A stretch of 64,000 nucleotides of DNA from Gammaproteobacteria bacterium (GTDB lineage Bacteria; Pseudomonadota; Gammaproteobacteria; Xanthomonadales; Wenzhouxiangellaceae). The stretch spans positions 62,001 through 126,000 of the forward strand of contig JAJFKY010000010.1 in the NCBI GenBank assembly GCA_021772975.1, given 5' to 3'. The translations under genes and the position numbers were made by a program. Below are positions 1 through 64,000 of this stretch, one piece after another; position 1 is the first letter of the stretch, and each line of letters starts with the position of its first letter. A model generated the notes under the pieces. That model made no database searches. It was not told the origin of the DNA and was given only the letters and a program-made list of their open reading frames with translations.

Positions 1-677
1 AACATCTCTGCTCCACACTTGGGACATACCTGGTCAGTCTCCGAACTATGCCGCCGCTGCAAATCCCTAACATGTGCCCAATTAGTAGCCATGCTGGCCT
101 GTAATCGTCCTGATTCTATAGCGATGTTTAGCGCCTGCACTTGCTTATCATTGAATACGACTTCTTCTATGGATTTAATATAGCGAACAAACCCACGCCC
201 CTGGGTTACATAGTCGGGCATAGCGGTTTTGAAGGTGGAGTCGCCTACAAATACAATGACGGAGTGAATGGTGTTTTCGGGGATATCCAGTAGTGCCTGG
301 ATGGCTTTGCAGTGTTTATAGTTTTGCCGCAGTGGGTTTTGAAAGGCGAACTTGCTGCGGTAGATTGTCTGTGTCCATTTCGGTTTGTCAGGATCACCGA
401 AAATCCAGCCTTTGTAGTTTTTGGTTTCGACCACAAATACGCCGTAGCGGGATACAAACACATGGTCAATCTGGGTGGTGCCATCCAGTGTCTGTAGGGT
501 GACGTTATGAAAGGCGGTATAAGTGTTTTCGTCAAGTGAGCGGGCGGCCCGTTTAACAATAAACTCGCCAAACCAGCCTTTAAACCAAGCGCTTTTGAAA
601 AACCAGACAGCTACAAGCAGCACCAGTAATGGCCATGCCCCAGCCGTTGCTTTCAACAATATCGCGGAAACATCCAT
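1..677 (-). CDS. NERD-domain (nuclease-related) protein with C-terminal zinc finger, cut by window edge
   Basis: The minus frame is open from an ATG at 677 to the left edge, giving 225 codons without a stop. Residues 1-30 form one hydrophobic membrane segment. Residues about 36-150 match the NERD domain: GEF..., then QIDHVFVSRYGVFVVETKNYKGWIFG with the acidic/Lys core of a restriction-endonuclease-like fold. Near the edge a CPKCG knuckle begins, as in the topoisomerase-type C4 zinc fingers often attached to NERD proteins. The start is supported by AGGAGG at 685-690, 7 nt upstream. The family is thought to be DNA-processing, but its function is not established. The C-terminus lies outside the window. 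Confidence 0.85.
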   Translation of the reverse strand, partial: MDVSAILLKATAGAWPLLVLLVAVWFFKSAWFKGWFGEFIVKRAARSLDENTYTAFHNVTLQTLDGTTQIDHVFVSRYGVFVVETKNYKGWIFGDPDKPKWTQTIYRSKFAFQNPLRQNYKHCKAIQALLDIPENTIHSVIVFVGDSTFKTAMPDYVTQGRGFVRYIKSIEEVVFNDKQVQALNIAIESGRLQASMATNWAHVRDLQRRHSSETDQVCPKCGAEM

Positions 678-1254
678 CACCTTTCCTCCTTACCCTCCCA
701 ACGCCTACCCAAGCGTCCCATGGCTTAAAGCCACTTTATCTAACCCTTGATCAGCGCGCTCAATCGCTCAGCGCCGCAATCAGCTATCGACACTATACCG
801 TAAAACTTCCGCGCGCATTTTTCAGTGCACGCGACGGTTATAAGTCATCCGATATAGGTCTGGTTAGAGCCGCAGGCTCATATACCGACAACCATATTAT
901 CATCGAAACATCTTAGTTCAATTGCTGTGCCTGGTTGTCGTTGAAGGATACGAATAACGTGAAAAGATTCCTCGTCGCTGTGCTCTGTCGGAACGACAGG
1001 GGTTTGCTGATCAAATACAGTGGAATATTCTGGGTCAGAGTACGTTACTCGGACCCCGCTCTTTATTGTTGATAAAAGGATACGCTACGGCGTTGTTATT
1101 GGTGGCGTGTTACAACCAGCCCTGCGCTGGTTTGGACTTGCAGGGTGCCATAAGCGCAGCGCACCATTGGTGGGTGGCCGTTGCTGCACGATTGATGTAG
1201 TTCGGTTTAAAAAATGGGTTCAGAGCAGCTTTTTCTGATCTCATTATTTTTCGG
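678..1254. other. Intergenic region without a convincing gene
   Basis: This stretch separates the start of the NERD gene from the stop of tamB. Short open frames occur on the plus strand (629-916, 1020-1238), but they have no ribosome site, no recognisable domain and ordinary length for chance. An inverted repeat is visible at 1114-1132 (AACCAGC, 5-nt loop, GCTGGTT). It is followed at about 1140-1165 by a GGGTGC...GCGCACC imperfect palindrome of the type seen in dispersed intergenic repeats. The promoter of the NERD gene should lie at its left end. Confidence 0.5.
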
Positions 1255-4200
1255 CTAACCATCCGTGCGCCAGTTCAGATCCACACCGGTGTCGCGGGAA
1301 CCTGATTGCAGGCTGACGTTCCAGTGCTCGGAGAATTCGTAGCGGGCGTTGGCGGTGTTGCCGTTGTCGAACAGGCCCAGGCCATAGCTGACAAACAATT
1401 GTGGAAACAGGTAGATACCCAGATTCAGTGCGCCCTGGCCGTTGGCGTGATCAAAGTTGCTGCCGGTAGCAATATACGCCAGGGCACTTTCTTCGCTGGT
1501 GGCCGGGTTGGTGAAGACCCGGATATTGGGTTCCTGGGCGGGGCCGGTGATTGCCACGCCGGCTTCTTCCACCTGCGGATCACCGAAGATTTTCCGCACC
1601 GCCTGAATCTCCAGCCTGGGGTTATCGGCCGGGGTGTCGTTGTAAACCACCCGGCTTTTTTCCAATGACAGGTTCTGGCCATAGGCCTGCACCCGGCCAT
1701 CGATCAGACGGATCACACCGGTCGCCAGGGGAATCGGCGCTTTGTCCCAGACCAGGTCCAGTTCTCCGGTCAGATTGGTTTTGGCTTCATCGGCATCCAG
1801 TTGCACTGCCCGTCCCAGAATCAGTTTCAGCTGGCCGGTTACCGGCACCGGTTCTGGTTCCTGATCCTGCTCGGCGGCCTGCCCCGCGCCCACCAGCACC
1901 ACATCATCTGATTCGGTCACGCGCTGGGCTACGCCCTGCGGCGGACTGATCAGGGCAGCCGGGATAGCGAGTTCGCCAGCGATCTGATAACCATCCGGGG
2001 AAGCTATCAGGCGCAGATCAGGGCTGATTCTGACCTTCAGCGCCGCGCTGTTGAGCAACTGCACATTCTCGCCCTTCAGATTCAGCGTCGCCACCCGGGT
2101 GGCGGGTTCCAGCGTGGCCTGGATGGTGGCCCGACCCTGGCCACCGGTAAAACCGCCATCCATATGCAGTGTTTCACCCGGCTCGCTGTGCCCGGTCAGC
2201 TCCAGTTGACGCAGTTGCAGGCCGAGGGGTTGATAAACAACTTCTCCATCGTGTAACTCGATATCCAATGCGATCAGTGGCTGGCGCACCGGACCACTGA
2301 GCGTGGCCTGCATCTGCAGTTCCCCGGCGATGCGATCCAGCTCCGGTACCGCTTTGCGCAGCCAGCCCAGATCCGGCATGTCCAGATTGATGGTGCCGGT
2401 TAATTGCTCTTCTGCGGCGGTGATCGGACCATAGCGCACATCCGCCGTGATGCTATTGCGATCTTCAATCGTGAGCTGCAACTGGGTGCGCAGACGCTGC
2501 TGCTCGGTCAGCGTCAATTGCAGGCGGCCGCCCTGCACCCGCAGCGGGGGCGTGTTGCGGGCCAGCAGGCTGAGTTCGCCGTCACTTAGAATCAACTCGC
2601 CATTGAGCTGCCGCAGGCGGTTTTCCCAGCTTGCCGCCAGCTGACCCGATAACAGGTGATCACTGCGCAGTCCGATATTCAGGAATGTTTCGAACATCGC
2701 CACCGGCAGGTCTTCCAGATCCACCAGTGCCTGCTTGGACGGCTGCTGCTGGTATTGCAGACACACCCCCGGGGGACGGGCGGCGCTGTCCGCGGCACGC
2801 TCGATACACAACCGCTCCAGTTGCATATTGTCAGCGGCGATGATCAATCCGGCCGGTTGCCTCAGCTGCCATTCACCGGTCTGTTGATTGGCGATGGACA
2901 GTGTATCGATCCTGCCTTGCCAGCTGTCTGGCGCAGGCCATTGATCCCAGTTACCCGCCAGCTGGATGGCCAGCTCGGTATCCGGATGATCCGCCAGAAT
3001 GCTCAGGCGCTGCTGGGTCTCGTCACTGTCAATCCGCAGTTCCAGCGTGTCTATCGGCGCCCGGCCGGGCAGTTGCAGCGTGGTGATATTGATGTTGCTT
3101 GCCGACACCAGCGCTGACGCGCTCAGGCTGGCCTGACTGTTGATGCGCAGCGATTCCGCGCGAAAATCCTGCCAGCCCAGGTCCGTTCCGATCAGCTCCG
3201 TGGTCAGTTTGAGGTTGGTATCGCTGATCGCCCCATCAGCCAGCGCCGTACCCTTGATATCCAGTTCCAGCCGGCCATTGACGGTCGGTATCAATGCGCC
3301 CAGTTCAGGAATACTGACCTGCGCCTGAAACGCCTGTGGGTCTCCCTGCAGGTCCAGCTGAGCGTCGCCGGAACGCAACTGCAGGCCGTCGGTGCGGATC
3401 GCGCCATTGATGAACTGCACTTCGCCGCTGCCGCTCAGCGGCTGACCCCGCAGGGTGCCATCCAGTTGCTGAATGTTCAGCACCGCCGTTAATGCTGAAG
3501 CATTCTGATTACCGGTGCTGGTGGCCTGCAGGTTGATGGAGCCAGGGAACTGCGCCCACTGCCGCCCGGGATTGATGGTTCTGGCGTCGATTGCCAGCTC
3601 CCATTCGAGGCCTGATTGCGACCCGGGCTGCGGTCCCGATTGTGACCCGGCCTGCCAGTCGACATTCCCGGCCAGGTCAATTTCACCTTCCAGGGTTTGC
3701 ACTGCCATCTGATCAAGCACAAAACGGCTTTCCAGCAATTGACCATCAAGCGCAATCGCCGCCGCAGGGATCGTCTGCCCACTGACTTGCGTCTGCAGTG
3801 AAACCGCCAGATCAGCCAGGCTACCCTGCGCCTGCAGCTGTCCCTGCTGGCTGGCAAACTCGGCGTTGCTGCCGCTTTGCGGCGGCCAGTTAAGCTGCTG
3901 CCAGTTAATATCGGCATTGATGCTTTCATCATCCAGGGCATAACTGCCGGTGCCGGTTAACCGCCAATCGGTATCCGGAACCCGCAGATTGAGTTGTTCC
4001 AGGCTGGCCAACTGGTCCACCAGTCGCACCTGCAGGCTACCCGATACACCCGGCAGCTGCGCCAGCTCGGGTTGTTCGAGTGCGGGTTTGATATCACTCA
4101 GTTGAACCGCCAGGCTGGCTGTCGGCATATCAGACTGCCAGGCGTAGTCGCCGGTGGCTTCGATGCGCCCCTGCAGCACCGGGCCGGCCAGCTGCTCGAT

Positions 4201-5178
4201 GACCAGTTGCTGCTGATCACCACTGGCGGCCAGTTGCCACTCGCCGCGGATGGCGGCGGGATAATCCAGCGTGGCCTGCAGGCGGGTTTGGTGATCATCC
4301 AGATGACCGCTGCTGGTGAGTGAAAAGACATCGGCAATCACTTGCGGCGACGCGTCATCGCCGGGCGGCCAGGTCAACGAGCCGGCGGTATTGCGAGCCG
4401 ATAATTCCCAGCCCGGATTGTCCAGCAGGTCGCGCAGCGTCGCCTGCAGGGACAATTCCAGTGGTCCACTGGTGGTGATGGCAAGCTCCAGTTCGTCCAA
4501 TGAACCCTCAGCCTGAATCTCAGCCATCAGACCATGTAATTCCGGCACCCAGGGCGCATTCTGATTATCCAGCTGCAGTTCGAGCTGATGGTTGAACGGC
4601 GACGTCAGGCTCGACTCACCCTGGATTTGCGCCTGGATACCGCTGCCGTCAATACTGAACTGCTGCAGGCTGAGCTTATCCGCATACCGCAATTGGGCCT
4701 GCAGATTATCAATGCTGATCGGTTCGGCTTCCGGGCTGGTACTGATGGTGGTCTGAGTGATGCGCAGATCCTGCAATATCACCGGCACCGGACTGGCCAG
4801 GCTGGGCAGACCTGCCGAGGGTTCAGTTGGCCATTCGGATGGATCGAGCTGGATATCAGCGCCGCGCATATGCAGGCGGCGGATCATCAGTTGTGGACGC
4901 GGCAGCAGTTTGAGCTTGACCGCAAGCTGGAGCTGCTGGAGCCGCACCTGCGTACCCGGCGCCTGATACTGCACCTCGTTGAGCGATAAGCCGTCGCCCA
5001 GAGTGCCGCGCTGGCTCTCGATCGACAAACCCGAACCCAATAGCTGCTGCGCCTGACGCACGGCAAACTGTGTACCGGCTTCGGTTCCCAATAGCCACCA
5101 GCGCGCCACCAGTATCGCCACCACCGCCAATACCAGCAGTGACAACAGCGTATAGATAAAACGTTTCATCCACAGCAT
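1255..5178 (-). CDS. tamB: Translocation and assembly module protein TamB
   Basis: This is a very large inner-membrane-anchored periplasmic protein of about 1,307 residues. It partners TamA in inserting autotransporter-type outer-membrane proteins and, as shown for the AsmA-like family, in moving phospholipid across the periplasm. The N-terminus has a single signal anchor (MKRFIYTLLSLLVLAVVAIL). The middle is a long, repetitive, beta-rich region, and the last 300 or so residues are the DUF490/TamB domain ending in a strand-rich VSLQSGSRDTGVDLNW tail. I chose the ATG at 5178 because AGGA lies 7 nt upstream; a longer start at 5217 is less likely. It lies 124 nt downstream of tamA on the same strand, so the two form the usual tamAB operon. 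The length is normal for the family. Confidence 0.93.
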   Translation of the reverse strand: MLWMKRFIYTLLSLLVLAVVAILVARWWLLGTEAGTQFAVRQAQQLLGSGLSIESQRGTLGDGLSLNEVQYQAPGTQVRLQQLQLAVKLKLLPRPQLMIRRLHMRGADIQLDPSEWPTEPSAGLPSLASPVPVILQDLRITQTTISTSPEAEPISIDNLQAQLRYADKLSLQQFSIDGSGIQAQIQGESSLTSPFNHQLELQLDNQNAPWVPELHGLMAEIQAEGSLDELELAITTSGPLELSLQATLRDLLDNPGWELSARNTAGSLTWPPGDDASPQVIADVFSLTSSGHLDDHQTRLQATLDYPAAIRGEWQLAASGDQQQLVIEQLAGPVLQGRIEATGDYAWQSDMPTASLAVQLSDIKPALEQPELAQLPGVSGSLQVRLVDQLASLEQLNLRVPDTDWRLTGTGSYALDDESINADINWQQLNWPPQSGSNAEFASQQGQLQAQGSLADLAVSLQTQVSGQTIPAAAIALDGQLLESRFVLDQMAVQTLEGEIDLAGNVDWQAGSQSGPQPGSQSGLEWELAIDARTINPGRQWAQFPGSINLQATSTGNQNASALTAVLNIQQLDGTLRGQPLSGSGEVQFINGAIRTDGLQLRSGDAQLDLQGDPQAFQAQVSIPELGALIPTVNGRLELDIKGTALADGAISDTNLKLTTELIGTDLGWQDFRAESLRINSQASLSASALVSASNINITTLQLPGRAPIDTLELRIDSDETQQRLSILADHPDTELAIQLAGNWDQWPAPDSWQGRIDTLSIANQQTGEWQLRQPAGLIIAADNMQLERLCIERAADSAARPPGVCLQYQQQPSKQALVDLEDLPVAMFETFLNIGLRSDHLLSGQLAASWENRLRQLNGELILSDGELSLLARNTPPLRVQGGRLQLTLTEQQRLRTQLQLTIEDRNSITADVRYGPITAAEEQLTGTINLDMPDLGWLRKAVPELDRIAGELQMQATLSGPVRQPLIALDIELHDGEVVYQPLGLQLRQLELTGHSEPGETLHMDGGFTGGQGRATIQATLEPATRVATLNLKGENVQLLNSAALKVRISPDLRLIASPDGYQIAGELAIPAALISPPQGVAQRVTESDDVVLVGAGQAAEQDQEPEPVPVTGQLKLILGRAVQLDADEAKTNLTGELDLVWDKAPIPLATGVIRLIDGRVQAYGQNLSLEKSRVVYNDTPADNPRLEIQAVRKIFGDPQVEEAGVAITGPAQEPNIRVFTNPATSEESALAYIATGSNFDHANGQGALNLGIYLFPQLFVSYGLGLFDNGNTANARYEFSEHWNVSLQSGSRDTGVDLNWRTDG

Positions 5179-5302
5179 GACATTATCCTGATAGGCTCCG
5201 AGCGGATCTGATGGCAACCGTTTTGAGCCGGGCTTGAACCATCAGTTTCCGGTCGGCAGATATCTCCAGGCAGCGAGTACTCTTATGCATCACTATAACC
5301 GC

Positions 5303-7261
5303 TCAGGGCCCTCCCAAAAATGGCAGCGAACCGAAGTTGAACAACGGTGAGCCGATGGTCAGATGCAAACGCAGCGGACTGCCATTGTCGTTAAGCGCAC
5401 TGGCGATATCCAGCCGCACTGGGCCCACCACGGTGTAAAACCGCACCCCCAGGCCGACGCCGATGCGCAGGTCCGGATTGCCGACATCATTAAAGGCATT
5501 GCCCGCATCGGTAAATGCGGCAATCGACCAGTTCCTGCCGACCAGATACTCGTATTCCACTTTTCCGGTCAGCAGATGGTTGGAACCATTGCGGTTATTA
5601 CTCAGGCTTTCAAAGCCATAGCCACGTACACTGGCATCCCCGCCGGCCTGAAAACGATAACGCTCGGGCAGGTCGGTCAAGGAAAAGTCCAGGCTCTGAT
5701 CACCCAGCATCAGCTGCAGATTGGTGGTGCCCACTTCGGTATAACCCAACTCTCCGGACAGCAGCAGTTTAGAGCGCTCACCCAGACGCAGTTGATGATT
5801 GACACCAAAATAGCCCTGCATAAAGCTGGTGTCCGAACCAGCGCCTTCCAGTGAACCCAGCACCCGCAGGTGGGCGCGGGTGCCGCGGATATCAAATCCA
5901 GTGCCGCGGATATTCTGCAGATCAAAGGACACCCCGGCCGTGACCAGTTGCTGATCGGTCTCCAGCAGCGGCAGCAAACCCGGGTTGGCATCCAGCAGGG
6001 CCTGTTGTTCGAGCCCCAGCGAGCCTCCCAGCGCATCGTAGTTCTCATTCAGAAAGCTCAGAAAATAACGGCGCTCCAGCAACCAGCCGGAATGCCCCCC
6101 CAGGCGTGACTGATTGATCAGACCAAAGGTCGCCAGCTGACTGAACCGGTCACCATCCAGCCGCGGAAAGATATCCACTCCGGTGTCGGTGTCTTCGAAT
6201 TCAAAATCATCGTCCTGGCGCTGCAGGCTGGCGGAAGCAAAATAATAGTCACCGGCGTTGTCGCCACGCGGGCGCAGATAATCAGCGCGCAGGAAAAACT
6301 CCTGATCGGCCTGCTGCGCGCCAAAACCCAGCGCCAGACTGTCACCATGCGTATTGAGTTTATGGATATCCCAACCGGCCTGAAAACGTGGCCCCGTATC
6401 GGTGCCAAAGCCGATGCCGGCATGATAGGTATTGGGTTGGCGAAGTTCCAGCTTGACGTTCAGACTAATAACCGGCGGCTCACTTTGGCGATCCACCTTT
6501 TCGACAATATCAACCGTACTGAAAAAACCACTGGCGGCCAGATCGCTGCGCAACTGATCAACCGCGCTGTCCAGATAGGGATCACCCGGCGAAAACTGCA
6601 TAAAACGATTCAGGACTTTCTGCCTGAGCGGCACCTCACCGAACTCTATGCCGCCGAATAAAGCCCGCTCGCCGGTCACGTAATGCAGCTGAATATCAGC
6701 CTGATTGGACGGCACATCAACCCGAATCCTGGTGGCGGTGTAGCGGCCATTAACATAGCCCAGTGAGCGCGCCAGCCGTGGCAGCGCCTGCTTGGCGCGG
6801 GTGTAGTCAGGCTGCAGCAGCCTCTGACCCTGCGGTAACGGCCAATCCTGCAGCCATTGCTGCAGGGCCGGTTGCTCAGCACCCGGACCGGACAGCCTGA
6901 TATCGGCATCCCTGACCAGGGTCGCCGGACCCGCCTCGACCTGTACCGTAACCACCCAGTCATCGGCGCTGCTGGCCGGTTCGGTCAAGACCACATTGAC
7001 GGTTGGCTGATAGTAGCCGAAGGGTTTTAGCGCAGCGACGGTTTGAGTCCGGATTTCGTCCCGCAGGGTACGCAGGCGCCAGGCTGACACTTCATCGCTG
7101 GCTTGTAAGGTCAGCAGTGCCGGTGAAGTATTGATATTCTCGCGCAGTTCATCATCGACACCCCTGATCTTGATATCCACGCCCGCGGCCAGCGCCGCCA
7201 GCGGGAAATACCCGGCCAGCAGGCTGAGTAGAATAAACGGCCTGAAAATGTTCAAGATCAA
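5303..7261 (-). CDS. tamA: Outer-membrane assembly factor TamA (Omp85 family)
   Basis: A 652-residue Omp85-family barrel protein that works with TamB. Residues 1-25 are a signal peptide ending in AALAA. Residues about 27-260 contain three POTRA-like repeats, and the remainder is a 16-strand-type barrel. The conserved Omp85 signature appears as GGDASVRGYGFESL, the VRGY motif of the lid-lock loop. The barrel ends with LRLHLTIGSPL plus a 12-residue tail, whereas many TamA proteins end at the last strand. The only usable start is TTG, because an in-frame TAA lies four codons upstream. tamB follows in the same direction. Confidence 0.93.
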   Translation of the reverse strand: MILNIFRPFILLSLLAGYFPLAALAAGVDIKIRGVDDELRENINTSPALLTLQASDEVSAWRLRTLRDEIRTQTVAALKPFGYYQPTVNVVLTEPASSADDWVVTVQVEAGPATLVRDADIRLSGPGAEQPALQQWLQDWPLPQGQRLLQPDYTRAKQALPRLARSLGYVNGRYTATRIRVDVPSNQADIQLHYVTGERALFGGIEFGEVPLRQKVLNRFMQFSPGDPYLDSAVDQLRSDLAASGFFSTVDIVEKVDRQSEPPVISLNVKLELRQPNTYHAGIGFGTDTGPRFQAGWDIHKLNTHGDSLALGFGAQQADQEFFLRADYLRPRGDNAGDYYFASASLQRQDDDFEFEDTDTGVDIFPRLDGDRFSQLATFGLINQSRLGGHSGWLLERRYFLSFLNENYDALGGSLGLEQQALLDANPGLLPLLETDQQLVTAGVSFDLQNIRGTGFDIRGTRAHLRVLGSLEGAGSDTSFMQGYFGVNHQLRLGERSKLLLSGELGYTEVGTTNLQLMLGDQSLDFSLTDLPERYRFQAGGDASVRGYGFESLSNNRNGSNHLLTGKVEYEYLVGRNWSIAAFTDAGNAFNDVGNPDLRIGVGLGVRFYTVVGPVRLDIASALNDNGSPLRLHLTIGSPLFNFGSLPFLGGP

Positions 7262-7380
7262 TTTGTTTTAAATCATCAGTCTGTGTGGCGAGCCCGTCAC
7301 AGTATAGACAATCGTGTTAACAAACTGCTCCCGCTGATTGTAATATCCGATAAAATTCATTTCTCGCCGGCCTGAAAATA

Positions 7381-7413
7381 AAAATCCCACCCGGGCTGAG
7401 GCCCGGGTGGGAT
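7381..7413 (-). terminator. Rho-independent terminator of haloperoxidase gene 1
   Basis: A perfect 13-bp stem (ATCCCACCCGGGC, 4-nt loop, GCCCGGGTGGGAT) lies 22 nt downstream of the stop. On the minus strand it is followed by a T-rich run. It separates the haloperoxidase from tamA. Confidence 0.85.
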
Positions 7414-7435
7414 GGCTGGTTGCAGATTTTCGCGG

Positions 7436-9262
7436 CTAGATGTCAGTCATCTCACCATCTTGAATGCGGACCTTCTGACCACTGAACAGGGTCAGTTCAA
7501 ATCCGTCAAACGTTTCGTTATAGGTCCGGCTGTAATCGCGCAATACACCCAGCGCCTGATTCTCGCCGATAAAGTTACCCCGACCATCCGAGCGCCAATG
7601 CATACCGGCGGCATCCCGGGCGTGGGTAATATTGGCCACCAGCTTGTTGAGTTCGCCACCCACCGTCAAAGCCCCTCCTTCATACGGCGTCAGACGGCTG
7701 CCGGTGCGGTTGGACTGGACCGGATTGGGAATCTCAAAATCTTCGTTGAAAAATGCTTTCAGCAAAGTAGCGGCGGCGGCGACAAAAGTCGAATGGCCGC
7801 CCGGATAAGCCGGATGAGCTGGTGAGCCTTCCGGATAACCCATCGGCAATAACGCTGCATTGGCAGGACCACTGCCAAATTCAGACATGACTCTGGCCAG
7901 GCCGTTGGAGTCCAGAATCTCCTGGTGAATGTCGTATTCGCGTAGACCACGCATTTGTACGTTGATGCGGCCGGCATAAACCTCCGGACGCAGGCGCCGG
8001 TGCGCCAGCCATTTCTGATACCATGCTCCGGTCAGACCCAGGCGTGGTCCATGCGTGACCAGATGGGTGATATCCGCGGGTCCAAACGTTGCGAAACCCT
8101 GCTGGGTGTTGCTGATATTGCTGAGATAAGGATTGCCCGGATTGAATGCAGCTTCTCCATAACCGAGCAGAATAAACGCGGCATACAAACCTGTCTGAAC
8201 CGGAAAGTCGACGTGCACAAACTCACTCAGCTGACGCATGGTCGCCAGATGCCGGGTCGAGACCTGAAAGTTAGTCGATGCGCTGGGTGCTCCACCGTTC
8301 TGAATATTCAGCCACTCGCTGAAATTGGTCATAAAATCATTGCGCCGGCCCTGCCGGGGTGGCCGGAACTGCTGCCCGACCCGTGGGCTTCTGCCTGCCG
8401 CGATGGCACTGACTTCGCCTATTTCAAGCCGGCCAATAGAAAATGGCTGCAATAAAAACTGACTGACAAACGGTCCGACTTCAGCACCCGGCAAGGTACC
8501 ACGGAACAGCGTATCGGGTGTGACCACACCGCCATCCCGCAGAAAAATATCCGCGCGGGAGAAAGCGTTCAGGTCAGCGGCGGCAGCGGAGATATCACCA
8601 TTGCTGTCATACTCACTGAACGGCACATCACGGGTCAGTGAATACCAGTACAGCTCACCCATTTCCGCGGCCGTTTCCGCACTGGCGAAAGTCGGAGCGG
8701 CCAGCATGCGGGGATCGTTGCCATCCACGCCGAACAATTCAAATGCATAGGCGGCCTGCGGGCTGACCAGACGGATGCGGCCGGTTTCATTCGGGTTGCC
8801 AACGATAATGTTTTCAAAATCGTCGTTGTCGCCACTTTCCAGCGCATTCAGGAAAGAGTTATAGGAAGCCGGCTCAACCTCACCGACATCATTGTGCAGC
8901 AATGACTTGGAAAAACTGCCTCGGAAATCATCGTACAGGCCTTCATCACCGCTCACCGGCTGGACATCCGGCCCGTTTTCCAGCGTTAGATAAGTTTCCG
9001 CCGCATCAACCCTTAATTCAAAAGCATCCAGCCGGCGATCAGCCCGTGCTGAACCGAACACCGGATGCATCCCGGAACCGTCCATCGCCATGGCGTTATT
9101 GCTGAAACCGGTACTGGCCGCAGCCACTACCGCGGCACTCGCACCGCCTACCAGAACGTCTCTGCGGTTAAACATCAGGCCGCTGTCCTGAGTGGTAACA
9201 CTGGCGCTATCGGGAAGTGGTGAGTGGTCTATATTGGTGTCTTTAAGTTTATCATCGTGCAT
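7436..9262 (-). CDS. Tat-exported vanadium-dependent haloperoxidase-like protein (paralogue 1)
   Basis: A 608-residue PAP2/vanadium-haloperoxidase superfamily protein. Characterised relatives use H2O2 to oxidise halide at a vanadate centre. Residues 30-59 are a twin-arginine signal (NRRDVLVGG, RR33-34, hydrophobic stretch, then AMA). The active-site residues follow bromoperoxidase spacing: K417 and R425 in KWLAHRRLRPE, H483 and H490 in HPAYPGGH, R549 and H555 in HARDAAGMHWRSDG. The usual Ser of the PSGH motif is Gly488. An acid-phosphatase-like activity of the same fold cannot be excluded. AGAGGT precedes the ATG. The gene is flanked by terminators and so is probably monocistronic. It is roughly three-quarters identical by eye to the next gene. 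Confidence 0.88.
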   Translation of the reverse strand: MHDDKLKDTNIDHSPLPDSASVTTQDSGLMFNRRDVLVGGASAAVVAAASTGFSNNAMAMDGSGMHPVFGSARADRRLDAFELRVDAAETYLTLENGPDVQPVSGDEGLYDDFRGSFSKSLLHNDVGEVEPASYNSFLNALESGDNDDFENIIVGNPNETGRIRLVSPQAAYAFELFGVDGNDPRMLAAPTFASAETAAEMGELYWYSLTRDVPFSEYDSNGDISAAAADLNAFSRADIFLRDGGVVTPDTLFRGTLPGAEVGPFVSQFLLQPFSIGRLEIGEVSAIAAGRSPRVGQQFRPPRQGRRNDFMTNFSEWLNIQNGGAPSASTNFQVSTRHLATMRQLSEFVHVDFPVQTGLYAAFILLGYGEAAFNPGNPYLSNISNTQQGFATFGPADITHLVTHGPRLGLTGAWYQKWLAHRRLRPEVYAGRINVQMRGLREYDIHQEILDSNGLARVMSEFGSGPANAALLPMGYPEGSPAHPAYPGGHSTFVAAAATLLKAFFNEDFEIPNPVQSNRTGSRLTPYEGGALTVGGELNKLVANITHARDAAGMHWRSDGRGNFIGENQALGVLRDYSRTYNETFDGFELTLFSGQKVRIQDGEMTDI

Positions 9263-9569
9263 GGTTTTACCTCTGTCTGCTTTTATCCATTGTCAGCTTT
9301 TATGATGGTCAGCTGTCAGTTGCCACCATTTATTATATCCGCCGGTTTAAGGCGGTTTTTTTATTCAGCGCAGGGAGTGAGCTATCACTTATCAGGGGGC
9401 AAACCGCATTTTTACAATCAGACAAAGCGATAGAATAAATAACAGCACATCTTCCCTACTGTTGAAAGTGCTGTCTTACAGCATGCTACTTTAGTCTATT
9501 TTTTTTTGCAATCAGCATACTGGCGGCTCAGCAGCATTAAAACCGGCGCCTGCCGTAACAACGGAGACG
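9263..9569. other. Upstream region of haloperoxidase 1, with an orphan plus-strand hairpin
   Basis: No gene is visible between the two haloperoxidases. At 9339-9362 there is CCGCC, a 7-nt loop, GGCGG and seven Ts, which reads as a terminator on the plus strand although no plus-strand gene ends there. The rest is A+T-richer than the flanks and should hold the promoter of the minus-strand gene at 9262. I see no confident -35/-10 pair. Confidence 0.45.
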
Positions 9570-9605
9570 AAAAAAATCCCGCCTGCGCCAAAGCACAGGC
9601 GGGAT
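9570..9605 (-). terminator. Rho-independent terminator of haloperoxidase gene 2
   Basis: A 10-bp stem (ATCCCGCCTG at 9576-9585 with CAGGCGGGAT at 9596-9605), followed on the minus strand by six or seven Ts. It lies 21 nt past the stop of the second haloperoxidase. Confidence 0.85.
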
Positions 9606-9625
9606 GATACATGGGAAAATCTTAC

Positions 9626-11455
9626 TCAGATATTGGTCATTACACCATTTTGGATGCGTACCTTTTGACCACTGAATAAAGTCAGCTCAAAACCATCAAA
9701 CATTTCGTTATAGGTCAGGCTGTAGTCACGCAGAATGCCCAGTGCCTGGGTTTCACCGATAAAATTACCCAGGCCATCTGAACGCCAGTGCATACCAGCA
9801 CTATCGCGTCCATGGGTAACGTTACCCACCAGTTTATTCAACTCGCCACCTACCGTCAGGGTCCCGTTATAACCAATCAGGCGCGTACCGTTACGATTGG
9901 CCTGCACCGGGTTGGGAATTTCGAAATCCTCATTGAAGAAGCCCTTCAGCAGGGTCGCCGCGGCGGCCACAAACGATGAGTGACCCCCTGGATAAGCAGG
10001 ATGGGCAGGCGAGCCTTCCGGATAAGCCATGGGCAACAAACCGCGGTTGCGGGCCTGGCCGGTTTCATTACGCGCAATCACCCGCGCCAGCGCCTCCGAA
10101 TCAAGAATTTCCTGATTGATGTCATAATCGCGTAAACCACGTAATTGAACATTAATCCTGCCCGCCATCACTTCAGGACGCAGCCGTCGATGAGCCAGCC
10201 ATTTCTGATACCAGGCACCGGTCAGCGCCAGCCGTGGTCCGTGCGCAACAATATGGGTAATATCAGCAGGGCCGAAAGAGGCGAAGCCTTGCTGAGTATT
10301 GCTGTTGGCACGGGTATACGGGTTATTGGGCGCGATCGCATCTTCGCCGAAACCCAGCAGTACGAATGCCGCTACCAGCCCCGACTGAACCGGAAAATCG
10401 ACATGCACATACTCACTCAGCTGACGCATGGTAGCGATATGCCTGGGCTGATTTTCAAAACGTGTGGACTCACTGGGAGCGCCGCCGTTCTGGATGTTCA
10501 GCCATTCATCAAAATCGGTCATGAAATCGTTGAACGGATCACGCCGGGGCGGTACAAACTCCTGTCCGGTGCGTGGCCGTCTGCCGTTCGCCACGGCCGC
10601 CACATCACCCACTTCCAGCCGGCCGAAAGCGTAGGGCTGAAGCAAAAACTGACTGACAAATGGCCCGACATCCGCGCCCGGTATGGTGCCGCGATAGACC
10701 GTTTCAGGTGTTACCACACCACCATCCCGCAGGAAAATATCCGAACGGGAAAAAGCATTCAGATCACTGACCACCTCAGCAATGTCACGATTTCTGTCAT
10801 AGTCCACGAACGGCACATCACGGGTCAGTGAATACCAGTACAGCTCACCCATTTCAGCCGCCGTCTCCGCACTCGCGAAGGCTGGCGCCGCCAACATGCG
10901 GTTGTCACCGCCATCCACCCCGAATAATTCAAACGCGTAGCCTGCCTGTGGGCTGACCAGTCGTACCCGGTCAGCATCGCCAGGGTTACCGACTATGATG
11001 CTTTCAAAATCCACCGGATCAGCGCTGTCCAGTGCATTCAAAAAAGAGTTATAGGAGGCCGGATCGACTTCGCCGACGTTATTGTGCAGCAGTGTTTTGG
11101 AGAAACTGCCACGAAAATCGGCGTACAGACCTTCATCGCCGCTGACCGGTTGCACGTCCGGGCCATTATTCAATGTCAGGTAACTTTCCGCTGCATCCAC
11201 CCGTAACTCGAATGAATCAAGCCGCCGATCCGCGCGGCTACCGCCAAACACAGGGTGTGAACCAGAACCACCCATGGCTGAAACCGGGGTACTGAAACCA
11301 GTACTGGTTGCTGCTACTACCGCGGCACTGGCACCACCCAGCAGGACTTCTCTGCGGTTGAAGCCTAACATTGTCTCAGGGTTGCTGTCTGACTCGCTCT
11401 GAAGATTGCTTTCCATCATTTTATTTTCTACGATATTTTTCGTATTGCTATCCAT
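9626..11455 (-). CDS. Tat-exported vanadium-dependent haloperoxidase-like protein (paralogue 2)
   Basis: A 609-residue tandem paralogue of the gene at 7436-9262, colinear over its whole length, with the N-terminal 30 residues and the region around residues 160-240 the most diverged. The Tat signal is FNRREVLLGGASAAVVAA (RR34-35), ending near VSA60. The predicted active site is K418, R426, H485, G490-G491-H492, R550 and H556, the same set as in paralogue 1, including Gly for the vanadate-contacting Ser. No metal-binding lid domain or fusion is seen. It has its own upstream region (11456-11855) and its own terminator, so the two copies can be regulated separately. Halide specificity cannot be read from sequence; phosphatase activity is the main alternative. 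Confidence 0.88.
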   Translation of the reverse strand: MDSNTKNIVENKMMESNLQSESDSNPETMLGFNRREVLLGGASAAVVAATSTGFSTPVSAMGGSGSHPVFGGSRADRRLDSFELRVDAAESYLTLNNGPDVQPVSGDEGLYADFRGSFSKTLLHNNVGEVDPASYNSFLNALDSADPVDFESIIVGNPGDADRVRLVSPQAGYAFELFGVDGGDNRMLAAPAFASAETAAEMGELYWYSLTRDVPFVDYDRNRDIAEVVSDLNAFSRSDIFLRDGGVVTPETVYRGTIPGADVGPFVSQFLLQPYAFGRLEVGDVAAVANGRRPRTGQEFVPPRRDPFNDFMTDFDEWLNIQNGGAPSESTRFENQPRHIATMRQLSEYVHVDFPVQSGLVAAFVLLGFGEDAIAPNNPYTRANSNTQQGFASFGPADITHIVAHGPRLALTGAWYQKWLAHRRLRPEVMAGRINVQLRGLRDYDINQEILDSEALARVIARNETGQARNRGLLPMAYPEGSPAHPAYPGGHSSFVAAAATLLKGFFNEDFEIPNPVQANRNGTRLIGYNGTLTVGGELNKLVGNVTHGRDSAGMHWRSDGLGNFIGETQALGILRDYSLTYNEMFDGFELTLFSGQKVRIQNGVMTNI

Positions 11456-11508
11456 ATTTACCTCAATCTAAACTTATAAATCATTTATTTTTTTGCCCCC
11501 TCGGGCCG

Positions 11509-11523
11509 AACGCATCATGCGTT
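11509..11523. promoter_or_regulatory. Possible operator upstream of haloperoxidase 2
   Basis: A perfect palindrome AACGCA-TCA-TGCGTT lies 54 nt upstream of the ATG at 11455. Its position fits a repressor or activator site, but no cognate regulator is adjacent and there is no second copy upstream of paralogue 1. Confidence 0.25.
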
Positions 11524-11855
11524 TCCTTACAGAAGATATTTAGAAGTTATATAAAAAAATCTGCGCATTGACCGTAGGATTAAGACGAATGTCTTGTGGC
11601 GCGATGTCAGATTGGATAATTAATATATATCAGCAACTGTTTAGATTTTGTAAGTCCTGGATTACATCTTTAGTTGAGGTTTTTTTATCTGCTGATCGAG
11701 GTATCAATAAACTTTTGATTATGGAGGGTTTTAATGGATGTTTTTGCCCCACGGTCATTAATGGCGGCCAGTGACCAACCACCCTCGTTCAGCGTCAAAA
11801 TGCCGCTTTAAGTCGCTTTCAGATCAGGCTGCAACGGCGAGGCTGCCGGCGTCAC
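11524..11855. other. A+T-rich intergenic region
   Basis: There is no convincing gene between the haloperoxidase and the RND adaptor stop. The base composition is noticeably A+T-rich (runs such as TTAATATATATCAG near 11620), unlike the coding flanks. A frame at 11568-11774 on the plus strand has no ribosome site or recognisable content. The promoter for haloperoxidase 2 is expected at the left end. Confidence 0.45.
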
Positions 11856-12995
11856 TCAACCGGCATCGGCGCTGGTCTGGGCAACGATCTGAATCGGCTG
11901 GCCCGGCTGCAGGCGTTCTGCACCGCGCACCACGATTTCATCACCGACCTGTAAACCGTTCAGTACTTCTACCAGATTCCCCAGACCCATACCGGTTTCC
12001 ACATCAATCTGCTCGACATTGTTTGCATCGATCACCCGATACACAAACTGGCGCTCGCCCCGCAACACCAGCGCGTCGCGGGGGATAGTTACATCGGGCG
12101 CATAACTGTGCTCCGGCAGGCCTACCTGTACCGGGCTACCGATTCGCCAGGCAGGGTTGTCAGCATGCACGCGCATTTCAAACATGCGCGAATTTTCATC
12201 GGCCACCAGCGTGACCGCTTTGATTCGCTCCTGACTTTCCAGCCTGTCAGCACGCATATTGACCGACATGCCTTCCGCGACATTGCCAGCCATCTGCAGA
12301 GGCACCTGTACGCGCACTTCGCGATTGTCTATATCCACTAACCGGGCCACTTCGGCGCCTGCGTTGACGTGCTCACCCATCTGTACCATCAGGCTGACCA
12401 ACTGACCATTGAAGGGGGCCGAAACATTGGTGCGTTCCAGCTGTACTTCGCTTAACTGCAGTTGAATTTCCGCCTGAGCCAATTGTTGACGCACCACTTC
12501 AGCCTGTGAGCGGGTTTCTTCCAGTTGACTGGCGGCCACGCTGTTATTGCTGCTCAGGCTTTCCAGACGCTGCAGTTGTCTGTCCTGATAATCCAGCTGC
12601 GACCTGAGACTGTCGAGCTGGCTTTGATTGTTGTCACGCTGCAACTGCAGCTCCCGGTCATCCAAACGCGCGATCGGATCGCCCGCCTGGATCATGCTGC
12701 CGATATCCGCTATCCAGGTGACGCGGCCGCTTTGCTCGGCGGCAATCCGTGCATCGTGACTGCTGATCACGGTACCCGGCAACCATTGCAGGGCAATCTG
12801 TTCGCCGGAACTGGCCCGTGCGGTGGTCACCAAAGCAGGTGGCGGACCCTGCGGCTGTCCCTCCTGGGCAACACTCTGCGCGGCTGCCGGCGGCACGCCA
12901 CCATCGCCGGATATTGTCCAGATCAGTACCGCTGCCAGCAGCACCAGGCCGCCCGCCGCCGAAGCCGTGAATAAAGTTTTCTTATGCTCTGACAT
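11856..12995 (-). CDS. RND efflux periplasmic adaptor subunit
   Basis: A 379-residue membrane-fusion protein linking an RND pump to an outer-membrane channel. Residues about 7-30 are a membrane anchor. A barrel-sandwich (lipoyl-like) half-motif (EQSGRVTWIADIGSMIQAGD) leads into a long coiled coil (about 110-180) rich in Gln, Leu and Arg. The second half-motif (SAPFNGQL) and the beta-barrel and membrane-proximal domains follow. I chose the ATG at 12995 because AGGA lies 6-7 nt upstream, rather than an earlier ATG at 13019. It is downstream of the permease in one operon, the reverse of the commonest order. No outer-membrane factor gene is present, so a shared TolC-like channel is inferred. Confidence 0.9.
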   Translation of the reverse strand: MSEHKKTLFTASAAGGLVLLAAVLIWTISGDGGVPPAAAQSVAQEGQPQGPPPALVTTARASSGEQIALQWLPGTVISSHDARIAAEQSGRVTWIADIGSMIQAGDPIARLDDRELQLQRDNNQSQLDSLRSQLDYQDRQLQRLESLSSNNSVAASQLEETRSQAEVVRQQLAQAEIQLQLSEVQLERTNVSAPFNGQLVSLMVQMGEHVNAGAEVARLVDIDNREVRVQVPLQMAGNVAEGMSVNMRADRLESQERIKAVTLVADENSRMFEMRVHADNPAWRIGSPVQVGLPEHSYAPDVTIPRDALVLRGERQFVYRVIDANNVEQIDVETGMGLGNLVEVLNGLQVGDEIVVRGAERLQPGQPIQIVAQTSADAG

Positions 12996-13035
12996 GTTGA
13001 TTCCTAACAGATGAGACATGCTTGATTAAGGGGCC

Positions 13036-16000
13036 TCAGGCGGCCGATTCCAGAACCGGGATTGGTGTGTGCGCCGCTTCAACGGCAACCGGTTTGGGTT
13101 TGCCCAGGCGCAACAGACTGGGTAACAGCAACAGGGTAAACACCAGACTACAGGCCATGCCACCCACTATGGCGGTGGCCAGGCCACGGTAGATCACACT
13201 GCCTTCAGCGGGCAGCAGCAACAACGGCAGCATTCCGAAAATGCTGGTTAACGTGCTCATAAAAATCGGCCGCAGGCGCAACCGCAAAGCCTGTTCGACA
13301 GCGGCATCACGGGACAGGCCCTCACGTTCTGCCCGGCGTGTCTGGTCAACCAGTAAAATGGCGTTGTTGACCACCAGGCCGAGCAGAATAATAAAGCCGA
13401 TCATGGTCAGTAAATCCATCGGCTGGAAACTGAACAGATTCAGCAGGCGCAGAGCAACCACCCCGCCCACGGTTGCCAGCGGGATGGTCAGCACCACCAG
13501 CAAACTGTCCTTGGGCGAGCGGAACAGGCCTGACATCAATAGAAACAGGATCACCAGCGCCATCAAAAAATTACGTCCCATGGTGCCGATAGCTGCCTGC
13601 AGGCTGTCGGCGCTACCGCCATAAATCAGCGCTCCATCGGCCGGCAGAATCGCACGGATACCGGGTTCCACATCGGCTTGGATGGCCGCCACCGCGGTTT
13701 CCAGTGAAACATTATCCGGCGGGGTGAGTGAGACCGTTACCGTGCGCCGGCCTGACACCCGCCGAATCTGGCCCGGGCCGGTGGTATTGACAACTTCCAC
13801 CAGGTTTCCAAGCGTGGTGAGCGCATTGCCATCCGCCTGACCGGCAGCCGCCAGAGGATTGATCACCGGCATACTGGCCAGCTCTTCAGGCGTTTCCCAA
13901 CCCCCGACGCGCATGATGATATCCATCCGCCGCTCACCGTCGAAATGCTCGCCCAGCCACTGGCCATTACCAAAACTACGTACCAGGGAAGCCACCCCGG
14001 GCCGATCCCAGCCGGATTCCACGATGCGCTCGTCGCGCGGCAACAGGCGGATTTCCGGCTGCCCGCCCTCACTGTTCGGGAACATCTGAACATTGGCGCC
14101 GGGGAAAGTCTGCTGCAGTAATTCCCGGGTCCGCAGGGCAGCGTTATTGAGTGCTTCCGGATCCACTGCCTGCAGATGCAGGGCAATATCACGGCCATTG
14201 CCAAAACCACCGAAAAGATTGCCCTGTTCGGCAAAGCCCTGGAAATCGGGTATGCCGGCCAGGATTTCATTGCGCATGATGGTTTCCAGTTCCTTGACCC
14301 GGCTTTGCTCGACCACCCGCGCCCCGATGGTGCCACCACCCGGCCAGATAATGATGTAGTAATTTTTTAAGGCGGGCTGTTTGGTGCCTGCCATGTAGGG
14401 CGCCAGGCGCTCAACAATAGGGTTGACCACCTCACTTTCCACCGTATCAACGTTGGCGCCCGGCGGCATATTCAGAAAAGCATCAACCGCGTCACGTTTA
14501 ACCGGTGGCAGATAATCCAGTTGCGGCATCAAGATCCAGGCCAGCAGCGCCGGGCCAAGGATCAAACCACCAATCAGGCCCCAGCGCCGCGCTGGAGAAC
14601 CCGTCACCAGCATCAGGCTTTTGATTATCCGCCGTGACCAGCCAGGCTGGGTAGCGGCATTGTCTTTATCGGTCAGTTTTTTAGGCTTCAGCCAAGTGCT
14701 CGCCAGGGCCGGCAAAACGGTCAACGCGACCACCAGGGAGATCACCACGGCAATCGCAATGGTCAGCGCCAGATCAGCAAATAACTGACCTTCAACATCC
14801 TCCAGAAATAATACCGGGATGAAGATCGCCACGGTGGTGGCAGTTGAGGCCAGCAGTGCGCCCTGCACCTGTTTAGAGCCCAGCAAGGCTGCCCGGAACG
14901 GAACTTCACCCTGTTCTCGATGCCGGACAATGTTTTCCGACACCACGATCGCGGCATCCAATACCATCCCCACGGCAAATGCCAGGCCAGCCAGTGAAAT
15001 GACGTTCAGGGAACGGTCCGCCAGAAATAGCACCGTCACCGTCGCCAGCAGAGAAATGGGAATGGCGGTGGCAATGACGACCGTGGCCCGGCGATCGCGA
15101 AGGAACCACCACAAAACACCAATCGCCAGAATCACGCCCAATATCAAATTGGTCGTCACCATTGCCACCGCACGCTTAATGAATACCGAGGCATCGAATG
15201 ATTGCCGGATATCCAGGCCGGCCGCCTGCAGCGGGCCGGCACGAATCAAATCAACTTCCGCCTTAACCCGTTCCAGTGAAGCCAGTGCGTTGGCTCCATT
15301 GGCTTTTAATACCTGAATCCCGATCGCCGGATTACCATTCTGGATGGAAAATCCCTGACGCTTGCCGCGCGCCACTTCGATATCCGCGATGTCTCCCAGA
15401 TGCACCGGACTGCCATTGCGCCAGTCCAGCACCATATCGCTGAGTTGCGCAGGGCTATAACGGCCTTCAAACCGCAGCGTGTACTGCCGTCGGCCGACAT
15501 CCACAAAACCACCGGAGACATCATTGGCGCGACCCGCGCGGGCCGCGATGGTGGGAATGCTGATGCCGTACTGAGCGGCCCGGTAGGGGTCAATGGTAAT
15601 CTGCAGCTCATCGGCCGCGCCGGCATTGATTTCCACACCGGCAACACCTTCAATCGCCTCCAGACGTGGCCGGATGGTATCGATAAGAAACTGTTGATAA
15701 TCTTCAATCGGACCCGGCGTGCCGGGTAATAGCTGGACAAAAAACCAGGTCAGTGATTCATTGGCACCGCCGCCACCGCCACCCATGTTGACACGGGGTG
15801 GATCAGCATCTGCGGGTAGCGGTGGCAAACGGTTCAAACGACCGATAACATCCATCAAGGTGGTCTGCATATCGGTCCCAATCGTAAACTGCATATTGAT
15901 CCAGGCGCCGCCGTTGAAGGCATTGGCCTCCATGATCTCCATGCCCGGCAAACCCTGCAGTACGGTCTCAATCGGCTCCAGAATCTGCGCCTCAATCTCT

Positions 16001-16170
16001 TTGGGTGAGGCGGCCCGCCAGTTGGCATTGATGCTGATCTGCGGGCGTTCGATGTTGGGAAACAGCTGGACCGGCAGATCGCTTAACGCCACCAGACCGA
16101 ACAGCAATACGATGGCCACGGCGACGCCGATACCGGCAGGACTTTTTAAAGCAGTTTCTGTCAGAGCCAT
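13036..16170 (-). CDS. RND-family efflux permease
   Basis: A 1,044-residue inner-membrane transporter of the AcrB/hydrophobe-amphiphile superfamily, driven by the proton gradient. It has the typical plan: TM1, a large periplasmic loop beginning PNIERPQISINANW, a TM2-6 bundle, a second loop, and a TM8-12 bundle. In TM4 the motif is GMVLDAAIVVSEN, with D405 present but Ala at the second acidic position (AcrB D408). In TM10 the AcrB K940 position is Asn (GLVVNNAILLVD, N935). These substitutions are shared with several RND subfamilies, so the proton relay is of the single-Asp type. The substrate is unknown. A glycine run near residue 130 precedes NESLTWFFV. The adaptor follows 40 nt downstream. 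Confidence 0.92.
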   Translation of the reverse strand: MALTETALKSPAGIGVAVAIVLLFGLVALSDLPVQLFPNIERPQISINANWRAASPKEIEAQILEPIETVLQGLPGMEIMEANAFNGGAWINMQFTIGTDMQTTLMDVIGRLNRLPPLPADADPPRVNMGGGGGGANESLTWFFVQLLPGTPGPIEDYQQFLIDTIRPRLEAIEGVAGVEINAGAADELQITIDPYRAAQYGISIPTIAARAGRANDVSGGFVDVGRRQYTLRFEGRYSPAQLSDMVLDWRNGSPVHLGDIADIEVARGKRQGFSIQNGNPAIGIQVLKANGANALASLERVKAEVDLIRAGPLQAAGLDIRQSFDASVFIKRAVAMVTTNLILGVILAIGVLWWFLRDRRATVVIATAIPISLLATVTVLFLADRSLNVISLAGLAFAVGMVLDAAIVVSENIVRHREQGEVPFRAALLGSKQVQGALLASTATTVAIFIPVLFLEDVEGQLFADLALTIAIAVVISLVVALTVLPALASTWLKPKKLTDKDNAATQPGWSRRIIKSLMLVTGSPARRWGLIGGLILGPALLAWILMPQLDYLPPVKRDAVDAFLNMPPGANVDTVESEVVNPIVERLAPYMAGTKQPALKNYYIIIWPGGGTIGARVVEQSRVKELETIMRNEILAGIPDFQGFAEQGNLFGGFGNGRDIALHLQAVDPEALNNAALRTRELLQQTFPGANVQMFPNSEGGQPEIRLLPRDERIVESGWDRPGVASLVRSFGNGQWLGEHFDGERRMDIIMRVGGWETPEELASMPVINPLAAAGQADGNALTTLGNLVEVVNTTGPGQIRRVSGRRTVTVSLTPPDNVSLETAVAAIQADVEPGIRAILPADGALIYGGSADSLQAAIGTMGRNFLMALVILFLLMSGLFRSPKDSLLVVLTIPLATVGGVVALRLLNLFSFQPMDLLTMIGFIILLGLVVNNAILLVDQTRRAEREGLSRDAAVEQALRLRLRPIFMSTLTSIFGMLPLLLLPAEGSVIYRGLATAIVGGMACSLVFTLLLLPSLLRLGKPKPVAVEAAHTPIPVLESAA

Positions 16171-16681
16171 GACTGGTTCCAGGATTGTTTCGAGGTTAGA
16201 TGCAGAAAATCACAAAACGCTTAATGACAAGCGACAAAAGACCAGTCAGACAAGACTAATGAATCACTTCGTAGTCAGGCCGTTGGATGGATACGGTGAA
16301 AAGCTCAACTCACCCGGCAAAGCGTTGCCGGGAGACTGTTATCGTTGCTGCTCCGGACTGATCTTCAGCAGCAACTGATTCCAGTTCAGATTCTGTTCCC
16401 CGCCCATTCCACGGCATCCTGATACCGTCCACCGCCCGCTACTGGTGCGCTGAAGGTGGCACCGATAGTGCCCTGGTGCTGGGCGGCTACAGTGCTGTTT
16501 CCATCCAGGCGATCAGCACCGGGATGCAGCTGTTCAGCAACGGCCGGTAAGTGTTGCTTGAAGTTTCAGCCGGTCACTATGTGGATTGCACCAGAGCGGT
16601 GCCAAAATGACTGATTTGCTTTGCGCCGGAAACTGCTCATCGCTGAGCATGAGCAGTTGATGACCGGCCTGTCAGGCTGAA
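16171..16681. other. Intergenic region with a hairpin and coding-like minus-strand remnants
   Basis: No intact gene is present between the FKBP-type isomerase stop and the RND permease start. A perfect 8-bp hairpin CCCGGCAA-AGCG-TTGCCGGG occupies 16313-16332. To its right, two minus-strand frames stay open for about 55-60 codons each (roughly 16345-16560) with protein-like composition. One ends in NWNQLLLKISPEQQR just before the hairpin, as a decayed gene tail followed by its terminator would. Neither has a start or a family I recognise, so this is only a suggestion of gene decay. Confidence 0.35.
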
Positions 16682-17143
16682 TCAGTGTACATGCCCGTGA
16701 GAAATTTCTTCCTCGGTGGCATCCCGTACGCTCTCTACGCTGACGGCAAAATGCAGGCGTTCACCGGCCAGTTCATGATTGGCGTCAATGGTGACGATAT
16801 CGTCTTCGATGGCGGTCACTTTGATCGGCACGGCGCCGTCCGCGGTTTCGGCCTGCAGCCGCATACCCACCGCCAGATCATCAATACCCTGAAAAGCCGA
16901 TTTAGGCACCTGCTGAATCGCTTCGGGATGGCTCGCGCCATAGCCTTCTTCCGGTTCCACCACCACCTCCAGCTTGTCGCCGGATGATTTACCTTCCAGC
17001 GCCGATTCCAGGCCCTTGATGATGCCGCCACTGCCATGCAGAAAAGCCAGCGGCGCGCCGCCATCTGAACTATCCAGGGTGTCGCCGGCATCATTTTTAA
17101 GGGTGTAGTGGATATATACCACTTTGTTATTGGCTATTTGCAT
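16682..17143 (-). CDS. FKBP-type peptidyl-prolyl cis-trans isomerase, SlyD-like
   Basis: A 153-residue cytoplasmic isomerase/chaperone of the SlyD/FklB type. The FKBP halves (residues 1-70 and 120-150) are interrupted by the insert-in-flap domain at about 70-120 (EEGYGASHPEAIQQVPKSAF...). The family signature DANHELAGERLHFAV is intact. The C-terminus ends in SHGHVH, so the long His/Cys-rich metal-binding tail of E. coli SlyD is missing and nickel delivery is unlikely. I take the ATG at 17143, where homology begins; an upstream start at 17209 would add 22 unconserved residues. The 209-nt gap upstream shows no gene. Confidence 0.9.
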   Translation of the reverse strand: MQIANNKVVYIHYTLKNDAGDTLDSSDGGAPLAFLHGSGGIIKGLESALEGKSSGDKLEVVVEPEEGYGASHPEAIQQVPKSAFQGIDDLAVGMRLQAETADGAVPIKVTAIEDDIVTIDANHELAGERLHFAVSVESVRDATEEEISHGHVH

Positions 17144-17352
17144 AGTTTGTCTCGTTGTTTGAATCGATTTACAGCTTCTATGTGTTGGCGCTGCAGAGCG
17201 AAAAAGCAAGTCTGGTGGCTACCAAAGTAGCATTCGGTGAACTGCGCCGGGCTTGAACCCTGGCTGCCGATGACCGCCTGAGTGGGTGCCCGGAGCAATC
17301 CGACCGCTGCGGTTCGCAACCTCACCTGAACCTGAGCGAAAGGCTACCGCAG

Positions 17353-18213
17353 TTACTGCTGCAATTGTTCCAGCTTGTCCCGATAGTGCCGACTTAACTT
17401 AACCTGTTTGCCGGTGTCCAGCGTCAGGAAATATTCTCCATTACTGTGCGGTTCCAGGCTTTTAATGCGTTGAATGTTAACGATGGTGGAACGATGCACC
17501 CGCTGCAGTACAGCCGGGTCGGCCTCGGTTTCTATTTTCTTCATGGTGGTACGCACCACATGGGTTTCTTCCGCCGTTTGCACACACATATAGTCGCCGG
17601 CCGCTTCAATCCAGCGAATATCCTCCTGGGCAATTCGCAGGATGGTATGACCATCCTTGAACACCAGTTTCCTGGGTCGGGTCAGTTTGGCCAGCTGTTC
17701 GGCCTGTTGTTCAGGGTTGGCCAGCTCCGATTCGCGCTGCCCGGTCAAACGTGCCAGCAACTGACGCAACTGCTGCTGCTGTTCCGCACGATGCCGTTGT
17801 TTAAGCATCTTGCGGGCCCGTTCAATGGCCTCCAGCAAGCGCTCTTCATCGACCGGTTTGAGCAGGTAATCAAGCGCTTCAGCCGCAAATGCCTTGACCG
17901 CATACTCATCAAAGGCGGTGACAAAAATAATATAAGGCAGGTTGTTGAGCAAACGCGGATCAGCGCATAACGCCTTGACCACACCCAGGCCGTCAATGCC
18001 CGGCATCTGAATATCCATCAGCACCACATCGGGTTTGTGGGTGGCGATACGCTCCAGCGCCTGACGACCGTTCTCCGCCTCACAAACCACGCTGACGCCG
18101 TTCAGCTGAGCCAGACGGATGCGCAATCCCTGGCGGGCCAGTGGCTCATCATCCACCAGCATTAAACGCAGCTGATCGCGTGGTGGTGTCTGTCTCGGTG
18201 CTTGCTCAATCAT
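17353..18213 (-). CDS. LytTR-type response regulator
   Basis: A 286-residue regulator. It has an N-terminal receiver domain (residues about 15-135, acidic pocket DDE21-23, phospho-acceptor D67 in LMDIQMPG, Lys in DYLLKPVDEERL), then a Gln-rich linker, then a LytTR DNA-binding domain (about 180-286, with VFKDGHTILRIAQEDIRWIEAAGDY and a KLSRHYRDKL end). The family binds direct repeats upstream of envelope, virulence or competence genes. It starts 3 nt after the stop of the kinase gene, so the two are translated from one message. Its targets are unknown. The nearby antiporter is one candidate by position only. Confidence 0.92.
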   Translation of the reverse strand: MIEQAPRQTPPRDQLRLMLVDDEPLARQGLRIRLAQLNGVSVVCEAENGRQALERIATHKPDVVLMDIQMPGIDGLGVVKALCADPRLLNNLPYIIFVTAFDEYAVKAFAAEALDYLLKPVDEERLLEAIERARKMLKQRHRAEQQQQLRQLLARLTGQRESELANPEQQAEQLAKLTRPRKLVFKDGHTILRIAQEDIRWIEAAGDYMCVQTAEETHVVRTTMKKIETEADPAVLQRVHRSTIVNIQRIKSLEPHSNGEYFLTLDTGKQVKLSRHYRDKLEQLQQ

Positions 18214-18216
18214 CGC

Positions 18217-19287
18217 TTATCGCTCGTAAGGTATGTTCATACAGACCTGTAAACCGTGCGGTTCACGGTTACACACCTGATAGCTCTGCCGGTCGCCATA
18301 CAACACCCGCAAACGATTGCGGGTGTTGGTCAGACCAACGCCAAAACCCGGCTGTGGCTGGCTGCTTTCGGCTGTGCTGTCGATGCCGGGACCATCATCG
18401 GCAATGCACAACTGCAATTGCTGGTCCCCGGTTACCGTGGCACTAATCACTACCTCGCCGCCAGCTTCGCGTGGGGCAATGGCGTATTTGATGGCATTTT
18501 CGATTAATGGTTGCAATAACATACCGGGCACCAGCGCGGGCAGGGCGGCATCATCAATCTGCCATTCAATTTTGAGCCTGTCACCCAGCCGCAACTGTTC
18601 AATCGCCAGATACTGCTGCAGGGCTTCCAGTTCATGTTTCAGCGGCAGCTTCTGCATCGGTTCCATTTCCAGGGTATGCCGCAGGAACCGACTCAAGCGC
18701 GTAACCATTTTATTGGCGATAGTCATCTCGCCGGCCAGGATCAGAGTGGAAATGGCATTCAGGGTATTGAACAAAAAATGCGGATTGAGCTGATAGCGCA
18801 ACATTTTTAATTGTGCTTCATGCGCCATGCTGGTGGCTTCCAGCAGTTGCTGCCGCTGTTGCTGGACCTTGCGGTAATACTTGATGCCAAAGTACAGACC
18901 GGACCAGGTCAACATCACGTACCAGGACAAAGTGAATTCCTGAAAAGCATGCCACCAGGCCTGTAAATTCCAATCGCTGGGATACAGATTGATGTAGGCC
19001 AGCACCCGGCTGGCTTCAAAGATAACCCCGATCAGCAGCGATGCGATGGCGGCCAGAACCAGTATCTGAGCCGGGGGACGATTCCATATCCAGCGGTAAA
19101 AATGACGCAGGAACAACGTCAATATAAATCCGCTGATCGCATACACCAGACTGGGCAGGATATAGATAAGCTGCTTCTCATGAATCAGACCCTGCAGAAA
19201 ATTCATCAACGCATAACCGGTCCAGCCACCGATCTGCAGCAGCCAGAACAAAGCTATGCGCTGGGTTTGTGTTTTCCAGAATGCCAT
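18217..19287 (-). CDS. Sensor histidine kinase, LytS/YehU type
   Basis: A 356-residue membrane kinase. The first 150 residues carry four or so hydrophobic segments and no recognisable extracellular sensor domain. A short coiled coil (KYYRKVQQQRQQLLEA) leads to the His_kinase domain with phospho-acceptor H170 in QLNPHFLFNTLNAIS. The ATPase domain has PLIENAIKYAI (N box), ADDGPGID (G1) and GFGVGLTNTRNRL (G2). It pairs with the LytTR regulator immediately downstream. AlgZ/FimS of pseudomonads has similar architecture, so algR-like control of surface polymers is possible, but the sequence does not show it. Confidence 0.9.
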   Translation of the reverse strand: MAFWKTQTQRIALFWLLQIGGWTGYALMNFLQGLIHEKQLIYILPSLVYAISGFILTLFLRHFYRWIWNRPPAQILVLAAIASLLIGVIFEASRVLAYINLYPSDWNLQAWWHAFQEFTLSWYVMLTWSGLYFGIKYYRKVQQQRQQLLEATSMAHEAQLKMLRYQLNPHFLFNTLNAISTLILAGEMTIANKMVTRLSRFLRHTLEMEPMQKLPLKHELEALQQYLAIEQLRLGDRLKIEWQIDDAALPALVPGMLLQPLIENAIKYAIAPREAGGEVVISATVTGDQQLQLCIADDGPGIDSTAESSQPQPGFGVGLTNTRNRLRVLYGDRQSYQVCNREPHGLQVCMNIPYER

Positions 19288-19343
19288 GGGATCAGGTTAC
19301 CGTATCGCCCTTAAGCGCTGGTTGTTACCGACTTGTCAGTCTG

Positions 19344-21203
19344 TCAATCTGTCGCGTCGCCCTTATTGTCGGCTGGCTCGGCAACCGGTTCGTGTTGCCG
19401 CGGCGGGGCAAAATAGATGACCCTTTGCTCTTTGCGGATGGCCAGATTGACTTCGGGAGATTTCAGATTGACCCGCCCGTTTTTGCCGACCGTACCCAGT
19501 AGAATCCATTCTTCACCCAGATCTCTCCGCAGCGTTTCCACGCTGTGCTCCTCGGTGATTCGGGTCAGTTGAATCTCCCAGCCGGCGGCCAGCAACTCAT
19601 TCAGATGCACGCTGTTGGCCTCCGCTGTCCAGGCAATGTGACCACGCTGTTGACGATCCAGGCGCCGGTTTTTGTTCTGCATGGTATGACTGGCCGGCAG
19701 TTGAAACACATTGTGCTGACCAAACTCTCCGGCCAGCGCCTTACACACCAGGGCGTTGTAAAAATGATTGCCGGAAGTACATATCACGGCATTCAGATGA
19801 TGCAGACTGACCCAGTCTTTGGCGTGTTCGGAAAGCAGCTCGCCATAGTAAAAATCGATGCCCGCCAGGCGCGCCGCCTTCAACGCGGACCACGAGCCGT
19901 CGACCAGCTTGACACTGATATTCGCTGCGCCCAGCGCCTGGGCCAGCGCGGTTGAAAAGGCATTGGCGCCGACAATCAGCAAACCGCCGTCGTGTTTAGC
20001 CGACAGACCCAGCCGCCGCGCCACACCTTCGATGGTCAAGCCATGCAGAATGACCGTGACCAGAATGACGGCAAAGGTAATCGGCAGTAACTGCTCAGCG
20101 TCAGCATAGCCTGCCTCCACCATACCCGGACCAAACAAACCCGCCGTGGCGGCGGCCACGATTCCGCGTGGCGCGATCCAGGCCAGCAGTTTGCGATCTT
20201 CGCTACGCATGCCCGAACGCATGGTCGCCAGCCAGATACTGAGTGGGCGCACCAGCAGTAAAAATGCCAGCACCAGCAACCCGGAACGCCAGCTCATCGC
20301 CTGCAGCACCTCCAGTTCAAGACTGGCGGTCAGCACGATAAACAGCGCAGACACCAGAATAATGCTGAGATTTTCCTTAAAGCGGCGCAGATCTTCCAAA
20401 CCACCGAGATTCATATTACCCAGCACCAGCCCCATCAGCGTAACCGCCAGCAGTCCGGCTTCATGCTGGAACAGATTGGCCAGTTCATAAGCCACCAGCA
20501 CCAGCGCGATCAATAATGGCGGTTTGAGATGTTCGGGCACCAGCCCGCGGGCATAGGTCTTGCCCGTCAGCCAGCCGCCCAGCCCGCCGAACAACAGCGC
20601 GGCAAATATCGCCAGACCCAGATCCATGAGCACCTGCACACCCGAGCCGCCATCTCCCGAATAAATAAAATACTGATAGACCAGCACCGCCAGCAACACG
20701 CCGGTGGGATCATTGACGATGCCTTCCCACTTAAGCAGCGAAGCACTGTCCTGATTCAATTTGGCATGCCGCAGCAAGGGCTGGATCACGGTCGGGCCGG
20801 TCACCACCAGCATCGCACCCAGGACCAATGCAACCGGCCAGCTCAGGCCACCGATGTAATACGCCGCTACCGCACCCAGCAACCAGGCAATCGGCGGCCC
20901 AAGCATCACCAGACGACGGATATGTCCGCCGACCCGCCGGAATTCACGCAACTCCAGGTCGAGTCCACCTTCAAACAATACCAGCGCCACACCCAGACCG
21001 ATCAGGTTCTGAAAGCCTGGCAGGCGGCTGTCGATGTCCAGTAAGCCCCCCCATAATTCGGCCAGTGGTCCCAACAGCAGGCCCAGCACGATCAGGACAA
21101 TAATCGCCGGTATCCTGATTCGCCAGGATATCCACTGTGCCGCCAGACCCGCGACCACCACAATCAGTGTGGTAAAGCCAATATGCAAACCATGTTCCGC
21201 CAT
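19344..21203 (-). CDS. Cation:proton antiporter (CPA1 family) with C-terminal nucleotide-binding-like domain
   Basis: A 619-residue Na+(K+)/H+ antiporter. Residues 1-400 form about 13 membrane helices of the NhaP type; the NDPTGVLLAVLVYQ motif carries the conserved ion-binding Asn-Asp, and LAWIAPRGIVAAATA is another family signature. Residues about 405-520 look like a Rossmann TrkA-N/RCK domain (GGLLIVGANAFSTALAQALG with GxN in place of GxG), followed by a short tail. Such domains usually sense nucleotide or cation. The ATG overlaps the TAA of hemH by one base (TAATG), indicating coupled translation. It probably serves pH and salt homeostasis. Confidence 0.88.
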   Translation of the reverse strand: MAEHGLHIGFTTLIVVVAGLAAQWISWRIRIPAIIVLIVLGLLLGPLAELWGGLLDIDSRLPGFQNLIGLGVALVLFEGGLDLELREFRRVGGHIRRLVMLGPPIAWLLGAVAAYYIGGLSWPVALVLGAMLVVTGPTVIQPLLRHAKLNQDSASLLKWEGIVNDPTGVLLAVLVYQYFIYSGDGGSGVQVLMDLGLAIFAALLFGGLGGWLTGKTYARGLVPEHLKPPLLIALVLVAYELANLFQHEAGLLAVTLMGLVLGNMNLGGLEDLRRFKENLSIILVSALFIVLTASLELEVLQAMSWRSGLLVLAFLLLVRPLSIWLATMRSGMRSEDRKLLAWIAPRGIVAAATAGLFGPGMVEAGYADAEQLLPITFAVILVTVILHGLTIEGVARRLGLSAKHDGGLLIVGANAFSTALAQALGAANISVKLVDGSWSALKAARLAGIDFYYGELLSEHAKDWVSLHHLNAVICTSGNHFYNALVCKALAGEFGQHNVFQLPASHTMQNKNRRLDRQQRGHIAWTAEANSVHLNELLAAGWEIQLTRITEEHSVETLRRDLGEEWILLGTVGKNGRVNLKSPEVNLAIRKEQRVIYFAPPRQHEPVAEPADNKGDATD

Positions 21204-22333
21204 TAGCGTTGTTTCCCTGTTGAGGTGTTTCCATCGACCAGCGGTAGCGGATAATCATCCAGTTCAGCGCGCCGCAACGCCCGCTGCCGACGCTGACCGT
21301 CGTTATCAGTACTTAAGGCCGGCCAGTGCTGTAAATGCAACTGCAGTATTCCGGCCAGCATATCGATCTGTGCCCTGGAGTCATTCAGGGCGGGAATGTA
21401 GTCCAGCTGTTGCCCACCGGCCGCCACGAACAGCTCCTGATTCTCCATCGCTATTTCCTCCAGTGTTTCCAGACAATCCACCGCAAACCCAGGGCAGACC
21501 ACCTGGACCCGCCGACCGCCGTCGCGGGCAAATTGCTGCAACCATTGATCAGTATATGGCTGCAACCACGGCTCACGCCCCAGGCGGGACTGGAAACTGA
21601 CCTGCCAGGCGTCCGCGCTCAAGCCCAGCTGTTCAGCGATCAGCCGCGCACTGGCATGACACTGGCAGTAGTACGGATCTCCCTGACGGAAATAACGCTG
21701 TGGGATGCCATGAAAAGAAAACAGCAGTTTATCGCCACTGCCATGCACCTGCTGATAGGCACGAATACTCTCGGCCACCGCAGCGGACCATTCCGGATGT
21801 TGAAAATATTGATTGACGAACCGCAGTTCCGGCAGCCAGCGCTGGCGCTGCAGCGCGCTGGTAACCGCATCAAATACACTGGCGGTGGTGGTCGCTGAAT
21901 ACTGTGGATATAGCGGCAGCACCAGCAAACGGTCTATACCCTCGCGCTGTAATGCCGCTAACACCTCGGGAATGCCCGGCCTGCCGTAAGTCATCGCCAG
22001 TGCAACGCTGGTCCCGCTCAGCCCTGGATGCCTGGCCAGGCCCGCGCTTAACCGCTGACTAAGAACCAGCAAAGGCGAACCGTCCTGGCGCCAGACTTTG
22101 GCATAGGCCTTGGCGGAGCGGCCGCTGCGAAACGGTAAAATAATGCCATTGAGCACCAGCCACCATATCCAGCGCGGCACCTCTACCACCCGCCGGTCAG
22201 ACAGGAACTGCTTGAGATAGGGCCTGACAGCTGCGGCAGTTGGCGCATCCGGAGTACCCAGATTTACCAGCAACACGCCGATGCGCAATACTTGCTGATG
22301 ATCGTAGCTGGCCTGCTGAAAACGCTCTGCCAT
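21203..22333 (-). CDS. hemH: Ferrochelatase
   Basis: A 376-residue enzyme that inserts Fe2+ into protoporphyrin IX, the last step of haem synthesis. Motifs in order: VLLVNLGTPDAP at the N-terminus, LPLYPQYSATTTAS, the metal-ligand His in LLFSFHGIPQRY, DPYYCQCHASARLIAEQLGL, QSRLGREPWLQPYTDQ and VVCPGFAVDCLETLEEI. The length is normal for the family. The gene leads a two-gene unit with the antiporter. hemF, another haem gene, lies about 3.5 kb away in a separate operon. Confidence 0.96.
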   Translation of the reverse strand: MAERFQQASYDHQQVLRIGVLLVNLGTPDAPTAAAVRPYLKQFLSDRRVVEVPRWIWWLVLNGIILPFRSGRSAKAYAKVWRQDGSPLLVLSQRLSAGLARHPGLSGTSVALAMTYGRPGIPEVLAALQREGIDRLLVLPLYPQYSATTTASVFDAVTSALQRQRWLPELRFVNQYFQHPEWSAAVAESIRAYQQVHGSGDKLLFSFHGIPQRYFRQGDPYYCQCHASARLIAEQLGLSADAWQVSFQSRLGREPWLQPYTDQWLQQFARDGGRRVQVVCPGFAVDCLETLEEIAMENQELFVAAGGQQLDYIPALNDSRAQIDMLAGILQLHLQHWPALSTDNDGQRRQRALRRAELDDYPLPLVDGNTSTGKQR

Positions 22334-22527
22334 GTTTAGGCATCTCCGCTAAATCCGGCATCATAACCGATGCTTGGAATCAGGCCCATCCCGACACATG
22401 CTACGGAATGGACGGTATCAGTGAGGTTATACGGCTAAAGTATTGAGGTATCAACACTTTGCAAATGATTCTATGGCTGTTAGCATGGTAGGTTCTCAAG
22501 TACGGACGGAATCTGACGGTTACTGCA

Positions 22528-23496
22528 ATGAGTTTTACCCAGGCAAAAATCTGTTGCCACCGGATGATCCGGTACGGTACCGTATTGCTGGCCATCGTCA
22601 TGACCGGCCTGCTGCTGATAAGCAGCGCCAGCGCGCAGCCGTTCGGCTACTCAGTGAACTCCGACAGCCGTACCGCCAGCGAAGACACCATCGACAATCT
22701 GTATCTGATCAACCTTGCCAACGGCGAAGCCACCCGGATCGGTGCAGTGGGCTTTCTGGATGTTGAAGGCCTGGCTTTCAATCCGGATGGCGTATTGTTT
22801 GGCGCGGATGATGAAAGTAACTCACTGATCGAGATCAATACGCAGGATGGCGGCGGCTTTGCCCTGGGTGGTCAGACCAATAACCTGCAGCTGAACCCGA
22901 CAGATTTATTTGATTTCGGGCTGACCTTTCTGTGTGATAACAACCAGGCCATATTGTCCTCTGACAACATGCAGCAATTGCTGATGTCGGATTTGAACGA
23001 CAATGCCCGCGCTCACGTGATCGGCAATACCAGCAATGTGCCCATCACCGGCCTGGCCAACCGGGTCACGACTGATGGTGAACAGATTTTTGGTCTGGGT
23101 TCGGGCAACGCGCCCAGCCTGTACCGGATTGATGTTGAAACCGGAGTGGCCAGTCCGGTCGGACCACTGCAAAACGCTGCTCCCTATACCGATGCCGGAC
23201 TCGCTTTTGATGAAACAGGCCGGTTATGGGCCATCACTGACCGTTCCAGTATTGCCAGTGAAACCCTACCCAGTCAGATTTTACTGATCGACATCGATAC
23301 CGGCTCAGCCACCGTGGTGGCGGAGACCATTGACGGCCTGGAGTCGCTCGCCATCACCGCACCTGACTGTGACAGCATTAACGGCACCATTGCCGATCCC
23401 ACTGTAGAAGTACCGGCTCTCAACCGTTTCGGTTTGTTGCTGCTTATGGTGGTGCTGTTCACACTCGCAGGGTATCATTTACGCAGATCAAGATAG
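22528..23496 (+). CDS. Secreted propeller-like protein with IPTL-CTERM-like C-terminal sorting tail
   Basis: A 322-residue protein that I cannot assign to a named family. An N-terminal hydrophobic stretch ending SSASAQ is a signal peptide; if the second Met (22564) is the true start, the signal is of classical length. The body has repeated motifs of the type GxVGFLDVEGLAFNPDGVLFGADD and DAGLAFDETGRLWAITD, suggesting a beta-propeller. The last 28 residues (VPALNRFG, a hydrophobic helix, then HLRRSR) resemble the IPTL-CTERM/PEP-CTERM surface-sorting signal. It stops 15 nt before tatA and is probably cotranscribed with tatABC. It has no twin-arginine motif itself. No exosortase or rhombosortase is present in the window. 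Confidence 0.75.
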   Translation: MSFTQAKICCHRMIRYGTVLLAIVMTGLLLISSASAQPFGYSVNSDSRTASEDTIDNLYLINLANGEATRIGAVGFLDVEGLAFNPDGVLFGADDESNSLIEINTQDGGGFALGGQTNNLQLNPTDLFDFGLTFLCDNNQAILSSDNMQQLLMSDLNDNARAHVIGNTSNVPITGLANRVTTDGEQIFGLGSGNAPSLYRIDVETGVASPVGPLQNAAPYTDAGLAFDETGRLWAITDRSSIASETLPSQILLIDIDTGSATVVAETIDGLESLAITAPDCDSINGTIADPTVEVPALNRFGLLLLMVVLFTLAGYHLRRSR

Positions 23497-23511
23497 CCGG
23501 ATTTTATACCC

Positions 23512-23751
23512 ATGCTGCAAAATATCAGTGCCGTACAACTCATTATCCTTCTCGCTATAGTCCTGTTGGTATTTGGCACCAAACGGCTGCGCAACCTGGG
23601 CAGCGACCTGGGCACCGCCATTCGCGGCTTCCGCAAAGGCATGAGCGAAGAAGATGAAGATGAATCCAAACAGCCAGAACAGTTAAGCAACAGCGCTGAC
23701 GACGACTCCATCAACACCAAAAACAATACCCACAAAACGCACTCCGGTTAA
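23512..23751 (+). CDS. tatA: Sec-independent protein translocase subunit TatA
   Basis: A 79-residue pore-forming subunit of the twin-arginine translocase. One N-terminal membrane helix (about 5-20) is followed by the family motif [20 protein letters not shown] and an acidic, disordered tail ([12 protein letters not shown]). It is the first of the tatABC genes, 9 nt before tatB. The two haloperoxidases 12-14 kb away carry Tat signals and are plausible substrates. Confidence 0.95.
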
Positions 23752-23759
23752 ATTCCGCC

Positions 23760-24149
23760 ATGTTTGATATCGGCTTCGGTGAACTTGTCATCATCGGCCT
23801 TATCGGGCTGTTGGTGCTTGGTCCGGAGCGGCTGCCCGGGGTTGCCAAAACACTGGGTGGTTTTGTCCGCAAGGCACGCCGCACCTGGCATCAGATGCGG
23901 GTTGAGCTGGAATCTGAAGTTGATCGTTCCCGGATTCGGGATATCAAGAACGAAATGACCGAAACCCGCAAACAGTTGCGCGAGTCGGTTCAGGCCGCCG
24001 ACGACTCGTTACGTCAGACGGGTGATAAACTGCAGCAGACCGTTAACGAAGTCAGTCAGCCCACTACCGGTTCCAAAGCCAGTCCCCGTGCCGGCACCGC
24101 TGCAACCAGCAATAACGGCTCATCCCCGGATAAACCCTCTGATCAATGA
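23760..24149 (+). CDS. tatB: Sec-independent protein translocase subunit TatB
   Basis: A 129-residue subunit that recognises the twin-arginine signal together with TatC. Start MFDIGFGELVIIGLIGLLVLGPERLP is the typical TatB N-terminus, with Glu8 in the membrane helix and the Gly-Pro hinge. A charged amphipathic region (KARRTWHQMRVELESEVDR) and a Gln/Ser/Thr-rich tail follow. The stop overlaps the tatC start by four bases (ATGA). Confidence 0.95.
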   Translation: MFDIGFGELVIIGLIGLLVLGPERLPGVAKTLGGFVRKARRTWHQMRVELESEVDRSRIRDIKNEMTETRKQLRESVQAADDSLRQTGDKLQQTVNEVSQPTTGSKASPRAGTAATSNNGSSPDKPSDQ

Positions 24150-24910
24150 GTACCGACACCGACACTGATCGCGAGCAGACGCTGCTCGAACACCTGCTGG
24201 AACTGCGCAACCGGATCATGTGGTCGGTGCTGGCGGTGGTTGGTGCAACGCTGGTATTGCTGCCATTCTCGCAGGAAATCTATTCATTCATGGCGGAGCC
24301 GATGCTGCGCCACCTGCCAGCCGGCAGCAGCATGATCGCCATCGATGTGACCACACCTTTTCTGACCCCCTTCAAACTGACTTTGATGTGCGGGCTGGTG
24401 GTGGCTATTCCGGTGATCATTTATCAGTTCTGGTCGTTTGTAGCGCCGGGGCTGTATGAGAAGGAAAAGCATCTTGCCAAGCCACTGCTGGTCTCCGCGA
24501 CACTGCTGTTTTATCTGGGCTGTGCGTTTGCTTACTACGTGGTGTTTCCGGTGGCGTTTGAATTCTTTACCCGCATGGCCCCCGAAGGCGTGGCGGTGTC
24601 TACTGATATCAGCAGCTATCTGCAATTCATCCTATCGCTGTTTTTTGCTTTCGGCATCGCCTTTGAGCTGCCCATCGCCATTATTATTCTGGTCGCGCTG
24701 GGCGTCACTACGCCGGCCAAACTGGCCACCAAAAGACCTTACATCTTTGTTGGAGCGTTCGCTGCCGGCATGCTGCTGACACCACCGGATATTATCTCCC
24801 AGACACTGCTGGCGATTCCCATGTGGATGCTGTTTGAGTTTGGTCTGGTGTTATCACGGGTGCTTGTTACCAAACCCCGCGAGCAGGCTGAAACGGATAG
24901 CCCGGACTGA
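24146..24910 (+). CDS. tatC: Sec-independent protein translocase subunit TatC
   Basis: A 254-residue six-helix membrane protein, the receptor core of the Tat system. The signature LLEHLLELRNRI at the cytoplasmic N-terminus is the twin-arginine contact site. FWSFVAPGLYEKEK and the periplasmic-cap/TM regions (FFTRMAPEGVAVSTDISSYL) match the family. Translation is coupled to tatB by ATGA. It converges on the deacetylase gene, with only 5 nt between the two stops. Confidence 0.96.
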   Translation: MSTDTDTDREQTLLEHLLELRNRIMWSVLAVVGATLVLLPFSQEIYSFMAEPMLRHLPAGSSMIAIDVTTPFLTPFKLTLMCGLVVAIPVIIYQFWSFVAPGLYEKEKHLAKPLLVSATLLFYLGCAFAYYVVFPVAFEFFTRMAPEGVAVSTDISSYLQFILSLFFAFGIAFELPIAIIILVALGVTTPAKLATKRPYIFVGAFAAGMLLTPPDIISQTLLAIPMWMLFEFGLVLSRVLVTKPREQAETDSPD

Positions 24911-24915
24911 TCGCT

Positions 24916-25749
24916 TTAACGCTTGAGACTGTTCAGCAACGACATCAATTCGCTTTCCGAAGACCAGTCCCGGCGGCAGACGTAGCGGGGCAGAAGCCAG
25001 CGATTGCTGGCCGCCGTCACCGGTTCAGGCTCCGTGCTGAAAGCAGCCATCAGACCCGTTTGCTGTTGCCGGCCGGGTAAATAATCATACGCCAGAATAT
25101 CCGGGCAATCGCCATAAGGATAGGCAAAATAACGGGCTGTACCGGCGCCATTCAGGCTAACCAGATAGGCCTGTGCCTGAGCGATCTGCCAGTCGCATTC
25201 CTGGCTATCCCGGAGCTGCTGAAATGATCCATAGTCACTTCCGTAACGCAATCTTTCAGCAACGCCTGGGTGTTTGTGATCCCAGGAGTGATTTTGGATG
25301 CTGAACAGACCTTCCGCCTGTGCGATTGGCCACCATTCATCACCCCACCAGCCCTGTCCAATCAGACAGGTCTGGTCCAGACATTCGCGTGCCCGCGGGG
25401 AGACGATCACGAAACTGGTGACCAGTCCGGAAACGCCTGAATAAACCGGGTCCGAATGCACAAACTCACGCAGGATACTGGCAAAGCTGCGCTGCATCCC
25501 GAACACCGGGTGCTCCAGGTCGTACCAGTCAAAATAACTGCCATCATCGAAGGTGATGGCCAGCGAGCGACGCGGCAGACTATCCATGCGCTGCCGGATG
25601 ACCGCCTCAACCAGTTGCTTCAGCGTAATGATTGTCCAGCCGCTACGCCTGATTGAGTGCAGATCACTGGCCAGCGCGAGATGATCGTTACTGGCATAAT
25701 CCAGGCCGTCGACCTGGTTGCTGTGATAGGTCAATACCGGGACGCTCAC
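24916..25749 (-). CDS. Polysaccharide deacetylase family protein (NodB-like)
   Basis: A 277-residue carbohydrate esterase-4-like protein. Metal and catalytic motifs are AITFDDGSYFDWYDL (catalytic Asp/first metal Asp), NHSWDHKHP (HxxxH-type metal His pair) and RYFAYPYGDCPDI. I see no signal peptide, so a cytoplasmic or non-classically exported role is possible. GTG is the apparent start. A central insertion (about 95-165) is longer than in minimal NodB domains. It lies at the end of the minus-strand topA-tsaC-hemF series, 53 nt after hemF. The substrate is unknown. Confidence 0.8.
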   Translation of the reverse strand: MSVPVLTYHSNQVDGLDYASNDHLALASDLHSIRRSGWTIITLKQLVEAVIRQRMDSLPRRSLAITFDDGSYFDWYDLEHPVFGMQRSFASILREFVHSDPVYSGVSGLVTSFVIVSPRARECLDQTCLIGQGWWGDEWWPIAQAEGLFSIQNHSWDHKHPGVAERLRYGSDYGSFQQLRDSQECDWQIAQAQAYLVSLNGAGTARYFAYPYGDCPDILAYDYLPGRQQQTGLMAAFSTEPEPVTAASNRWLLPRYVCRRDWSSESELMSLLNSLKR

Positions 25750-25802
25750 ATGCTGGCCAACAGGCTTTTGCGCAACACTAAAACGCCATCATCAGCGTTC
25801 GC

Positions 25803-26765
25803 TTAGATTGACTCAGCTGCAAGCCAGTCACGCGGGCTGAGACACTTATACAGCTGCGCTTCCTGGCTGTCAGCTTCAGGTTGCCAGTTATATCGCCAGC
25901 TGACCAGCGGAGGCAGTGACATCAGAATAGATTCGGTACGGCCATCGGACTGCAGACCAAACAGGGTGCCGCGATCATACAGCAGATTGAATTCCACATA
26001 ACGGCCGCGCCGATACAATTGAAAGTCCCGCTGCTGCTGGGTGTAAGGCTGCTGTTCACGCTGCTCGACTATGGGTAAATAAGCCGGCAGGTAACTGTCT
26101 CCCACCGCCTGCAGGAAATCAAAACTGGTGGCAAACGGCCAATGATTCAGATCATCAAAAAACAATCCGCCCACCCCGCGGGTTTCATCCCGGTGACGCA
26201 GGTAAAAATACCGGTCACAATAGGATTTATATTCCGGATAAACCTCCGCCCCGAACGGTTCACAGGCCGATTTTGCGGTCTGGTGCCAGTGCCGGATATC
26301 TTCCAGAAAAGGATAATAAGGCGTCAGGTCGTAACCACCGCCAAACCACCAGATCGGTTTTTTATCCGCTGCCTCAGCGATAAACAAGCGTATATTCATA
26401 TGGCTGGTTGGCGCCAGCGGATTGTTCGGATGGATCACCAGCGAGACGCCCATTGCCTGAAAGCCACAGCCGGCCAGCTCAGGACGCGCCGCGGTGGCGG
26501 GTTTGGGTAATTCCGGCCCGTGAATATGTGAAAAGGCCACGCCGGCCTGCTCGAACACTCTGCCGTTACGCAACACCATGGTCACACCGCCACCGCCCTG
26601 CTCACGCTGCCAGCTATCGCGCTGGAAGCTGGCCTGACCGTCCAGTTGCTCGAAAGCATCACAGATATGTCGTTGCAGGTTCTGCAGGTAACGCTTGACC
26701 GCGGCGATGTCGTTTTCGCCGGGGGTGTCCTGCGGTGAAGAAGATGGTGTGGGTGTATTATTCAT
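25803..26765 (-). CDS. hemF: Oxygen-dependent coproporphyrinogen III oxidase
   Basis: A 320-residue enzyme that oxidatively decarboxylates coproporphyrinogen III to protoporphyrinogen IX using O2, which implies aerobic haem synthesis. Family blocks include [63 protein letters not shown] and [19 protein letters not shown]. The ATG overlaps the tsaC stop by four bases, so the genes are translationally coupled. The N-terminus has an extra low-complexity lead ([13 protein letters not shown]) before homology begins. Confidence 0.96.
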
Positions 26766-27313
26766 CGTAGTATTTTATCGCTAACCAGATCACGAATCTC
26801 ACTTGGCTGGGCATTTGATCCGCACTCGCCCGCCACAATCAGGTCCAGTTTATCGTTGAAGTAATCAGCAACCTGGGCGGCGCTGACAGCGGGCGCCTGA
26901 CCGGTGGGATTGGCGCTGGTGGAAATTATCGGCATATCCTCGCACAGCAAGCGGGCCAGTGCGTGGCCCGGACAGCGCAGCGCGATCCGATCAGTGCCGC
27001 CGGTTAACCATACCGGCGCCTGCCCGGAGGCAGGAAATAACCACGTAATGGCTGCTGGCCAGCTGTGATCTGCTTTCGGCCACAACGCAGCATAGTTGTT
27101 ATCCAGCCATGCCGAAACCTGTGATAGATCCTTGACCAGAGTGATCACGCCTTGCCCGGCTGCCCGCTGTTTGAGCTGGCGCACCCGCTGGACGGCAGCC
27201 TGATCGGCGGCGGCGCAACCCAGCCCGTATACGGCTTCGGTGGGATAGGCAATGACCTGCCCCGCCGCCAGAGCAACTCTGGCCTGTTTGATATCAGTAG
27301 TCGTAACGGTCAT
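26762..27313 (-). CDS. tsaC: Threonylcarbamoyl-AMP synthase
   Basis: A YrdC/Sua5-domain protein of about 183 residues that makes threonylcarbamoyl-AMP for t6A37 modification of ANN-decoding tRNAs. Motifs: [16 protein letters not shown] at the N-terminus, [26 protein letters not shown] and [14 protein letters not shown]. The C-terminal Sua5 domain is absent, so this is the short TsaC form. I use the ATG at 27313; a TTG three codons upstream is the alternative. It lies between topA and hemF in one operon. Confidence 0.94.
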
Positions 27314-27351
27314 TGAATCCAACTCAACAGCAGTTGGCCGAGGGGAGATTT

Positions 27352-29814
27352 TCAGGCAGCTTCGGCGGTTTCCTGATCTTTTTTGGTCGTGTTTTTAGCA
27401 GCCTTTTTCTTGCTCGCGGCGGTTTTCTTTTTGGCCCGTTTTTTGCGGGTTTTTTTCTTACCGGTTTTTTTGGCTGCCTTCTTTTTCGCGCTTTTCTTGG
27501 CTGTTTTTTTAGCTGCTTTCTTACCACGCCGACCTTTGCGTTCGGGCGCATTGGCTAACAGTTCGATACACTCTTCCACCGTAAGACTTTCCGGCTCACG
27601 GTCCTTGGGTACGCTCAGGTTCTTTTTACCATCGGTGATATACGGCCCGTAGCGACCCCGCAATACCTGAATGCCGGCATCTTCGAAAACATGAATCGTG
27701 CGGTTGGCGTCGGCCAGCTTTTTCTCGGCCACCAACTCCAGCGCGCGTTCCCGGCTTACGGTATAAGGATCTTCTTCCTTGGGCAGGGAGGCAAACTTCT
27801 TAGCGTAACGAATATACGGCCCGAATCGGCCGATATTGACCACCAGTTCCTCGCCTTCCGGCGTTTCTCCCAGCTCCCGCGGCAGTTTGAATAATTCCAG
27901 TGCCTGTTCCAGGGTAATGCTGTTCAGCTTTTGCCCTGGCAACAGACTGGCAAAACGCGGCTTGTCTTCATCCTCGGCGGTGCCGATCTGGGCAAACGGT
28001 CCATAGCGCCCGAACCTGACCGATACCGGTTCACCGCTTTTGGGATCGGTTCCCAGCTCCCGGGCCTGACGCGCTTCGGCGCGGCTGACATTTTTTTCAG
28101 TGGTTTCAATCTGCGCGATGAACGGTTTCCAGAAATCCTGCAGTACCGGCAGCCATTCCTGTTCGCCGCGCGCAATCGCGTCCAGTTCATCTTCCAAGCG
28201 GGCGGTAAAATCGTAGTCGACGTATTGTTCGAAATATTCCGACAGAAATTTCGCTACCACCACGCCGGTATCAGTGGGGGTAAAACGGCGGCGATCCAGC
28301 TCCACGTATTCGCGGTCCACTAGTACAGAAATAATGCTGGCATAAGTGGATGGCCGGCCAATACCATATTCTTCCAGCGTTTTGATCAGACTCGCTTCAC
28401 TGTAACGCGGTGGTGGCTCGGTGAAATGCTGCTCGGCGCGGATATCCGCCAGATTGATGGCATCACCTTCCTGCATGTCCGGCAAACGCACTTCTTTTTG
28501 TTGCTTGCCGCCGATCGGTGCTTCTTCATAAACCGCCAGAAAACCGGGCTCCCGGATGGTGGAACCACTGGTGCGGAAACGGCTGTTATTGGCTGCTTCA
28601 AACTCCACGGTGACCGTATCCATGATCGCCGGCGTCATCTGACAGGCGATGCTGCGGCTCCAGATCAGGCTGTATATTTTGAATTGATCCTCACTCAGAT
28701 AACGCTTCAACTTGTCCGGGGTATAACTGGCGTTGGTGGGCCGGATAGCCTCGTGTGCCTCCTGGGCATTGCGTGATTTGGTGTTGTAGAAATTAGGCTT
28801 TTCCGGAAGTTTTTCCGGCCCGAACTGGCTGCTGATCTGGCTGCGAATATCGTTGATGGCATCCTGCGCCAGGGCTACCGAATCAGTACGCATGTAAGTG
28901 ATCAGACCCTGGTTACCACCATCGATGGCAATGCCTTCATACAACTGCTGAGCAATACGCATGATCCGGGCCGCCGGCATGCGCAATTTACGCGAAGCTT
29001 CCTGTTGCAGTGTCGAGGTTATGAACGGTGGCGATGGGCGGCGCTTGCGCTGGCGTTTTTTGACTTCAGCAACTGTCAGACTGCCGTTAGCGGCACTGAG
29101 CAAGGTGTCACGAACCTGCTCGGCCTGCTCGGTGTTATTGATATCGAACTGCTCAAGCTTGTTGCCTGCCCAACGCACCAGATTGGCGCTGAACTCAAAG
29201 CTCTGCTCGTTCAAATCGGCTTCAATGCTCCAGTACTCCTGGGCAATAAAGTTCTCAATTTCTTCTTCGCGTTCAACAATCAGCCGCAATGCCGGTGTCT
29301 GTACCCGGCCCGCGGATAACCGGGGCTGCAGCTTTTTCCATAGCAGTGGTGAAAGATTAAAGCCCACCAGATAATCCAACGCGCGGCGCGCCTGCTGGGC
29401 ATCAACCAGGTCCATGGAGACGCGGCGTGGATTGGACACCGCCTCATTCACCGCCCGTTTGGTGATCTCACTGAATACCACCCGGTACAGTTCCCGGCCG
29501 TCCAATAACTGCTTGTCTTTCAGAATTTCCTGGACATGCCAGGCAATCGCTTCACCTTCGCGGTCAAGGTCAGTGGCAAGATAGATGGCCTCGGCCTTTT
29601 TGGCGGCCTTGATGATATTGTCGACGTGTTTTTTATTGCGTTCGATTAACTCATAACGCATGGCAAAGTCATTATCAGGTTCTACCGCACCTGACTTGGG
29701 TACCAGATCACGCACATGGCCATAGGATGCCAATACATGATAATCACTACCCAGGTATTTATTGATGGTAGTCGCCTTAGCCGGCGACTCGACGATCAGC
29801 AGATTTTTAGCCAC
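27352..29814 (-). CDS. topA: DNA topoisomerase I with lysine-rich C-terminal tail
   Basis: An 820-residue type IA topoisomerase that relaxes negative supercoils. Toprim domain at residues 1-140 (LLIVESPAKATTI, ATDLDREGEAIAWH), then the core with catalytic Tyr307 in LITYMRTDS. Instead of E. coli-type CxxC zinc ribbons, the C-terminal region has three Topo_C repeats (FGRYGPFAQIG, IGRFGPYIRY, RGRYGPYITDG). From about residue 757 a histone-H1-like tail of KK/AKK repeats runs nearly to the end. Such tails bind DNA and raise processivity in other bacteria. The start codon is GTG. The gene is downstream of smg and upstream of tsaC. Confidence 0.96.
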   Translation of the reverse strand: MAKNLLIVESPAKATTINKYLGSDYHVLASYGHVRDLVPKSGAVEPDNDFAMRYELIERNKKHVDNIIKAAKKAEAIYLATDLDREGEAIAWHVQEILKDKQLLDGRELYRVVFSEITKRAVNEAVSNPRRVSMDLVDAQQARRALDYLVGFNLSPLLWKKLQPRLSAGRVQTPALRLIVEREEEIENFIAQEYWSIEADLNEQSFEFSANLVRWAGNKLEQFDINNTEQAEQVRDTLLSAANGSLTVAEVKKRQRKRRPSPPFITSTLQQEASRKLRMPAARIMRIAQQLYEGIAIDGGNQGLITYMRTDSVALAQDAINDIRSQISSQFGPEKLPEKPNFYNTKSRNAQEAHEAIRPTNASYTPDKLKRYLSEDQFKIYSLIWSRSIACQMTPAIMDTVTVEFEAANNSRFRTSGSTIREPGFLAVYEEAPIGGKQQKEVRLPDMQEGDAINLADIRAEQHFTEPPPRYSEASLIKTLEEYGIGRPSTYASIISVLVDREYVELDRRRFTPTDTGVVVAKFLSEYFEQYVDYDFTARLEDELDAIARGEQEWLPVLQDFWKPFIAQIETTEKNVSRAEARQARELGTDPKSGEPVSVRFGRYGPFAQIGTAEDEDKPRFASLLPGQKLNSITLEQALELFKLPRELGETPEGEELVVNIGRFGPYIRYAKKFASLPKEEDPYTVSRERALELVAEKKLADANRTIHVFEDAGIQVLRGRYGPYITDGKKNLSVPKDREPESLTVEECIELLANAPERKGRRGKKAAKKTAKKSAKKKAAKKTGKKKTRKKRAKKKTAASKKKAAKNTTKKDQETAEAA

Positions 29815-29876
29815 AGCAGTGTCTGTCCCAAACCATCAACCGAATCATCCTATTAACCATTATCAACAAGCAACAA

Positions 29877-30353
29877 TCAGTGCCGAGCTTCCTGTTCATC
29901 ATAAAACACCAGATCTTCTATCCAGGCGTAATTGGCTTCCTGCCCGGGTTGGTTAAACAGCACCATTAAAATAACCCATTTCAAATCATCCAGATCGACA
30001 TCTTCCTGCTCCAGCGCCATACAGCGATCAATCACGACTTCGCGGCAGGCGGCATTGAGCACCCCAAGGTTTTCCAGATGCATCAGGAAACCACGGCATT
30101 CAGTATCCAGCCTGAGCTGTTCCTGAGTGCTGAACAGCCTTATCGGGGGGACGCAGTCGTTATCGCTTTTGACCTGCAAACGCTGTTCGGCCAACTCATC
30201 CAGCCAGCGAAAAGCTTTGCTGATTTCATTGCTGGTGAAACCGGCCTGGTGCAGACTGTTTTCCAGATCGTCCCTGTCTGGAGTTACCTCGGGTTCATCA
30301 TAAATATAATTTTCAAACAAATACATTAATACATCGAGTACGTTTTCTTTCAT
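29877..30353 (-). CDS. smg: Smg family protein (DUF494)
   Basis: A 158-residue protein of the conserved Smg/DUF494 family, which accompanies dprA in many proteobacteria and whose biochemical role is unknown. The N-terminus MKENVLDVLMYLFENYIYDE and the C-terminal LDDLKWVILMVLFNQPG are typical. The ATG at 30353 overlaps the dprA stop by one base (TGATG). An in-frame TTG one codon upstream is less likely. Confidence 0.92.
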   Translation of the reverse strand: MKENVLDVLMYLFENYIYDEPEVTPDRDDLENSLHQAGFTSNEISKAFRWLDELAEQRLQVKSDNDCVPPIRLFSTQEQLRLDTECRGFLMHLENLGVLNAACREVVIDRCMALEQEDVDLDDLKWVILMVLFNQPGQEANYAWIEDLVFYDEQEARH

Positions 30354-31522
30354 CAACCAACCTCGTGTATTCGGGTCCAGTTTCCGCCGGGTTCAGCAGC
30401 CACCTGGCCGCGCAACTCCAACATGAGCAGCATGGAGGAAATGGCCCCCGGCGTCAAATCGGTGGCCTCGACCAGTTCATCCAGGCTTAGGGGATCACCA
30501 CCCAGGGCCTGCAACAGTTGCTGATAGTCTTCGTCCAAACCCTGCTGTAAGGTTTCGTTATGGTGGTCGGCGGCGGTTGGTTCAATAGACTGTGCAGTCT
30601 CCGCGGGCCTGTTCAGATTCGCCGCTGCGTTGATCTGCTGAGCTAATTGGCCGGCCAGCGGGGCGATTTCCTGCAGCACCTGCGAAGCATTTTCGACCAG
30701 CCGCGCGCCATCCCGGATCAAGGCGTGGCAGCCACGGCTGGTAGGGTTACGAACCGAGCCCGGCACCGCCAGGATTTCCCGGCCCTGCTCACCAGCCAGC
30801 CGTGCGGTAATCAATGAGCCGCTGCGCAAACCGGCTTCAATCACCAGGGTGGCCAGACACAATCCACTGATAATCCGATTGCGTGCCGGGAAGTGACCGG
30901 CGCGGGGTTCGGTGCCCAGTGCAAACTCCGAAACCAGCGCTCCCTGTGCGGCAATCCTCTGCGCCAACAGCTTATTGGCGGCCGGGTAAACCCGGTCAAC
31001 CCCGGTGCCGAGCACAGCTACGCTGGGCTGGCCTGCATCCAGCGCGGACTGGTGCGCCACCGCATCAATGCCCTCCGCCAGCCCGCTGGTAACAATCAGA
31101 CCTGCGCCAGCCAGCTGGGTAGCCATTTCAGCGGCCAGTAAACGGCCATTGTGACTGGGTGCACGGCTGCCCACCAGCGCGATCTGTGGCTGCCATAAAC
31201 AATCCGGATTGCCGACCACATACAACAGCATAGGCGCGCCGGCTATGCCGGCCAGCAACTCAGGATAGCGATCACCGCCCAGCAGTAGAATATGATGTTG
31301 TGGATGCTCCGCCCATTGCAGATGCTGATCAATACGTTGCCGGTCAGGCGACCGCAGCCATTGGCGGCTGGCGGCTGGCAAGTTGACCTCGCCACTCAGG
31401 GCTCCAGCCAGTGCATCCGAGCCAGTATCATAGGCCTGCTTAAGCTGATGCAGGCGCTGGTTCCCCAGGCCTGGCGCAAGTGCTAGCGTGAGCCAGTCAC
31501 GGACAGCCCGATAATCCTGCAA
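30353..31522 (-). CDS. dprA: DNA-processing protein DprA
   Basis: A 389-residue protein that loads RecA onto incoming single-stranded DNA during natural transformation. It has an N-terminal SAM-like region, then the DprA Rossmann core (about 110-290: ALVGSRAPSHNGRLLAAEM, TSGLAEGIDAVAHQSAL, HFPARNRIISGL, EAGLRSGSLITARLAGEQGREILAVPG) and a C-terminal winged-helix DML1-like domain (LSLDELVEATDLTPGAISSMLLMLE). TTG at 31522 is the only start before an upstream in-frame TAA. Its presence makes DNA uptake possible, but no pilus genes are in the window to support competence. Confidence 0.94.
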   Translation of the reverse strand: MQDYRAVRDWLTLALAPGLGNQRLHQLKQAYDTGSDALAGALSGEVNLPAASRQWLRSPDRQRIDQHLQWAEHPQHHILLLGGDRYPELLAGIAGAPMLLYVVGNPDCLWQPQIALVGSRAPSHNGRLLAAEMATQLAGAGLIVTSGLAEGIDAVAHQSALDAGQPSVAVLGTGVDRVYPAANKLLAQRIAAQGALVSEFALGTEPRAGHFPARNRIISGLCLATLVIEAGLRSGSLITARLAGEQGREILAVPGSVRNPTSRGCHALIRDGARLVENASQVLQEIAPLAGQLAQQINAAANLNRPAETAQSIEPTAADHHNETLQQGLDEDYQQLLQALGGDPLSLDELVEATDLTPGAISSMLLMLELRGQVAAEPGGNWTRIHEVG

Positions 31523-31590
31523 GTCAGATCTGCCTGCTTATGCCGATCTGCCTGCTTGTGCACACGCAGCGCAGTCACGCACGGGCACGG

Positions 31591-32799
31591 TCAAACTGTT
31601 TCATCCGGGTGCCGCAGAATGTCACCGGCTCTGACCTCACGTTTACCGTCAACCACAATCGCATAACTGATATCGGGATAACTGCGAAATACCATGACCC
31701 TTCCCGCCAGTTCGGGCGGCAAGGTTACGTTAGCTTCTTCCGGGGTACTGAAAATCCGCCGGAAGCTGTCGTGCCGGCCCTTGACCGGATCAGGAATTTC
31801 CCGGCCGGGTCTGAAGGTGGCAAAGACATGGCCCGGCTGGACGCCATCTTTGCTGCCCACGTCCAGCATCACGATATCGTGATGCGCGGCCCCGGGGGTG
31901 ACTTCAAACAAATCCATTACATGCGCATTGCCGGGAATCTCAGCCATCGCGCGCGGATAAAAGTTTTCGTCGTAAACGTACTCATCTATCGGCAGGATGT
32001 AATGCCCGACATCAATTTCGCGCCGGCCCTGGGTCACTTCCAAAATAGCCACATCGCCGGTTATTTTAAGCACGCGGGCGCGCGAAACCTCAAACAGTTC
32101 GTAGCCGATAATCGGATAATCCTTGCTATCCAGTGATTTGATGCCCCGCACCAGCAGCGAATCACTGCGGTACTGAGGACGATGCGTATCGCCGGCATAG
32201 CGGGGTATCAACGAGCGGCGCAGATAACGGCCACCATCGACTTCGCGGCGCGAGTCCTGATAAACGAAATTGGGCATGGCCACTACTACCATGCTGCCTT
32301 CTGGCGCATCCAGACCGCGGGCATAGAATTTCATGCCGCTGAAAGCAGACATCCGGTCCTCTTCAATACCCACCACGTAAGGCAGCTGGTCGAATTCATC
32401 GGCATCGACCATGCGTGGATAGCGTAAGAATCCTTCCAGCGCGCTCAACGGCAGCGCGGTGATGGCGTCTTTTTCATCCAGCACCCGGATTTGTGGCGAG
32501 CGCCGCTCCACCATCAATGCCGGGCGACCATTCAGATAGCTCAAATTCAGCACATCGCCCGGGAAAATCAGATGTGGATTGGCGACCTGTGGATTGGCTT
32601 GCCAGATGGCCGGCCATTCCCATGGACGGATTAAAAACATCTGCGAGATATCCCACAGAGTGTCACCCGGCTGCACCACATATTCATCGGGATGATCGGA
32701 GCGCAACTCCGGACCATTGCCCTGTTGTGCCGCTAACGGCAACCACAACATGCCCAGGCAGGCGAGTACTATAAAAGCGGCAGACAATTGACGTTTCAC
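31591..32799 (-). CDS. Secreted LysM-domain peptidoglycan-binding protein (TsaP/PA0020-like by position)
   Basis: A 402-residue exported protein with signal peptide MKRQLSAAFIVLACLGMLWLPLAAQ and one LysM domain at about 40-95 (YVVQPGDTLWDISQMFLIRP...VANPHLIFPGDVLNL). The remaining 300 residues form a conserved domain that I know only by context. In pseudomonads the gene in this place, divergent from def, encodes TsaP, which anchors the type IV pilus secretin to peptidoglycan. That role is inference here. GTG start at 32799, supported by AGGAG 7 nt upstream. It heads the minus-strand series ahead of dprA. Confidence 0.87.
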   Translation of the reverse strand: MKRQLSAAFIVLACLGMLWLPLAAQQGNGPELRSDHPDEYVVQPGDTLWDISQMFLIRPWEWPAIWQANPQVANPHLIFPGDVLNLSYLNGRPALMVERRSPQIRVLDEKDAITALPLSALEGFLRYPRMVDADEFDQLPYVVGIEEDRMSAFSGMKFYARGLDAPEGSMVVVAMPNFVYQDSRREVDGGRYLRRSLIPRYAGDTHRPQYRSDSLLVRGIKSLDSKDYPIIGYELFEVSRARVLKITGDVAILEVTQGRREIDVGHYILPIDEYVYDENFYPRAMAEIPGNAHVMDLFEVTPGAAHHDIVMLDVGSKDGVQPGHVFATFRPGREIPDPVKGRHDSFRRIFSTPEEANVTLPPELAGRVMVFRSYPDISYAIVVDGKREVRAGDILRHPDETV

Positions 32800-32946
32800 T
32801 GGCGGACTCCTGTATGCTTATACCTTTTTCGGCAAGGTCTTAGGCCAACATTCCATGTGAGCCAAGAATACCTCACTGGTGTGAAAATTCTATTTTAATC
32901 GGTATTTTACTATCATAAAGTGATTTAGTGCATTAACTCTATCATC

Positions 32947-33462
32947 ATGGCCCAACTTACCATTCTGGAATTCCCCGATCCGCGCTTGCGAACCGTGGCT
33001 GAACCGGTCACCGAATTCACCCCCGCGCTGCGGCAGTTAATCGATGCCATGCGCGCGACCATGTACAGCGCCAAAGGCATTGGACTGGCCGCCACCCAGG
33101 TGGATGTTCATCAGCGTTTGCTGGTAATGGACGTCAGTAACGAGCAGGATGATTTTCAGGTTTTCATCAATCCAGAGATTATCCAGCGCAGCGGCGAGCA
33201 GATATATGAAGAAGGCTGCCTGTCGGTGCCGAGCATCTATGCCAGTGTCAAACGGGCCGAACAGATTCGCGTGCGTGCGCAGGATGCTGACGGCAACAGC
33301 TTTGAAAAGGACCTGGAAGACCTCGCCGCGGTCTGTCTGCAGCATGAGATGGATCACCTGCAGGGCAAACTGTTCGTTGATTATCTGTCACCGCTGAAAC
33401 AGGCCATGGTCAAGAAAAAACTGGCCAAACAGCGCCGCGAAGCAACCGCTTCGGTTGCCTGA
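32947..33462 (+). CDS. def: Peptide deformylase
   Basis: A 171-residue Fe2+-dependent enzyme that removes the N-formyl group from new proteins. All three motifs are intact: GIGLAATQ (I), EEGCLSVP (II, metal Cys) and QHEMDHLQG (III, HExxDH metal His pair and catalytic Glu). The divergent 147-nt spacer to the LysM gene must hold promoters for both. fmt begins at or just past its stop. Confidence 0.97.
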
Positions 33463-33463
33463 G

Positions 33464-34426
33464 GTGGCCCCGACTGAAAACCAGCATGCCTTGCGGATCA
33501 TCTACGCGGGCACACCCGAGTTCGCGGTGCCTGCATTACAACAGCTGCAAGCCGGCGAACACCAGGTGGTGGCCGTTTTAACCCAGCCTGACCGGCCGGC
33601 CGGGCGCGGCCGGCAAATGCAGACCAGTCCAGTTAAACAGGCAGCAGCCGCCTCAGCCATACCGGTCTGGCAACCTGCCAGCCTGCGTCAATCGGAAATC
33701 CAGGCTGAACTGGCGGCGCTGGCGCCTGATCTGATGATTGTCACGGCCTATGGCCTGTTGCTGCCCGAGCAGGTGCTCAGCCTGCCCCGTTACGGCTGCT
33801 GGAACATCCATGCTTCGCTGCTGCCCCGCTGGCGTGGCGCGGCACCGATTCAACGCGCCATCGAAGCCGGTGATGAGACCACCGGAATTACCATTATGCA
33901 GATGGATAAGGGCCTGGATACCGGCGATATGCTGCTGCAGGCAGCGCAACCCATCATGGCCACCGATACTTCCGCCACACTGCACGATAAACTGGCCCAG
34001 CTGGGTGCGCTGGCATTGCAGCAATGCCTGACCGCCCTGGTAGAGGGGCGGCCCATGCCTGCCACTGCCCAGGATCACGAGCAAGCCACCTATGCGCATC
34101 GACTGAGCAAACAGGAAGCGGAAATCGACTGGCGCCAACCAGCTGAACTGATTGCCCGGCGGGTGCGCGCTTTTGATCCGTGGCCGGTCGCCTGGGCTGA
34201 TCTACTGGGTAAGCGCACCCGAATCTGGCAGGCCAGTGTGGTGGCCGATAATGCCGTTCCGACTGGCGCGGGGCACACACCGGGCGAGCTCAGCGAGCAC
34301 GCTCAACAATTGCTGGTTGCTTGTGGACGGGATTACCTCGGCATTGAAAAACTGCAGCCCGCCGGCAGCAGAATTATTGCTGCCATTGACTGGCTGAATG
34401 CCCATCGCCGACAGTTACCCGGCTGA
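33464..34426 (+). CDS. fmt: Methionyl-tRNA formyltransferase
   Basis: An enzyme of about 320 residues that formylates initiator Met-tRNA from 10-formyl-THF. N-terminal catalytic domain LRIIYAGTPEFAVPALQQL, LTQPDRPAGRGRQ and the HASLLPRWRGAAPIQRAI loop with catalytic His. TTGITIMQMDKGLDTGDML follows, and the C-terminal OB-like tRNA-binding domain begins near residue 205 (RLSKQEAEIDW). The start is uncertain: there is no clear ribosome site, and GTG 33464 (right after the def stop), TTG 33455 or TTG 33491 are all possible. Confidence 0.95.
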   Translation: MAPTENQHALRIIYAGTPEFAVPALQQLQAGEHQVVAVLTQPDRPAGRGRQMQTSPVKQAAAASAIPVWQPASLRQSEIQAELAALAPDLMIVTAYGLLLPEQVLSLPRYGCWNIHASLLPRWRGAAPIQRAIEAGDETTGITIMQMDKGLDTGDMLLQAAQPIMATDTSATLHDKLAQLGALALQQCLTALVEGRPMPATAQDHEQATYAHRLSKQEAEIDWRQPAELIARRVRAFDPWPVAWADLLGKRTRIWQASVVADNAVPTGAGHTPGELSEHAQQLLVACGRDYLGIEKLQPAGSRIIAAIDWLNAHRRQLPG

Positions 34427-34439
34427 TCCCATACTGACC

Positions 34440-35753
34440 ATGCCCAAACCTCATTCCAATGCCCGTTACTGCGCACTGCAGGTACTCATCGCGGTACTGA
34501 CGGATGATCTGACCCTGGACCTGGCGCTGACCCAGCAACTGCCACGCTTGAACGAGCAGCGCGATCAGGCGCTGGCGCAAAGACTGGCCTATGGCGTATT
34601 GCGCTATTACACCGCCCTGGACGAACTGGCCGACCAGTTGCTGCGCAAACCACTGCGCGACAAACATCCGGATTTGCATCTGGCCATGCTGCTTGGCCTG
34701 GAGCAACTCTGGCATATGGATCTGCCTGCGCACGCGGTCATTCACAGCACCGTCGAATTAGCTCGGCTGGCCAAAAAAGACTGGGCCACCGGCATGCTGA
34801 ATGCGGTGCTGCGGCGTTTCCAGCGCGAGCATGCCAGCCTGTTGCCCCCACTGCAGGCACAACCGACGCTGCGCTACGCCTGTCCGGAGTGGCTGCTGCA
34901 GCGTCTCCAAACCGATTGGCCGACACAGTGGGAGACCATCGCCGCGGCTAACCTGCAGCAACCGCCGATGTGGTTGCGGGTCAACCTCAACCGGATCAGC
35001 CGTGCTGATTACCTCGACAAACTGAATGCCGGGGAGCTGACCGGCCAGCCCGGCTCAGGGATTGCCGACGTTTGTCTCAGCAGCCCCTGTTCGGTTCAGC
35101 AATTGCCCGGCTTCGCGGACGGTGAAGTGTCGGTACAGGACAGCGCCGCACAGTGCGCCGTGCCGTTACTGGATCTGGCGGCCGGACAGCGGGTCCTGGA
35201 CGCCTGTGCTGCGCCGGGCGGGAAAACCACACAAATTCTGGAGGCCCAGCAGGATCTGGCGCATCTGACGGCGCTGGATATTAAACCCGCCCGGATGCAG
35301 AAAATCACTGAGAACCTGACGCGGCTGGGACTGGAATGTGAGCTGATCTGTGCCGATCTGCTGGCCACCGATAACCGTTGGGAGCATCATCACTATGACC
35401 GTATCCTGCTGGATGCACCGTGTACCGCCAGCGGCGTTATCCGGCGTCACCCGGATATCAAACACCGACTGGAACCGGCCGGCATCGAACATCTGGCCGC
35501 GCTGCAATTACAGATGCTCAAGCGCCTCTGGCCAGCACTGTTGCCCGGCGGTATGCTGGTTTACGTGACCTGTTCAGTCTTCGCCCAGGAAAATCAGCAG
35601 GTGGTGCAGCACTTTGTTGCTCAGCACGCCGACGCCAGTGCATTGCCAGTCTACCTGCCGCTGGGCCACCAGAGCGGTGCCGGCTGGCAGATTCTGCCCG
35701 GACCGGATAATACCGATGGCCTGTTTTTTGCCCGGCTCCAGAAAAGCGCTTAA
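34440..35753 (+). CDS. rsmB: 16S rRNA (cytosine-967-C5)-methyltransferase RsmB
   Basis: An enzyme of about 437 residues (Sun/Fmu) that methylates C967 of 16S rRNA. An N-terminal NusB-like RNA-binding domain (1-140) precedes the Rossmann methyltransferase. The SAM site is VLDACAAPGGKTTQILEAQ. The two conserved cysteines lie in LLDAPCTASGVIRRHPDIK and VYVTCSVFAQEN. I prefer the ATG at 34440, where homology starts, over one at 34398 that would overlap fmt. The 3' end overlaps the next gene by about 38 nt. Confidence 0.95.
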   Translation: MPKPHSNARYCALQVLIAVLTDDLTLDLALTQQLPRLNEQRDQALAQRLAYGVLRYYTALDELADQLLRKPLRDKHPDLHLAMLLGLEQLWHMDLPAHAVIHSTVELARLAKKDWATGMLNAVLRRFQREHASLLPPLQAQPTLRYACPEWLLQRLQTDWPTQWETIAAANLQQPPMWLRVNLNRISRADYLDKLNAGELTGQPGSGIADVCLSSPCSVQQLPGFADGEVSVQDSAAQCAVPLLDLAAGQRVLDACAAPGGKTTQILEAQQDLAHLTALDIKPARMQKITENLTRLGLECELICADLLATDNRWEHHHYDRILLDAPCTASGVIRRHPDIKHRLEPAGIEHLAALQLQMLKRLWPALLPGGMLVYVTCSVFAQENQQVVQHFVAQHADASALPVYLPLGHQSGAGWQILPGPDNTDGLFFARLQKSA

Positions 35754-36348
35754 GCTGCTGCTGGCCAACCTGCTGTTGGCCAGTCTGCTGATGCTGCTGG
35801 GTGGCTGCGGACCTGACCCGCAGACGGCCAACGGGCACCTGGCAGCCAAAAATCTGGCCATGGCGTGGCGGGACTCTTTATGGGTCCAGGCGGGCCTGGA
35901 ACTGGGCCTGAGTGATGCCAATATTGAGGCTCTGAACAGCGGCGTACCGTTGACCATCAGTGTCGATTTGCGCCTTGGCCGACGCTATCAGGGCTGGGCC
36001 CGGGAAGTCCGCACCGAATCTTTCCACTGGCGCATCCGTTATCTGCCATTGAGTGAGCACTACGCGCTGGAAAACCCTATCACCCGTACCACTGAAAACT
36101 ATCCCCGGCTGCGCACCCTGTTGACCGCCCTGCGCCTGCCCGCCTGGTACTCGACCCAGATCACCGCGGCGGAACTTGGCGACGGCAATTATCAAATGCA
36201 GGTGCGCACCCGGCTGAACCGCCTGCAGCTGCCCGCACCGTTGCGTTTGCCCGCCATGTTCTCCAGCCAATGGCGCCTGACCGATCGCTGGCATACGCTG
36301 TTGGTCCCGCTGCCAGAACAGCCTGAAACCGGCGGCCCATCGTTATGA
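35716..36348 (+). CDS. DUF4390 lipoprotein
   Basis: A protein of about 210 residues with N-terminal hydrophobic segment KALKLLLANLLLASLLMLLGGC. LGGC is a lipobox, so it is probably lipid-modified at that Cys. The body (FHWRIRYLPLSEHYALEN..., then TENYPRLRTLLTALR) fits DUF4390, a family found almost only between rsmB and an ntrY-like kinase. The start ATG lies inside the rsmB 3' end, and the stop overlaps the kinase ATG (ATGA). A role in signalling to the kinase is inferred from that tight coupling only. Confidence 0.82.
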   Translation: MACFLPGSRKALKLLLANLLLASLLMLLGGCGPDPQTANGHLAAKNLAMAWRDSLWVQAGLELGLSDANIEALNSGVPLTISVDLRLGRRYQGWAREVRTESFHWRIRYLPLSEHYALENPITRTTENYPRLRTLLTALRLPAWYSTQITAAELGDGNYQMQVRTRLNRLQLPAPLRLPAMFSSQWRLTDRWHTLLVPLPEQPETGGPSL

Positions 36349-38576
36349 GCAAGCGTGGCTGGCTGGATAAACTGACCAATAGCGTTTTGCTCAGCCGGAT
36401 ATTTCCGGTCCTGGCGGTAGGCGCCCTGTTGCTGGCCGCGATGCTGCTGGTCACTGATGTACAGCAGGCGGGCGAGCGCATTTCAGTGCTGAATCTGTGG
36501 ATTCTGGGCCTGGGAGTATTGGCGCTGCTATTTCTGCTCTCGGCCATAGGCGCACGGCTGTTTAACCTGATGCAGTCGTTGCGGCATGGCACGCCTGGCG
36601 CACGTCTGACCCGCCGGCTGGTGCTGATCTTTCTGCTGCTGACGCTGCCGCCGGTGCTGATCGTGTACTTTTTTTCGCTGGAGTTCCTGGAGGAAACCAT
36701 CGATGGCTGGCTGGACGTGGGTCAGGAACAGGCCTTGTCTGATTCCCTGCAGCTGGGCCGTTTATTTCTCGACCTGCGCACCATGGAAGCACAACGCCAG
36801 GTGCGCGATCTGGCGATCAACCTGAGCAGCCAGACTTCCGGCGAAAACGATGTCGACTGGTTCCCGTTGTTGATTGACAAGGTCAGCAGCAACGGTCCGA
36901 GTGAATTAAGCGTCCTGGACAACCGGGGCAATGTGCTGGCCACTGCCAGCATCAATGGCATAGAACTGAGTCCCGACCGGCCGAGCGACTTCACCCTGAT
37001 CCAGATCCTGGACAATGGCCTGTACGCTGCCGCCGAGCCCATTAACACTCGGTCCGGCAGTGGCGCTCCGAATCCGGGCAGCCTGGAATTGACCGATGCA
37101 CTTAAAATTCGCGCGGCGATGGTGCTGGAACAGCAGCGGGCTCGCCATGAAACCCGGATTTTGCAGGCCATTTATTATTTACCGGAGAGTTTTACCGGGC
37201 TGGCCAACCGCATTGAACAGGCTTTTTATCAGAATCAGACGGTCACTTTTCTGCGCCAGGCGTTAAAGGTCAGCTTTGTCATTATTCTGACTCTGGTTCT
37301 GTTGCTCAGCGTACTGCTGGCCATTCTGGCCGCGTTGACCGCCGCCCAGCGGCTGGTGCGCCCACTGACCCAGTTGGCGCAGGCCACCGGTGAGGTGGCC
37401 GCGGGACGCTACCATCAGGAACTGACCACCGAAAGCGCGGATGAACTGGGTTTTCTGGTGGAGTCTTTTAACCATATGAGCCTGGAATTGGAACGCAGCC
37501 GGCTGGAACTGGAAAATCAGCGGCAGTATCTGGAAACAGTCCTCGGTCGATTGTCCGCTGGCGTGCTTTCCATAGATGGCCATGCCCAACTGGTCACCAG
37601 CAATGCCAGCGCCAGCGATATTCTGGGCTATGCGCTGAAACCCTGGCATGGCCAGCCACTGCACAACATCGCGCGCCAGGAACCGCGCCTGCGGTTATTG
37701 TTTGAACGGCTCGAGGAGCGCCGCCAACAACAGGGCGAATGGCGTGAAGAAATCCAACTGGGAGGAGAAGATAAGCCTTTGGTCCTGATGTGCCGCGGCA
37801 GCCAGCTGCCTGGCACGGATGGTGGTCTGGTGGTGGTCTTTGATGACGTCACGGTGCTGACCGAAACCCAGCGCGAAGCAGCCTGGGCCGAGGTTGCGCA
37901 GCGGCTGGCGCATGAAGTCAAAAACCCGCTGACGCCAATTCGTTTATCGGCCGAGCGGCTGGGCAGTAAGCTGGCCGCGTCACTGGGGCCGGAACAACAG
38001 CAACTGCTGGAGAAATCCACCCGCACGATTGTGCATCAGGTGGAATCACTGCAGGCGCTGGTCAACACTTTTGGTGACTACGCCCGCGAGCCCAGAAGTA
38101 TCCTGCGGCCGGTTGATATTCATGTGATCATAGAAGACGTGCTGGCACTGTATGAGCCGACCGAAGAAGGGGTGACTTTTGACCGCCAGCTGGCTGCGCA
38201 ACCGTCTTTGGCTATGGCTGATCCGGACCGGTTGCGGCAGATTCTGCATAATCTTATCCGCAATGCGATCGAAGCACGCGGTGCGGTTGAACAACCACTG
38301 CGTATTACCCTGACCACCGGTAATAACAGCAAAAACGAATTGGCCGGTCTATCTCTGACCATCAGTGATAATGGACCCGGTGTCCGAGCCGAGTTGCTGG
38401 AGCGTATTTTCGAGCCGTATGTCACCAGCAAGACCCGCGGCACCGGTTTAGGGCTGGCTATTGTTAAACGCATTATCGATCAGCATGGCGGTTCGATCCG
38501 GATCGATAATGACGCTGGCGGTGGCGCCAGAGTGGTGGTCTGGTTACCGGCCGCCACCAGCGCCAGGCAGATATAG
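36345..38576 (+). CDS. NtrY-like transmembrane sensor histidine kinase
   Basis: A 743-residue kinase. Two or three N-terminal membrane helices (about 18-120) are followed by a periplasmic sensor region (about 125-300), another helix (about 305-335), a HAMP domain (RLVRPLTQLAQATGEVAAGRYHQEL) and a coiled coil. A PAS-like domain (about 395-500), HisKA with H523 in RLAHEVKNPLTPIRLSAERL, and HATPase_c (NLIRNAIEA, ISDNGPGVR, TRGTGLGLAIVKRI) complete the protein. This architecture is that of NtrY. The context rsmB-DUF4390-ntrY-ntrX-trkAH is conserved in relatives. A link to potassium or redox state is inferred only from neighbours. Its partner regulator is unusual (see next gene). Confidence 0.92.
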   Translation: MSKRGWLDKLTNSVLLSRIFPVLAVGALLLAAMLLVTDVQQAGERISVLNLWILGLGVLALLFLLSAIGARLFNLMQSLRHGTPGARLTRRLVLIFLLLTLPPVLIVYFFSLEFLEETIDGWLDVGQEQALSDSLQLGRLFLDLRTMEAQRQVRDLAINLSSQTSGENDVDWFPLLIDKVSSNGPSELSVLDNRGNVLATASINGIELSPDRPSDFTLIQILDNGLYAAAEPINTRSGSGAPNPGSLELTDALKIRAAMVLEQQRARHETRILQAIYYLPESFTGLANRIEQAFYQNQTVTFLRQALKVSFVIILTLVLLLSVLLAILAALTAAQRLVRPLTQLAQATGEVAAGRYHQELTTESADELGFLVESFNHMSLELERSRLELENQRQYLETVLGRLSAGVLSIDGHAQLVTSNASASDILGYALKPWHGQPLHNIARQEPRLRLLFERLEERRQQQGEWREEIQLGGEDKPLVLMCRGSQLPGTDGGLVVVFDDVTVLTETQREAAWAEVAQRLAHEVKNPLTPIRLSAERLGSKLAASLGPEQQQLLEKSTRTIVHQVESLQALVNTFGDYAREPRSILRPVDIHVIIEDVLALYEPTEEGVTFDRQLAAQPSLAMADPDRLRQILHNLIRNAIEARGAVEQPLRITLTTGNNSKNELAGLSLTISDNGPGVRAELLERIFEPYVTSKTRGTGLGLAIVKRIIDQHGGSIRIDNDAGGGARVVVWLPAATSARQI

Positions 38577-38628
38577 TCGGCAACCGCCAAGTGTGGTAAA
38601 TTTACCACAGCTCATTGATACCAAGCCC

Positions 38629-39924
38629 ATGCCGACACCCCACATTCTAGTTGTTGACGACGAACAGGATATTCGTGAACTGATCTCCGATATCCTGATT
38701 GACGAAGGCTATGAAGTCAGCACTGCCGGCACCGCCGAGCAGGCCAACCAGCAATACATTGACACCCGCCTGGACCTGGTGCTGCTGGATATCTGGATGC
38801 CGGACGCGGATGGCATCAGCGTACTGCAGGACTGGCAGAAAACTCAGCCGTTACTGTGCCCGGTGGTGATGATGTCCGGTCATGGCACGGTCGAAACCGC
38901 GGTCCAGGCGACCCGCCTGGGCGCTTTTGATTTTATTGAAAAACCGATTGCGCTGGCCAAGCTGCTGGCGACTGTCAAAAAAACCCTGGAACAGGCCGCG
39001 CTGGAACCGGCCGCTAATTCCCAACAGCAGGGCATTAACACACCTATTGCCGAGCCGCAGGGCAAAAGCCCGGTCCGTCAGGCACTGCGCCGACAAATGC
39101 GCCAGTTGGCCGAACACCCCCATCATTACTGTATTGTGGGCGCTGCCGGCACTCAGAAAAACCTGATCGCCGGCTGGATCCATCAGCACAGCAGTTTGCA
39201 CGATCAGCCTTTCATCCAGTATGAAGAGGCCAGCCAGCTGGAAAAACTGATCAAGCACAATAAACTGGCCGGCTGTCTGGTGCTGGACGCACAATATTTA
39301 CCGGATGCCAGCCAGCAGAACCGGCTGGCGCAATATCTCAAGGAAACCTCCGGGCAGCCTCTGCGGGTCGTGTTATTGAGCGAAATACCGCCACGTGCGC
39401 TGCTGGATGATGAACTGCTCAGCGAGCCTTTGTTTTTTGCCTTAAGCGCAGCGGTGCTGACACTGCCATCGCTGAGCCAGCATATTGAGGATGTCCCGGA
39501 TATGCTGCGGTACTACACGGAATTGTTACCCGATAGCGAGAATCTGCCCTACCGGCATATGTCACTGGCCGGTCAGAACTGTCTGCGCCAATATGCCTGG
39601 CCGGGTAATGAACAGGAGTTGGTCAATCTGATCCGGCAATTGCTGTTGCTGGGTAATGAAGGTGAAATCACCCGCGCGGAAGTCGAACAGGTACTGGCCA
39701 GCCAGCAGGTAGCGGGCGAACAACGCACTGACGGCAATATTTTTGACCAGCCATTACGTCAGGCTCGCGAGCAGTTTGAGCGCGAATATCTGATTTATCA
39801 CCTACAACAGGCTGATGGCAGCGTGGGTGCAATGGCTGAGCAGGTCGGCATGGAACGCACCCATCTATACCGCAAACTGCGCGGTCTGGGACTGGACCCT
39901 AAACAGGTGACACGGGCCGATTAA
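38629..39924 (+). CDS. NtrX-like response regulator with degenerate sigma-54 AAA+ domain
   Basis: A 431-residue protein with an intact receiver domain (residues 1-120: D10-D11, D54 in LLDIWMPDADG, K105 in FIEKP), a degenerate central domain (about 150-345) and a Fis-type helix-turn-helix (about 390-425, MAEQVGMERTHLYRKLRGLGL). In the centre, Walker A is reduced to GAAGTQKN (171-178), Walker B reads CLVLDA with Ala for the catalytic Glu, the GAFTGA loop that contacts sigma-54 is missing altogether, and the FRxDLYyRL arginine fingers are replaced by LSEPLFFAL. WPGNEQEL survives. ATP hydrolysis and sigma-54 activation are therefore unlikely. It probably acts as a phosphorylation-controlled DNA binder. 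I start at 38629; a longer frame from 38461 overlaps the kinase and lacks homology. Confidence 0.88.
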   Translation: MPTPHILVVDDEQDIRELISDILIDEGYEVSTAGTAEQANQQYIDTRLDLVLLDIWMPDADGISVLQDWQKTQPLLCPVVMMSGHGTVETAVQATRLGAFDFIEKPIALAKLLATVKKTLEQAALEPAANSQQQGINTPIAEPQGKSPVRQALRRQMRQLAEHPHHYCIVGAAGTQKNLIAGWIHQHSSLHDQPFIQYEEASQLEKLIKHNKLAGCLVLDAQYLPDASQQNRLAQYLKETSGQPLRVVLLSEIPPRALLDDELLSEPLFFALSAAVLTLPSLSQHIEDVPDMLRYYTELLPDSENLPYRHMSLAGQNCLRQYAWPGNEQELVNLIRQLLLLGNEGEITRAEVEQVLASQQVAGEQRTDGNIFDQPLRQAREQFEREYLIYHLQQADGSVGAMAEQVGMERTHLYRKLRGLGLDPKQVTRAD

Positions 39925-40006
39925 GCGGCAATCAGCAGCATTTGCCAGAGCGCTATCGACTGACCAGACAATCACCGCCGGAATGCTCTAAAATTACCCC
40001 TAAACT

Positions 40007-41383
40007 ATGAAAATTATTATCCTTGGAGCAGGCCAGGTGGGCGCCGGTTTGGCATTCTCGCTGGTACGTGAAAACAATGACATCACCATCGTTGACACCG
40101 ATGAATTACGGCTGCGCGAGTTGCAGGACCGCATCGATATCCGCGGAGTGGTGGGCAATGGTTCACACCCACAGGTATTGATGCGCGCCGGTGTTGAGGA
40201 CGCCGATATGCTGGTGGCGGTGACCAACAGCGATGAAGTCAACATGATTGCCTGCCAGGTCGCTTATACCCTGTTCAACACACCCACCCGCATTGCCCGG
40301 GTGCGCGAAGCAGAGTATCTGTCTCATCCCAGTCTGTTTGAACGTCAGCATATTCCAATCGATCTGCTGATCAGTCCAGAGCAGCTGATATGCGATCACA
40401 TCAAGCATTTGATTGAATATCCGGGCGCCCTGCAAGTACTGGATTTTGCCGACGGCAAAGCCCAGATGGTGGCGGTACGCGCACTCTCCGACGGCCCTCT
40501 GGTTGGCCAGGAGCTGCGCGCGCTGAGGGAACATATGCCAGACGGCGTGGATGCCAGAGTGGTAGCCATCTTCCGCGATACAGAAGCCATTATCCCCGAA
40601 GGGGACACGATCATCCGGCGTGATGATCTGGTGTTCTTTCTCGCGGCACACCACGACATCCGGACCGTGATGCAGGAGTTGCGGCGACTGGACGATCCGG
40701 TCAAACGCATTATGCTGGCCGGCGGTGGCAATATCGGCAGCAAACTTGCCGCTGAACTGGAAGACCATTACCACGTCAAGCTGATCGAGCGCAGTCCCAC
40801 CAAGGCCCGCAGCATTGCTGAAAACCTGGAAAAAGCCATCGTGCTGGTGGGTGATTGTGCGGATGAAGAGCTGCTTAACGAAGAAGGCATCGACCGTATC
40901 GACGTATTTTGTGCCCTGACCAATGACGATGAAGCCAACATTTTGTCTTCCATGCTGGCCAAGCGCCTGGGCGCGGACAAAGTCATGACGCTGATCAATC
41001 GCCCAGCCTATGCCGATCTGGTGGAAAGCGACCGTATTGATGTGGCCATTTCGCCCGGGCAGGTCACCATCGGTGCATTACTGACGCGCATCCGGCGGGG
41101 TAATGTGGCGCGGGTGCACTCGCTGCGGCGTGGCGCGGCGGAAGCCATGGAAGCCGTGGCCGAAGGCAATATCAATAATTCTCAGGTTGTTGGCCGCAGC
41201 ATCTCTGAAATTGATTTGCCTTCCGGGACAACCATCGGCGGCGTCGTGCGCGATGATAAAGTGCTGATTGCACATCACGATACCGTGATCGAAACCGGTG
41301 ACCACGTGATTCTGCTGGTTACCGATAAACGGCATATTCATGAGATTGAGCAACTGTTCGAAGTCTCGGCAACGTTTGTCTGA
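40007..41383 (+). CDS. trkA: Trk system potassium uptake protein TrkA
   Basis: A 458-residue cytoplasmic gating ring subunit of the Trk potassium channel. It has two tandem RCK units, each with a Rossmann NAD(H)-binding fold (IIILGAGQVGAGLAFSLV at residue 2 and IMLAGGGNIGSKLAAEL at about 234) followed by a TrkA-C domain. The full two-unit length matches E. coli TrkA. It lies 10 nt ahead of trkH, so one operon makes both subunits. Confidence 0.96.
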   Translation: MKIIILGAGQVGAGLAFSLVRENNDITIVDTDELRLRELQDRIDIRGVVGNGSHPQVLMRAGVEDADMLVAVTNSDEVNMIACQVAYTLFNTPTRIARVREAEYLSHPSLFERQHIPIDLLISPEQLICDHIKHLIEYPGALQVLDFADGKAQMVAVRALSDGPLVGQELRALREHMPDGVDARVVAIFRDTEAIIPEGDTIIRRDDLVFFLAAHHDIRTVMQELRRLDDPVKRIMLAGGGNIGSKLAAELEDHYHVKLIERSPTKARSIAENLEKAIVLVGDCADEELLNEEGIDRIDVFCALTNDDEANILSSMLAKRLGADKVMTLINRPAYADLVESDRIDVAISPGQVTIGALLTRIRRGNVARVHSLRRGAAEAMEAVAEGNINNSQVVGRSISEIDLPSGTTIGGVVRDDKVLIAHHDTVIETGDHVILLVTDKRHIHEIEQLFEVSATFV

Positions 41384-41393
41384 CAGCTGACCC

Positions 41394-42845
41394 ATGACCG
41401 CTGCCAATTTACAGCGCCTGTTCGGATTACTGCTGACCATGGCGGGCGTCAGCCAGCTGCCGCCACTGCTGGTCGCCATCATATTCAATGATGCCAGCCG
41501 CGAACCTTTTCTGATCAGTGCCTGCGGTGAAATATTAATTGGTCTGGTACTGTTTTTACCGGTTCGGCACGGCCCCATGGAACTGCGTGTGCGTGATGGT
41601 TTTCTGGTGGTGGTGATGGCCTGGTTGACCATCGGTATCGGTGGCGCGGTGCCGCTGTGGCTGCTGAAGCAACCGAGCATCAGCCTGGTTGATGGCCTGT
41701 TTGAAACCATGTCGGCCTTGACCACCACCGGTGCGACCGTGCTGACCGGCCTGGACACGATGCCACGCGGCCTGTTGTTTCATCGCGCGCAACTGCAATG
41801 GCTGGGCGGCATCGGTATTATCGTACTGGCAGTCGCCATTTTGCCGATGCTGCGGATTGGCGGCATGCAGCTGTACCGGGCCGAAACGCCGGGACCGATG
41901 AAAGATTCCAAACTGACCCCACGCATCACCGAAACCGCCAAAGCACTGTGGCTGATTTATCTGGCTTTAACGGCGGCCTGCGCACTGGCCTACTGGCTGG
42001 CTGGAATGGGGTTTTTTGACGCAGTAACGCATGCTTTTACCACGGTTCCGATCGGCGGGTTTTCCAATTACGACACCAGCATGGCGCACTTTGGCAATCC
42101 CTTGATAGAAATGGTGGCAATGCTGTTTATGGTGATCGCCGGGATGAACTTTGCGCTGCACTTCGTGGCCTGGCGCAATGCCAGCATTCAGGCCTATTTT
42201 CAGGATGCCGAACTGCGCGCGTACCTGGGTCTGCTGGCTTTTTTCATACTGCTCACAACCCTCGAGATACTGCGCCTGGGCGTTACCCCGAATATTGGCG
42301 ACGCGCTGCGTCTGGGTGCTTTTCAGACCATCTCAACCCTGACCACCACCGGTTATACCACCGACAGCTTTTATTTATGGCCAGGTTATCTGTCATCACT
42401 GTTTTTGATTCTGTGCCTGATCGGCGGCTGCGCCGGCTCTACCGGAGGCGGTATGAAAGTGATTCGGGTAATGCTGTTATATAAACAGATGGTGCGGGAA
42501 ATCAAGCGTCTGGTGCATCCCAATGCAGTCCTGGCCATCAAGCTGGGCGACCGGGCGGTATCCGATAATGTGATCAGTGCCGTGTGGGCTTTCTTTTTTC
42601 TATACGTGGCCAGCATCGTGTGTATCGGCATGCTGCTGCACGCCAGCGGGCTTGACCCGGTCACCGCATTTTCCGCCACCGTTGCCTGTCTGACCAATCT
42701 GGGTCCTGCGCTGGGCGAAGCCGGACCGCACTATGGCACCCTGGGCGCCTTTCCAAAGTTGCTGCTGACCTTTGCCATGCTGCTGGGCCGCCTGGAATTG
42801 TTTACCCTGCTGGTGTTGTTTACGCCGGGGTTCTGGAAAGACTGA
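41394..42845 (+). CDS. trkH: Trk system potassium uptake protein TrkH
   Basis: A 483-residue membrane channel subunit with the four-fold M1-P-M2 plan. Filter-like segments with conserved Gly include SALTTTGATVLTGL, TTVPIGGFSNYD, STLTTTGYTTDSF and ACLTNLGPALGE. GGCAGSTGGGMKVIRVMLLYK is the typical cytoplasmic gating-loop region. With TrkA it takes up K+ coupled to H+, which would matter for osmotic balance in salt water. Confidence 0.96.
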   Translation: MTAANLQRLFGLLLTMAGVSQLPPLLVAIIFNDASREPFLISACGEILIGLVLFLPVRHGPMELRVRDGFLVVVMAWLTIGIGGAVPLWLLKQPSISLVDGLFETMSALTTTGATVLTGLDTMPRGLLFHRAQLQWLGGIGIIVLAVAILPMLRIGGMQLYRAETPGPMKDSKLTPRITETAKALWLIYLALTAACALAYWLAGMGFFDAVTHAFTTVPIGGFSNYDTSMAHFGNPLIEMVAMLFMVIAGMNFALHFVAWRNASIQAYFQDAELRAYLGLLAFFILLTTLEILRLGVTPNIGDALRLGAFQTISTLTTTGYTTDSFYLWPGYLSSLFLILCLIGGCAGSTGGGMKVIRVMLLYKQMVREIKRLVHPNAVLAIKLGDRAVSDNVISAVWAFFFLYVASIVCIGMLLHASGLDPVTAFSATVACLTNLGPALGEAGPHYGTLGAFPKLLLTFAMLLGRLELFTLLVLFTPGFWKD

Positions 42846-42865
42846 AACGTCACTGCTTGCGGATA

Positions 42866-43189
42866 ATGGATATCAAAGCCCTGGAACAACTGCTCGACGG
42901 CCCGCGCGACAACGCCATGCTGCGCCTGACCCTGGCCCGCCAATTGCAGCAGCAGGGGCAAACAGCTGCGGCCATCGAGCACCTGCGGGTGGCGCTCGAT
43001 CAGCAAAGCGATTACAGCGCGGCCTGGAAACTGCTGGGACAGTGTTACACGCAAACCGGCCAGAATGAACAGGCCAGGGCCGCTTATCAACAGGGTTTGA
43101 GCGCGGCCCGCCAGCGCGGTGATAAACAAAGCGAAAAGGAAATGCAGGTGTTTTTACGGCGCCTGGATAAAGCCACCAGCGGCGAATAA
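42866..43189 (+). CDS. Small tetratricopeptide-repeat protein
   Basis: A 107-residue all-helical protein with two to three TPR units (LRLTLARQLQQQGQTAAAIEHL, AAWKLLGQCYTQTGQNEQA) and a basic C-terminus. It has no signal peptide or catalytic domain, so it is probably a cytoplasmic adaptor. It begins 20 nt after trkH and is likely the last gene of the def-fmt-rsmB-ntrYX-trkAH series. I use the ATG at 42866 in preference to a TTG three codons upstream. Confidence 0.78.
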   Translation: MDIKALEQLLDGPRDNAMLRLTLARQLQQQGQTAAAIEHLRVALDQQSDYSAAWKLLGQCYTQTGQNEQARAAYQQGLSAARQRGDKQSEKEMQVFLRRLDKATSGE

Positions 43190-43237
43190 CGCGGCCAGTC
43201 CGGTAGGATAGCCCGACAGGCTCTAGCAGCGAAGATA

Positions 43238-44113
43238 CTACGATTGAATCAGCGGGGCTTTCGCGAACCGGTTATAAGACCATTGATACTGGGGTGGATT
43301 CCACTCCGCTACCTGCTCCACTCCCTGATTCAACGCGGCTAATGCGAGACCATCATCATCGGCATCAATGCCAAATGGCGCGGGGATAAAGCGCAGCTTG
43401 AAGCTGTGCTTGTCGGCCAATCGCTCGCAGCCGGCAAACACTACCGCGCAGCGGGTTTTACGCACCAGACGGGTCAGCAGCAACATGGTTTGCGCCGGTT
43501 GATCGAATAACAGCGCAGCACGGCCCTGTCCCGCCTTGGGACGCTGATCCGGCAGAATGCCGACATAGCCACCACCGCGTAGTATTCGCAGTAAACGGCG
43601 GATGCCTGCAGCGGTTGCGGGCACCGCCCGGCCTCCAGTGCGTTCACGATACAGCCGCAATTGCCGGTCTAACTCAGGCTCGGCGGGTGGCTTGTACAGC
43701 ATCGCGGTATTGGTCAGAGTGGCGCTCAGGTACAGTCCGGTCAATTCCCACTGACCAAAATGCGGCACCGCCACGATCACCCCGCGACCACGTTGCCGGG
43801 CTGCCTGCAACACCTCCCGACCTTCAACCACGGTGACCGATGCCAGTATTTTTTCTACCTGGCCATGCCATAGCAGGCCTGTTTCCAGCAGACTCAGCGC
43901 ACGATGCTGCAGATGCTGTTTCAGCCATTGCCTGTGCTGGGCTGGTGTAAGCGCCGGGAAACAGCGGGCGATATTTTCACTGGCGCGATCACGCCGGCGG
44001 TTGGGCAACACCAGCAACAGGCCACTCAGTAATTTTGCCAGTGCAATCCTGGGCCCGGCCGGCAACGCGGCCAGCGCCTTCCCCAGCCAAATCAGATAAG
44101 CTATTCGTTTCAT
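43238..44113 (-). CDS. Lysophospholipid/lipid A acyltransferase, LpxL (HtrB) family
   Basis: A 291-residue inner-membrane acyltransferase. An N-terminal amphipathic or membrane helix is followed by the catalytic HxxxxE motif H118-FGQW-E123. LYKPPAEPELDRQLRLYRER and GGYVGILPDQRPKAGQGR are the matching LpxL-family blocks. It would add a secondary acyl chain to lipid A or an ornithine-type lipid; the acyl chain and acceptor cannot be told from sequence. ATG 44113 or GTG 44119 may be the start. It is divergent from dtd with a 25-nt spacer. A second LpxL-like gene lies at the right edge of the window. Confidence 0.88.
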   Translation of the reverse strand: MKRIAYLIWLGKALAALPAGPRIALAKLLSGLLLVLPNRRRDRASENIARCFPALTPAQHRQWLKQHLQHRALSLLETGLLWHGQVEKILASVTVVEGREVLQAARQRGRGVIVAVPHFGQWELTGLYLSATLTNTAMLYKPPAEPELDRQLRLYRERTGGRAVPATAAGIRRLLRILRGGGYVGILPDQRPKAGQGRAALLFDQPAQTMLLLTRLVRKTRCAVVFAGCERLADKHSFKLRFIPAPFGIDADDDGLALAALNQGVEQVAEWNPPQYQWSYNRFAKAPLIQS

Positions 44114-44138
44114 GGTCACAGGATAACTGGAGTCACGG

Positions 44139-44606
44139 GTGATTATACTGCTGCAACGGGTAAGTCAGGCTTCAGTCAGCGTGGCCGGCGAGATGGTGGC
44201 CCAGATCGGTCCGGGGTTATTAGCGCTGACTGGCTTTGAACGTGGTGATAGTGACCCTGAATTACAACGTCTGGGCGAGCGCCTGCTGAATTATCGGGTA
44301 TTCGCTGATGACCAGGGAAAAATGAACCTCAGCCTGCTGGATGTCCAGGGGGGGTTATTGCTGGTTCCACAGTTCACCCTGGCGGCAGATACTCAAAGCG
44401 GTAACCGGCCGGGCTTTTCGCATGCTGCACCACCAGCTGCCGGGGAACAATTGTTCCGGCAATTCAGTGCGCAACTGCGGCAGACGCTTCCGGCGCTGGA
44501 ATGCGGCGTGTTCGGTGCCAATATGCAGGTCAGCCTGATCAACGACGGACCGGTCACATTCTGGTTACAAAGCAGACCCGGGCGCGATAAGCTATCAGGA
44601 TGTTGA
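44139..44606 (+). CDS. dtd: D-aminoacyl-tRNA deacylase
   Basis: A 155-residue homodimeric proofreading enzyme that frees D-amino acids (and Gly from tRNA-Ala) from mischarged tRNA. The cross-subunit motifs are present: VPQFTLAADTQSGNRPGF (family SQFTL, here Pro for Ser) and LINDGPVTFWL (the Gly-Pro pair that gives chirality selection). The start is GTG (VIILLQRVSQASV). The Ser-to-Pro change in the first motif is unusual but lies beside, not in, the GP motif. Confidence 0.94.
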   Translation: MIILLQRVSQASVSVAGEMVAQIGPGLLALTGFERGDSDPELQRLGERLLNYRVFADDQGKMNLSLLDVQGGLLLVPQFTLAADTQSGNRPGFSHAAPPAAGEQLFRQFSAQLRQTLPALECGVFGANMQVSLINDGPVTFWLQSRPGRDKLSGC

Positions 44607-44667
44607 TACCGGTTAATATCATCACCGCACTGCCGCCGGTATTGCCTGGGCAGCCAAACGGCATCGC

Positions 44668-45543
44668 ATGATGCACGATCACCACCCCCATACTCACTCG
44701 CACAGCAGCGAACGCAGGGTTTTCTGGGCGATGCTGGTAACCGGCTTGTTTATGCTGGTGGAACTGGTTGGCGGGATTCTGTCCGGTTCGCTGGCGCTGC
44801 TCGCGGACGCTGGCCACATGCTCAGCGATTTCGCTGCACTGTTGCTGGCGTTTGTGGCCTTCCGCATCAGTCACAAACCGGCTGATGCCAAACGCAGTTA
44901 CGGTTATGACCGCTTCCAGATTCTGGCCGCATTTATCAATGGACTGGCTTTGATTGTGATCGCGATATGGATTTGCGTGGCCGCGGTACAACGTTTTTAC
45001 GAACCGGTCCAGGTCCTGGCCACACCGATGCTGATCGTGGCCATCATCGGGCTGCTGGTGAATATCATTGTCTACCGAATTTTGACCACCGAGCAGACCG
45101 ATAACCTGAACGTGCGTGCCGCCGCGCTGCATGTCATCGGCGATCTGCTGGGTTCGGTAGCGGCGATCGCGGCAGCGGTCATTATCCTGCTCACCGGCTG
45201 GATGCCGGCCGATCCGCTGTTATCAATCATTGTGGCCCTGCTGGTATTAAAGGCCGGTGTAAGCGTGACCCGGCGGGCCGGCCATATTTTGCTGGAAGGC
45301 ACGCCGGATAACCTCCCTCAGGACACCATTCTGGACACTCTGAAAAACATTGAGGGCGTGCAGGATGTGCACCATCTGCATGTCTGGGCGTTGACCGCGG
45401 AGCGTCGTCTGGCGACCGTGCACCTGGTCACCGAAGCCGAATATGTGGATCAGGTCCGTATCAGTGCAGTGCGGATTCTGAACGAGCAGTTCAGCATTGC
45501 TCATCCCACCGTGCAGGTGGAAATTAAGCCCTGTATTTCCTGA
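44668..45543 (+). CDS. Cation diffusion facilitator (ZitB/CzcD-like Zn2+ exporter)
   Basis: A 291-residue six-helix CDF exporter. It has a His-rich N-terminus (HDHHPHTHSHS), TM2 LLADAGHMLSDFAALL and TM5 AAALHVIGDLLGSVAAI, the HxxxD/HxxxD tetrahedral Zn site. The C-terminal cytoplasmic ferredoxin-like domain (IEGVQDVHHLHVWALTAERR) is complete. Zn2+/Cd2+ export in exchange for protons is the expected function. No metal regulator is adjacent. Confidence 0.93.
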   Translation: MMHDHHPHTHSHSSERRVFWAMLVTGLFMLVELVGGILSGSLALLADAGHMLSDFAALLLAFVAFRISHKPADAKRSYGYDRFQILAAFINGLALIVIAIWICVAAVQRFYEPVQVLATPMLIVAIIGLLVNIIVYRILTTEQTDNLNVRAAALHVIGDLLGSVAAIAAAVIILLTGWMPADPLLSIIVALLVLKAGVSVTRRAGHILLEGTPDNLPQDTILDTLKNIEGVQDVHHLHVWALTAERRLATVHLVTEAEYVDQVRISAVRILNEQFSIAHPTVQVEIKPCIS

Positions 45544-45631
45544 CACCAGCTGCTACTGGTACAGCTTCCCGACTTTGGTCAGGGCCTTGGCAGGCGCTGA
45601 GTATTCAATCATCTGACGGGCGCCAGAGGGT

Positions 45632-46207
45632 TTAATTGTTATTAAAGTTGCTGGAATACTGTTTCATGAAAAAAGTCCGCGGCTCAACCTCGGCCAGCAC
45701 ATTACCACGTCGATCAAGCAGTTCGGCGCGTACCGTGTGTGTACCCCGTTCAATACCTTCAATCGTTATCCGCGAACCGCTGATCAGAGCTTCGCGCCGG
45801 TCATCAATGTAGACTGCGATGCGCATGCCGCGACGCATCTCAGGCTGCACCTCGAAACTGACCGGCAGGTTTTGTGAAGTACCCCAGAAAGTTTCTTCAC
45901 TATTGGGACTGAGCATGTTCAATCTCACCGATGGGCCCGATCCATCCCCGTCATTATCACGACGGACCGGTGCCGGGGTGGCCGCCACACTGGGCACCAC
46001 ATTGGCTTGCGGTAGATCCATGGGCTTGGCTTCGGGGGTCGGCGGCTGATCAGAAAACACCACATTGCCGTTTTCATCATAGGATTTGTAAATTTCCGTG
46101 GCCAGCAGCGTACCAGCCGACCCAAACCACGCCAGCATGCTCAACAAGCTGATTACCAGAACATTCCGCGCAGATCTAAAACCGTTATTCATACTTGCCG
46201 GATACAT
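45632..46207 (-). CDS. DUF4124 domain periplasmic protein
   Basis: A protein of about 191 residues with signal peptide NVLVISLLSMLAWFGSAGTLLA and then the DUF4124 signature TEIYKSYDENGNVVFSDQPP (residues about 37-56). A Pro-rich linker and a C-terminal Ig-like beta domain (VSFEVQPEMRRGMRIAVYIDDRREAL) follow. Proteins of this family often sit beside glnA and ntrBC; their function is unknown. Start ATG 46207 has GGAG 8 nt upstream. Alternatives are 46192 and 46255. It is downstream of glnA on the same strand. Confidence 0.82.
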   Translation of the reverse strand: MYPASMNNGFRSARNVLVISLLSMLAWFGSAGTLLATEIYKSYDENGNVVFSDQPPTPEAKPMDLPQANVVPSVAATPAPVRRDNDGDGSGPSVRLNMLSPNSEETFWGTSQNLPVSFEVQPEMRRGMRIAVYIDDRREALISGSRITIEGIERGTHTVRAELLDRRGNVLAEVEPRTFFMKQYSSNFNNN

Positions 46208-46227
46208 CGTTTCTGCTCCATCGTTGC

Positions 46228-46252
46228 TACCCGGCCGACCGGCGGCCGGGTA
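46228..46252 (-). other. Intercistronic hairpin between glnA and the DUF4124 gene
   Basis: A 9-bp perfect stem (TACCCGGCC, 7-nt loop, GGCCGGGTA) lies after the glnA stop and ends about 20 nt before the start of the next gene. There is no U-run, so it may stabilise the glnA message or cause partial termination rather than full stop. Confidence 0.5.
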
Positions 46253-46302
46253 CACCGGTAGTTGTCCGGTAATGACTTGGACAATACCACCACAACGTGA
46301 AT

Positions 46303-47712
46303 TCAGGATGAATAATACATTTCGAATTCCAACGGATGGGTGGTCATCCGCATGCGGTTGACTTCGTGCATCTTGAGACTGATGTAGCCATCAATCAGGT
46401 CATCGGAAAACACTCCGCCAGCCTTCAGAAACTCACGATCCTGATCCAGCGCCGCGAGCGCCTGATCCAGGCTGTTGGCCACGGTAGCCAGATTCTTCTC
46501 TTCCTCAGGCGGCAGATCGTATAAGTCCTTATCCATCGCTGAACCCGGGTCAATCTTATTCAAAATGCCATCTATACCGGCCATCAACATCGCGGCAAAG
46601 GTGAGATAACTGCTGCCAACCGCATCGCCGAAACGGATTTCAATGCGCCGCGCCTTGGGGCTGCTGACCCAGGGAATCCGACACGAAGCCGAACGGTTGC
46701 GGGCTGAATACGCCAGCGCAACGGGTGCTTCAAACCCCTTCACCAGACGTTTGTAGCTGTTGGTGGTGGAGTTGGAAAAGGCGTTGATGGCATGCGCATG
46801 TTTGAAGATGCCGCCAATATAATGCAAAGCGGTATCTGACAGACCACCATAACCATCACCGGCAAAGATATTCTGCCCGCCTTTAGCAATCGACTGATGC
46901 ACATGCATGCCACTGCCATTATCACTGACCACCGGCTTGGGCATAAAAGTCGCGGTATGCCCAAACTGATGAGCGGTATTGCGGACCACATATTTGAACA
47001 GCATCATTTCATCGGCTTTACGGGTCAGAGTGTTGAACCGGGTGCCGATTTCGCACTGTCCGGCAGTGCCTACTTCATGATGATGTACTTCAACCGGAAC
47101 GCCTACCGTTTCCAGTATCTGACACATGGTGCTGCGCAGGTCGCTCAGCGAGTCCACCGGCGAAACCGGGAAATAGCCGCCTTTGACACCCGGCCGATGG
47201 CCGGTATTGCCCTCCGGATAATCCTTATTGGAACTCCAGGCTGCCTCCAGAGAATCGATGGCATAGGATGACCCGCTCATGGCCACCTGCCAGCGCACCG
47301 AATCGAACACGAAAAACTCCGGCTCCGGTCCAAAATAGGCGTCTTCGCCGACCCCGCTGGCTTTAAGAAAAGCCTCGGCCCGCTTAGCCAGCGAGCGCGG
47401 ACAGCGCGCATAGGGTTCCATGGTGCTCGGTTCCAGCACATCACAGCGCAGGATCAAGGTATTCTGCTCGGCGAACGGGTCCATTACTGCCGTACTGTTA
47501 TCCGGCATCAATACCATGTCGGACTCGCTGATGCCTTTCCAGCCGGAAATCGATGAGCCATCGAACATCTTGCCATCTTCCAGCAATTCCTCATCGACGG
47601 CACTGCGAGGGATGGTGATGTGGTGTTCCTTGCCTAAGGTGTCGGCAAAACGCAAATCAACAAAATCGATATCTTCATCAGATAGCTTTTTCAAAATAGC
47701 GTCATTATTCAT
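46303..47712 (-). CDS. glnA: Glutamine synthetase, type I
   Basis: A 469-residue dodecameric enzyme that makes glutamine from glutamate, NH3 and ATP, the centre of nitrogen assimilation. Signatures: [16 protein letters not shown], the glutamate and metal blocks [11 protein letters not shown] and [10 protein letters not shown], and the ATP site [16 protein letters not shown]. Tyr398 in [13 protein letters not shown] is the adenylylation site of the GS-I-beta subtype, so GlnE-type control is expected. I start at ATG 47712; the open frame extends 32 codons further upstream without homology. No ntrBC is adjacent. Confidence 0.96.
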
Positions 47713-48132
47713 GGTGAATACGAATCCTTGGTGAGTGATTGGCGAAAAGTTAGGCGGCGAAAACTCAGGGAAGCATACTGCTTTGCCCGGCGACAGGTTG
47801 ATTGTCACCGTGCAATGGATACTTGTCTCGTCGCATGTCGGGCGGTAATGCGGCCATCGCAGACTGAATCAGACGTTCCTGAGCTGTAGAATAGTCATTA
47901 TAGTGCGGCAGAACAGATTCTGCCGCACTACATCTGACCGATATTTTACCATACTGTACCGTATGTGACCGGCATCAAACCCAGCTGGGCCTAATGCCGG
48001 TTGCTTTGTTACTCAGCCGGAGCTTTCAGAAGATGTCCAGCTGGCTAAGGCTATGCCATGCCCTCGTCACAACCGCTCGGAGAACGGGTATTCCGAACAT
48101 CCCCGGCGCATCAACACCTGCCTGAACCGGCC
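47713..48132. other. Intergenic region between prpD and glnA, with perfect palindrome 47901-47930
   Basis: No gene is seen. The glnA promoter should be at its left end; I could not identify a convincing sigma-54 GG-N10-GC element. At 47901-47930 there is a perfect 13-bp inverted repeat (TAGTGCGGCAGAA, CAGA loop, TTCTGCCGCACTA). It has no U-run on either strand and may be a weak terminator for prpD, a regulator site, or a small repeat. Confidence 0.5.
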
Positions 48133-49581
48133 TTACAACCTGAAGTCAGCCAGCCAGTCATCGACTGCCAACTCGCTTAGATGCTGCTGATCCGCGCACG
48201 ACTTGACTATGCTTTTAGCCTGCCGGGCCGGATAATGCTGGGCAATCGCACGTTCAAATTTGTCGATCAGCACCGGAATACCCTCATCCCGGCGGCGGCG
48301 ATGGCCAATCGGATAATCAATGGCCACCCGGTCGGTGCTGCTGCCATCCTTGAAGAACACCTGGATGGCGTTGCCGATGGCGCGCTTGTCCGGGTCAAAA
48401 TAATCTTTGGTGAAGCTTTCGTTTTCACTGACCTGCATTTTGTCACGCAGCGCATCGATGCGCGGATCATTGGCCACATCATCGTTGTAACTGGCCGCGC
48501 TCAATTCGCCGAAAATCATCGGCGCCGCAATCATGTACTGCAGGCAGTGATCGCGATCAGCGTAATTATCCAGCGGGCCGGTCTTATTGATGATCCGGTC
48601 GCCGGCTTCCTGGGTTTCAACCACGATCCGATCAATATCTTCCAGCCGCTGTTTAACCTGCGGATGCAGTTGCAGAGCACATTCGACTGCCGTCTGGGCA
48701 TGGAACTCGGCCGGGAAGGAGATTTTGAACAATATGTTTTCCATCACATAACTGCCGAATTCACGTTGGAACTGGAATGCTTTGCCCTTGAACAGCACGT
48801 CGTAGAAACCCCAGGTTTTGGCGGTCAAAGCCGATGGGTAGCCCATTTCACCGCGCAGCGCCAGCAAAGCCAGCGTGACTGCCCGGCGGCAGGCATCACC
48901 GGCTGCCCAGCTTTTACGCGACCCGGTATTGGGCGCATGCCGATAAGTGCGCAAAGCGCCGCCGTCGATCCAGGCATTGGATACCGCATTGATCACATCC
49001 TGCCGATCACCACCCAACATCCGGGTGACCACTGCCGTGGAGGCCACACGCACCAGCAGCACGTGATCCAGGCCAACCCGGTTATAGCTGTTTTCGAGCG
49101 CCAATACACCCTGGATTTCATGCGCCTTGATGGCGGCCGTCAAGACGTCCTGAATGCTTAGCGGGGCCTTGCCCCGGGCGCGATTTTGCCGTGAGATATA
49201 ATCCGCCACCGCCAGAATAGCGCCCAGGTTATCTGATGGATGACCCCATTCGGCGGCCAGCCAGGTGTCATTAAAGTCCAGATAACGGATCAGCACCCCG
49301 ATATTGAAGGCGGCCTGCACCGGGTCCAGCTGGTAAGCCGTACCGGGCACCCGCGCACCGCCCTGCATATCGGCGCCAGGCACCAGCGGACCAAGCAGCT
49401 TGGTGCATTCCGGAAAACGCATGGCCAGTGCGGCACAGGCCAGACTGTCCATCAGACAATACCGGGCCGTGGTATAGGCCTCTTCGCTATTAATCTGGTA
49501 ATCGCAGACATAATCAGCAATTTTTTGCAGAACTTCATCGGCAGCTGGGCGCTGGGCGGATTTGGTATCAATATGTGACAT
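48133..49581 (-). CDS. prpD: 2-methylcitrate dehydratase, MmgE/PrpD family
   Basis: A 482-residue enzyme that dehydrates 2-methylcitrate in propionate catabolism; E. coli PrpD is of almost the same length. Family blocks: [70 protein letters not shown] and [16 protein letters not shown]. The usual partners prpB, prpC and acnD are not in the window, so it is either a detached propionate gene or another MmgE/PrpD hydratase. The sequence is closer to the true PrpD subgroup than to cis-aconitate decarboxylase types, by my reading. Confidence 0.88.
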
Positions 49582-49649
49582 GATCAGTGGGTTTCCGTAT
49601 GGGTCTGTGTTTACAGAGCGCGATTGTAGCGGTTGCGATATGCGGACAC

Positions 49650-49676
49650 AAAAAAAGGGGGGCTGAAACGCCCCCC
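49650..49676 (-). terminator. Rho-independent terminator of the TonB-dependent receptor gene
   Basis: A 7-bp G/C stem (GCCCCCC with GGGGGGC, 6-nt loop), followed on the minus strand by seven Ts, lies about 30 nt past the receptor stop. It separates the receptor from prpD. Confidence 0.85.
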
Positions 49677-49705
49677 CAGTCAGGGTTCACGTGGTCGTTA
49701 TTATC

Positions 49706-52700
49706 TTAGAAATCGTAACGGGCACCAATCTGGATACGCCACAGTGAGGCCTGGGTCACCAGACGCTCGGTCGACGGGGTATCAAAATTGTTGAAACTGA
49801 ACTGCCCGTCCTCATTGATGCTGGCATCAACAATCGGATTATTGAACTCAAAACCGATTTGCCTCAGGTCGTTGGCATCACTATCGATCAGGTTCAGGAA
49901 GTTCTCGATATCAAAGAACAGCGTGATTCTGTCATCGTTGAAAAATCCTGGCAGTTCCTGTGTGAAGCGGATATCCAGATCGGTAAAAGTGCTGCTGTTG
50001 AAGGCATTCCGAGGTGCGATCTGGCCACGGAACTGATCCAGGCCACTTTCCGCCAGAAACGCGTTGAAGCCCGCCAGGTCGAAGTCATCGGCATAAACAA
50101 CCAGCGGATCATTTTCCAGGGGCACATACAGCAATGAGCGATCTTCGCGTTCACGGCTGTCGCCAAACAGGTTGTTGGAGCTGTTGCCGGTATCGAAGTT
50201 ATAACTGAATGGACGGCCCGAACGGATGGTCGCAAACAGGTTCAAAGTGGTTTCGTAATCACCGAAGAAGGCTTTTCTCAGCGTACCGCGGAAAATCGCA
50301 TTGTGCGGAATTTCGTCGTTGGCTGTCGCTACAACCGGGTTATTGAAATCAGCCAGTGACACATTACCGAAGTTACTGGTCGGCACCGAACTGGTTACCG
50401 GATGTATATCTTCACTGTCGGTATACGAGTAACCAACCGTCGTTTCAAAGTCGACGCCCGTTCCGCCAATGTCATACCAGGCTTTACTCAATGAGATAGA
50501 CAGGTTATGCGTGCGTCCGCCACCGCCATTGGTGAGCAGAATATCGTCGGTAAAACGAGCGTCGCAGATACTGGCGTCGCCGGGGTTGGAAGCACAATCG
50601 GGGTCCAGGAAATCGACTTCGCGATAAACCGGGCGGCCATCCGGAGCAATATCGACCTGGGCCAGATTCAGACCCTGGAACAGGTAAGGATTTTCCGCAT
50701 CGGAATAAATATAGTCGAAGGTAACCGTGAAATCGTTCAGGAAGCTGTGGGTGATGCCGAAGTTAGCCCGAAATACAGTCGGCAAATCCAGTTCCGGATC
50801 AATCGCCGCCACCTGGCCGTCACCAGCCACCAGTTGGTCAACGGCAAACTGTGGCACGCTGGAACCATTGGCTGAACCTGGGCCCAGCAAATCAGAGTTG
50901 TCGTCATCCAACTGTACATTGTCGGTGATCACACCAACATTGCTGAATGAACCCGAGAAAATAACACTCGGATCACCGCCGGAGAACACGCCTACACCAC
51001 CGCGCAAGGTGGTGAAGCCCCAGGAATTCACCGGCAACTCATAGCTGAAGCCGATTCTAGGCTGCAATGCCTTGAGGCCATCGAATACCTGCTCAGCATT
51101 GTCAAAACCATAACGTTGCTGGAAGAAGGCATTGCTGATCGGCCGATCATTGGATTTATAGTAGTCATAACGAAGACCAGCCAGCAAGGTCAGGCCGCCG
51201 ACCGGATTCCATTCATCCTGCAGATAGAATGTATGGATATCACGTTTGAACTCGGCGGCGGCATCATTAATATTGCCGGTAACCACACCGTTGAATTCAA
51301 ATTCGGTGGGATCCTGAGCCGCCAGGCCTTCAATGCTGTCAAATACGTATGCACCGGAGGTGGCTGGAAGAAACAGGTTGAATACATCGAATGAATCCAG
51401 CTCATAACCGAAAGTCACTTCATGATTGGCGACTTTGTAGTCCGCCTTGAATTTAGCCTGATCGGTCTGCGAACGTAAATCATTGGTCTGGCGGAAGAAG
51501 TCAGGTCCGGCGAAGACACTGCCGTCATCCAGATCCACTTCGATTTCAGCAAAACCTAAACCCAGCAAGGGGTCCTGGGTATCTTCGTTATCAAACCGCG
51601 ATAAGCGGACCTCAGTGGATAACTGATCGGTCCAGTTGGAGAACAGGCGCAACGAGTAAGCGTCGATGTTATTGCCGGAGTTATAAAAATGTGATGAAAA
51701 TGCCAGGTCACCAAAACTGGCATTATTATCGACCTGGGTGGTGAAATCTTCCCGGGTACGCTGATAGTTAAACGCCAGACGGTGATCATCGGTCAGATTG
51801 GCATCGATACGCACCAGAATTCTGCGATTATCATCGGTGGCTGAGCCCAGTGGTAACACGCCTGGGTCATAGTTGTAGGTGTTCAACAGAATATTTCTTA
51901 TCTGATCAATCTGACCGGCGGAAATACCGTCAACCACGTTGGGCAGGCCAGAACCGGCAGGGCCATCATCGACCGCTTGATCACCGATGGTTTCTTCATA
52001 GGAGACAAAGAAGAACAGGCGATCTTTAAGGATCGGGCCACCGATAAAAGCACCGAAGTTGTGCGATTCAAAATCGCCCGACTGGTTAGATGCCAACGCA
52101 TCACCGCGGTAGTATTCAAACACGCCACCGGTGAACTCATTGGTGCCGGATTTGGTAACCACGTTGATATTACAGCCGCTGAAGTTGCCGTATTCGACGT
52201 CAAACGGCGCAAATTCCACTGACACCTGATTGATCGCATCCAGCGGAAACGGCTGAGCTTGACCGGGGAAGGCCACGTTCAAGCCAAAGGTATCATCCTG
52301 GCGCACACCGTCAACGGTAAAACTGTTGAAGCGTGAGTTGGCGCCGGCACAACTGACTGCGCCATCCTGGTTGGCCGGATCAATGGTTACGCGTGGATCA
52401 ACCCGGAACACATCACGAATATCACGCGAAATAGAAGGCAGGTCCTTGATGTCCTGCAGGTCATAAGAGCTGCCGGGACCCAGTGCCCGCTGGTAACCAC
52501 CGACGTCGGCAATGCCGACAACCTGCAGTGCGCCCAGATCGGCAGATTCGTTTTCCAGGCCAAACGTCAGCGTGGCTGTGTCTGACAAAGTAATAAACAC
52601 ATCGTCAACGCGCTCGTCAACGTACTCGTCGCTGTCGACCTGCACACTGTAGGGCCCACCGACTTCCAGCCCGCGGGCAGTGAACTGTCCGGATGAGGTG

Positions 52701-52894
52701 GTGACGGTGGTAATCCGGCGATTGGTTCTGGTGTCGGTAACGGTCACGTCGGCATTGACTACAGGATTACCCTGTGGATCCAACACGGTACCCGAAATGG
52801 TTGATGTGACCTGCTGCGCCACCGCTGGCTGGACAAATGCCGCGCCCAATAATGCAGTGATAGCACCTGCCAGTACTAGTTTCTTGAAAGACAT
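49706..52894 (-). CDS. Oar-like TonB-dependent outer-membrane receptor
   Basis: A 1,062-residue receptor. Signal peptide 1-27 (ending QPAVAQ), then a carboxypeptidase-regulatory-like beta-sandwich at about 30-115 (STISGTVLDPQGNPVVNADVTVTDTRTN). The plug at about 130-260 includes DIKDLPSISRDIRDVFRVDPRV, and a beta-barrel runs to the C-terminal RIQIGARYDF. The fusion of this sandwich to a TonB barrel defines the Oar/SusC-like group that imports peptides, glycans or other large substrates. No SusD-like lipoprotein or TonB gene is nearby, so the ligand cannot be assigned. The metalloprotease upstream suggests peptides, by position only. Confidence 0.92.
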   Translation of the reverse strand: MSFKKLVLAGAITALLGAAFVQPAVAQQVTSTISGTVLDPQGNPVVNADVTVTDTRTNRRITTVTTSSGQFTARGLEVGGPYSVQVDSDEYVDERVDDVFITLSDTATLTFGLENESADLGALQVVGIADVGGYQRALGPGSSYDLQDIKDLPSISRDIRDVFRVDPRVTIDPANQDGAVSCAGANSRFNSFTVDGVRQDDTFGLNVAFPGQAQPFPLDAINQVSVEFAPFDVEYGNFSGCNINVVTKSGTNEFTGGVFEYYRGDALASNQSGDFESHNFGAFIGGPILKDRLFFFVSYEETIGDQAVDDGPAGSGLPNVVDGISAGQIDQIRNILLNTYNYDPGVLPLGSATDDNRRILVRIDANLTDDHRLAFNYQRTREDFTTQVDNNASFGDLAFSSHFYNSGNNIDAYSLRLFSNWTDQLSTEVRLSRFDNEDTQDPLLGLGFAEIEVDLDDGSVFAGPDFFRQTNDLRSQTDQAKFKADYKVANHEVTFGYELDSFDVFNLFLPATSGAYVFDSIEGLAAQDPTEFEFNGVVTGNINDAAAEFKRDIHTFYLQDEWNPVGGLTLLAGLRYDYYKSNDRPISNAFFQQRYGFDNAEQVFDGLKALQPRIGFSYELPVNSWGFTTLRGGVGVFSGGDPSVIFSGSFSNVGVITDNVQLDDDNSDLLGPGSANGSSVPQFAVDQLVAGDGQVAAIDPELDLPTVFRANFGITHSFLNDFTVTFDYIYSDAENPYLFQGLNLAQVDIAPDGRPVYREVDFLDPDCASNPGDASICDARFTDDILLTNGGGGRTHNLSISLSKAWYDIGGTGVDFETTVGYSYTDSEDIHPVTSSVPTSNFGNVSLADFNNPVVATANDEIPHNAIFRGTLRKAFFGDYETTLNLFATIRSGRPFSYNFDTGNSSNNLFGDSREREDRSLLYVPLENDPLVVYADDFDLAGFNAFLAESGLDQFRGQIAPRNAFNSSTFTDLDIRFTQELPGFFNDDRITLFFDIENFLNLIDSDANDLRQIGFEFNNPIVDASINEDGQFSFNNFDTPSTERLVTQASLWRIQIGARYDF

Positions 52895-53366
52895 GGCTAA
52901 ACCTCTTACTTATTTGCTCTGCTTGAATAAAGAAACCGCTGTGTTTAGCTCACACAACGAGTCTGTCTGGGGTAACCAGGGCCGTGATTGGCCGCTCGGC
53001 TTATAGTGGCACATATTAAACCAGTGTTAAATGACACTTTGTTTACCGCGCCAGCAGGGATTCTGGCAACCGGTAAAGTGCGAAAGATATACTATTGTTA
53101 GATTTGTAATGTAAGAGCCTGATACGTATGCGTTCAGACTGCCATTGGGCTGCAGTGATGCGGTTTGACAGCCGGTTTATGCAGGGCAGTGTTTTTTAGC
53201 TTACCGTTCGGGTTTTTGCTGTCGGCCACTGTGCCCAACGGCTGATCTGCGCGCGAACGGCCAGTCATTGGGATGTCTGACCGACTGATATTGCCCTTGC
53301 AACTCTGGTCTTAGCGGCCAGCAGAATGTACCAGTGCCTGTCTCTGGGGGACGATTGAGCACGAAT
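52895..53366. other. Upstream region of the TonB receptor; possible operator at 53023-53038
   Basis: No gene is visible. A 16-bp palindrome AGTGT-TAAATG-ACACT at 53023-53038 lies about 130 nt upstream of the receptor ATG and could be an operator. A GTAATGTAAG-rich stretch follows it. The rest, up to the protease terminator, shows no open frame of note. Confidence 0.4.
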
Positions 53367-53389
53367 AACCCCGGCGCCTGGCCGGGGTT
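53367..53389 (-). terminator. Probable terminator of the metalloprotease gene
   Basis: A 9-bp stem (AACCCCGGC, 5-nt loop, GCCGGGGTT) lies about 35 nt after the stop. On the minus strand it is followed only by a short T-rich stretch (TTATTCGT), so it is weaker than the other terminators here. Confidence 0.6.
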
Positions 53390-53424
53390 TGGCGTTGCTG
53401 ATTAACTGTCGGTGCTACCGACCT

Positions 53425-54633
53425 TTAGCGAAAACCCGCCACCGTGGCAGCACGCTCGCGATGGACGCGATCGTTATCGCTGAAGCTGGTGGTGCCAAAC
53501 GGAAAGCCGTTGAAGGTGAAGTCCGGGTTGGAGAAACCACCCACTCGCGGTAAACCGGTGCTGGTGGTGCCCATGATGGTACGGAAGTTACCGGCACTGC
53601 TGGCTAAACCATGACCGTATGAAAACGGTGTAGTGGTGGGATCATTCTGGTGGCGGGCGCCAAACAGATGACCGACTTCATGCACGAAAGTGAAATCAGT
53701 ACAGGTGTATTTGACCACGAAAAAACCGTTGCTCGCACCGCCGCCAATGGCGTTAACAATACCGCAGATGCTGGGGTCGTTGGGCGTGGCCACGATCATA
53801 CCAACCAGATCCGCGGATATCGAGTTGCGGGTACTGTTGGCCAGCGCATCATTAAAGCCATCGTTTAAATTCTTCAAACCCGAAGCATTGGATTGAGCTG
53901 TACTGCGCTCATTATTGGTAGCCCGATACAACCCGGCACTTTGCATATTGATATCGATACCGGTGGCCGAATAAGCCTGATTGGACTGAGAAATAAAGAA
54001 GTTCATCCGGTCCACGATCGGACTCACCCCACCGGCCGCATTGATAGCCGTGTTAGAGGCAATCTGCATCACCCGGACGGTGCTGGTCATACGCGTGGCC
54101 GCGACCTCTTCAGCAGCTATAGCCAGCTCGGATTTAGGCGTATCATCGGCATAGCCCAACTGAGTGAAGTCTCTTTCCGCCAGTACATGCTGACCGTTCT
54201 GCAGGGTGCTGATCTCATAAATTTTATCGGCCAGGCGAATCTGGCCAAACAGCCGGTTCCCGCTGACGACAAAGTTGACCAGGTCGCTTACCACCTCATT
54301 GGAACCAGGGCTGCGCGGTACATCAATGCTGCCATTCCAGGAATAATAGCCTCCTTCCATATCATAATTGTGTGTTTGCTGGACGATATAACTGTCGCCG
54401 CCGAGATTAAAATTAAACGCCGGAGCATCCTTGCTCAACGCCTGCATATTGACGGCCACAGCTTCAATGAAACTTGAGGACTGGCTTAAATCGGCGATCC
54501 CCGGCTGGCTGCTGATATCCACCGGGGCTCTGAGATTGCTCAATAAATTGGGGGCTTGTGTCTGTGCCTGGGTGTTACCGCATAAAGCCGCGGTGATAAA
54601 CAGCGTCAGGCAGACGCTTTTTTTAATTGACAT
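53425..54633 (-). CDS. Secreted reprolysin-like zinc metalloprotease (metzincin, M12)
   Basis: A 402-residue exported protease. Signal peptide MSIKKSVCLTLFITAALCGNTQAQ, then an N-terminal pro-region-like domain (about 25-180) and a catalytic domain. The zinc motif is H318-E319-VG-H322-LFGAR-H328, the long HExxHxxGxxH form with Ala before Arg-His. The Met-turn follows as FRTIMGT. Two cysteine-bearing stretches (SICGIVN, KYTCTDF) just before the motif resemble related secreted metzincins. ATG 54633 has AAGGAG 9 nt upstream. No secretion ATPase is nearby, so Sec plus a general route is assumed. It may supply peptides for the adjacent receptor. Confidence 0.88.
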   Translation of the reverse strand: MSIKKSVCLTLFITAALCGNTQAQTQAPNLLSNLRAPVDISSQPGIADLSQSSSFIEAVAVNMQALSKDAPAFNFNLGGDSYIVQQTHNYDMEGGYYSWNGSIDVPRSPGSNEVVSDLVNFVVSGNRLFGQIRLADKIYEISTLQNGQHVLAERDFTQLGYADDTPKSELAIAAEEVAATRMTSTVRVMQIASNTAINAAGGVSPIVDRMNFFISQSNQAYSATGIDINMQSAGLYRATNNERSTAQSNASGLKNLNDGFNDALANSTRNSISADLVGMIVATPNDPSICGIVNAIGGGASNGFFVVKYTCTDFTFVHEVGHLFGARHQNDPTTTPFSYGHGLASSAGNFRTIMGTTSTGLPRVGGFSNPDFTFNGFPFGTTSFSDNDRVHRERAATVAGFR

Positions 54634-55299
54634 GATCCATGTCTCCTTTATTTTACTTTCCATAGCGAATGTAACCTTGAGAGCGAGCGAACCCGCTGGA
54701 AGTTACTCCTGACTTACAAGTACCACGAAATTTCCATGTTCCGCAAGAGGCAGGACATCGATTAAAGCCTCGCTGAAATGCTTAATGCGCATGCGCTTAT
54801 GCCAATCAGTTATTACTAACCGCGGTCATGCTCCAGTCGAAACCAGGCATTGCTAATAATTATGGAATATATTCACAAAGCCTTCACGATATATGCCTGT
54901 TAAAGCCCAAATAAATATAAATAAAATTGACCTTAGTAGTTAAATTTGAAACTAATTGGCAGGCAATCTCACTATCGTGATTTTTTAAAAAAATAACCGG
55001 ATAAGACCCATTAATCATCAGAATAAAGCCGCAAATTGACTGCACGCATTCAATTTTGCGCTTACTGCAGTACGGATTCACCAGCAAATGAATCCCAGCA
55101 GCACGCCAATCATGCTTGATCTCACCCGTGGATTTACCTTCATCAACGATAAATACTCTGGGATTCCGAGCGGTTATTCTGGCTTCAAATGCCCCGCACC
55201 TGGATGCTATGCCAGGTACATTTTGCTGGCTGTATTTTTGCTGATAGCGATTGCCAGCCCGGTAACCACCGCTGACTGACAACCACTGTCAGCTGCTGA
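54634..55299. other. A+T-rich intergenic region without a supported gene
   Basis: From about 54720 to 55080 the base composition drops well below that of the neighbours. A minus-strand frame of 132 codons (54884-55282) and a plus-strand frame of 63 codons (55088-55279) are open but overlap each other on opposite strands. Neither has a recognisable domain or a clear ribosome site, and the minus frame ends in a low-complexity NFIYIYLGF run. I treat this as non-coding or as the decayed remains of an insertion. Confidence 0.4.
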
Positions 55300-55914
55300 T
55301 TAACTCAGCCCTTCACGTTGCATGGCCTGCTGCACACCTGGATTGGCCAGCATCCTGTCCATATAGGCTTTAATGTTGGGGAAACCATACGCGGAGCTGG
55401 CCATATTGCGCGACCAGCGAAATACGGTAAAAGCGTAGGCGTCGGCGATGCTGGGTTTATCACCAGCGGTGTAGGTCTTACCGGCCAGCCAGGTATCACA
55501 ATGCCGCAGCAATCCCGCCACCAGATTTTCCGCGGCCTGTTTGACGCGGGCGTATTCATCATCATTACCGTTCACAATAAACCGCGGTTGGAAAAAATAG
55601 GCGGCGTGGGAGCGGTGCAGATCACTGGTGACAAAGCTCAGCCAGCGGTTGATCTCATACTGCGAACGCGGATCGCCGGGTCCACCAATATCAGACTCTG
55701 GATGACTGTCCGCAATAAACCGTAGTATGGCATTGCATTGTGTCAGCACACTGCCATCATCCAGTACCAGGGTTGGTGCCTGTGCAACCGAATTGATCTG
55801 ACGGTACTGCTCACTGCGCAGATCAGGCTTTTCCAGCTCAAATTCGGCGCCCACCCAGTTCAGGGCAATATGTGGCGCCATTGAGCAGGCTCCCGGCAAA
55901 TAATACAGTTTCAT
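55300..55914 (-). CDS. Glutathione S-transferase (bacterial beta-class-like)
   Basis: A 204-residue two-domain GST. The thioredoxin-like N-domain begins MKLYYLPGACSMAPHIAL, with C10-S11 at the active site as in beta-class enzymes. The cis-Pro motif is QAPTLVLDDGSVLTQCNAILRFIAD, where Pro and the acidic Ser/Gln contact glutathione. The all-helical C-domain ends with DKPSIADAYAFTVFRWS. The role is conjugation or reduction of electrophiles and peroxides. There is no operon partner. Confidence 0.93.
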   Translation of the reverse strand: MKLYYLPGACSMAPHIALNWVGAEFELEKPDLRSEQYRQINSVAQAPTLVLDDGSVLTQCNAILRFIADSHPESDIGGPGDPRSQYEINRWLSFVTSDLHRSHAAYFFQPRFIVNGNDDEYARVKQAAENLVAGLLRHCDTWLAGKTYTAGDKPSIADAYAFTVFRWSRNMASSAYGFPNIKAYMDRMLANPGVQQAMQREGLS

Positions 55915-55979
55915 ATCTGACCTCGAATTGATTGCTGAGCCGCTTATAGTAACCTGCTTGCTATAAGCACTGTGCGAAG

Positions 55980-56747
55980 TTAATTTTTGGGCGGCCAGGG
56001 AAAGAAGGCACTGGTGGTGCGCTGATATTCACGATAATCATCTCCCCGGCTTTTTAACGCCTGCTGCTCGGTATAGGGAATACCTGTCAGGCGATATAAA
56101 AACAGCAGCATCACCACCGGCCCCAGCAATGCCAGCCACCAGTAGCCACCGCCAACCGCCAACAGGGGATAGCTGCACCAGTGCAGCCACTCAAAAAAAT
56201 AATTGGGGTGGCGTGAATAACGCCACAGGCCTTCCCGGCAGGTTTTACCCTGACTGTCGGGACGATGTTTGAAACGGGCCAATTGGCGATCAGCAATACT
56301 TTCGCCGCTGATCGCGACTAGCCATACAATCACTGCCAGAACAGCCCAGCTACTGAACCCCGCCGGATTATTGGCCGTTACCCAGAATACCCAGCCAAAT
56401 AACCAGGCCACCAGCGCCTGGGCCAGGAAAAACCATAATAAGTTGGACTGTTGTTTTTCACCCCAGCGCTGGCGCATCGCCTGATAGCGGCCGTCTTCGG
56501 GTTCTCCGGCCACCCGTACACCCAGATGCCAGGCCAGCCGCAGCCCCCAGAAACCACCCATCACAGCGGTTAACAGCCGCATGCTTTCAGAGCCGTCACC
56601 CAGCCACGCATGGATGATAGCCAGCGCGCCCAGCAATGCCGACCAGACCACATCGACCCAGCCTGCGTTATCAACCCGGCGTTGATACAGCCAGGTAAGG
56701 CACATGATAATTGCACTGAAAAGCAGTAACACCAGTTGTATACGCAT
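55980..56747 (-). CDS. DUF1295 membrane protein (steroid 5-alpha-reductase/methyltransferase-like fold)
   Basis: A 255-residue integral membrane protein with about six helices. The C-terminal block CREGLWRYSRHPNYFFEWLHW...YRLTGIPYTEQQALKSRGDDYREY is the DUF1295 signature, related to isoprenylcysteine methyltransferases and 3-oxo-5-alpha-steroid 4-dehydrogenases that bind NADPH or SAM in the membrane. The true substrate is unknown. The gene stands alone between the GST and a palindromic element. Confidence 0.88.
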   Translation of the reverse strand: MRIQLVLLLFSAIIMCLTWLYQRRVDNAGWVDVVWSALLGALAIIHAWLGDGSESMRLLTAVMGGFWGLRLAWHLGVRVAGEPEDGRYQAMRQRWGEKQQSNLLWFFLAQALVAWLFGWVFWVTANNPAGFSSWAVLAVIVWLVAISGESIADRQLARFKHRPDSQGKTCREGLWRYSRHPNYFFEWLHWCSYPLLAVGGGYWWLALLGPVVMLLFLYRLTGIPYTEQQALKSRGDDYREYQRTTSAFFPWPPKN

Positions 56748-56813
56748 GTTTTGTCTCTATGTTTTAACTCAAGCTTTTCGTCATCAAGTGTAATATGGAT
56801 GAGCTAGACTAGT

Positions 56814-57124
56814 GAACCTCTGATTTAATCTGACATGGTCGCGCCATATAAGATTTACAGGGGGATTGAAATGCTCCAAGACAAGGCGTCTTGCGCAGTG
56901 CAATAGCCGGTCTATTGCCAAGCAACGCAACGCAGGATTGGAGCATTTCAGGCGTAACCCCCTGTGGGAGCTGCCTTATTTGGCGCAGTGCAGCCCATAG
57001 ACAATGGCCAATCTGTCCACTCGACATAGCCAGCTATGCCTGCGTTGACGGATTTATAGATTATGGCACTGCACTGCACCAAATAAGACTCGCTCGCGGC
57101 CATGCCAGATTAAATCAGAGATTC
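56814..57124. repeat. MITE-like nested palindromic element, about 311 bp
   Basis: The ends are 30-bp terminal inverted repeats: 56814-56843 (GAACCTCTGATTTAATCTG...) and the complement of 57095-57124 (GAATCTCTGATTTAATCTG...), with three mismatches. Inside are two further inverted-repeat pairs: ACAGGGGG...GAAATGCTCCAA at 56857-56879 against 56938-56965, and CTTATTTGG(C/T)GCAGTGCAG...CCATA at 56975-56999 against 57062-57088. Short palindromes (ATAGCCGGTCTAT, CATAGCCAGCTATG) lie in the loops. There is no open frame and no transposase. No clear target-site duplication is visible. It ends 49 nt before the next gene. Confidence 0.75.
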
Positions 57125-57173
57125 CTTAGCACTGTACCGTGCTTCTTAATGGCAATACATCTAGGATAAAACC

Positions 57174-58199
57174 ATGCATAAAACTTTATCAGTTACCTTG
57201 GGTTTGCTGACCACATTATCGTTATTGACCACTGCCAACGACAGCCGGGCGGCTGAAATTACCATCCAGGAGTGGCCGGTGCCCTGGGAGAACACCCGTC
57301 CGCGGGACCCCTTCGTGGCCCCGGATGGCCGGGTTTGGTTTGTCGGCCAGGCCGGTCATTATGCAGCGGTTTTTGATCCCGGCACTGAAACATTTACCCG
57401 CATTGATATGGACGACGGCACTGGCCCGCACAATCTGATCGTCGACGGCGATGGCATCGTCTGGTACGCGGGCAATCGCGCCGCACATATCGGCAGATTG
57501 GATCCTGGCGCGCCCGGCGGTGAGCAGATCAAAAAATACCCCACTCCCCAGGACACTGCCGCCGACCCGCATACCCTGATTGAAGCGGACAATGGGATGA
57601 TCTGGTTTACCGCCCAGCAGAGTAATGGCATCGGATGTTTTGATCCGGCTACCGGTGAGGTACGGATGCTGAGTGTCCCAACCAGTCGCGCCCGCCCCTA
57701 CGGGATTGATCTGGACGGTCAGGGCAACCCATGGGTAGTTCTGCTGGGCACTAACAAACTGGCTCGGGTAGATGCCGAGGCTTTCACCTTGGAAGAAATC
57801 GAAATGCCACGTGCGGCGACCCGTCCGCGCCGAATTGCCATCAGCAGTGACGATCTGATCTGGTATGTCGATTATGCCGAAGGCTACCTGGGCCACTACA
57901 ATCCGGAAACCAAAACATTCAAGGAATGGCCAACGCCCGGCCGCCAGGCCGAAGGCCTGCGCGGCAGCGGTCCGTATGCCATGGCCATCGATGCTCAGGA
58001 CAGAATCTGGCTGGTAGAAACCTTTCCCGCCCCTAACCGCCTGGTTGGTTTTGATCCGGCCAGTGAAACATTTATCAGCGAGACCGCCATTCCCAGCGGA
58101 GCGGGTTCAGTCCGGCATATGTATTATGATACCCGCACCAATTCAATCTGGTTTGGCACCGATGCCAACACCCTGGGAAAAGCCCAGCTACCAGACTGA
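57174..58199 (+). CDS. Virginiamycin-B-lyase-like (Vgb/SMP-30-type) secreted beta-propeller
   Basis: A 341-residue protein with signal peptide MHKTLSVTLGLLTTLSLLTTANDSRA. Six or so blade repeats of the type RDPFVAPDGRVWFVGQAG, GPHNLIVDGDGIVWYAGN, DPHTLIEADNGMIWFTAQQ and RPYGIDLDGQGNPWVVLLG are typical of Vgb streptogramin lyases and related gluconolactonase propellers. Whether it is a lyase, a lactonase or a non-enzymatic propeller cannot be settled here, and resistance should not be assumed. The small GNAT gene follows 29 nt later. Confidence 0.85.
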   Translation: MHKTLSVTLGLLTTLSLLTTANDSRAAEITIQEWPVPWENTRPRDPFVAPDGRVWFVGQAGHYAAVFDPGTETFTRIDMDDGTGPHNLIVDGDGIVWYAGNRAAHIGRLDPGAPGGEQIKKYPTPQDTAADPHTLIEADNGMIWFTAQQSNGIGCFDPATGEVRMLSVPTSRARPYGIDLDGQGNPWVVLLGTNKLARVDAEAFTLEEIEMPRAATRPRRIAISSDDLIWYVDYAEGYLGHYNPETKTFKEWPTPGRQAEGLRGSGPYAMAIDAQDRIWLVETFPAPNRLVGFDPASETFISETAIPSGAGSVRHMYYDTRTNSIWFGTDANTLGKAQLPD

Positions 58200-58228
58200 A
58201 TCCGCAAAAAACATAAGAGCCTGAAAAC

Positions 58229-58495
58229 ATGCCTATCCAACATGATACCGACAATCAGCGCTACGTCCTTACCGTCGGTGAGGGCCACGATGATAATGCG
58301 GTGGTGCTGCGCTACCACCGGCCCGACGCCCGCACCATTGACTTCACTTCTACTTTTACGCCGCCCAGTCTGCGCGGTCAGGGGCTGGCCCGTAAAGTAG
58401 TGGAGCATGCTCTGGATAAGGCCGAACAGCAGGATCTAAACATCATTGCCACCTGCTGGTATGTGGCCAAACTGCTTAAAGAAAGGCAGCAGTAA
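58229..58495 (+). CDS. Small GNAT-like acetyltransferase (YjdJ/GNAT_like family)
   Basis: An 88-residue single-domain N-acetyltransferase-like protein. The acetyl-CoA loop is present as PPSLRGQGLARKVVEHALDKAEQQ, and the strands IDFTSTFTP before it and NIIATCWYV after it match the YidJ/YjdJ-type small GNAT group. Substrate unknown. Probably transcribed with the propeller gene upstream. Confidence 0.85.
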   Translation: MPIQHDTDNQRYVLTVGEGHDDNAVVLRYHRPDARTIDFTSTFTPPSLRGQGLARKVVEHALDKAEQQDLNIIATCWYVAKLLKERQQ

Positions 58496-58514
58496 CCTTG
58501 TTGAGCAGCCGGGT

Positions 58515-60077
58515 TTATTGCCCGGCTGTTTTAGCGTCACTTACCATCTTGCGCACGTCAGCCAGTAACTGATCGACGTCGAATATGACGCCATCCTTGA
58601 TGGTGTAACGGATACCGCGCATCCGGCCGGGTGTGCCATCCTCCAGCAGCCGGTAATGACCGGTGCCGTACAACAGTTTGAAGTTGGCCAGCGGGTTTTC
58701 CCGCACCACCACCAGATCGGCTTTCTTGCCAATCGCGATAGAACCGATGTCCTCGTCCATGCCCAGCGCTTCGGCGCCATTGAGCGTGGCCGACGTAAGC
58801 ACTTCCAGGGGGTGAAAGCCGGCTTCCTGCAGTAATTCCAACTCGCGAATATAACCAAAGCCATAGAGTTTGTAGATATAGCCCGAATCAGACCCGGTGG
58901 TTACCCGACCGCCATGGTTCTTGTAATCATTCAAAAACGTCATCCAGCGTTCAAAATTGCGCTTCCAGTCGATCTCATGCCGGGTGGTCCAGTCGAACCA
59001 GTACGAGCCGTGCGCTTCGGGGCTGGGCTCGAAAAACTTCAGCAATTTCGGATGGGCATATTCTTTGTGCCATTCAGCATTCTGCTCGCGCATCAGATCG
59101 CGGCTGGCTTCATAAATGGTCAGCGTTGGATTGATGGTGAAATCCAGCTCAATCAACTCATCACGTACCGCATTCCAGTGCTCGCTGCCCGGTTCAGCGG
59201 CCTGCAGCCATAACCGGCCAGCCTCACCGAAGCGATGCTGCTCGTTGTTGTAGTTGTAATCGAGCGGGTAATTCTGAATCACCTGATCGGTAAACAAAGC
59301 CTCCGGCAAGCCATACCAGTGTTCCATGGTGGTCAATCCGGCCCGGGCTGAGTCCAATACATTCCAGCGCACTACGTTTAGCTGCGCATGGTGCATGGCG
59401 CTACCCAGGTTTTGCTTACCCGCTTCATCAAACGCCGCGCTCATGATGGCCGGGCTGGCGCCAAAGAATTTGATGCCTTTGGCGCCTTGCCGGCGAATGC
59501 TTTTAACCCAGTCACGAGCCTGTTGCGGGGTACTGATCGGCTCCTCGGCGCCCATTCCAAAGCCGGCATAAGGCACAATCCTGGGCGCCGTGATGGCCAA
59601 AGCCTCACTGCGCTCGACGTGCTCCCGCACCCACTCCAGACCGTTGAAACTGCCTGGCTCACGCACGGTGGTGATGCCATGCGCCAGCCACAGCTTGAGC
59701 ACATATTCGGCGCTTACGCCCTGCTCATCCCCGCCCAGATGACCATGCATATCGATAAAACCCGGCAACACATACTGACCGCTTAAATCCAGTTCCCGAT
59801 CATCCGGCCCGGCCTGCGGGCGATTATCCGGGTCAATCTCAGCACCGGGGTTACCCACGCTCTGAATTCGGGTAATCCGATCATTTTCAATCACAATGTC
59901 AACCGGCCCTTGAGGCGGAGCGCCCTCACCACTGATCATGATCACACCGCGCAGGATCAGACGCTCGAACGGGCCTTCGCCTTGCTCTCGCTGCGGAGCC
60001 GGGGTGGGCGCCGCCAGCGCCAGGGTAACCGTTGCAGCCAGGCAGAGGATCAAAAAAATTCGCAGCCGGTTGTTCAT
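58515..60077 (-). CDS. Secreted amidohydrolase family protein
   Basis: A 520-residue metal-dependent hydrolase of the imidazolonepropionase/dihydroorotase type. Signal peptide MNNRLRIFLILCLAATVTLALA. Metal ligands are H111-x-H113 in GFIDMHGHLGG; GAKGIKFFGAS supplies the Lys region; AMHHAQ and MEHWYG supply further His; and the terminal Asp is in TTGSDSGY. The C-terminal small beta domain (GSIAIGKKADLVVVRENPL) is complete. Many exported relatives cleave blocked dipeptides or cyclic amides. The substrate is not predictable. It stands alone, divergent from the sulfotransferase. Confidence 0.9.
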   Translation of the reverse strand: MNNRLRIFLILCLAATVTLALAAPTPAPQREQGEGPFERLILRGVIMISGEGAPPQGPVDIVIENDRITRIQSVGNPGAEIDPDNRPQAGPDDRELDLSGQYVLPGFIDMHGHLGGDEQGVSAEYVLKLWLAHGITTVREPGSFNGLEWVREHVERSEALAITAPRIVPYAGFGMGAEEPISTPQQARDWVKSIRRQGAKGIKFFGASPAIMSAAFDEAGKQNLGSAMHHAQLNVVRWNVLDSARAGLTTMEHWYGLPEALFTDQVIQNYPLDYNYNNEQHRFGEAGRLWLQAAEPGSEHWNAVRDELIELDFTINPTLTIYEASRDLMREQNAEWHKEYAHPKLLKFFEPSPEAHGSYWFDWTTRHEIDWKRNFERWMTFLNDYKNHGGRVTTGSDSGYIYKLYGFGYIRELELLQEAGFHPLEVLTSATLNGAEALGMDEDIGSIAIGKKADLVVVRENPLANFKLLYGTGHYRLLEDGTPGRMRGIRYTIKDGVIFDVDQLLADVRKMVSDAKTAGQ

Positions 60078-60142
60078 GGTGTTTCCTTGTTAAACTGAAC
60101 GCAGTATAACGATTCAGCAAGTGTTGAGGCAGTGCGCTTCCG

Positions 60143-60865
60143 ATGGCAAAGATTCTTATTAACTCCATTCCCAAAAGCGGCACCTACCGGGTTGCCGCTT
60201 TGCTGCGGCAGGCGGGGGTTCAAGCCAGCGGGCTGCACATCACCGAAGACAAGGTCTGGGACTACACCGGCGTCGATGTAGCCACCGGACGGTCAGATCC
60301 TGATTCAACTTTGCAGGCCGGTATGACGCCTGCCCAGGCGCTGCATCAGGTCCCGGATAATCACTTACTGGTCGGCCATTTCGGATTCAGCATTCAGCAC
60401 AGCCGGTTATTGAAACCATTCACCACTATTTTTTTGATTCGCGATCTGCGCGAAGTGATTGTTTCCTGGTGCCGCTGGCAGGTATTCAGCGGTCAGAGCG
60501 AGGGTCTGGCTGAAATTGAAGATAAACAGCAAATGATTGTCAGTTTTCTTAACCTGAGCGCCCGACCCACCGCCCAGATCGTGCTGTCATTGTTACCCTG
60601 GTATTTTTATCTCCCCGCCAGGCATATCTTCCAGGTTGCGGATCTACATCAGATGGAAACGCTGGCAAGATTGTTTCAGGTCTGCGAACTAGCACTGACA
60701 GATTCCGAAATTGAACACATCCGGCAATCAGTGGATGCACAAAACACCCTGACCAAGGTGCCTGGCGGCACCTTGTTAGATGAATACTGGTCAGAACAGG
60801 CTGAACAGTTGTTTGTATCTCATAACCTGGCGCGCATCAATGCAATACTAGGCTATAAAGACTAG
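60143..60865 (+). CDS. Sulfotransferase-domain protein
   Basis: A 240-residue cytoplasmic PAPS-dependent sulfotransferase-like protein. The 5'-phosphosulfate loop is at the very N-terminus (SIPKSGTYRVAALLRQ, residues 8-23). The 3'-phosphate site follows as TTIFLIRDLREVIVSW. The C-terminal end KVPGGTLLDEYWSEQAEQLF corresponds to the substrate-side helices, but it is shorter than in most family members. The acceptor may be a lipid, glycan or small metabolite. No PAPS-synthesis gene is near, so sulfate activation must be encoded elsewhere. Confidence 0.85.
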   Translation: MAKILINSIPKSGTYRVAALLRQAGVQASGLHITEDKVWDYTGVDVATGRSDPDSTLQAGMTPAQALHQVPDNHLLVGHFGFSIQHSRLLKPFTTIFLIRDLREVIVSWCRWQVFSGQSEGLAEIEDKQQMIVSFLNLSARPTAQIVLSLLPWYFYLPARHIFQVADLHQMETLARLFQVCELALTDSEIEHIRQSVDAQNTLTKVPGGTLLDEYWSEQAEQLFVSHNLARINAILGYKD

Positions 60866-60886
60866 CAAAGCCTGTGATTCAGCTGC

Positions 60887-61300
60887 CTAATAACCGATGG
60901 GGTTGGTCAGCTTCTCTAAAAATAGTGTTCCAGTACCATCAGGGTTATCAAAATCAACCGAAAACTGGGACGAGCTTGCTGACCTTGGCGTTTTTAATGG
61001 CCCAAATTCTCCCCAAGGTGTTATCACCCGATCGTTCGGGTTATACGCGGGACCAAATACCGGGACTTCCGGCATTCTTGGCTCGTCAATCAGTTCCCAT
61101 CGGCACCCATTGGCGAAGCAACCCTCTAATTGCCCCAGATAATACCAGGCCTAGTCACCTTGCTGGTTATAAGTTAACCATAACCCGACGATATTCCGTG
61201 AGTTGCGATCACTGGTGTCTATCCGAGCAGGCATGAAAATAAAACCTTCACCACTGCGAGATTCATCGAACGATGAATGAAAAATTAACGGCGCGTTCAT
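60887..61300 (-). pseudogene. Amber-interrupted C-terminal relic of a secreted protein
   Basis: One minus frame runs 138 codons from ATG 61300 to TAA-type stop at 60887, broken only by TAG at codon 50 (61151-61153). Both sides read as one domain: SRSGEGFIFMPAR...NIVGLWLTYNQQGD, stop, AWYYLGQLEG...GTGTLFLEKLTN. This repeats the pattern of a C-terminal domain I associate with secreted proteins of marine gammaproteobacteria, in which Gln usually fills the stop position (CAG to TAG would be one change). There is no signal peptide or upstream promoter, and the hppA terminator abuts its start, so the N-terminal part of the parent gene has been lost. Confidence 0.65.
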
Positions 61301-61316
61301 AAAGCAAAAGTGACAC

Positions 61317-61345
61317 AAAAAAAGCCCCGCAGTGCGGGGCTTTTT
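61317..61345 (-). terminator. Rho-independent terminator of hppA
   Basis: A 10-bp stem AAAGCCCCGC with GCGGGGCTTT around a 3-nt loop, flanked by A and T runs. On the minus strand it ends in seven Ts, 18 nt after the hppA stop. Confidence 0.9.
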
Positions 61346-61362
61346 ACTCGGAATGGATTCGA

Positions 61363-63378
61363 TTAACGCGTTAACAAAGGCGCAATAACCAGGCTGACAA
61401 TCGCCATCACGTTGATCAGAATGTTCATCGCCGGGCCAGAGGTATCCTTGAATGGATCGCCCACGGTATCACCAACCACTGCCGCCTTATGCACATCTGA
61501 TCCCTTGCCTCCGTAGTTGCCTTTTTCAACAAACTTCTTGGCGTTGTCCCAGGCGCCACCGGCATTGGCCATGGTCAGCGCGAGCAACACACAGGAAATC
61601 AGCGCGCCAGCCAGCAGGCCGCCAAGAGCGTGTGCGCCTAACACGAAACCGACCACAATCGGTGAAAATACCGCCAGCGCGCCGGGCAAAATCATCCGCT
61701 GCAAAGCTGCACGCGTGGCGATATCAATGCAACGGGCATTATCCGGTTTACCTGTGCCTTCCAGTAGACCGGGGATTTCTTTGAACTGACGACGAATTTC
61801 ATGAATCATTTCAAACGCGGCATCACCCACCGCACGCATGGTAATGGCGGATACCAGAAACGGGAAAATACCGCCCAGGAACATCCCCATCAGCACATTC
61901 GGATTGCTGATATCCAGCGTGAATCCGGGAATATGAATGGCCACGGTTTTGATAAACGCCGCGATAATCGCCAACGCCGCCAAACCCGCCGCACCAATCG
62001 CAAAACCTTTGCCGATCGCAGCCGTGGTATTGCCCACTTCATCCAGGCCATCGGTGATTTTACGGGTTTCCTCGCCCAGACCGGCCATTTCAGCAATCCC
62101 GCCGGCGTTATCCGCCACCGGACCATAGGCATCAATGGCCATGGTGATACCGACCGTAGCCAGCATACCTACTGCACTGATACCAACACCGTATACACCG
62201 GCGCCTTCCGGCAATAGGAAACTGGTGATAAAAATGATCGCTGCGATAATCAACACCGGCCCAACCACTGATTCCATACCCGTCGCCAGGCCGGAAATCA
62301 TCACGGTTGCCGGGCCGGTCTGGCCGTCTTTGGCAATATCCCGAACCGGCTTACCGCCAGTGTAGTATTCGGTAATCAGTCCGATGCCAATGCCACCAGC
62401 CGCGCCGGTAACCACACACCACCAGACATTTACGCTAACGCCCAGCGCGGAAACAATAAACCAGGCCGCGCCAATAAAGATCACCGCGGCACCAAATGTT
62501 CCAAAACGCAAGGCTGCCGCCGGTTCAGCACCAGAGGCCATGCGTACGATCAGAATGCCCAGAATCGAACACAGCAGGCCACCGGACGCCAGTGCCAAAG
62601 GTAAAAACATCAGCATCTGCTGCTGCCCCATCACCGTGGTGGCGGCAAAAGTACTGGCAATGGCGATACAGGCGATCATGGAGCCACAATAGGATTCGAA
62701 AATATCTGAACCCATACCCGCCACGTCACCCACATTGTCACCGACGTTATCGGCGATCACGCCCGGGTTACGCGGATCATCTTCGGGAATGCCGGCTTCA
62801 ATTTTACCCACCAGATCAGCGCCCACATCAGCACTCTTGGTGAAGATGCCGCCGCCTACGCGTGAAAACAGCGCTACCGTCGATGCGCCCATGCCAAAGC
62901 CATGAATGGCTTCCGCATGCTGTGGGTCACCGCCGAAAAAGTAGTACAGACCGCCCAGACCAAGCAGACCCATCGCGGCTACCGTCAGGCCCATGATCGA
63001 ACCGCCGTAGAACGCTACCGACAATGCTGCCGCTGGCCCTTCCGTGGCCGCCGCCGTAGTGGTACGCACATTGGCCCGGGTAGCGGTATACATGCCGATA
63101 TAACCGGCGATCGCTGAGCTGAGCGCACCGGTCACGAAGGCCGCAGCGGTATGCCAGCTAGGGAAAGCAAAGAACAGACCTATCGCCAGCACCAGTGCAA
63201 AGATGCCCAGAATAGAATATTCACGCTTCATGAAAACCATGGCGCCATCGTGAATCGCCTCAGCGATTTCCGCCACCTTGCCCTCGCCGGCAGGATAACG
63301 TTTGACGACCAGGTATATGATAAACGCTGCCAGCAAACCGAATACGCCCAGTAGTGGCGGTATAAGTGATTGATTCAT
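61363..63378 (-). CDS. hppA: Membrane-bound ion-translocating pyrophosphatase
   Basis: A 671-residue, roughly 16-helix pump that hydrolyses PPi and moves H+ and/or Na+. The catalytic loop is complete: [37 protein letters not shown], with the DNVGDNVGD motif. In TM12 the motif is [14 protein letters not shown], with Ala in place of the Lys found in K+-independent enzymes (GNTTKA), so K+-dependence is predicted. The end [23 protein letters not shown] is the second PPi site. It may save energy or pump Na+ in a saline habitat. Monocistronic by its terminator. Confidence 0.95.
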
Positions 63379-63486
63379 AGTGTTTTCCGATAGTTCGATG
63401 AATACGGCTTCGCCGCCGTGTTATGCGTCGCGGCTGACGGAGTAAACCAACCGGCTATTGTACTAGCAGGCCGCCTGGTTGAGCAA

Positions 63487-64000
63487 TCAATTAGGTTGTT
63501 TATTACCGACCTGGGATCCCATATCCGCAAAAAACTGCCCGGCTACCGGCCACATTGACCAGCCGCCCGGTACTTCATCCAGGTTGCGCTGTAACCAGTC
63601 CTGCAAATCTGTATAAAGCTCGTCTGCTTGCCGGTAAGCGCCTTTGGATTCCAGCTCCAGAATACGCTGCCCGCTATCCGGGTCGATCATAACCCGGAAG
63701 AACAGGGTCTGGATCCGCAGCTTGATGACCATCTCCGCGAGCCCTGAACTGAGCTTGACCGGCTGACCGAAAAGCCGTATTTGCCGACTGGGCTGGTTGG
63801 GCGCCGCCGGCACATCCGCCAGCACCAATACTGATCCCTCATGCTGGAAAGCCTTGATCACTTTGCGGGGATAACTGCCCGGGGTGTAACGTTTACCGGG
63901 GAACAGCTTCTCCAGGTGCCGGCGCCGCAGACTGACATACCAATAGCGCAGCAACTGCCCGGCGAACTCCGCACGCTCCCGTTTGCGTAAAATATATACC
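63487..64000 (-). CDS. LpxL-like acyltransferase-fold protein, cut by window edge
   Basis: The frame is open from the right edge through about 170 codons to the stop at 63487. HEGSVLVLADVPAAPNQPSRQIRLFGQPVKLSSGLAEMVIK resembles the C-terminal half of the LpxL/LPLAT family (compare the GILPDQRPKAG block of the gene at 43238), though the classic Asp-Gln pair is replaced here by Asp-Val. The catalytic HxxxxE would lie outside the window. A basic lead (RKRERAEFAGQLLRYWYVSLRRRHLEKLF) precedes it. The gene is upstream of hppA on the same strand. Confidence 0.6.
   Translation of the reverse strand, partial: VYILRKRERAEFAGQLLRYWYVSLRRRHLEKLFPGKRYTPGSYPRKVIKAFQHEGSVLVLADVPAAPNQPSRQIRLFGQPVKLSSGLAEMVIKLRIQTLFFRVMIDPDSGQRILELESKGAYRQADELYTDLQDWLQRNLDEVPGGWSMWPVAGQFFADMGSQVGNKQPN

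Follow-up and report, generated by a model that had tools for sequence, protein, structure and literature searches.

Among the closest described systems, the vanadium haloperoxidase (VHPO) of Acaryochloris marina (AmVHPO; 5lpc) has been crystallised and is an active bromoperoxidase, and for the wild-type enzyme acting on monochlorodimedone the available text of PMC11871015 gives 53% bromination and 8% chlorination. Excerpts of PMC10427571 print two VHPO signatures, PxYxSGHA and LxxxxAxxRxxxGxHxxxD. The accessible part of PMC8407465 describes gammaproteobacterial VHPOs that carry secretion signals and lie outside biosynthetic clusters, one of which brominates alkyl quinolones. We compared a tandem gene pair with these systems; the window is the whole stretch of 64,000 nucleotides of DNA that was analysed.

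The gene pair and its surroundings

A preliminary description reported two full-length VHPO copies in tandem, each with its own terminator and upstream region, with tatABC at a distance of 12 kb. Both open reading frames (ORFs) are present, and so are tat-like ORFs at that distance; the labels of the RND-like and tat-like features come from reading the translations.

7436..9262, minus strand: W1, VHPO copy 1, ORF of 608 aa
9626..11455, minus strand: W2, VHPO copy 2, ORF of 609 aa
7384..7413, minus strand: terminator-like hairpin 3′ of W1, 13 pairs and a T-run
9576..9605, minus strand: terminator-like hairpin 3′ of W2, 13 pairs and a T-run
11856..13019, minus strand: RND membrane-fusion-protein-like gene (MFP), directly upstream of the pair
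13036..16170, minus strand: RND efflux-pump-like gene
23512-23751: tatA-like ORF
23760-24149: tatB-like ORF
24146-24910: tatC-like ORF

W1 and W2 are 76% identical over 601 aligned residues. The scan of both strands returned 7 terminator-like sites against a shuffle mean of 5.7, and the hairpins of W1 and W2 have the most pairs of all sites scanned (13 each; next 9). A strong terminator-like hairpin follows each copy; separate promoters are unsupported, because a scan for sigma-70-like promoters found none on the minus strand.

Each N-terminus carries a twin-arginine motif (NRRDVL, NRREVL) followed by a hydrophobic stretch and an A-x-A-like site, recognised by eye in the translations (NRRDVLVGGASAAVVAAAS...AMA and NRREVLLGGASAAVVAATS...VSA), and judged by these features both proteins are probably Tat-exported. 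The loose twin-arginine pattern occurs in 55 of 87 ORFs of relatives, fragments included, so that export is either not universal in the family or at times undetectable. The nearness of tatABC, read earlier as meaningful, carries little weight, because Tat genes act on Tat substrates whatever their distance.

The one other genome of the window's genus that was compared has a single VHPO copy, 80% identical to W2 and 76% to W1, which sits after the MFP gene in the same place as W2. W2 is the positional counterpart of this copy. The pair is missing from the genus relative, and three further related genomes (G002, G005, G007) gave single matches, so the proposed check that the pair is kept together in related genomes came out negative. 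The tree gives no settled branching order among W1, W2 and the genus relative, and the second copy reflects a duplication of uncertain age. Between W1 and W2, dN is 0.166 and dS 1.94, a ratio that is rough because dS is near saturation and that suggests that both copies have been kept under purifying selection; against the genus relative, dS is 4.69 for W2, and W1 gave no estimate.

Among 55 loci compared, linkage to the RND MFP and efflux-pump genes is common to the genus relative only, in a rough survey in which loci were of unequal length, some ended at contig ends, ORFs had at least 110 residues and, at a few loci, greedy ORF choice skipped the VHPO. A dedicated system was considered and rejected, given this restricted linkage, the lack of the pair in the genus relative and the uninformative position of tatABC. 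The survey also returned a neighbour family common to 5 loci that resembles an antisense frame of the VHPO, by the coordinates in L056; the next neighbour families reach 4 loci at most.

Family assignment and the vanadate site

By sequence, W1 and W2 are VHPOs of the Ascophyllum/Acaryochloris bromoperoxidase type. The best PDB sequence match of W1 is 1qi9 (E 4.1e-71), and the 10 PDB sequences matched at an E value of 1 or lower are VHPOs without exception. The predicted model of W1 (mean pLDDT 86.7) superposes on 1qi9 with Z 48.8 and rmsd 2.2 over 521 aligned residues, on 5aa6 with Z 47.6 and on 5lpc with Z 40.5; other VHPO groups are reached at Z of about 11-18. The Zobellia iodoperoxidase (E 0.0032) and the Curvularia chloroperoxidase (E 0.37) are weak sequence matches, so the Gly discussed below has no sequence placement relative to these groups. 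An NCBIfam search gave no match.

The Lys-x7-Arg, His-x6-His and Arg-x5-His spacing noted earlier is present in W1 (K417-x7-R425, H483-x6-H490, R549-x5-H555), with aligned counterparts in W2, and all vanadate-site residues checked are there in both copies, the Ser position excepted. The set in W1 is K417, R425, G488, G489, H490, R549 and H555; K417, R425, H490, R549 and H555 correspond to K341, R349, H418, R480 and H486 of Ascophyllum and are invariant across the readable rows of 88 sequences, bar one row without H490. Trp414 lies three residues N-terminal to Lys417. The available text of PMC11871015 gives Trp at this position in AnVHPO, which chlorinates, and Arg in AmVHPO and in Corallina; the agreement of Trp414 with the chlorinating Ascophyllum enzyme makes oxidation of chloride possible.

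The serine position and the helix of the catalytic histidine

Both copies read HPAYPGGHS, with the Gly in question encoded as follows.

7799..7801, minus strand: codon of W1 Gly488, equivalent to Ascophyllum Ser416 and to the Ala of the AmVHPO motif
9986..9988, minus strand: codon of the corresponding W2 Gly

The preliminary contrast of PGGH with PSGH holds in that algal and fungal enzymes carry Ser where W1 and W2 carry Gly, but the idea that Ser is the normal state of close relatives is not borne out. We aligned 91 sequences at this site, of which 88 remained after removal of 3 exact duplicates and 87 after omission of L091, gapped at the site; three of these come from the PDB, with Ser in An and Co and Ala in Am. 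In this sample, which is skewed to close relatives by the patterns EMGE[LV]YW and GAWYQKW and by genome searches queried with W1 or W2, the 84 readable prokaryotic rows (W1 and W2 included) have Ala in 73 cases, Ser in 7 and Gly in 4. The A2 alignment comprised W1, W2 and 56 ORF matches of more than 400 residues (loci L009 and up) and excluded L061, L049 and short pieces; L003-L006 repeat L009, L027, L055 and L011, and the G010 fragments L007 (motif PAGHA) and L008 were excluded. Loss of the Ser hydroxyl, from which altered halide choice, phosphatase activity or a different anion had been proposed, gives on its own no ground to expect a changed activity, because Ala is the commonest residue and is found in active AmVHPO (motif HPSYGAGHATV).

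The genus relative has the same Gly, and W1, W2 and this relative form one fully supported clade in a tree obtained by quick search, with trait columns kept in and 1qi9 on a long branch of unsure placement. In this lineage Gly appears to have replaced Ala, a change that the window's genus inherited. The reading of the shared Gly as something other than a random mutation is upheld, because it is common to both paralogues and the genus relative; the altered function attached to it is unsupported. Its presence in two diverged copies, offered as extra weight, adds little, since a single clade would have inherited it once. PGGH is also not a universal, already characterised motif: among rows with an intact His it is confined to the window's genus, and none of the characterised enzymes that we came across has Gly there. 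As a weak negative, neither Gly nor Ala at the site came up in the literature searched, including the accessible parts of PMC11871015, PMC11433219, PMC13198595, PMC10427571, PMC10278073, PMC12871659 and PMC8407465, and a literature search for Wenzhouxiangella with haloperoxidase gave no match.

Neither printed signature fits the three genus sequences: W1 and W2 read PAYPGGHS against the first and, together with L009, have Thr546 for Ala in the second, whose other fixed positions agree. LxxxxAxxRxxxGxHxxxD matches 44 of 87 rows and PxYxSGHA 7 of 87, two of them algal; AmVHPO fails both. We do not take PxYxSGHA as family-defining, because so few rows match and an accepted member fails; most of the enzymes in this sample would escape searches with it. 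The signature Ser is the exception in the bacterial branch sampled, and since Ser, Ala and Gly all occur naturally at a single vanadate contact, in sites otherwise intact, the role of the hydroxyl can be tested directly.

Gly488 is accompanied in all three genus sequences by an Ala-to-Ser change directly after the catalytic His (Ser491) and, on the same helix, by Ala495, Ala497 and, at a laxer threshold, Val494. Conserved columns changed in 4 of 7 cases within 488-497 against 5 of 94 elsewhere at a threshold of 0.85 (p 0.00095), and in 5 of 8 against 7 of 113 at 0.80 (p 0.0002), for a region chosen after the data had been seen and for three sequences only. Positions 542 and 554, near Arg549 and His555, are also altered. 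The genus sequences thus show a local concentration of departures at the catalytic helix, which probably repack the helix bearing the catalytic His.

Because conserved residues depart right at this helix, a shifted activity is possible: one genus would have rebuilt it, with Gly for Ser/Ala and Ser after His, and halide or peroxide preference, vanadate affinity or substrate access would differ. The 488 hydroxyl might have moved about one helical turn to Ser491, a candidate for the Ser that fills the vanadate contact, or the pocket might have been re-tuned. We consider such a functional shift unlikely. The contrast weakens at 0.90 (2 of 5 against 4 of 78, p 0.04) and 0.95 (2 of 4 against 3 of 56, p 0.03), one of seven control pairs (L019, L036) reaches p 0.004, and among 84 single rows L080, which has lost the catalytic His, alone falls below 0.01, with L089 at 0.043. 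Ser491 and Gly488 are moreover not tied, because L066 pairs Ser491 with Ala488. If real, the rebuilt helix would define a type of enzyme that no characterised VHPO represents.

Probable function and comparison with known systems

W1 and W2 are, with high probability, extracytoplasmic vanadium haloperoxidases of the AnVBPO/AmVHPO sequence family. The folded protein would be exported by Tat and, by analogy, would bind vanadate through His555 (axial), Lys417, Arg425, Arg549 and the backbone of Gly489, with His490 as acid-base residue. It would take up H2O2 to form peroxovanadate and oxidise bromide, possibly chloride, to hypohalous acid, whose targets outside the cytoplasm may be competitors, signals or surfaces. 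Gly488 loses a side chain that is a mere methyl in most sampled relatives, and the chemistry should for this reason survive.

That the pair instead belong to the PAP2/class A acid phosphatases and act as such outside the cytoplasm is very improbable: VHPOs and PAP2 phosphatases have a common fold, PAP2 is the sole Pfam family touched and acid phosphatases are reached by the W1 model at Z of about 12-14, but the pair score 14.9 and 14.0 bits against PAP2, below the cut-off of 27.2, the whole-length matches are VHPOs, the K-x7-R spacing is that of the Ascophyllum bromoperoxidase, H483 (Ascophyllum His411) is kept, and the phosphatase motifs K-x6-RP and PSGH are replaced by K-x7-RP and PGGH.

As haloperoxidases, the PGGHS pair departs only slightly and locally from a known kind of enzyme and does not amount to a new one. 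The Wenzhouxiangella/Lysobacterales VHPOs (L027, L011, L039, L055), at about 47-52% identity to W1, have the same vanadate-site spacing, but they read PAGHA where the window has PGGHS, occur as one match per searched genome and have none of the window's neighbour genes alongside. The VHPO of Microbulbifer sp. HZ11, compared by its description in the accessible part of PMC8407465, likewise has a secretion signal and lies outside biosynthetic clusters. The Ascophyllum nodosum bromoperoxidase (1qi9) is the best match in PDB sequence and fold and shares with the pair the vanadate-site spacing and the Trp three residues before Lys; it differs in being eukaryotic and in having Ser416 for Gly488 and Ala419 for Ser491. 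AmVHPO (5lpc, 8q20-8q22) is bacterial, of the same family and fold, and already without Ser at the site, where it has Ala and the window Gly; three residues before Lys it has Arg and the window Trp.

The two haloperoxidase genes and their predicted fold

The preliminary description placed two tandem full-length copies of a vanadium haloperoxidase (VHPO) gene in this window. Both, W1 and W2, are intact minus-strand reading frames, 76% identical over 601 aligned residues (dN 0.166, dS 1.94), and each is followed by a 13-pair hairpin and T-run, in agreement with the terminator per copy noted there. A GAGGT site, read from the sequence, precedes the start of both frames. A scan of the minus strand found no sigma-70-like promoter, and the upstream regions of W1 and W2 resemble each other at chance level only (E 0.21 or worse). 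W1 and W2 are the only VHPO matches in the whole 3.74 Mb genome (E up to 0.01).

Features in the window (tat, protease and pyrophosphatase labels from reading translations)
7436-9262, minus strand: W1, intact ORF, 608 aa
9626-11455, minus strand: W2, intact ORF, 609 aa, upstream copy
23512-24910: tatA-, tatB- and tatC-like ORFs
53425-54663: secreted-looking protein of 412 aa that contains the metzincin-type zinc protease motif HEVGHLFGARH
61363-63378: 671-aa membrane protein, proton- or sodium-pumping pyrophosphatase-like

W1 matches ten PDB sequences at E up to 1, every one of them a VHPO, the best being the Ascophyllum bromoperoxidase 1qi9 (E 4.1e-71). An AlphaFold2 model based on 58 sequences (mean pLDDT 86.7; <50 for residues 1-32 and 39-65) was compared with known structures by a Z-scored fold search and by Foldseek. 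Z was 48.8 for 1qi9 (521 residues), 47.6 for 5aa6, 42.8-45.9 for Corallina enzymes and 40.5 for AmVHPO, the Acaryochloris marina enzyme (5lpc); it was about 11-18 for NapH-type, Zobellia and Curvularia VHPOs and about 12-14 for acid phosphatases. Alignment to 1qi9 equates W414, K417, R425, H483, G488, G489, H490, R549 and H555 of W1 with Ascophyllum W338, K341, R349, H411, S416, G417, H418, R480 and H486, respectively. W1 and W2 are real genes for a known kind of enzyme. The pair scores under the cut-off of Pfam PAP2. The window genome (99.9% complete) has no PAP2 member at E up to 0.001; one is present in 11 of 14 control genomes.

Distribution of the pair

The relative from the same genus (OFTM154) carries one VHPO, L009, in the same place as the window pair. 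The order there, labelled from reading, is sensor-kinase-like, response-regulator-like, FKBP-like, RND, MFP, VHPO, a 689-aa gene at the second-copy place, TamA-like and TamB-like. L009 is the positional counterpart of W2, to which it is also closer (80% vs 76% for W1). The pair, whose joint occurrence in related genomes had been proposed as a check, is not conserved between the two genomes of the genus compared, because the relative has a single VHPO and the 689-aa gene instead of a second copy. The 689-aa protein (L009:10464-12533), from its translation, is unrelated to VHPO and secreted-looking, with a PKD-like C-terminal part.

Of 43 genomes in the family, 6 have a VHPO match; the samples at order, class and phylum level give 16 of 398, 14 of 369 and 3 of 398, respectively, and the class of G437 gives 3 of 385. 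These tallies overlap, the window genome being counted in all except the last, which was built around a genome whose match was known beforehand. In a rough neighbour survey, the VHPOs and an FKBP-like gene were the only genes from the window's first 20 kb with homologues next to a VHPO beyond the genus (for the FKBP-like gene, in L060). Tandem VHPO genes recur outside the window lineage: L043 has three such ORFs and L047 has two, and both loci are from Gemmatimonadota. Most of these tandem ORFs (L043:7197-14760 and L047:1-4698, from MAGs) extend far upstream of the VHPO part when taken from stop to stop, with starts not set.

Position 488 and the catalytic-histidine helix

Ser occupies the equivalent of position 488 in 1qi9 and the Corallina entry 1qhb by alignment, and PMC10278073 names Ser402 there in Curvularia. 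The earlier contrast of PGGH with PSGH thus holds against algal and fungal enzymes; bacterial relatives differ, being mostly Ala. An alignment of W1, W2 and 56 ORF matches spanning >400 residues (n = 58) has 50 rows with Ala, 5 with Ser and 3 with Gly. After relatives found by additional genome searches were added, the counts are Ala 74, Ser 9 and Gly 4 in 87 readable rows, three of which are PDB entries, and Ala 73, Ser 7 and Gly 4 without these (n = 84). The fourth Gly row, L080, reads PGGA and has lost the catalytic His too, so that its site is not comparable. In a tree of 73 rows, W1, W2 and L009 form one clade (SH-aLRT 100) within a 38-row group whose other rows all have Ala; because of this nesting, the change would most simply be a single Ala-to-Gly event, and the Ser-to-Gly direction first proposed has the wrong polarity. 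AmVHPO, which reads HPSYGAGHATV at the site, is a characterised enzyme without the Ser; it is the 5LPC enzyme of PMC11871015, where bromination and chlorination of monochlorodimedone by the wild type reached 53% and 8%, respectively.

The VHPO signatures printed in PMC10427571, PxYxSGHA and LxxxxAxxRxxxGxHxxxD, are matched by 7 and 44 of the 87 rows, respectively, and neither by W1, W2, L009 or AmVHPO. A passage of PMC12871659 on mining VHPOs states that established patterns do not exist.

W1, W2 and L009 depart at 9 of 101 columns conserved at 85% or more in the other 84 rows (104, 208, 265, 488, 491, 495, 497, 542 and 554). Four fall within 488-497, the start of the catalytic-His helix: 4 of 7 conserved columns are changed there vs 5 of 94 in the rest of the protein (Fisher p 0.00095 at threshold 0.85; 0.0002, 0.04 and 0.03 at 0.80, 0.90 and 0.95), for a region picked post hoc and three sequences that share the departures. 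Among 84 single rows as controls, p was <0.01 in one (L080) and 0.043 in L089; one of seven control pairs (L019/L036) reached 0.004. As judged from sequence, this is a small variation of the catalytic helix at genus level. Immediately after the catalytic His comes Ser491, and since it lies three residues, roughly one helical turn, after Gly488, its hydroxyl could in principle replace the one missing at 488. One relative (L066) combines Ser491 with Ala488.

In characterised VHPOs the backbone of the Gly preceding the catalytic His contacts vanadate. Ala replaces this Gly in seven relatives (L012, L013, L031, L040, L046, L053 and L089), six reading P-A-A-H and one P-S-A-H. L080 (1267-3225) is a VHPO-like protein from an 8 Mb genome in a different class of the phylum. 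Its sequence FHSTYPGGAT has Gly at the Ser position and Ala for the catalytic His; the protein retains the Lys, the two Arg and the axial His, its frame is intact and a TGA is consistent with its end stop. It is a candidate non-haloperoxidase descendant.

Halide choice and likely role

According to PMC11871015, control over halide choice sits beyond the first shell, and an important residue is the one three positions ahead of the Lys. It is Arg in AmVHPO and Corallina and Trp in the enzymes of Ascophyllum and Curvularia, which chlorinate. The same paper cautions that no single residue explains halide choice. W1 and W2 have Trp414 here, as do 66 of the 87 readable rows in all, like the chlorinating enzymes and unlike AmVHPO and Corallina; Trp414 is a better hint on the halide than Gly488.

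PMC8407465 reports on VHPOs of Gammaproteobacteria that carry secretion signals and are encoded away from biosynthetic clusters; one of them brominates alkyl quinolone signals. The paper proposes that such enzymes act on the chemistry of their surroundings. Both W1 and W2 have a twin-arginine N-terminus, and an informal reading of window ORFs revealed no apparent biosynthetic cluster; for these reasons the pair, as putative secreted VHPOs, matches the enzymes described there and by analogy may have such a role. Its likeness to those enzymes lies in a setting with no biosynthetic cluster apparent and in the predicted export signal.
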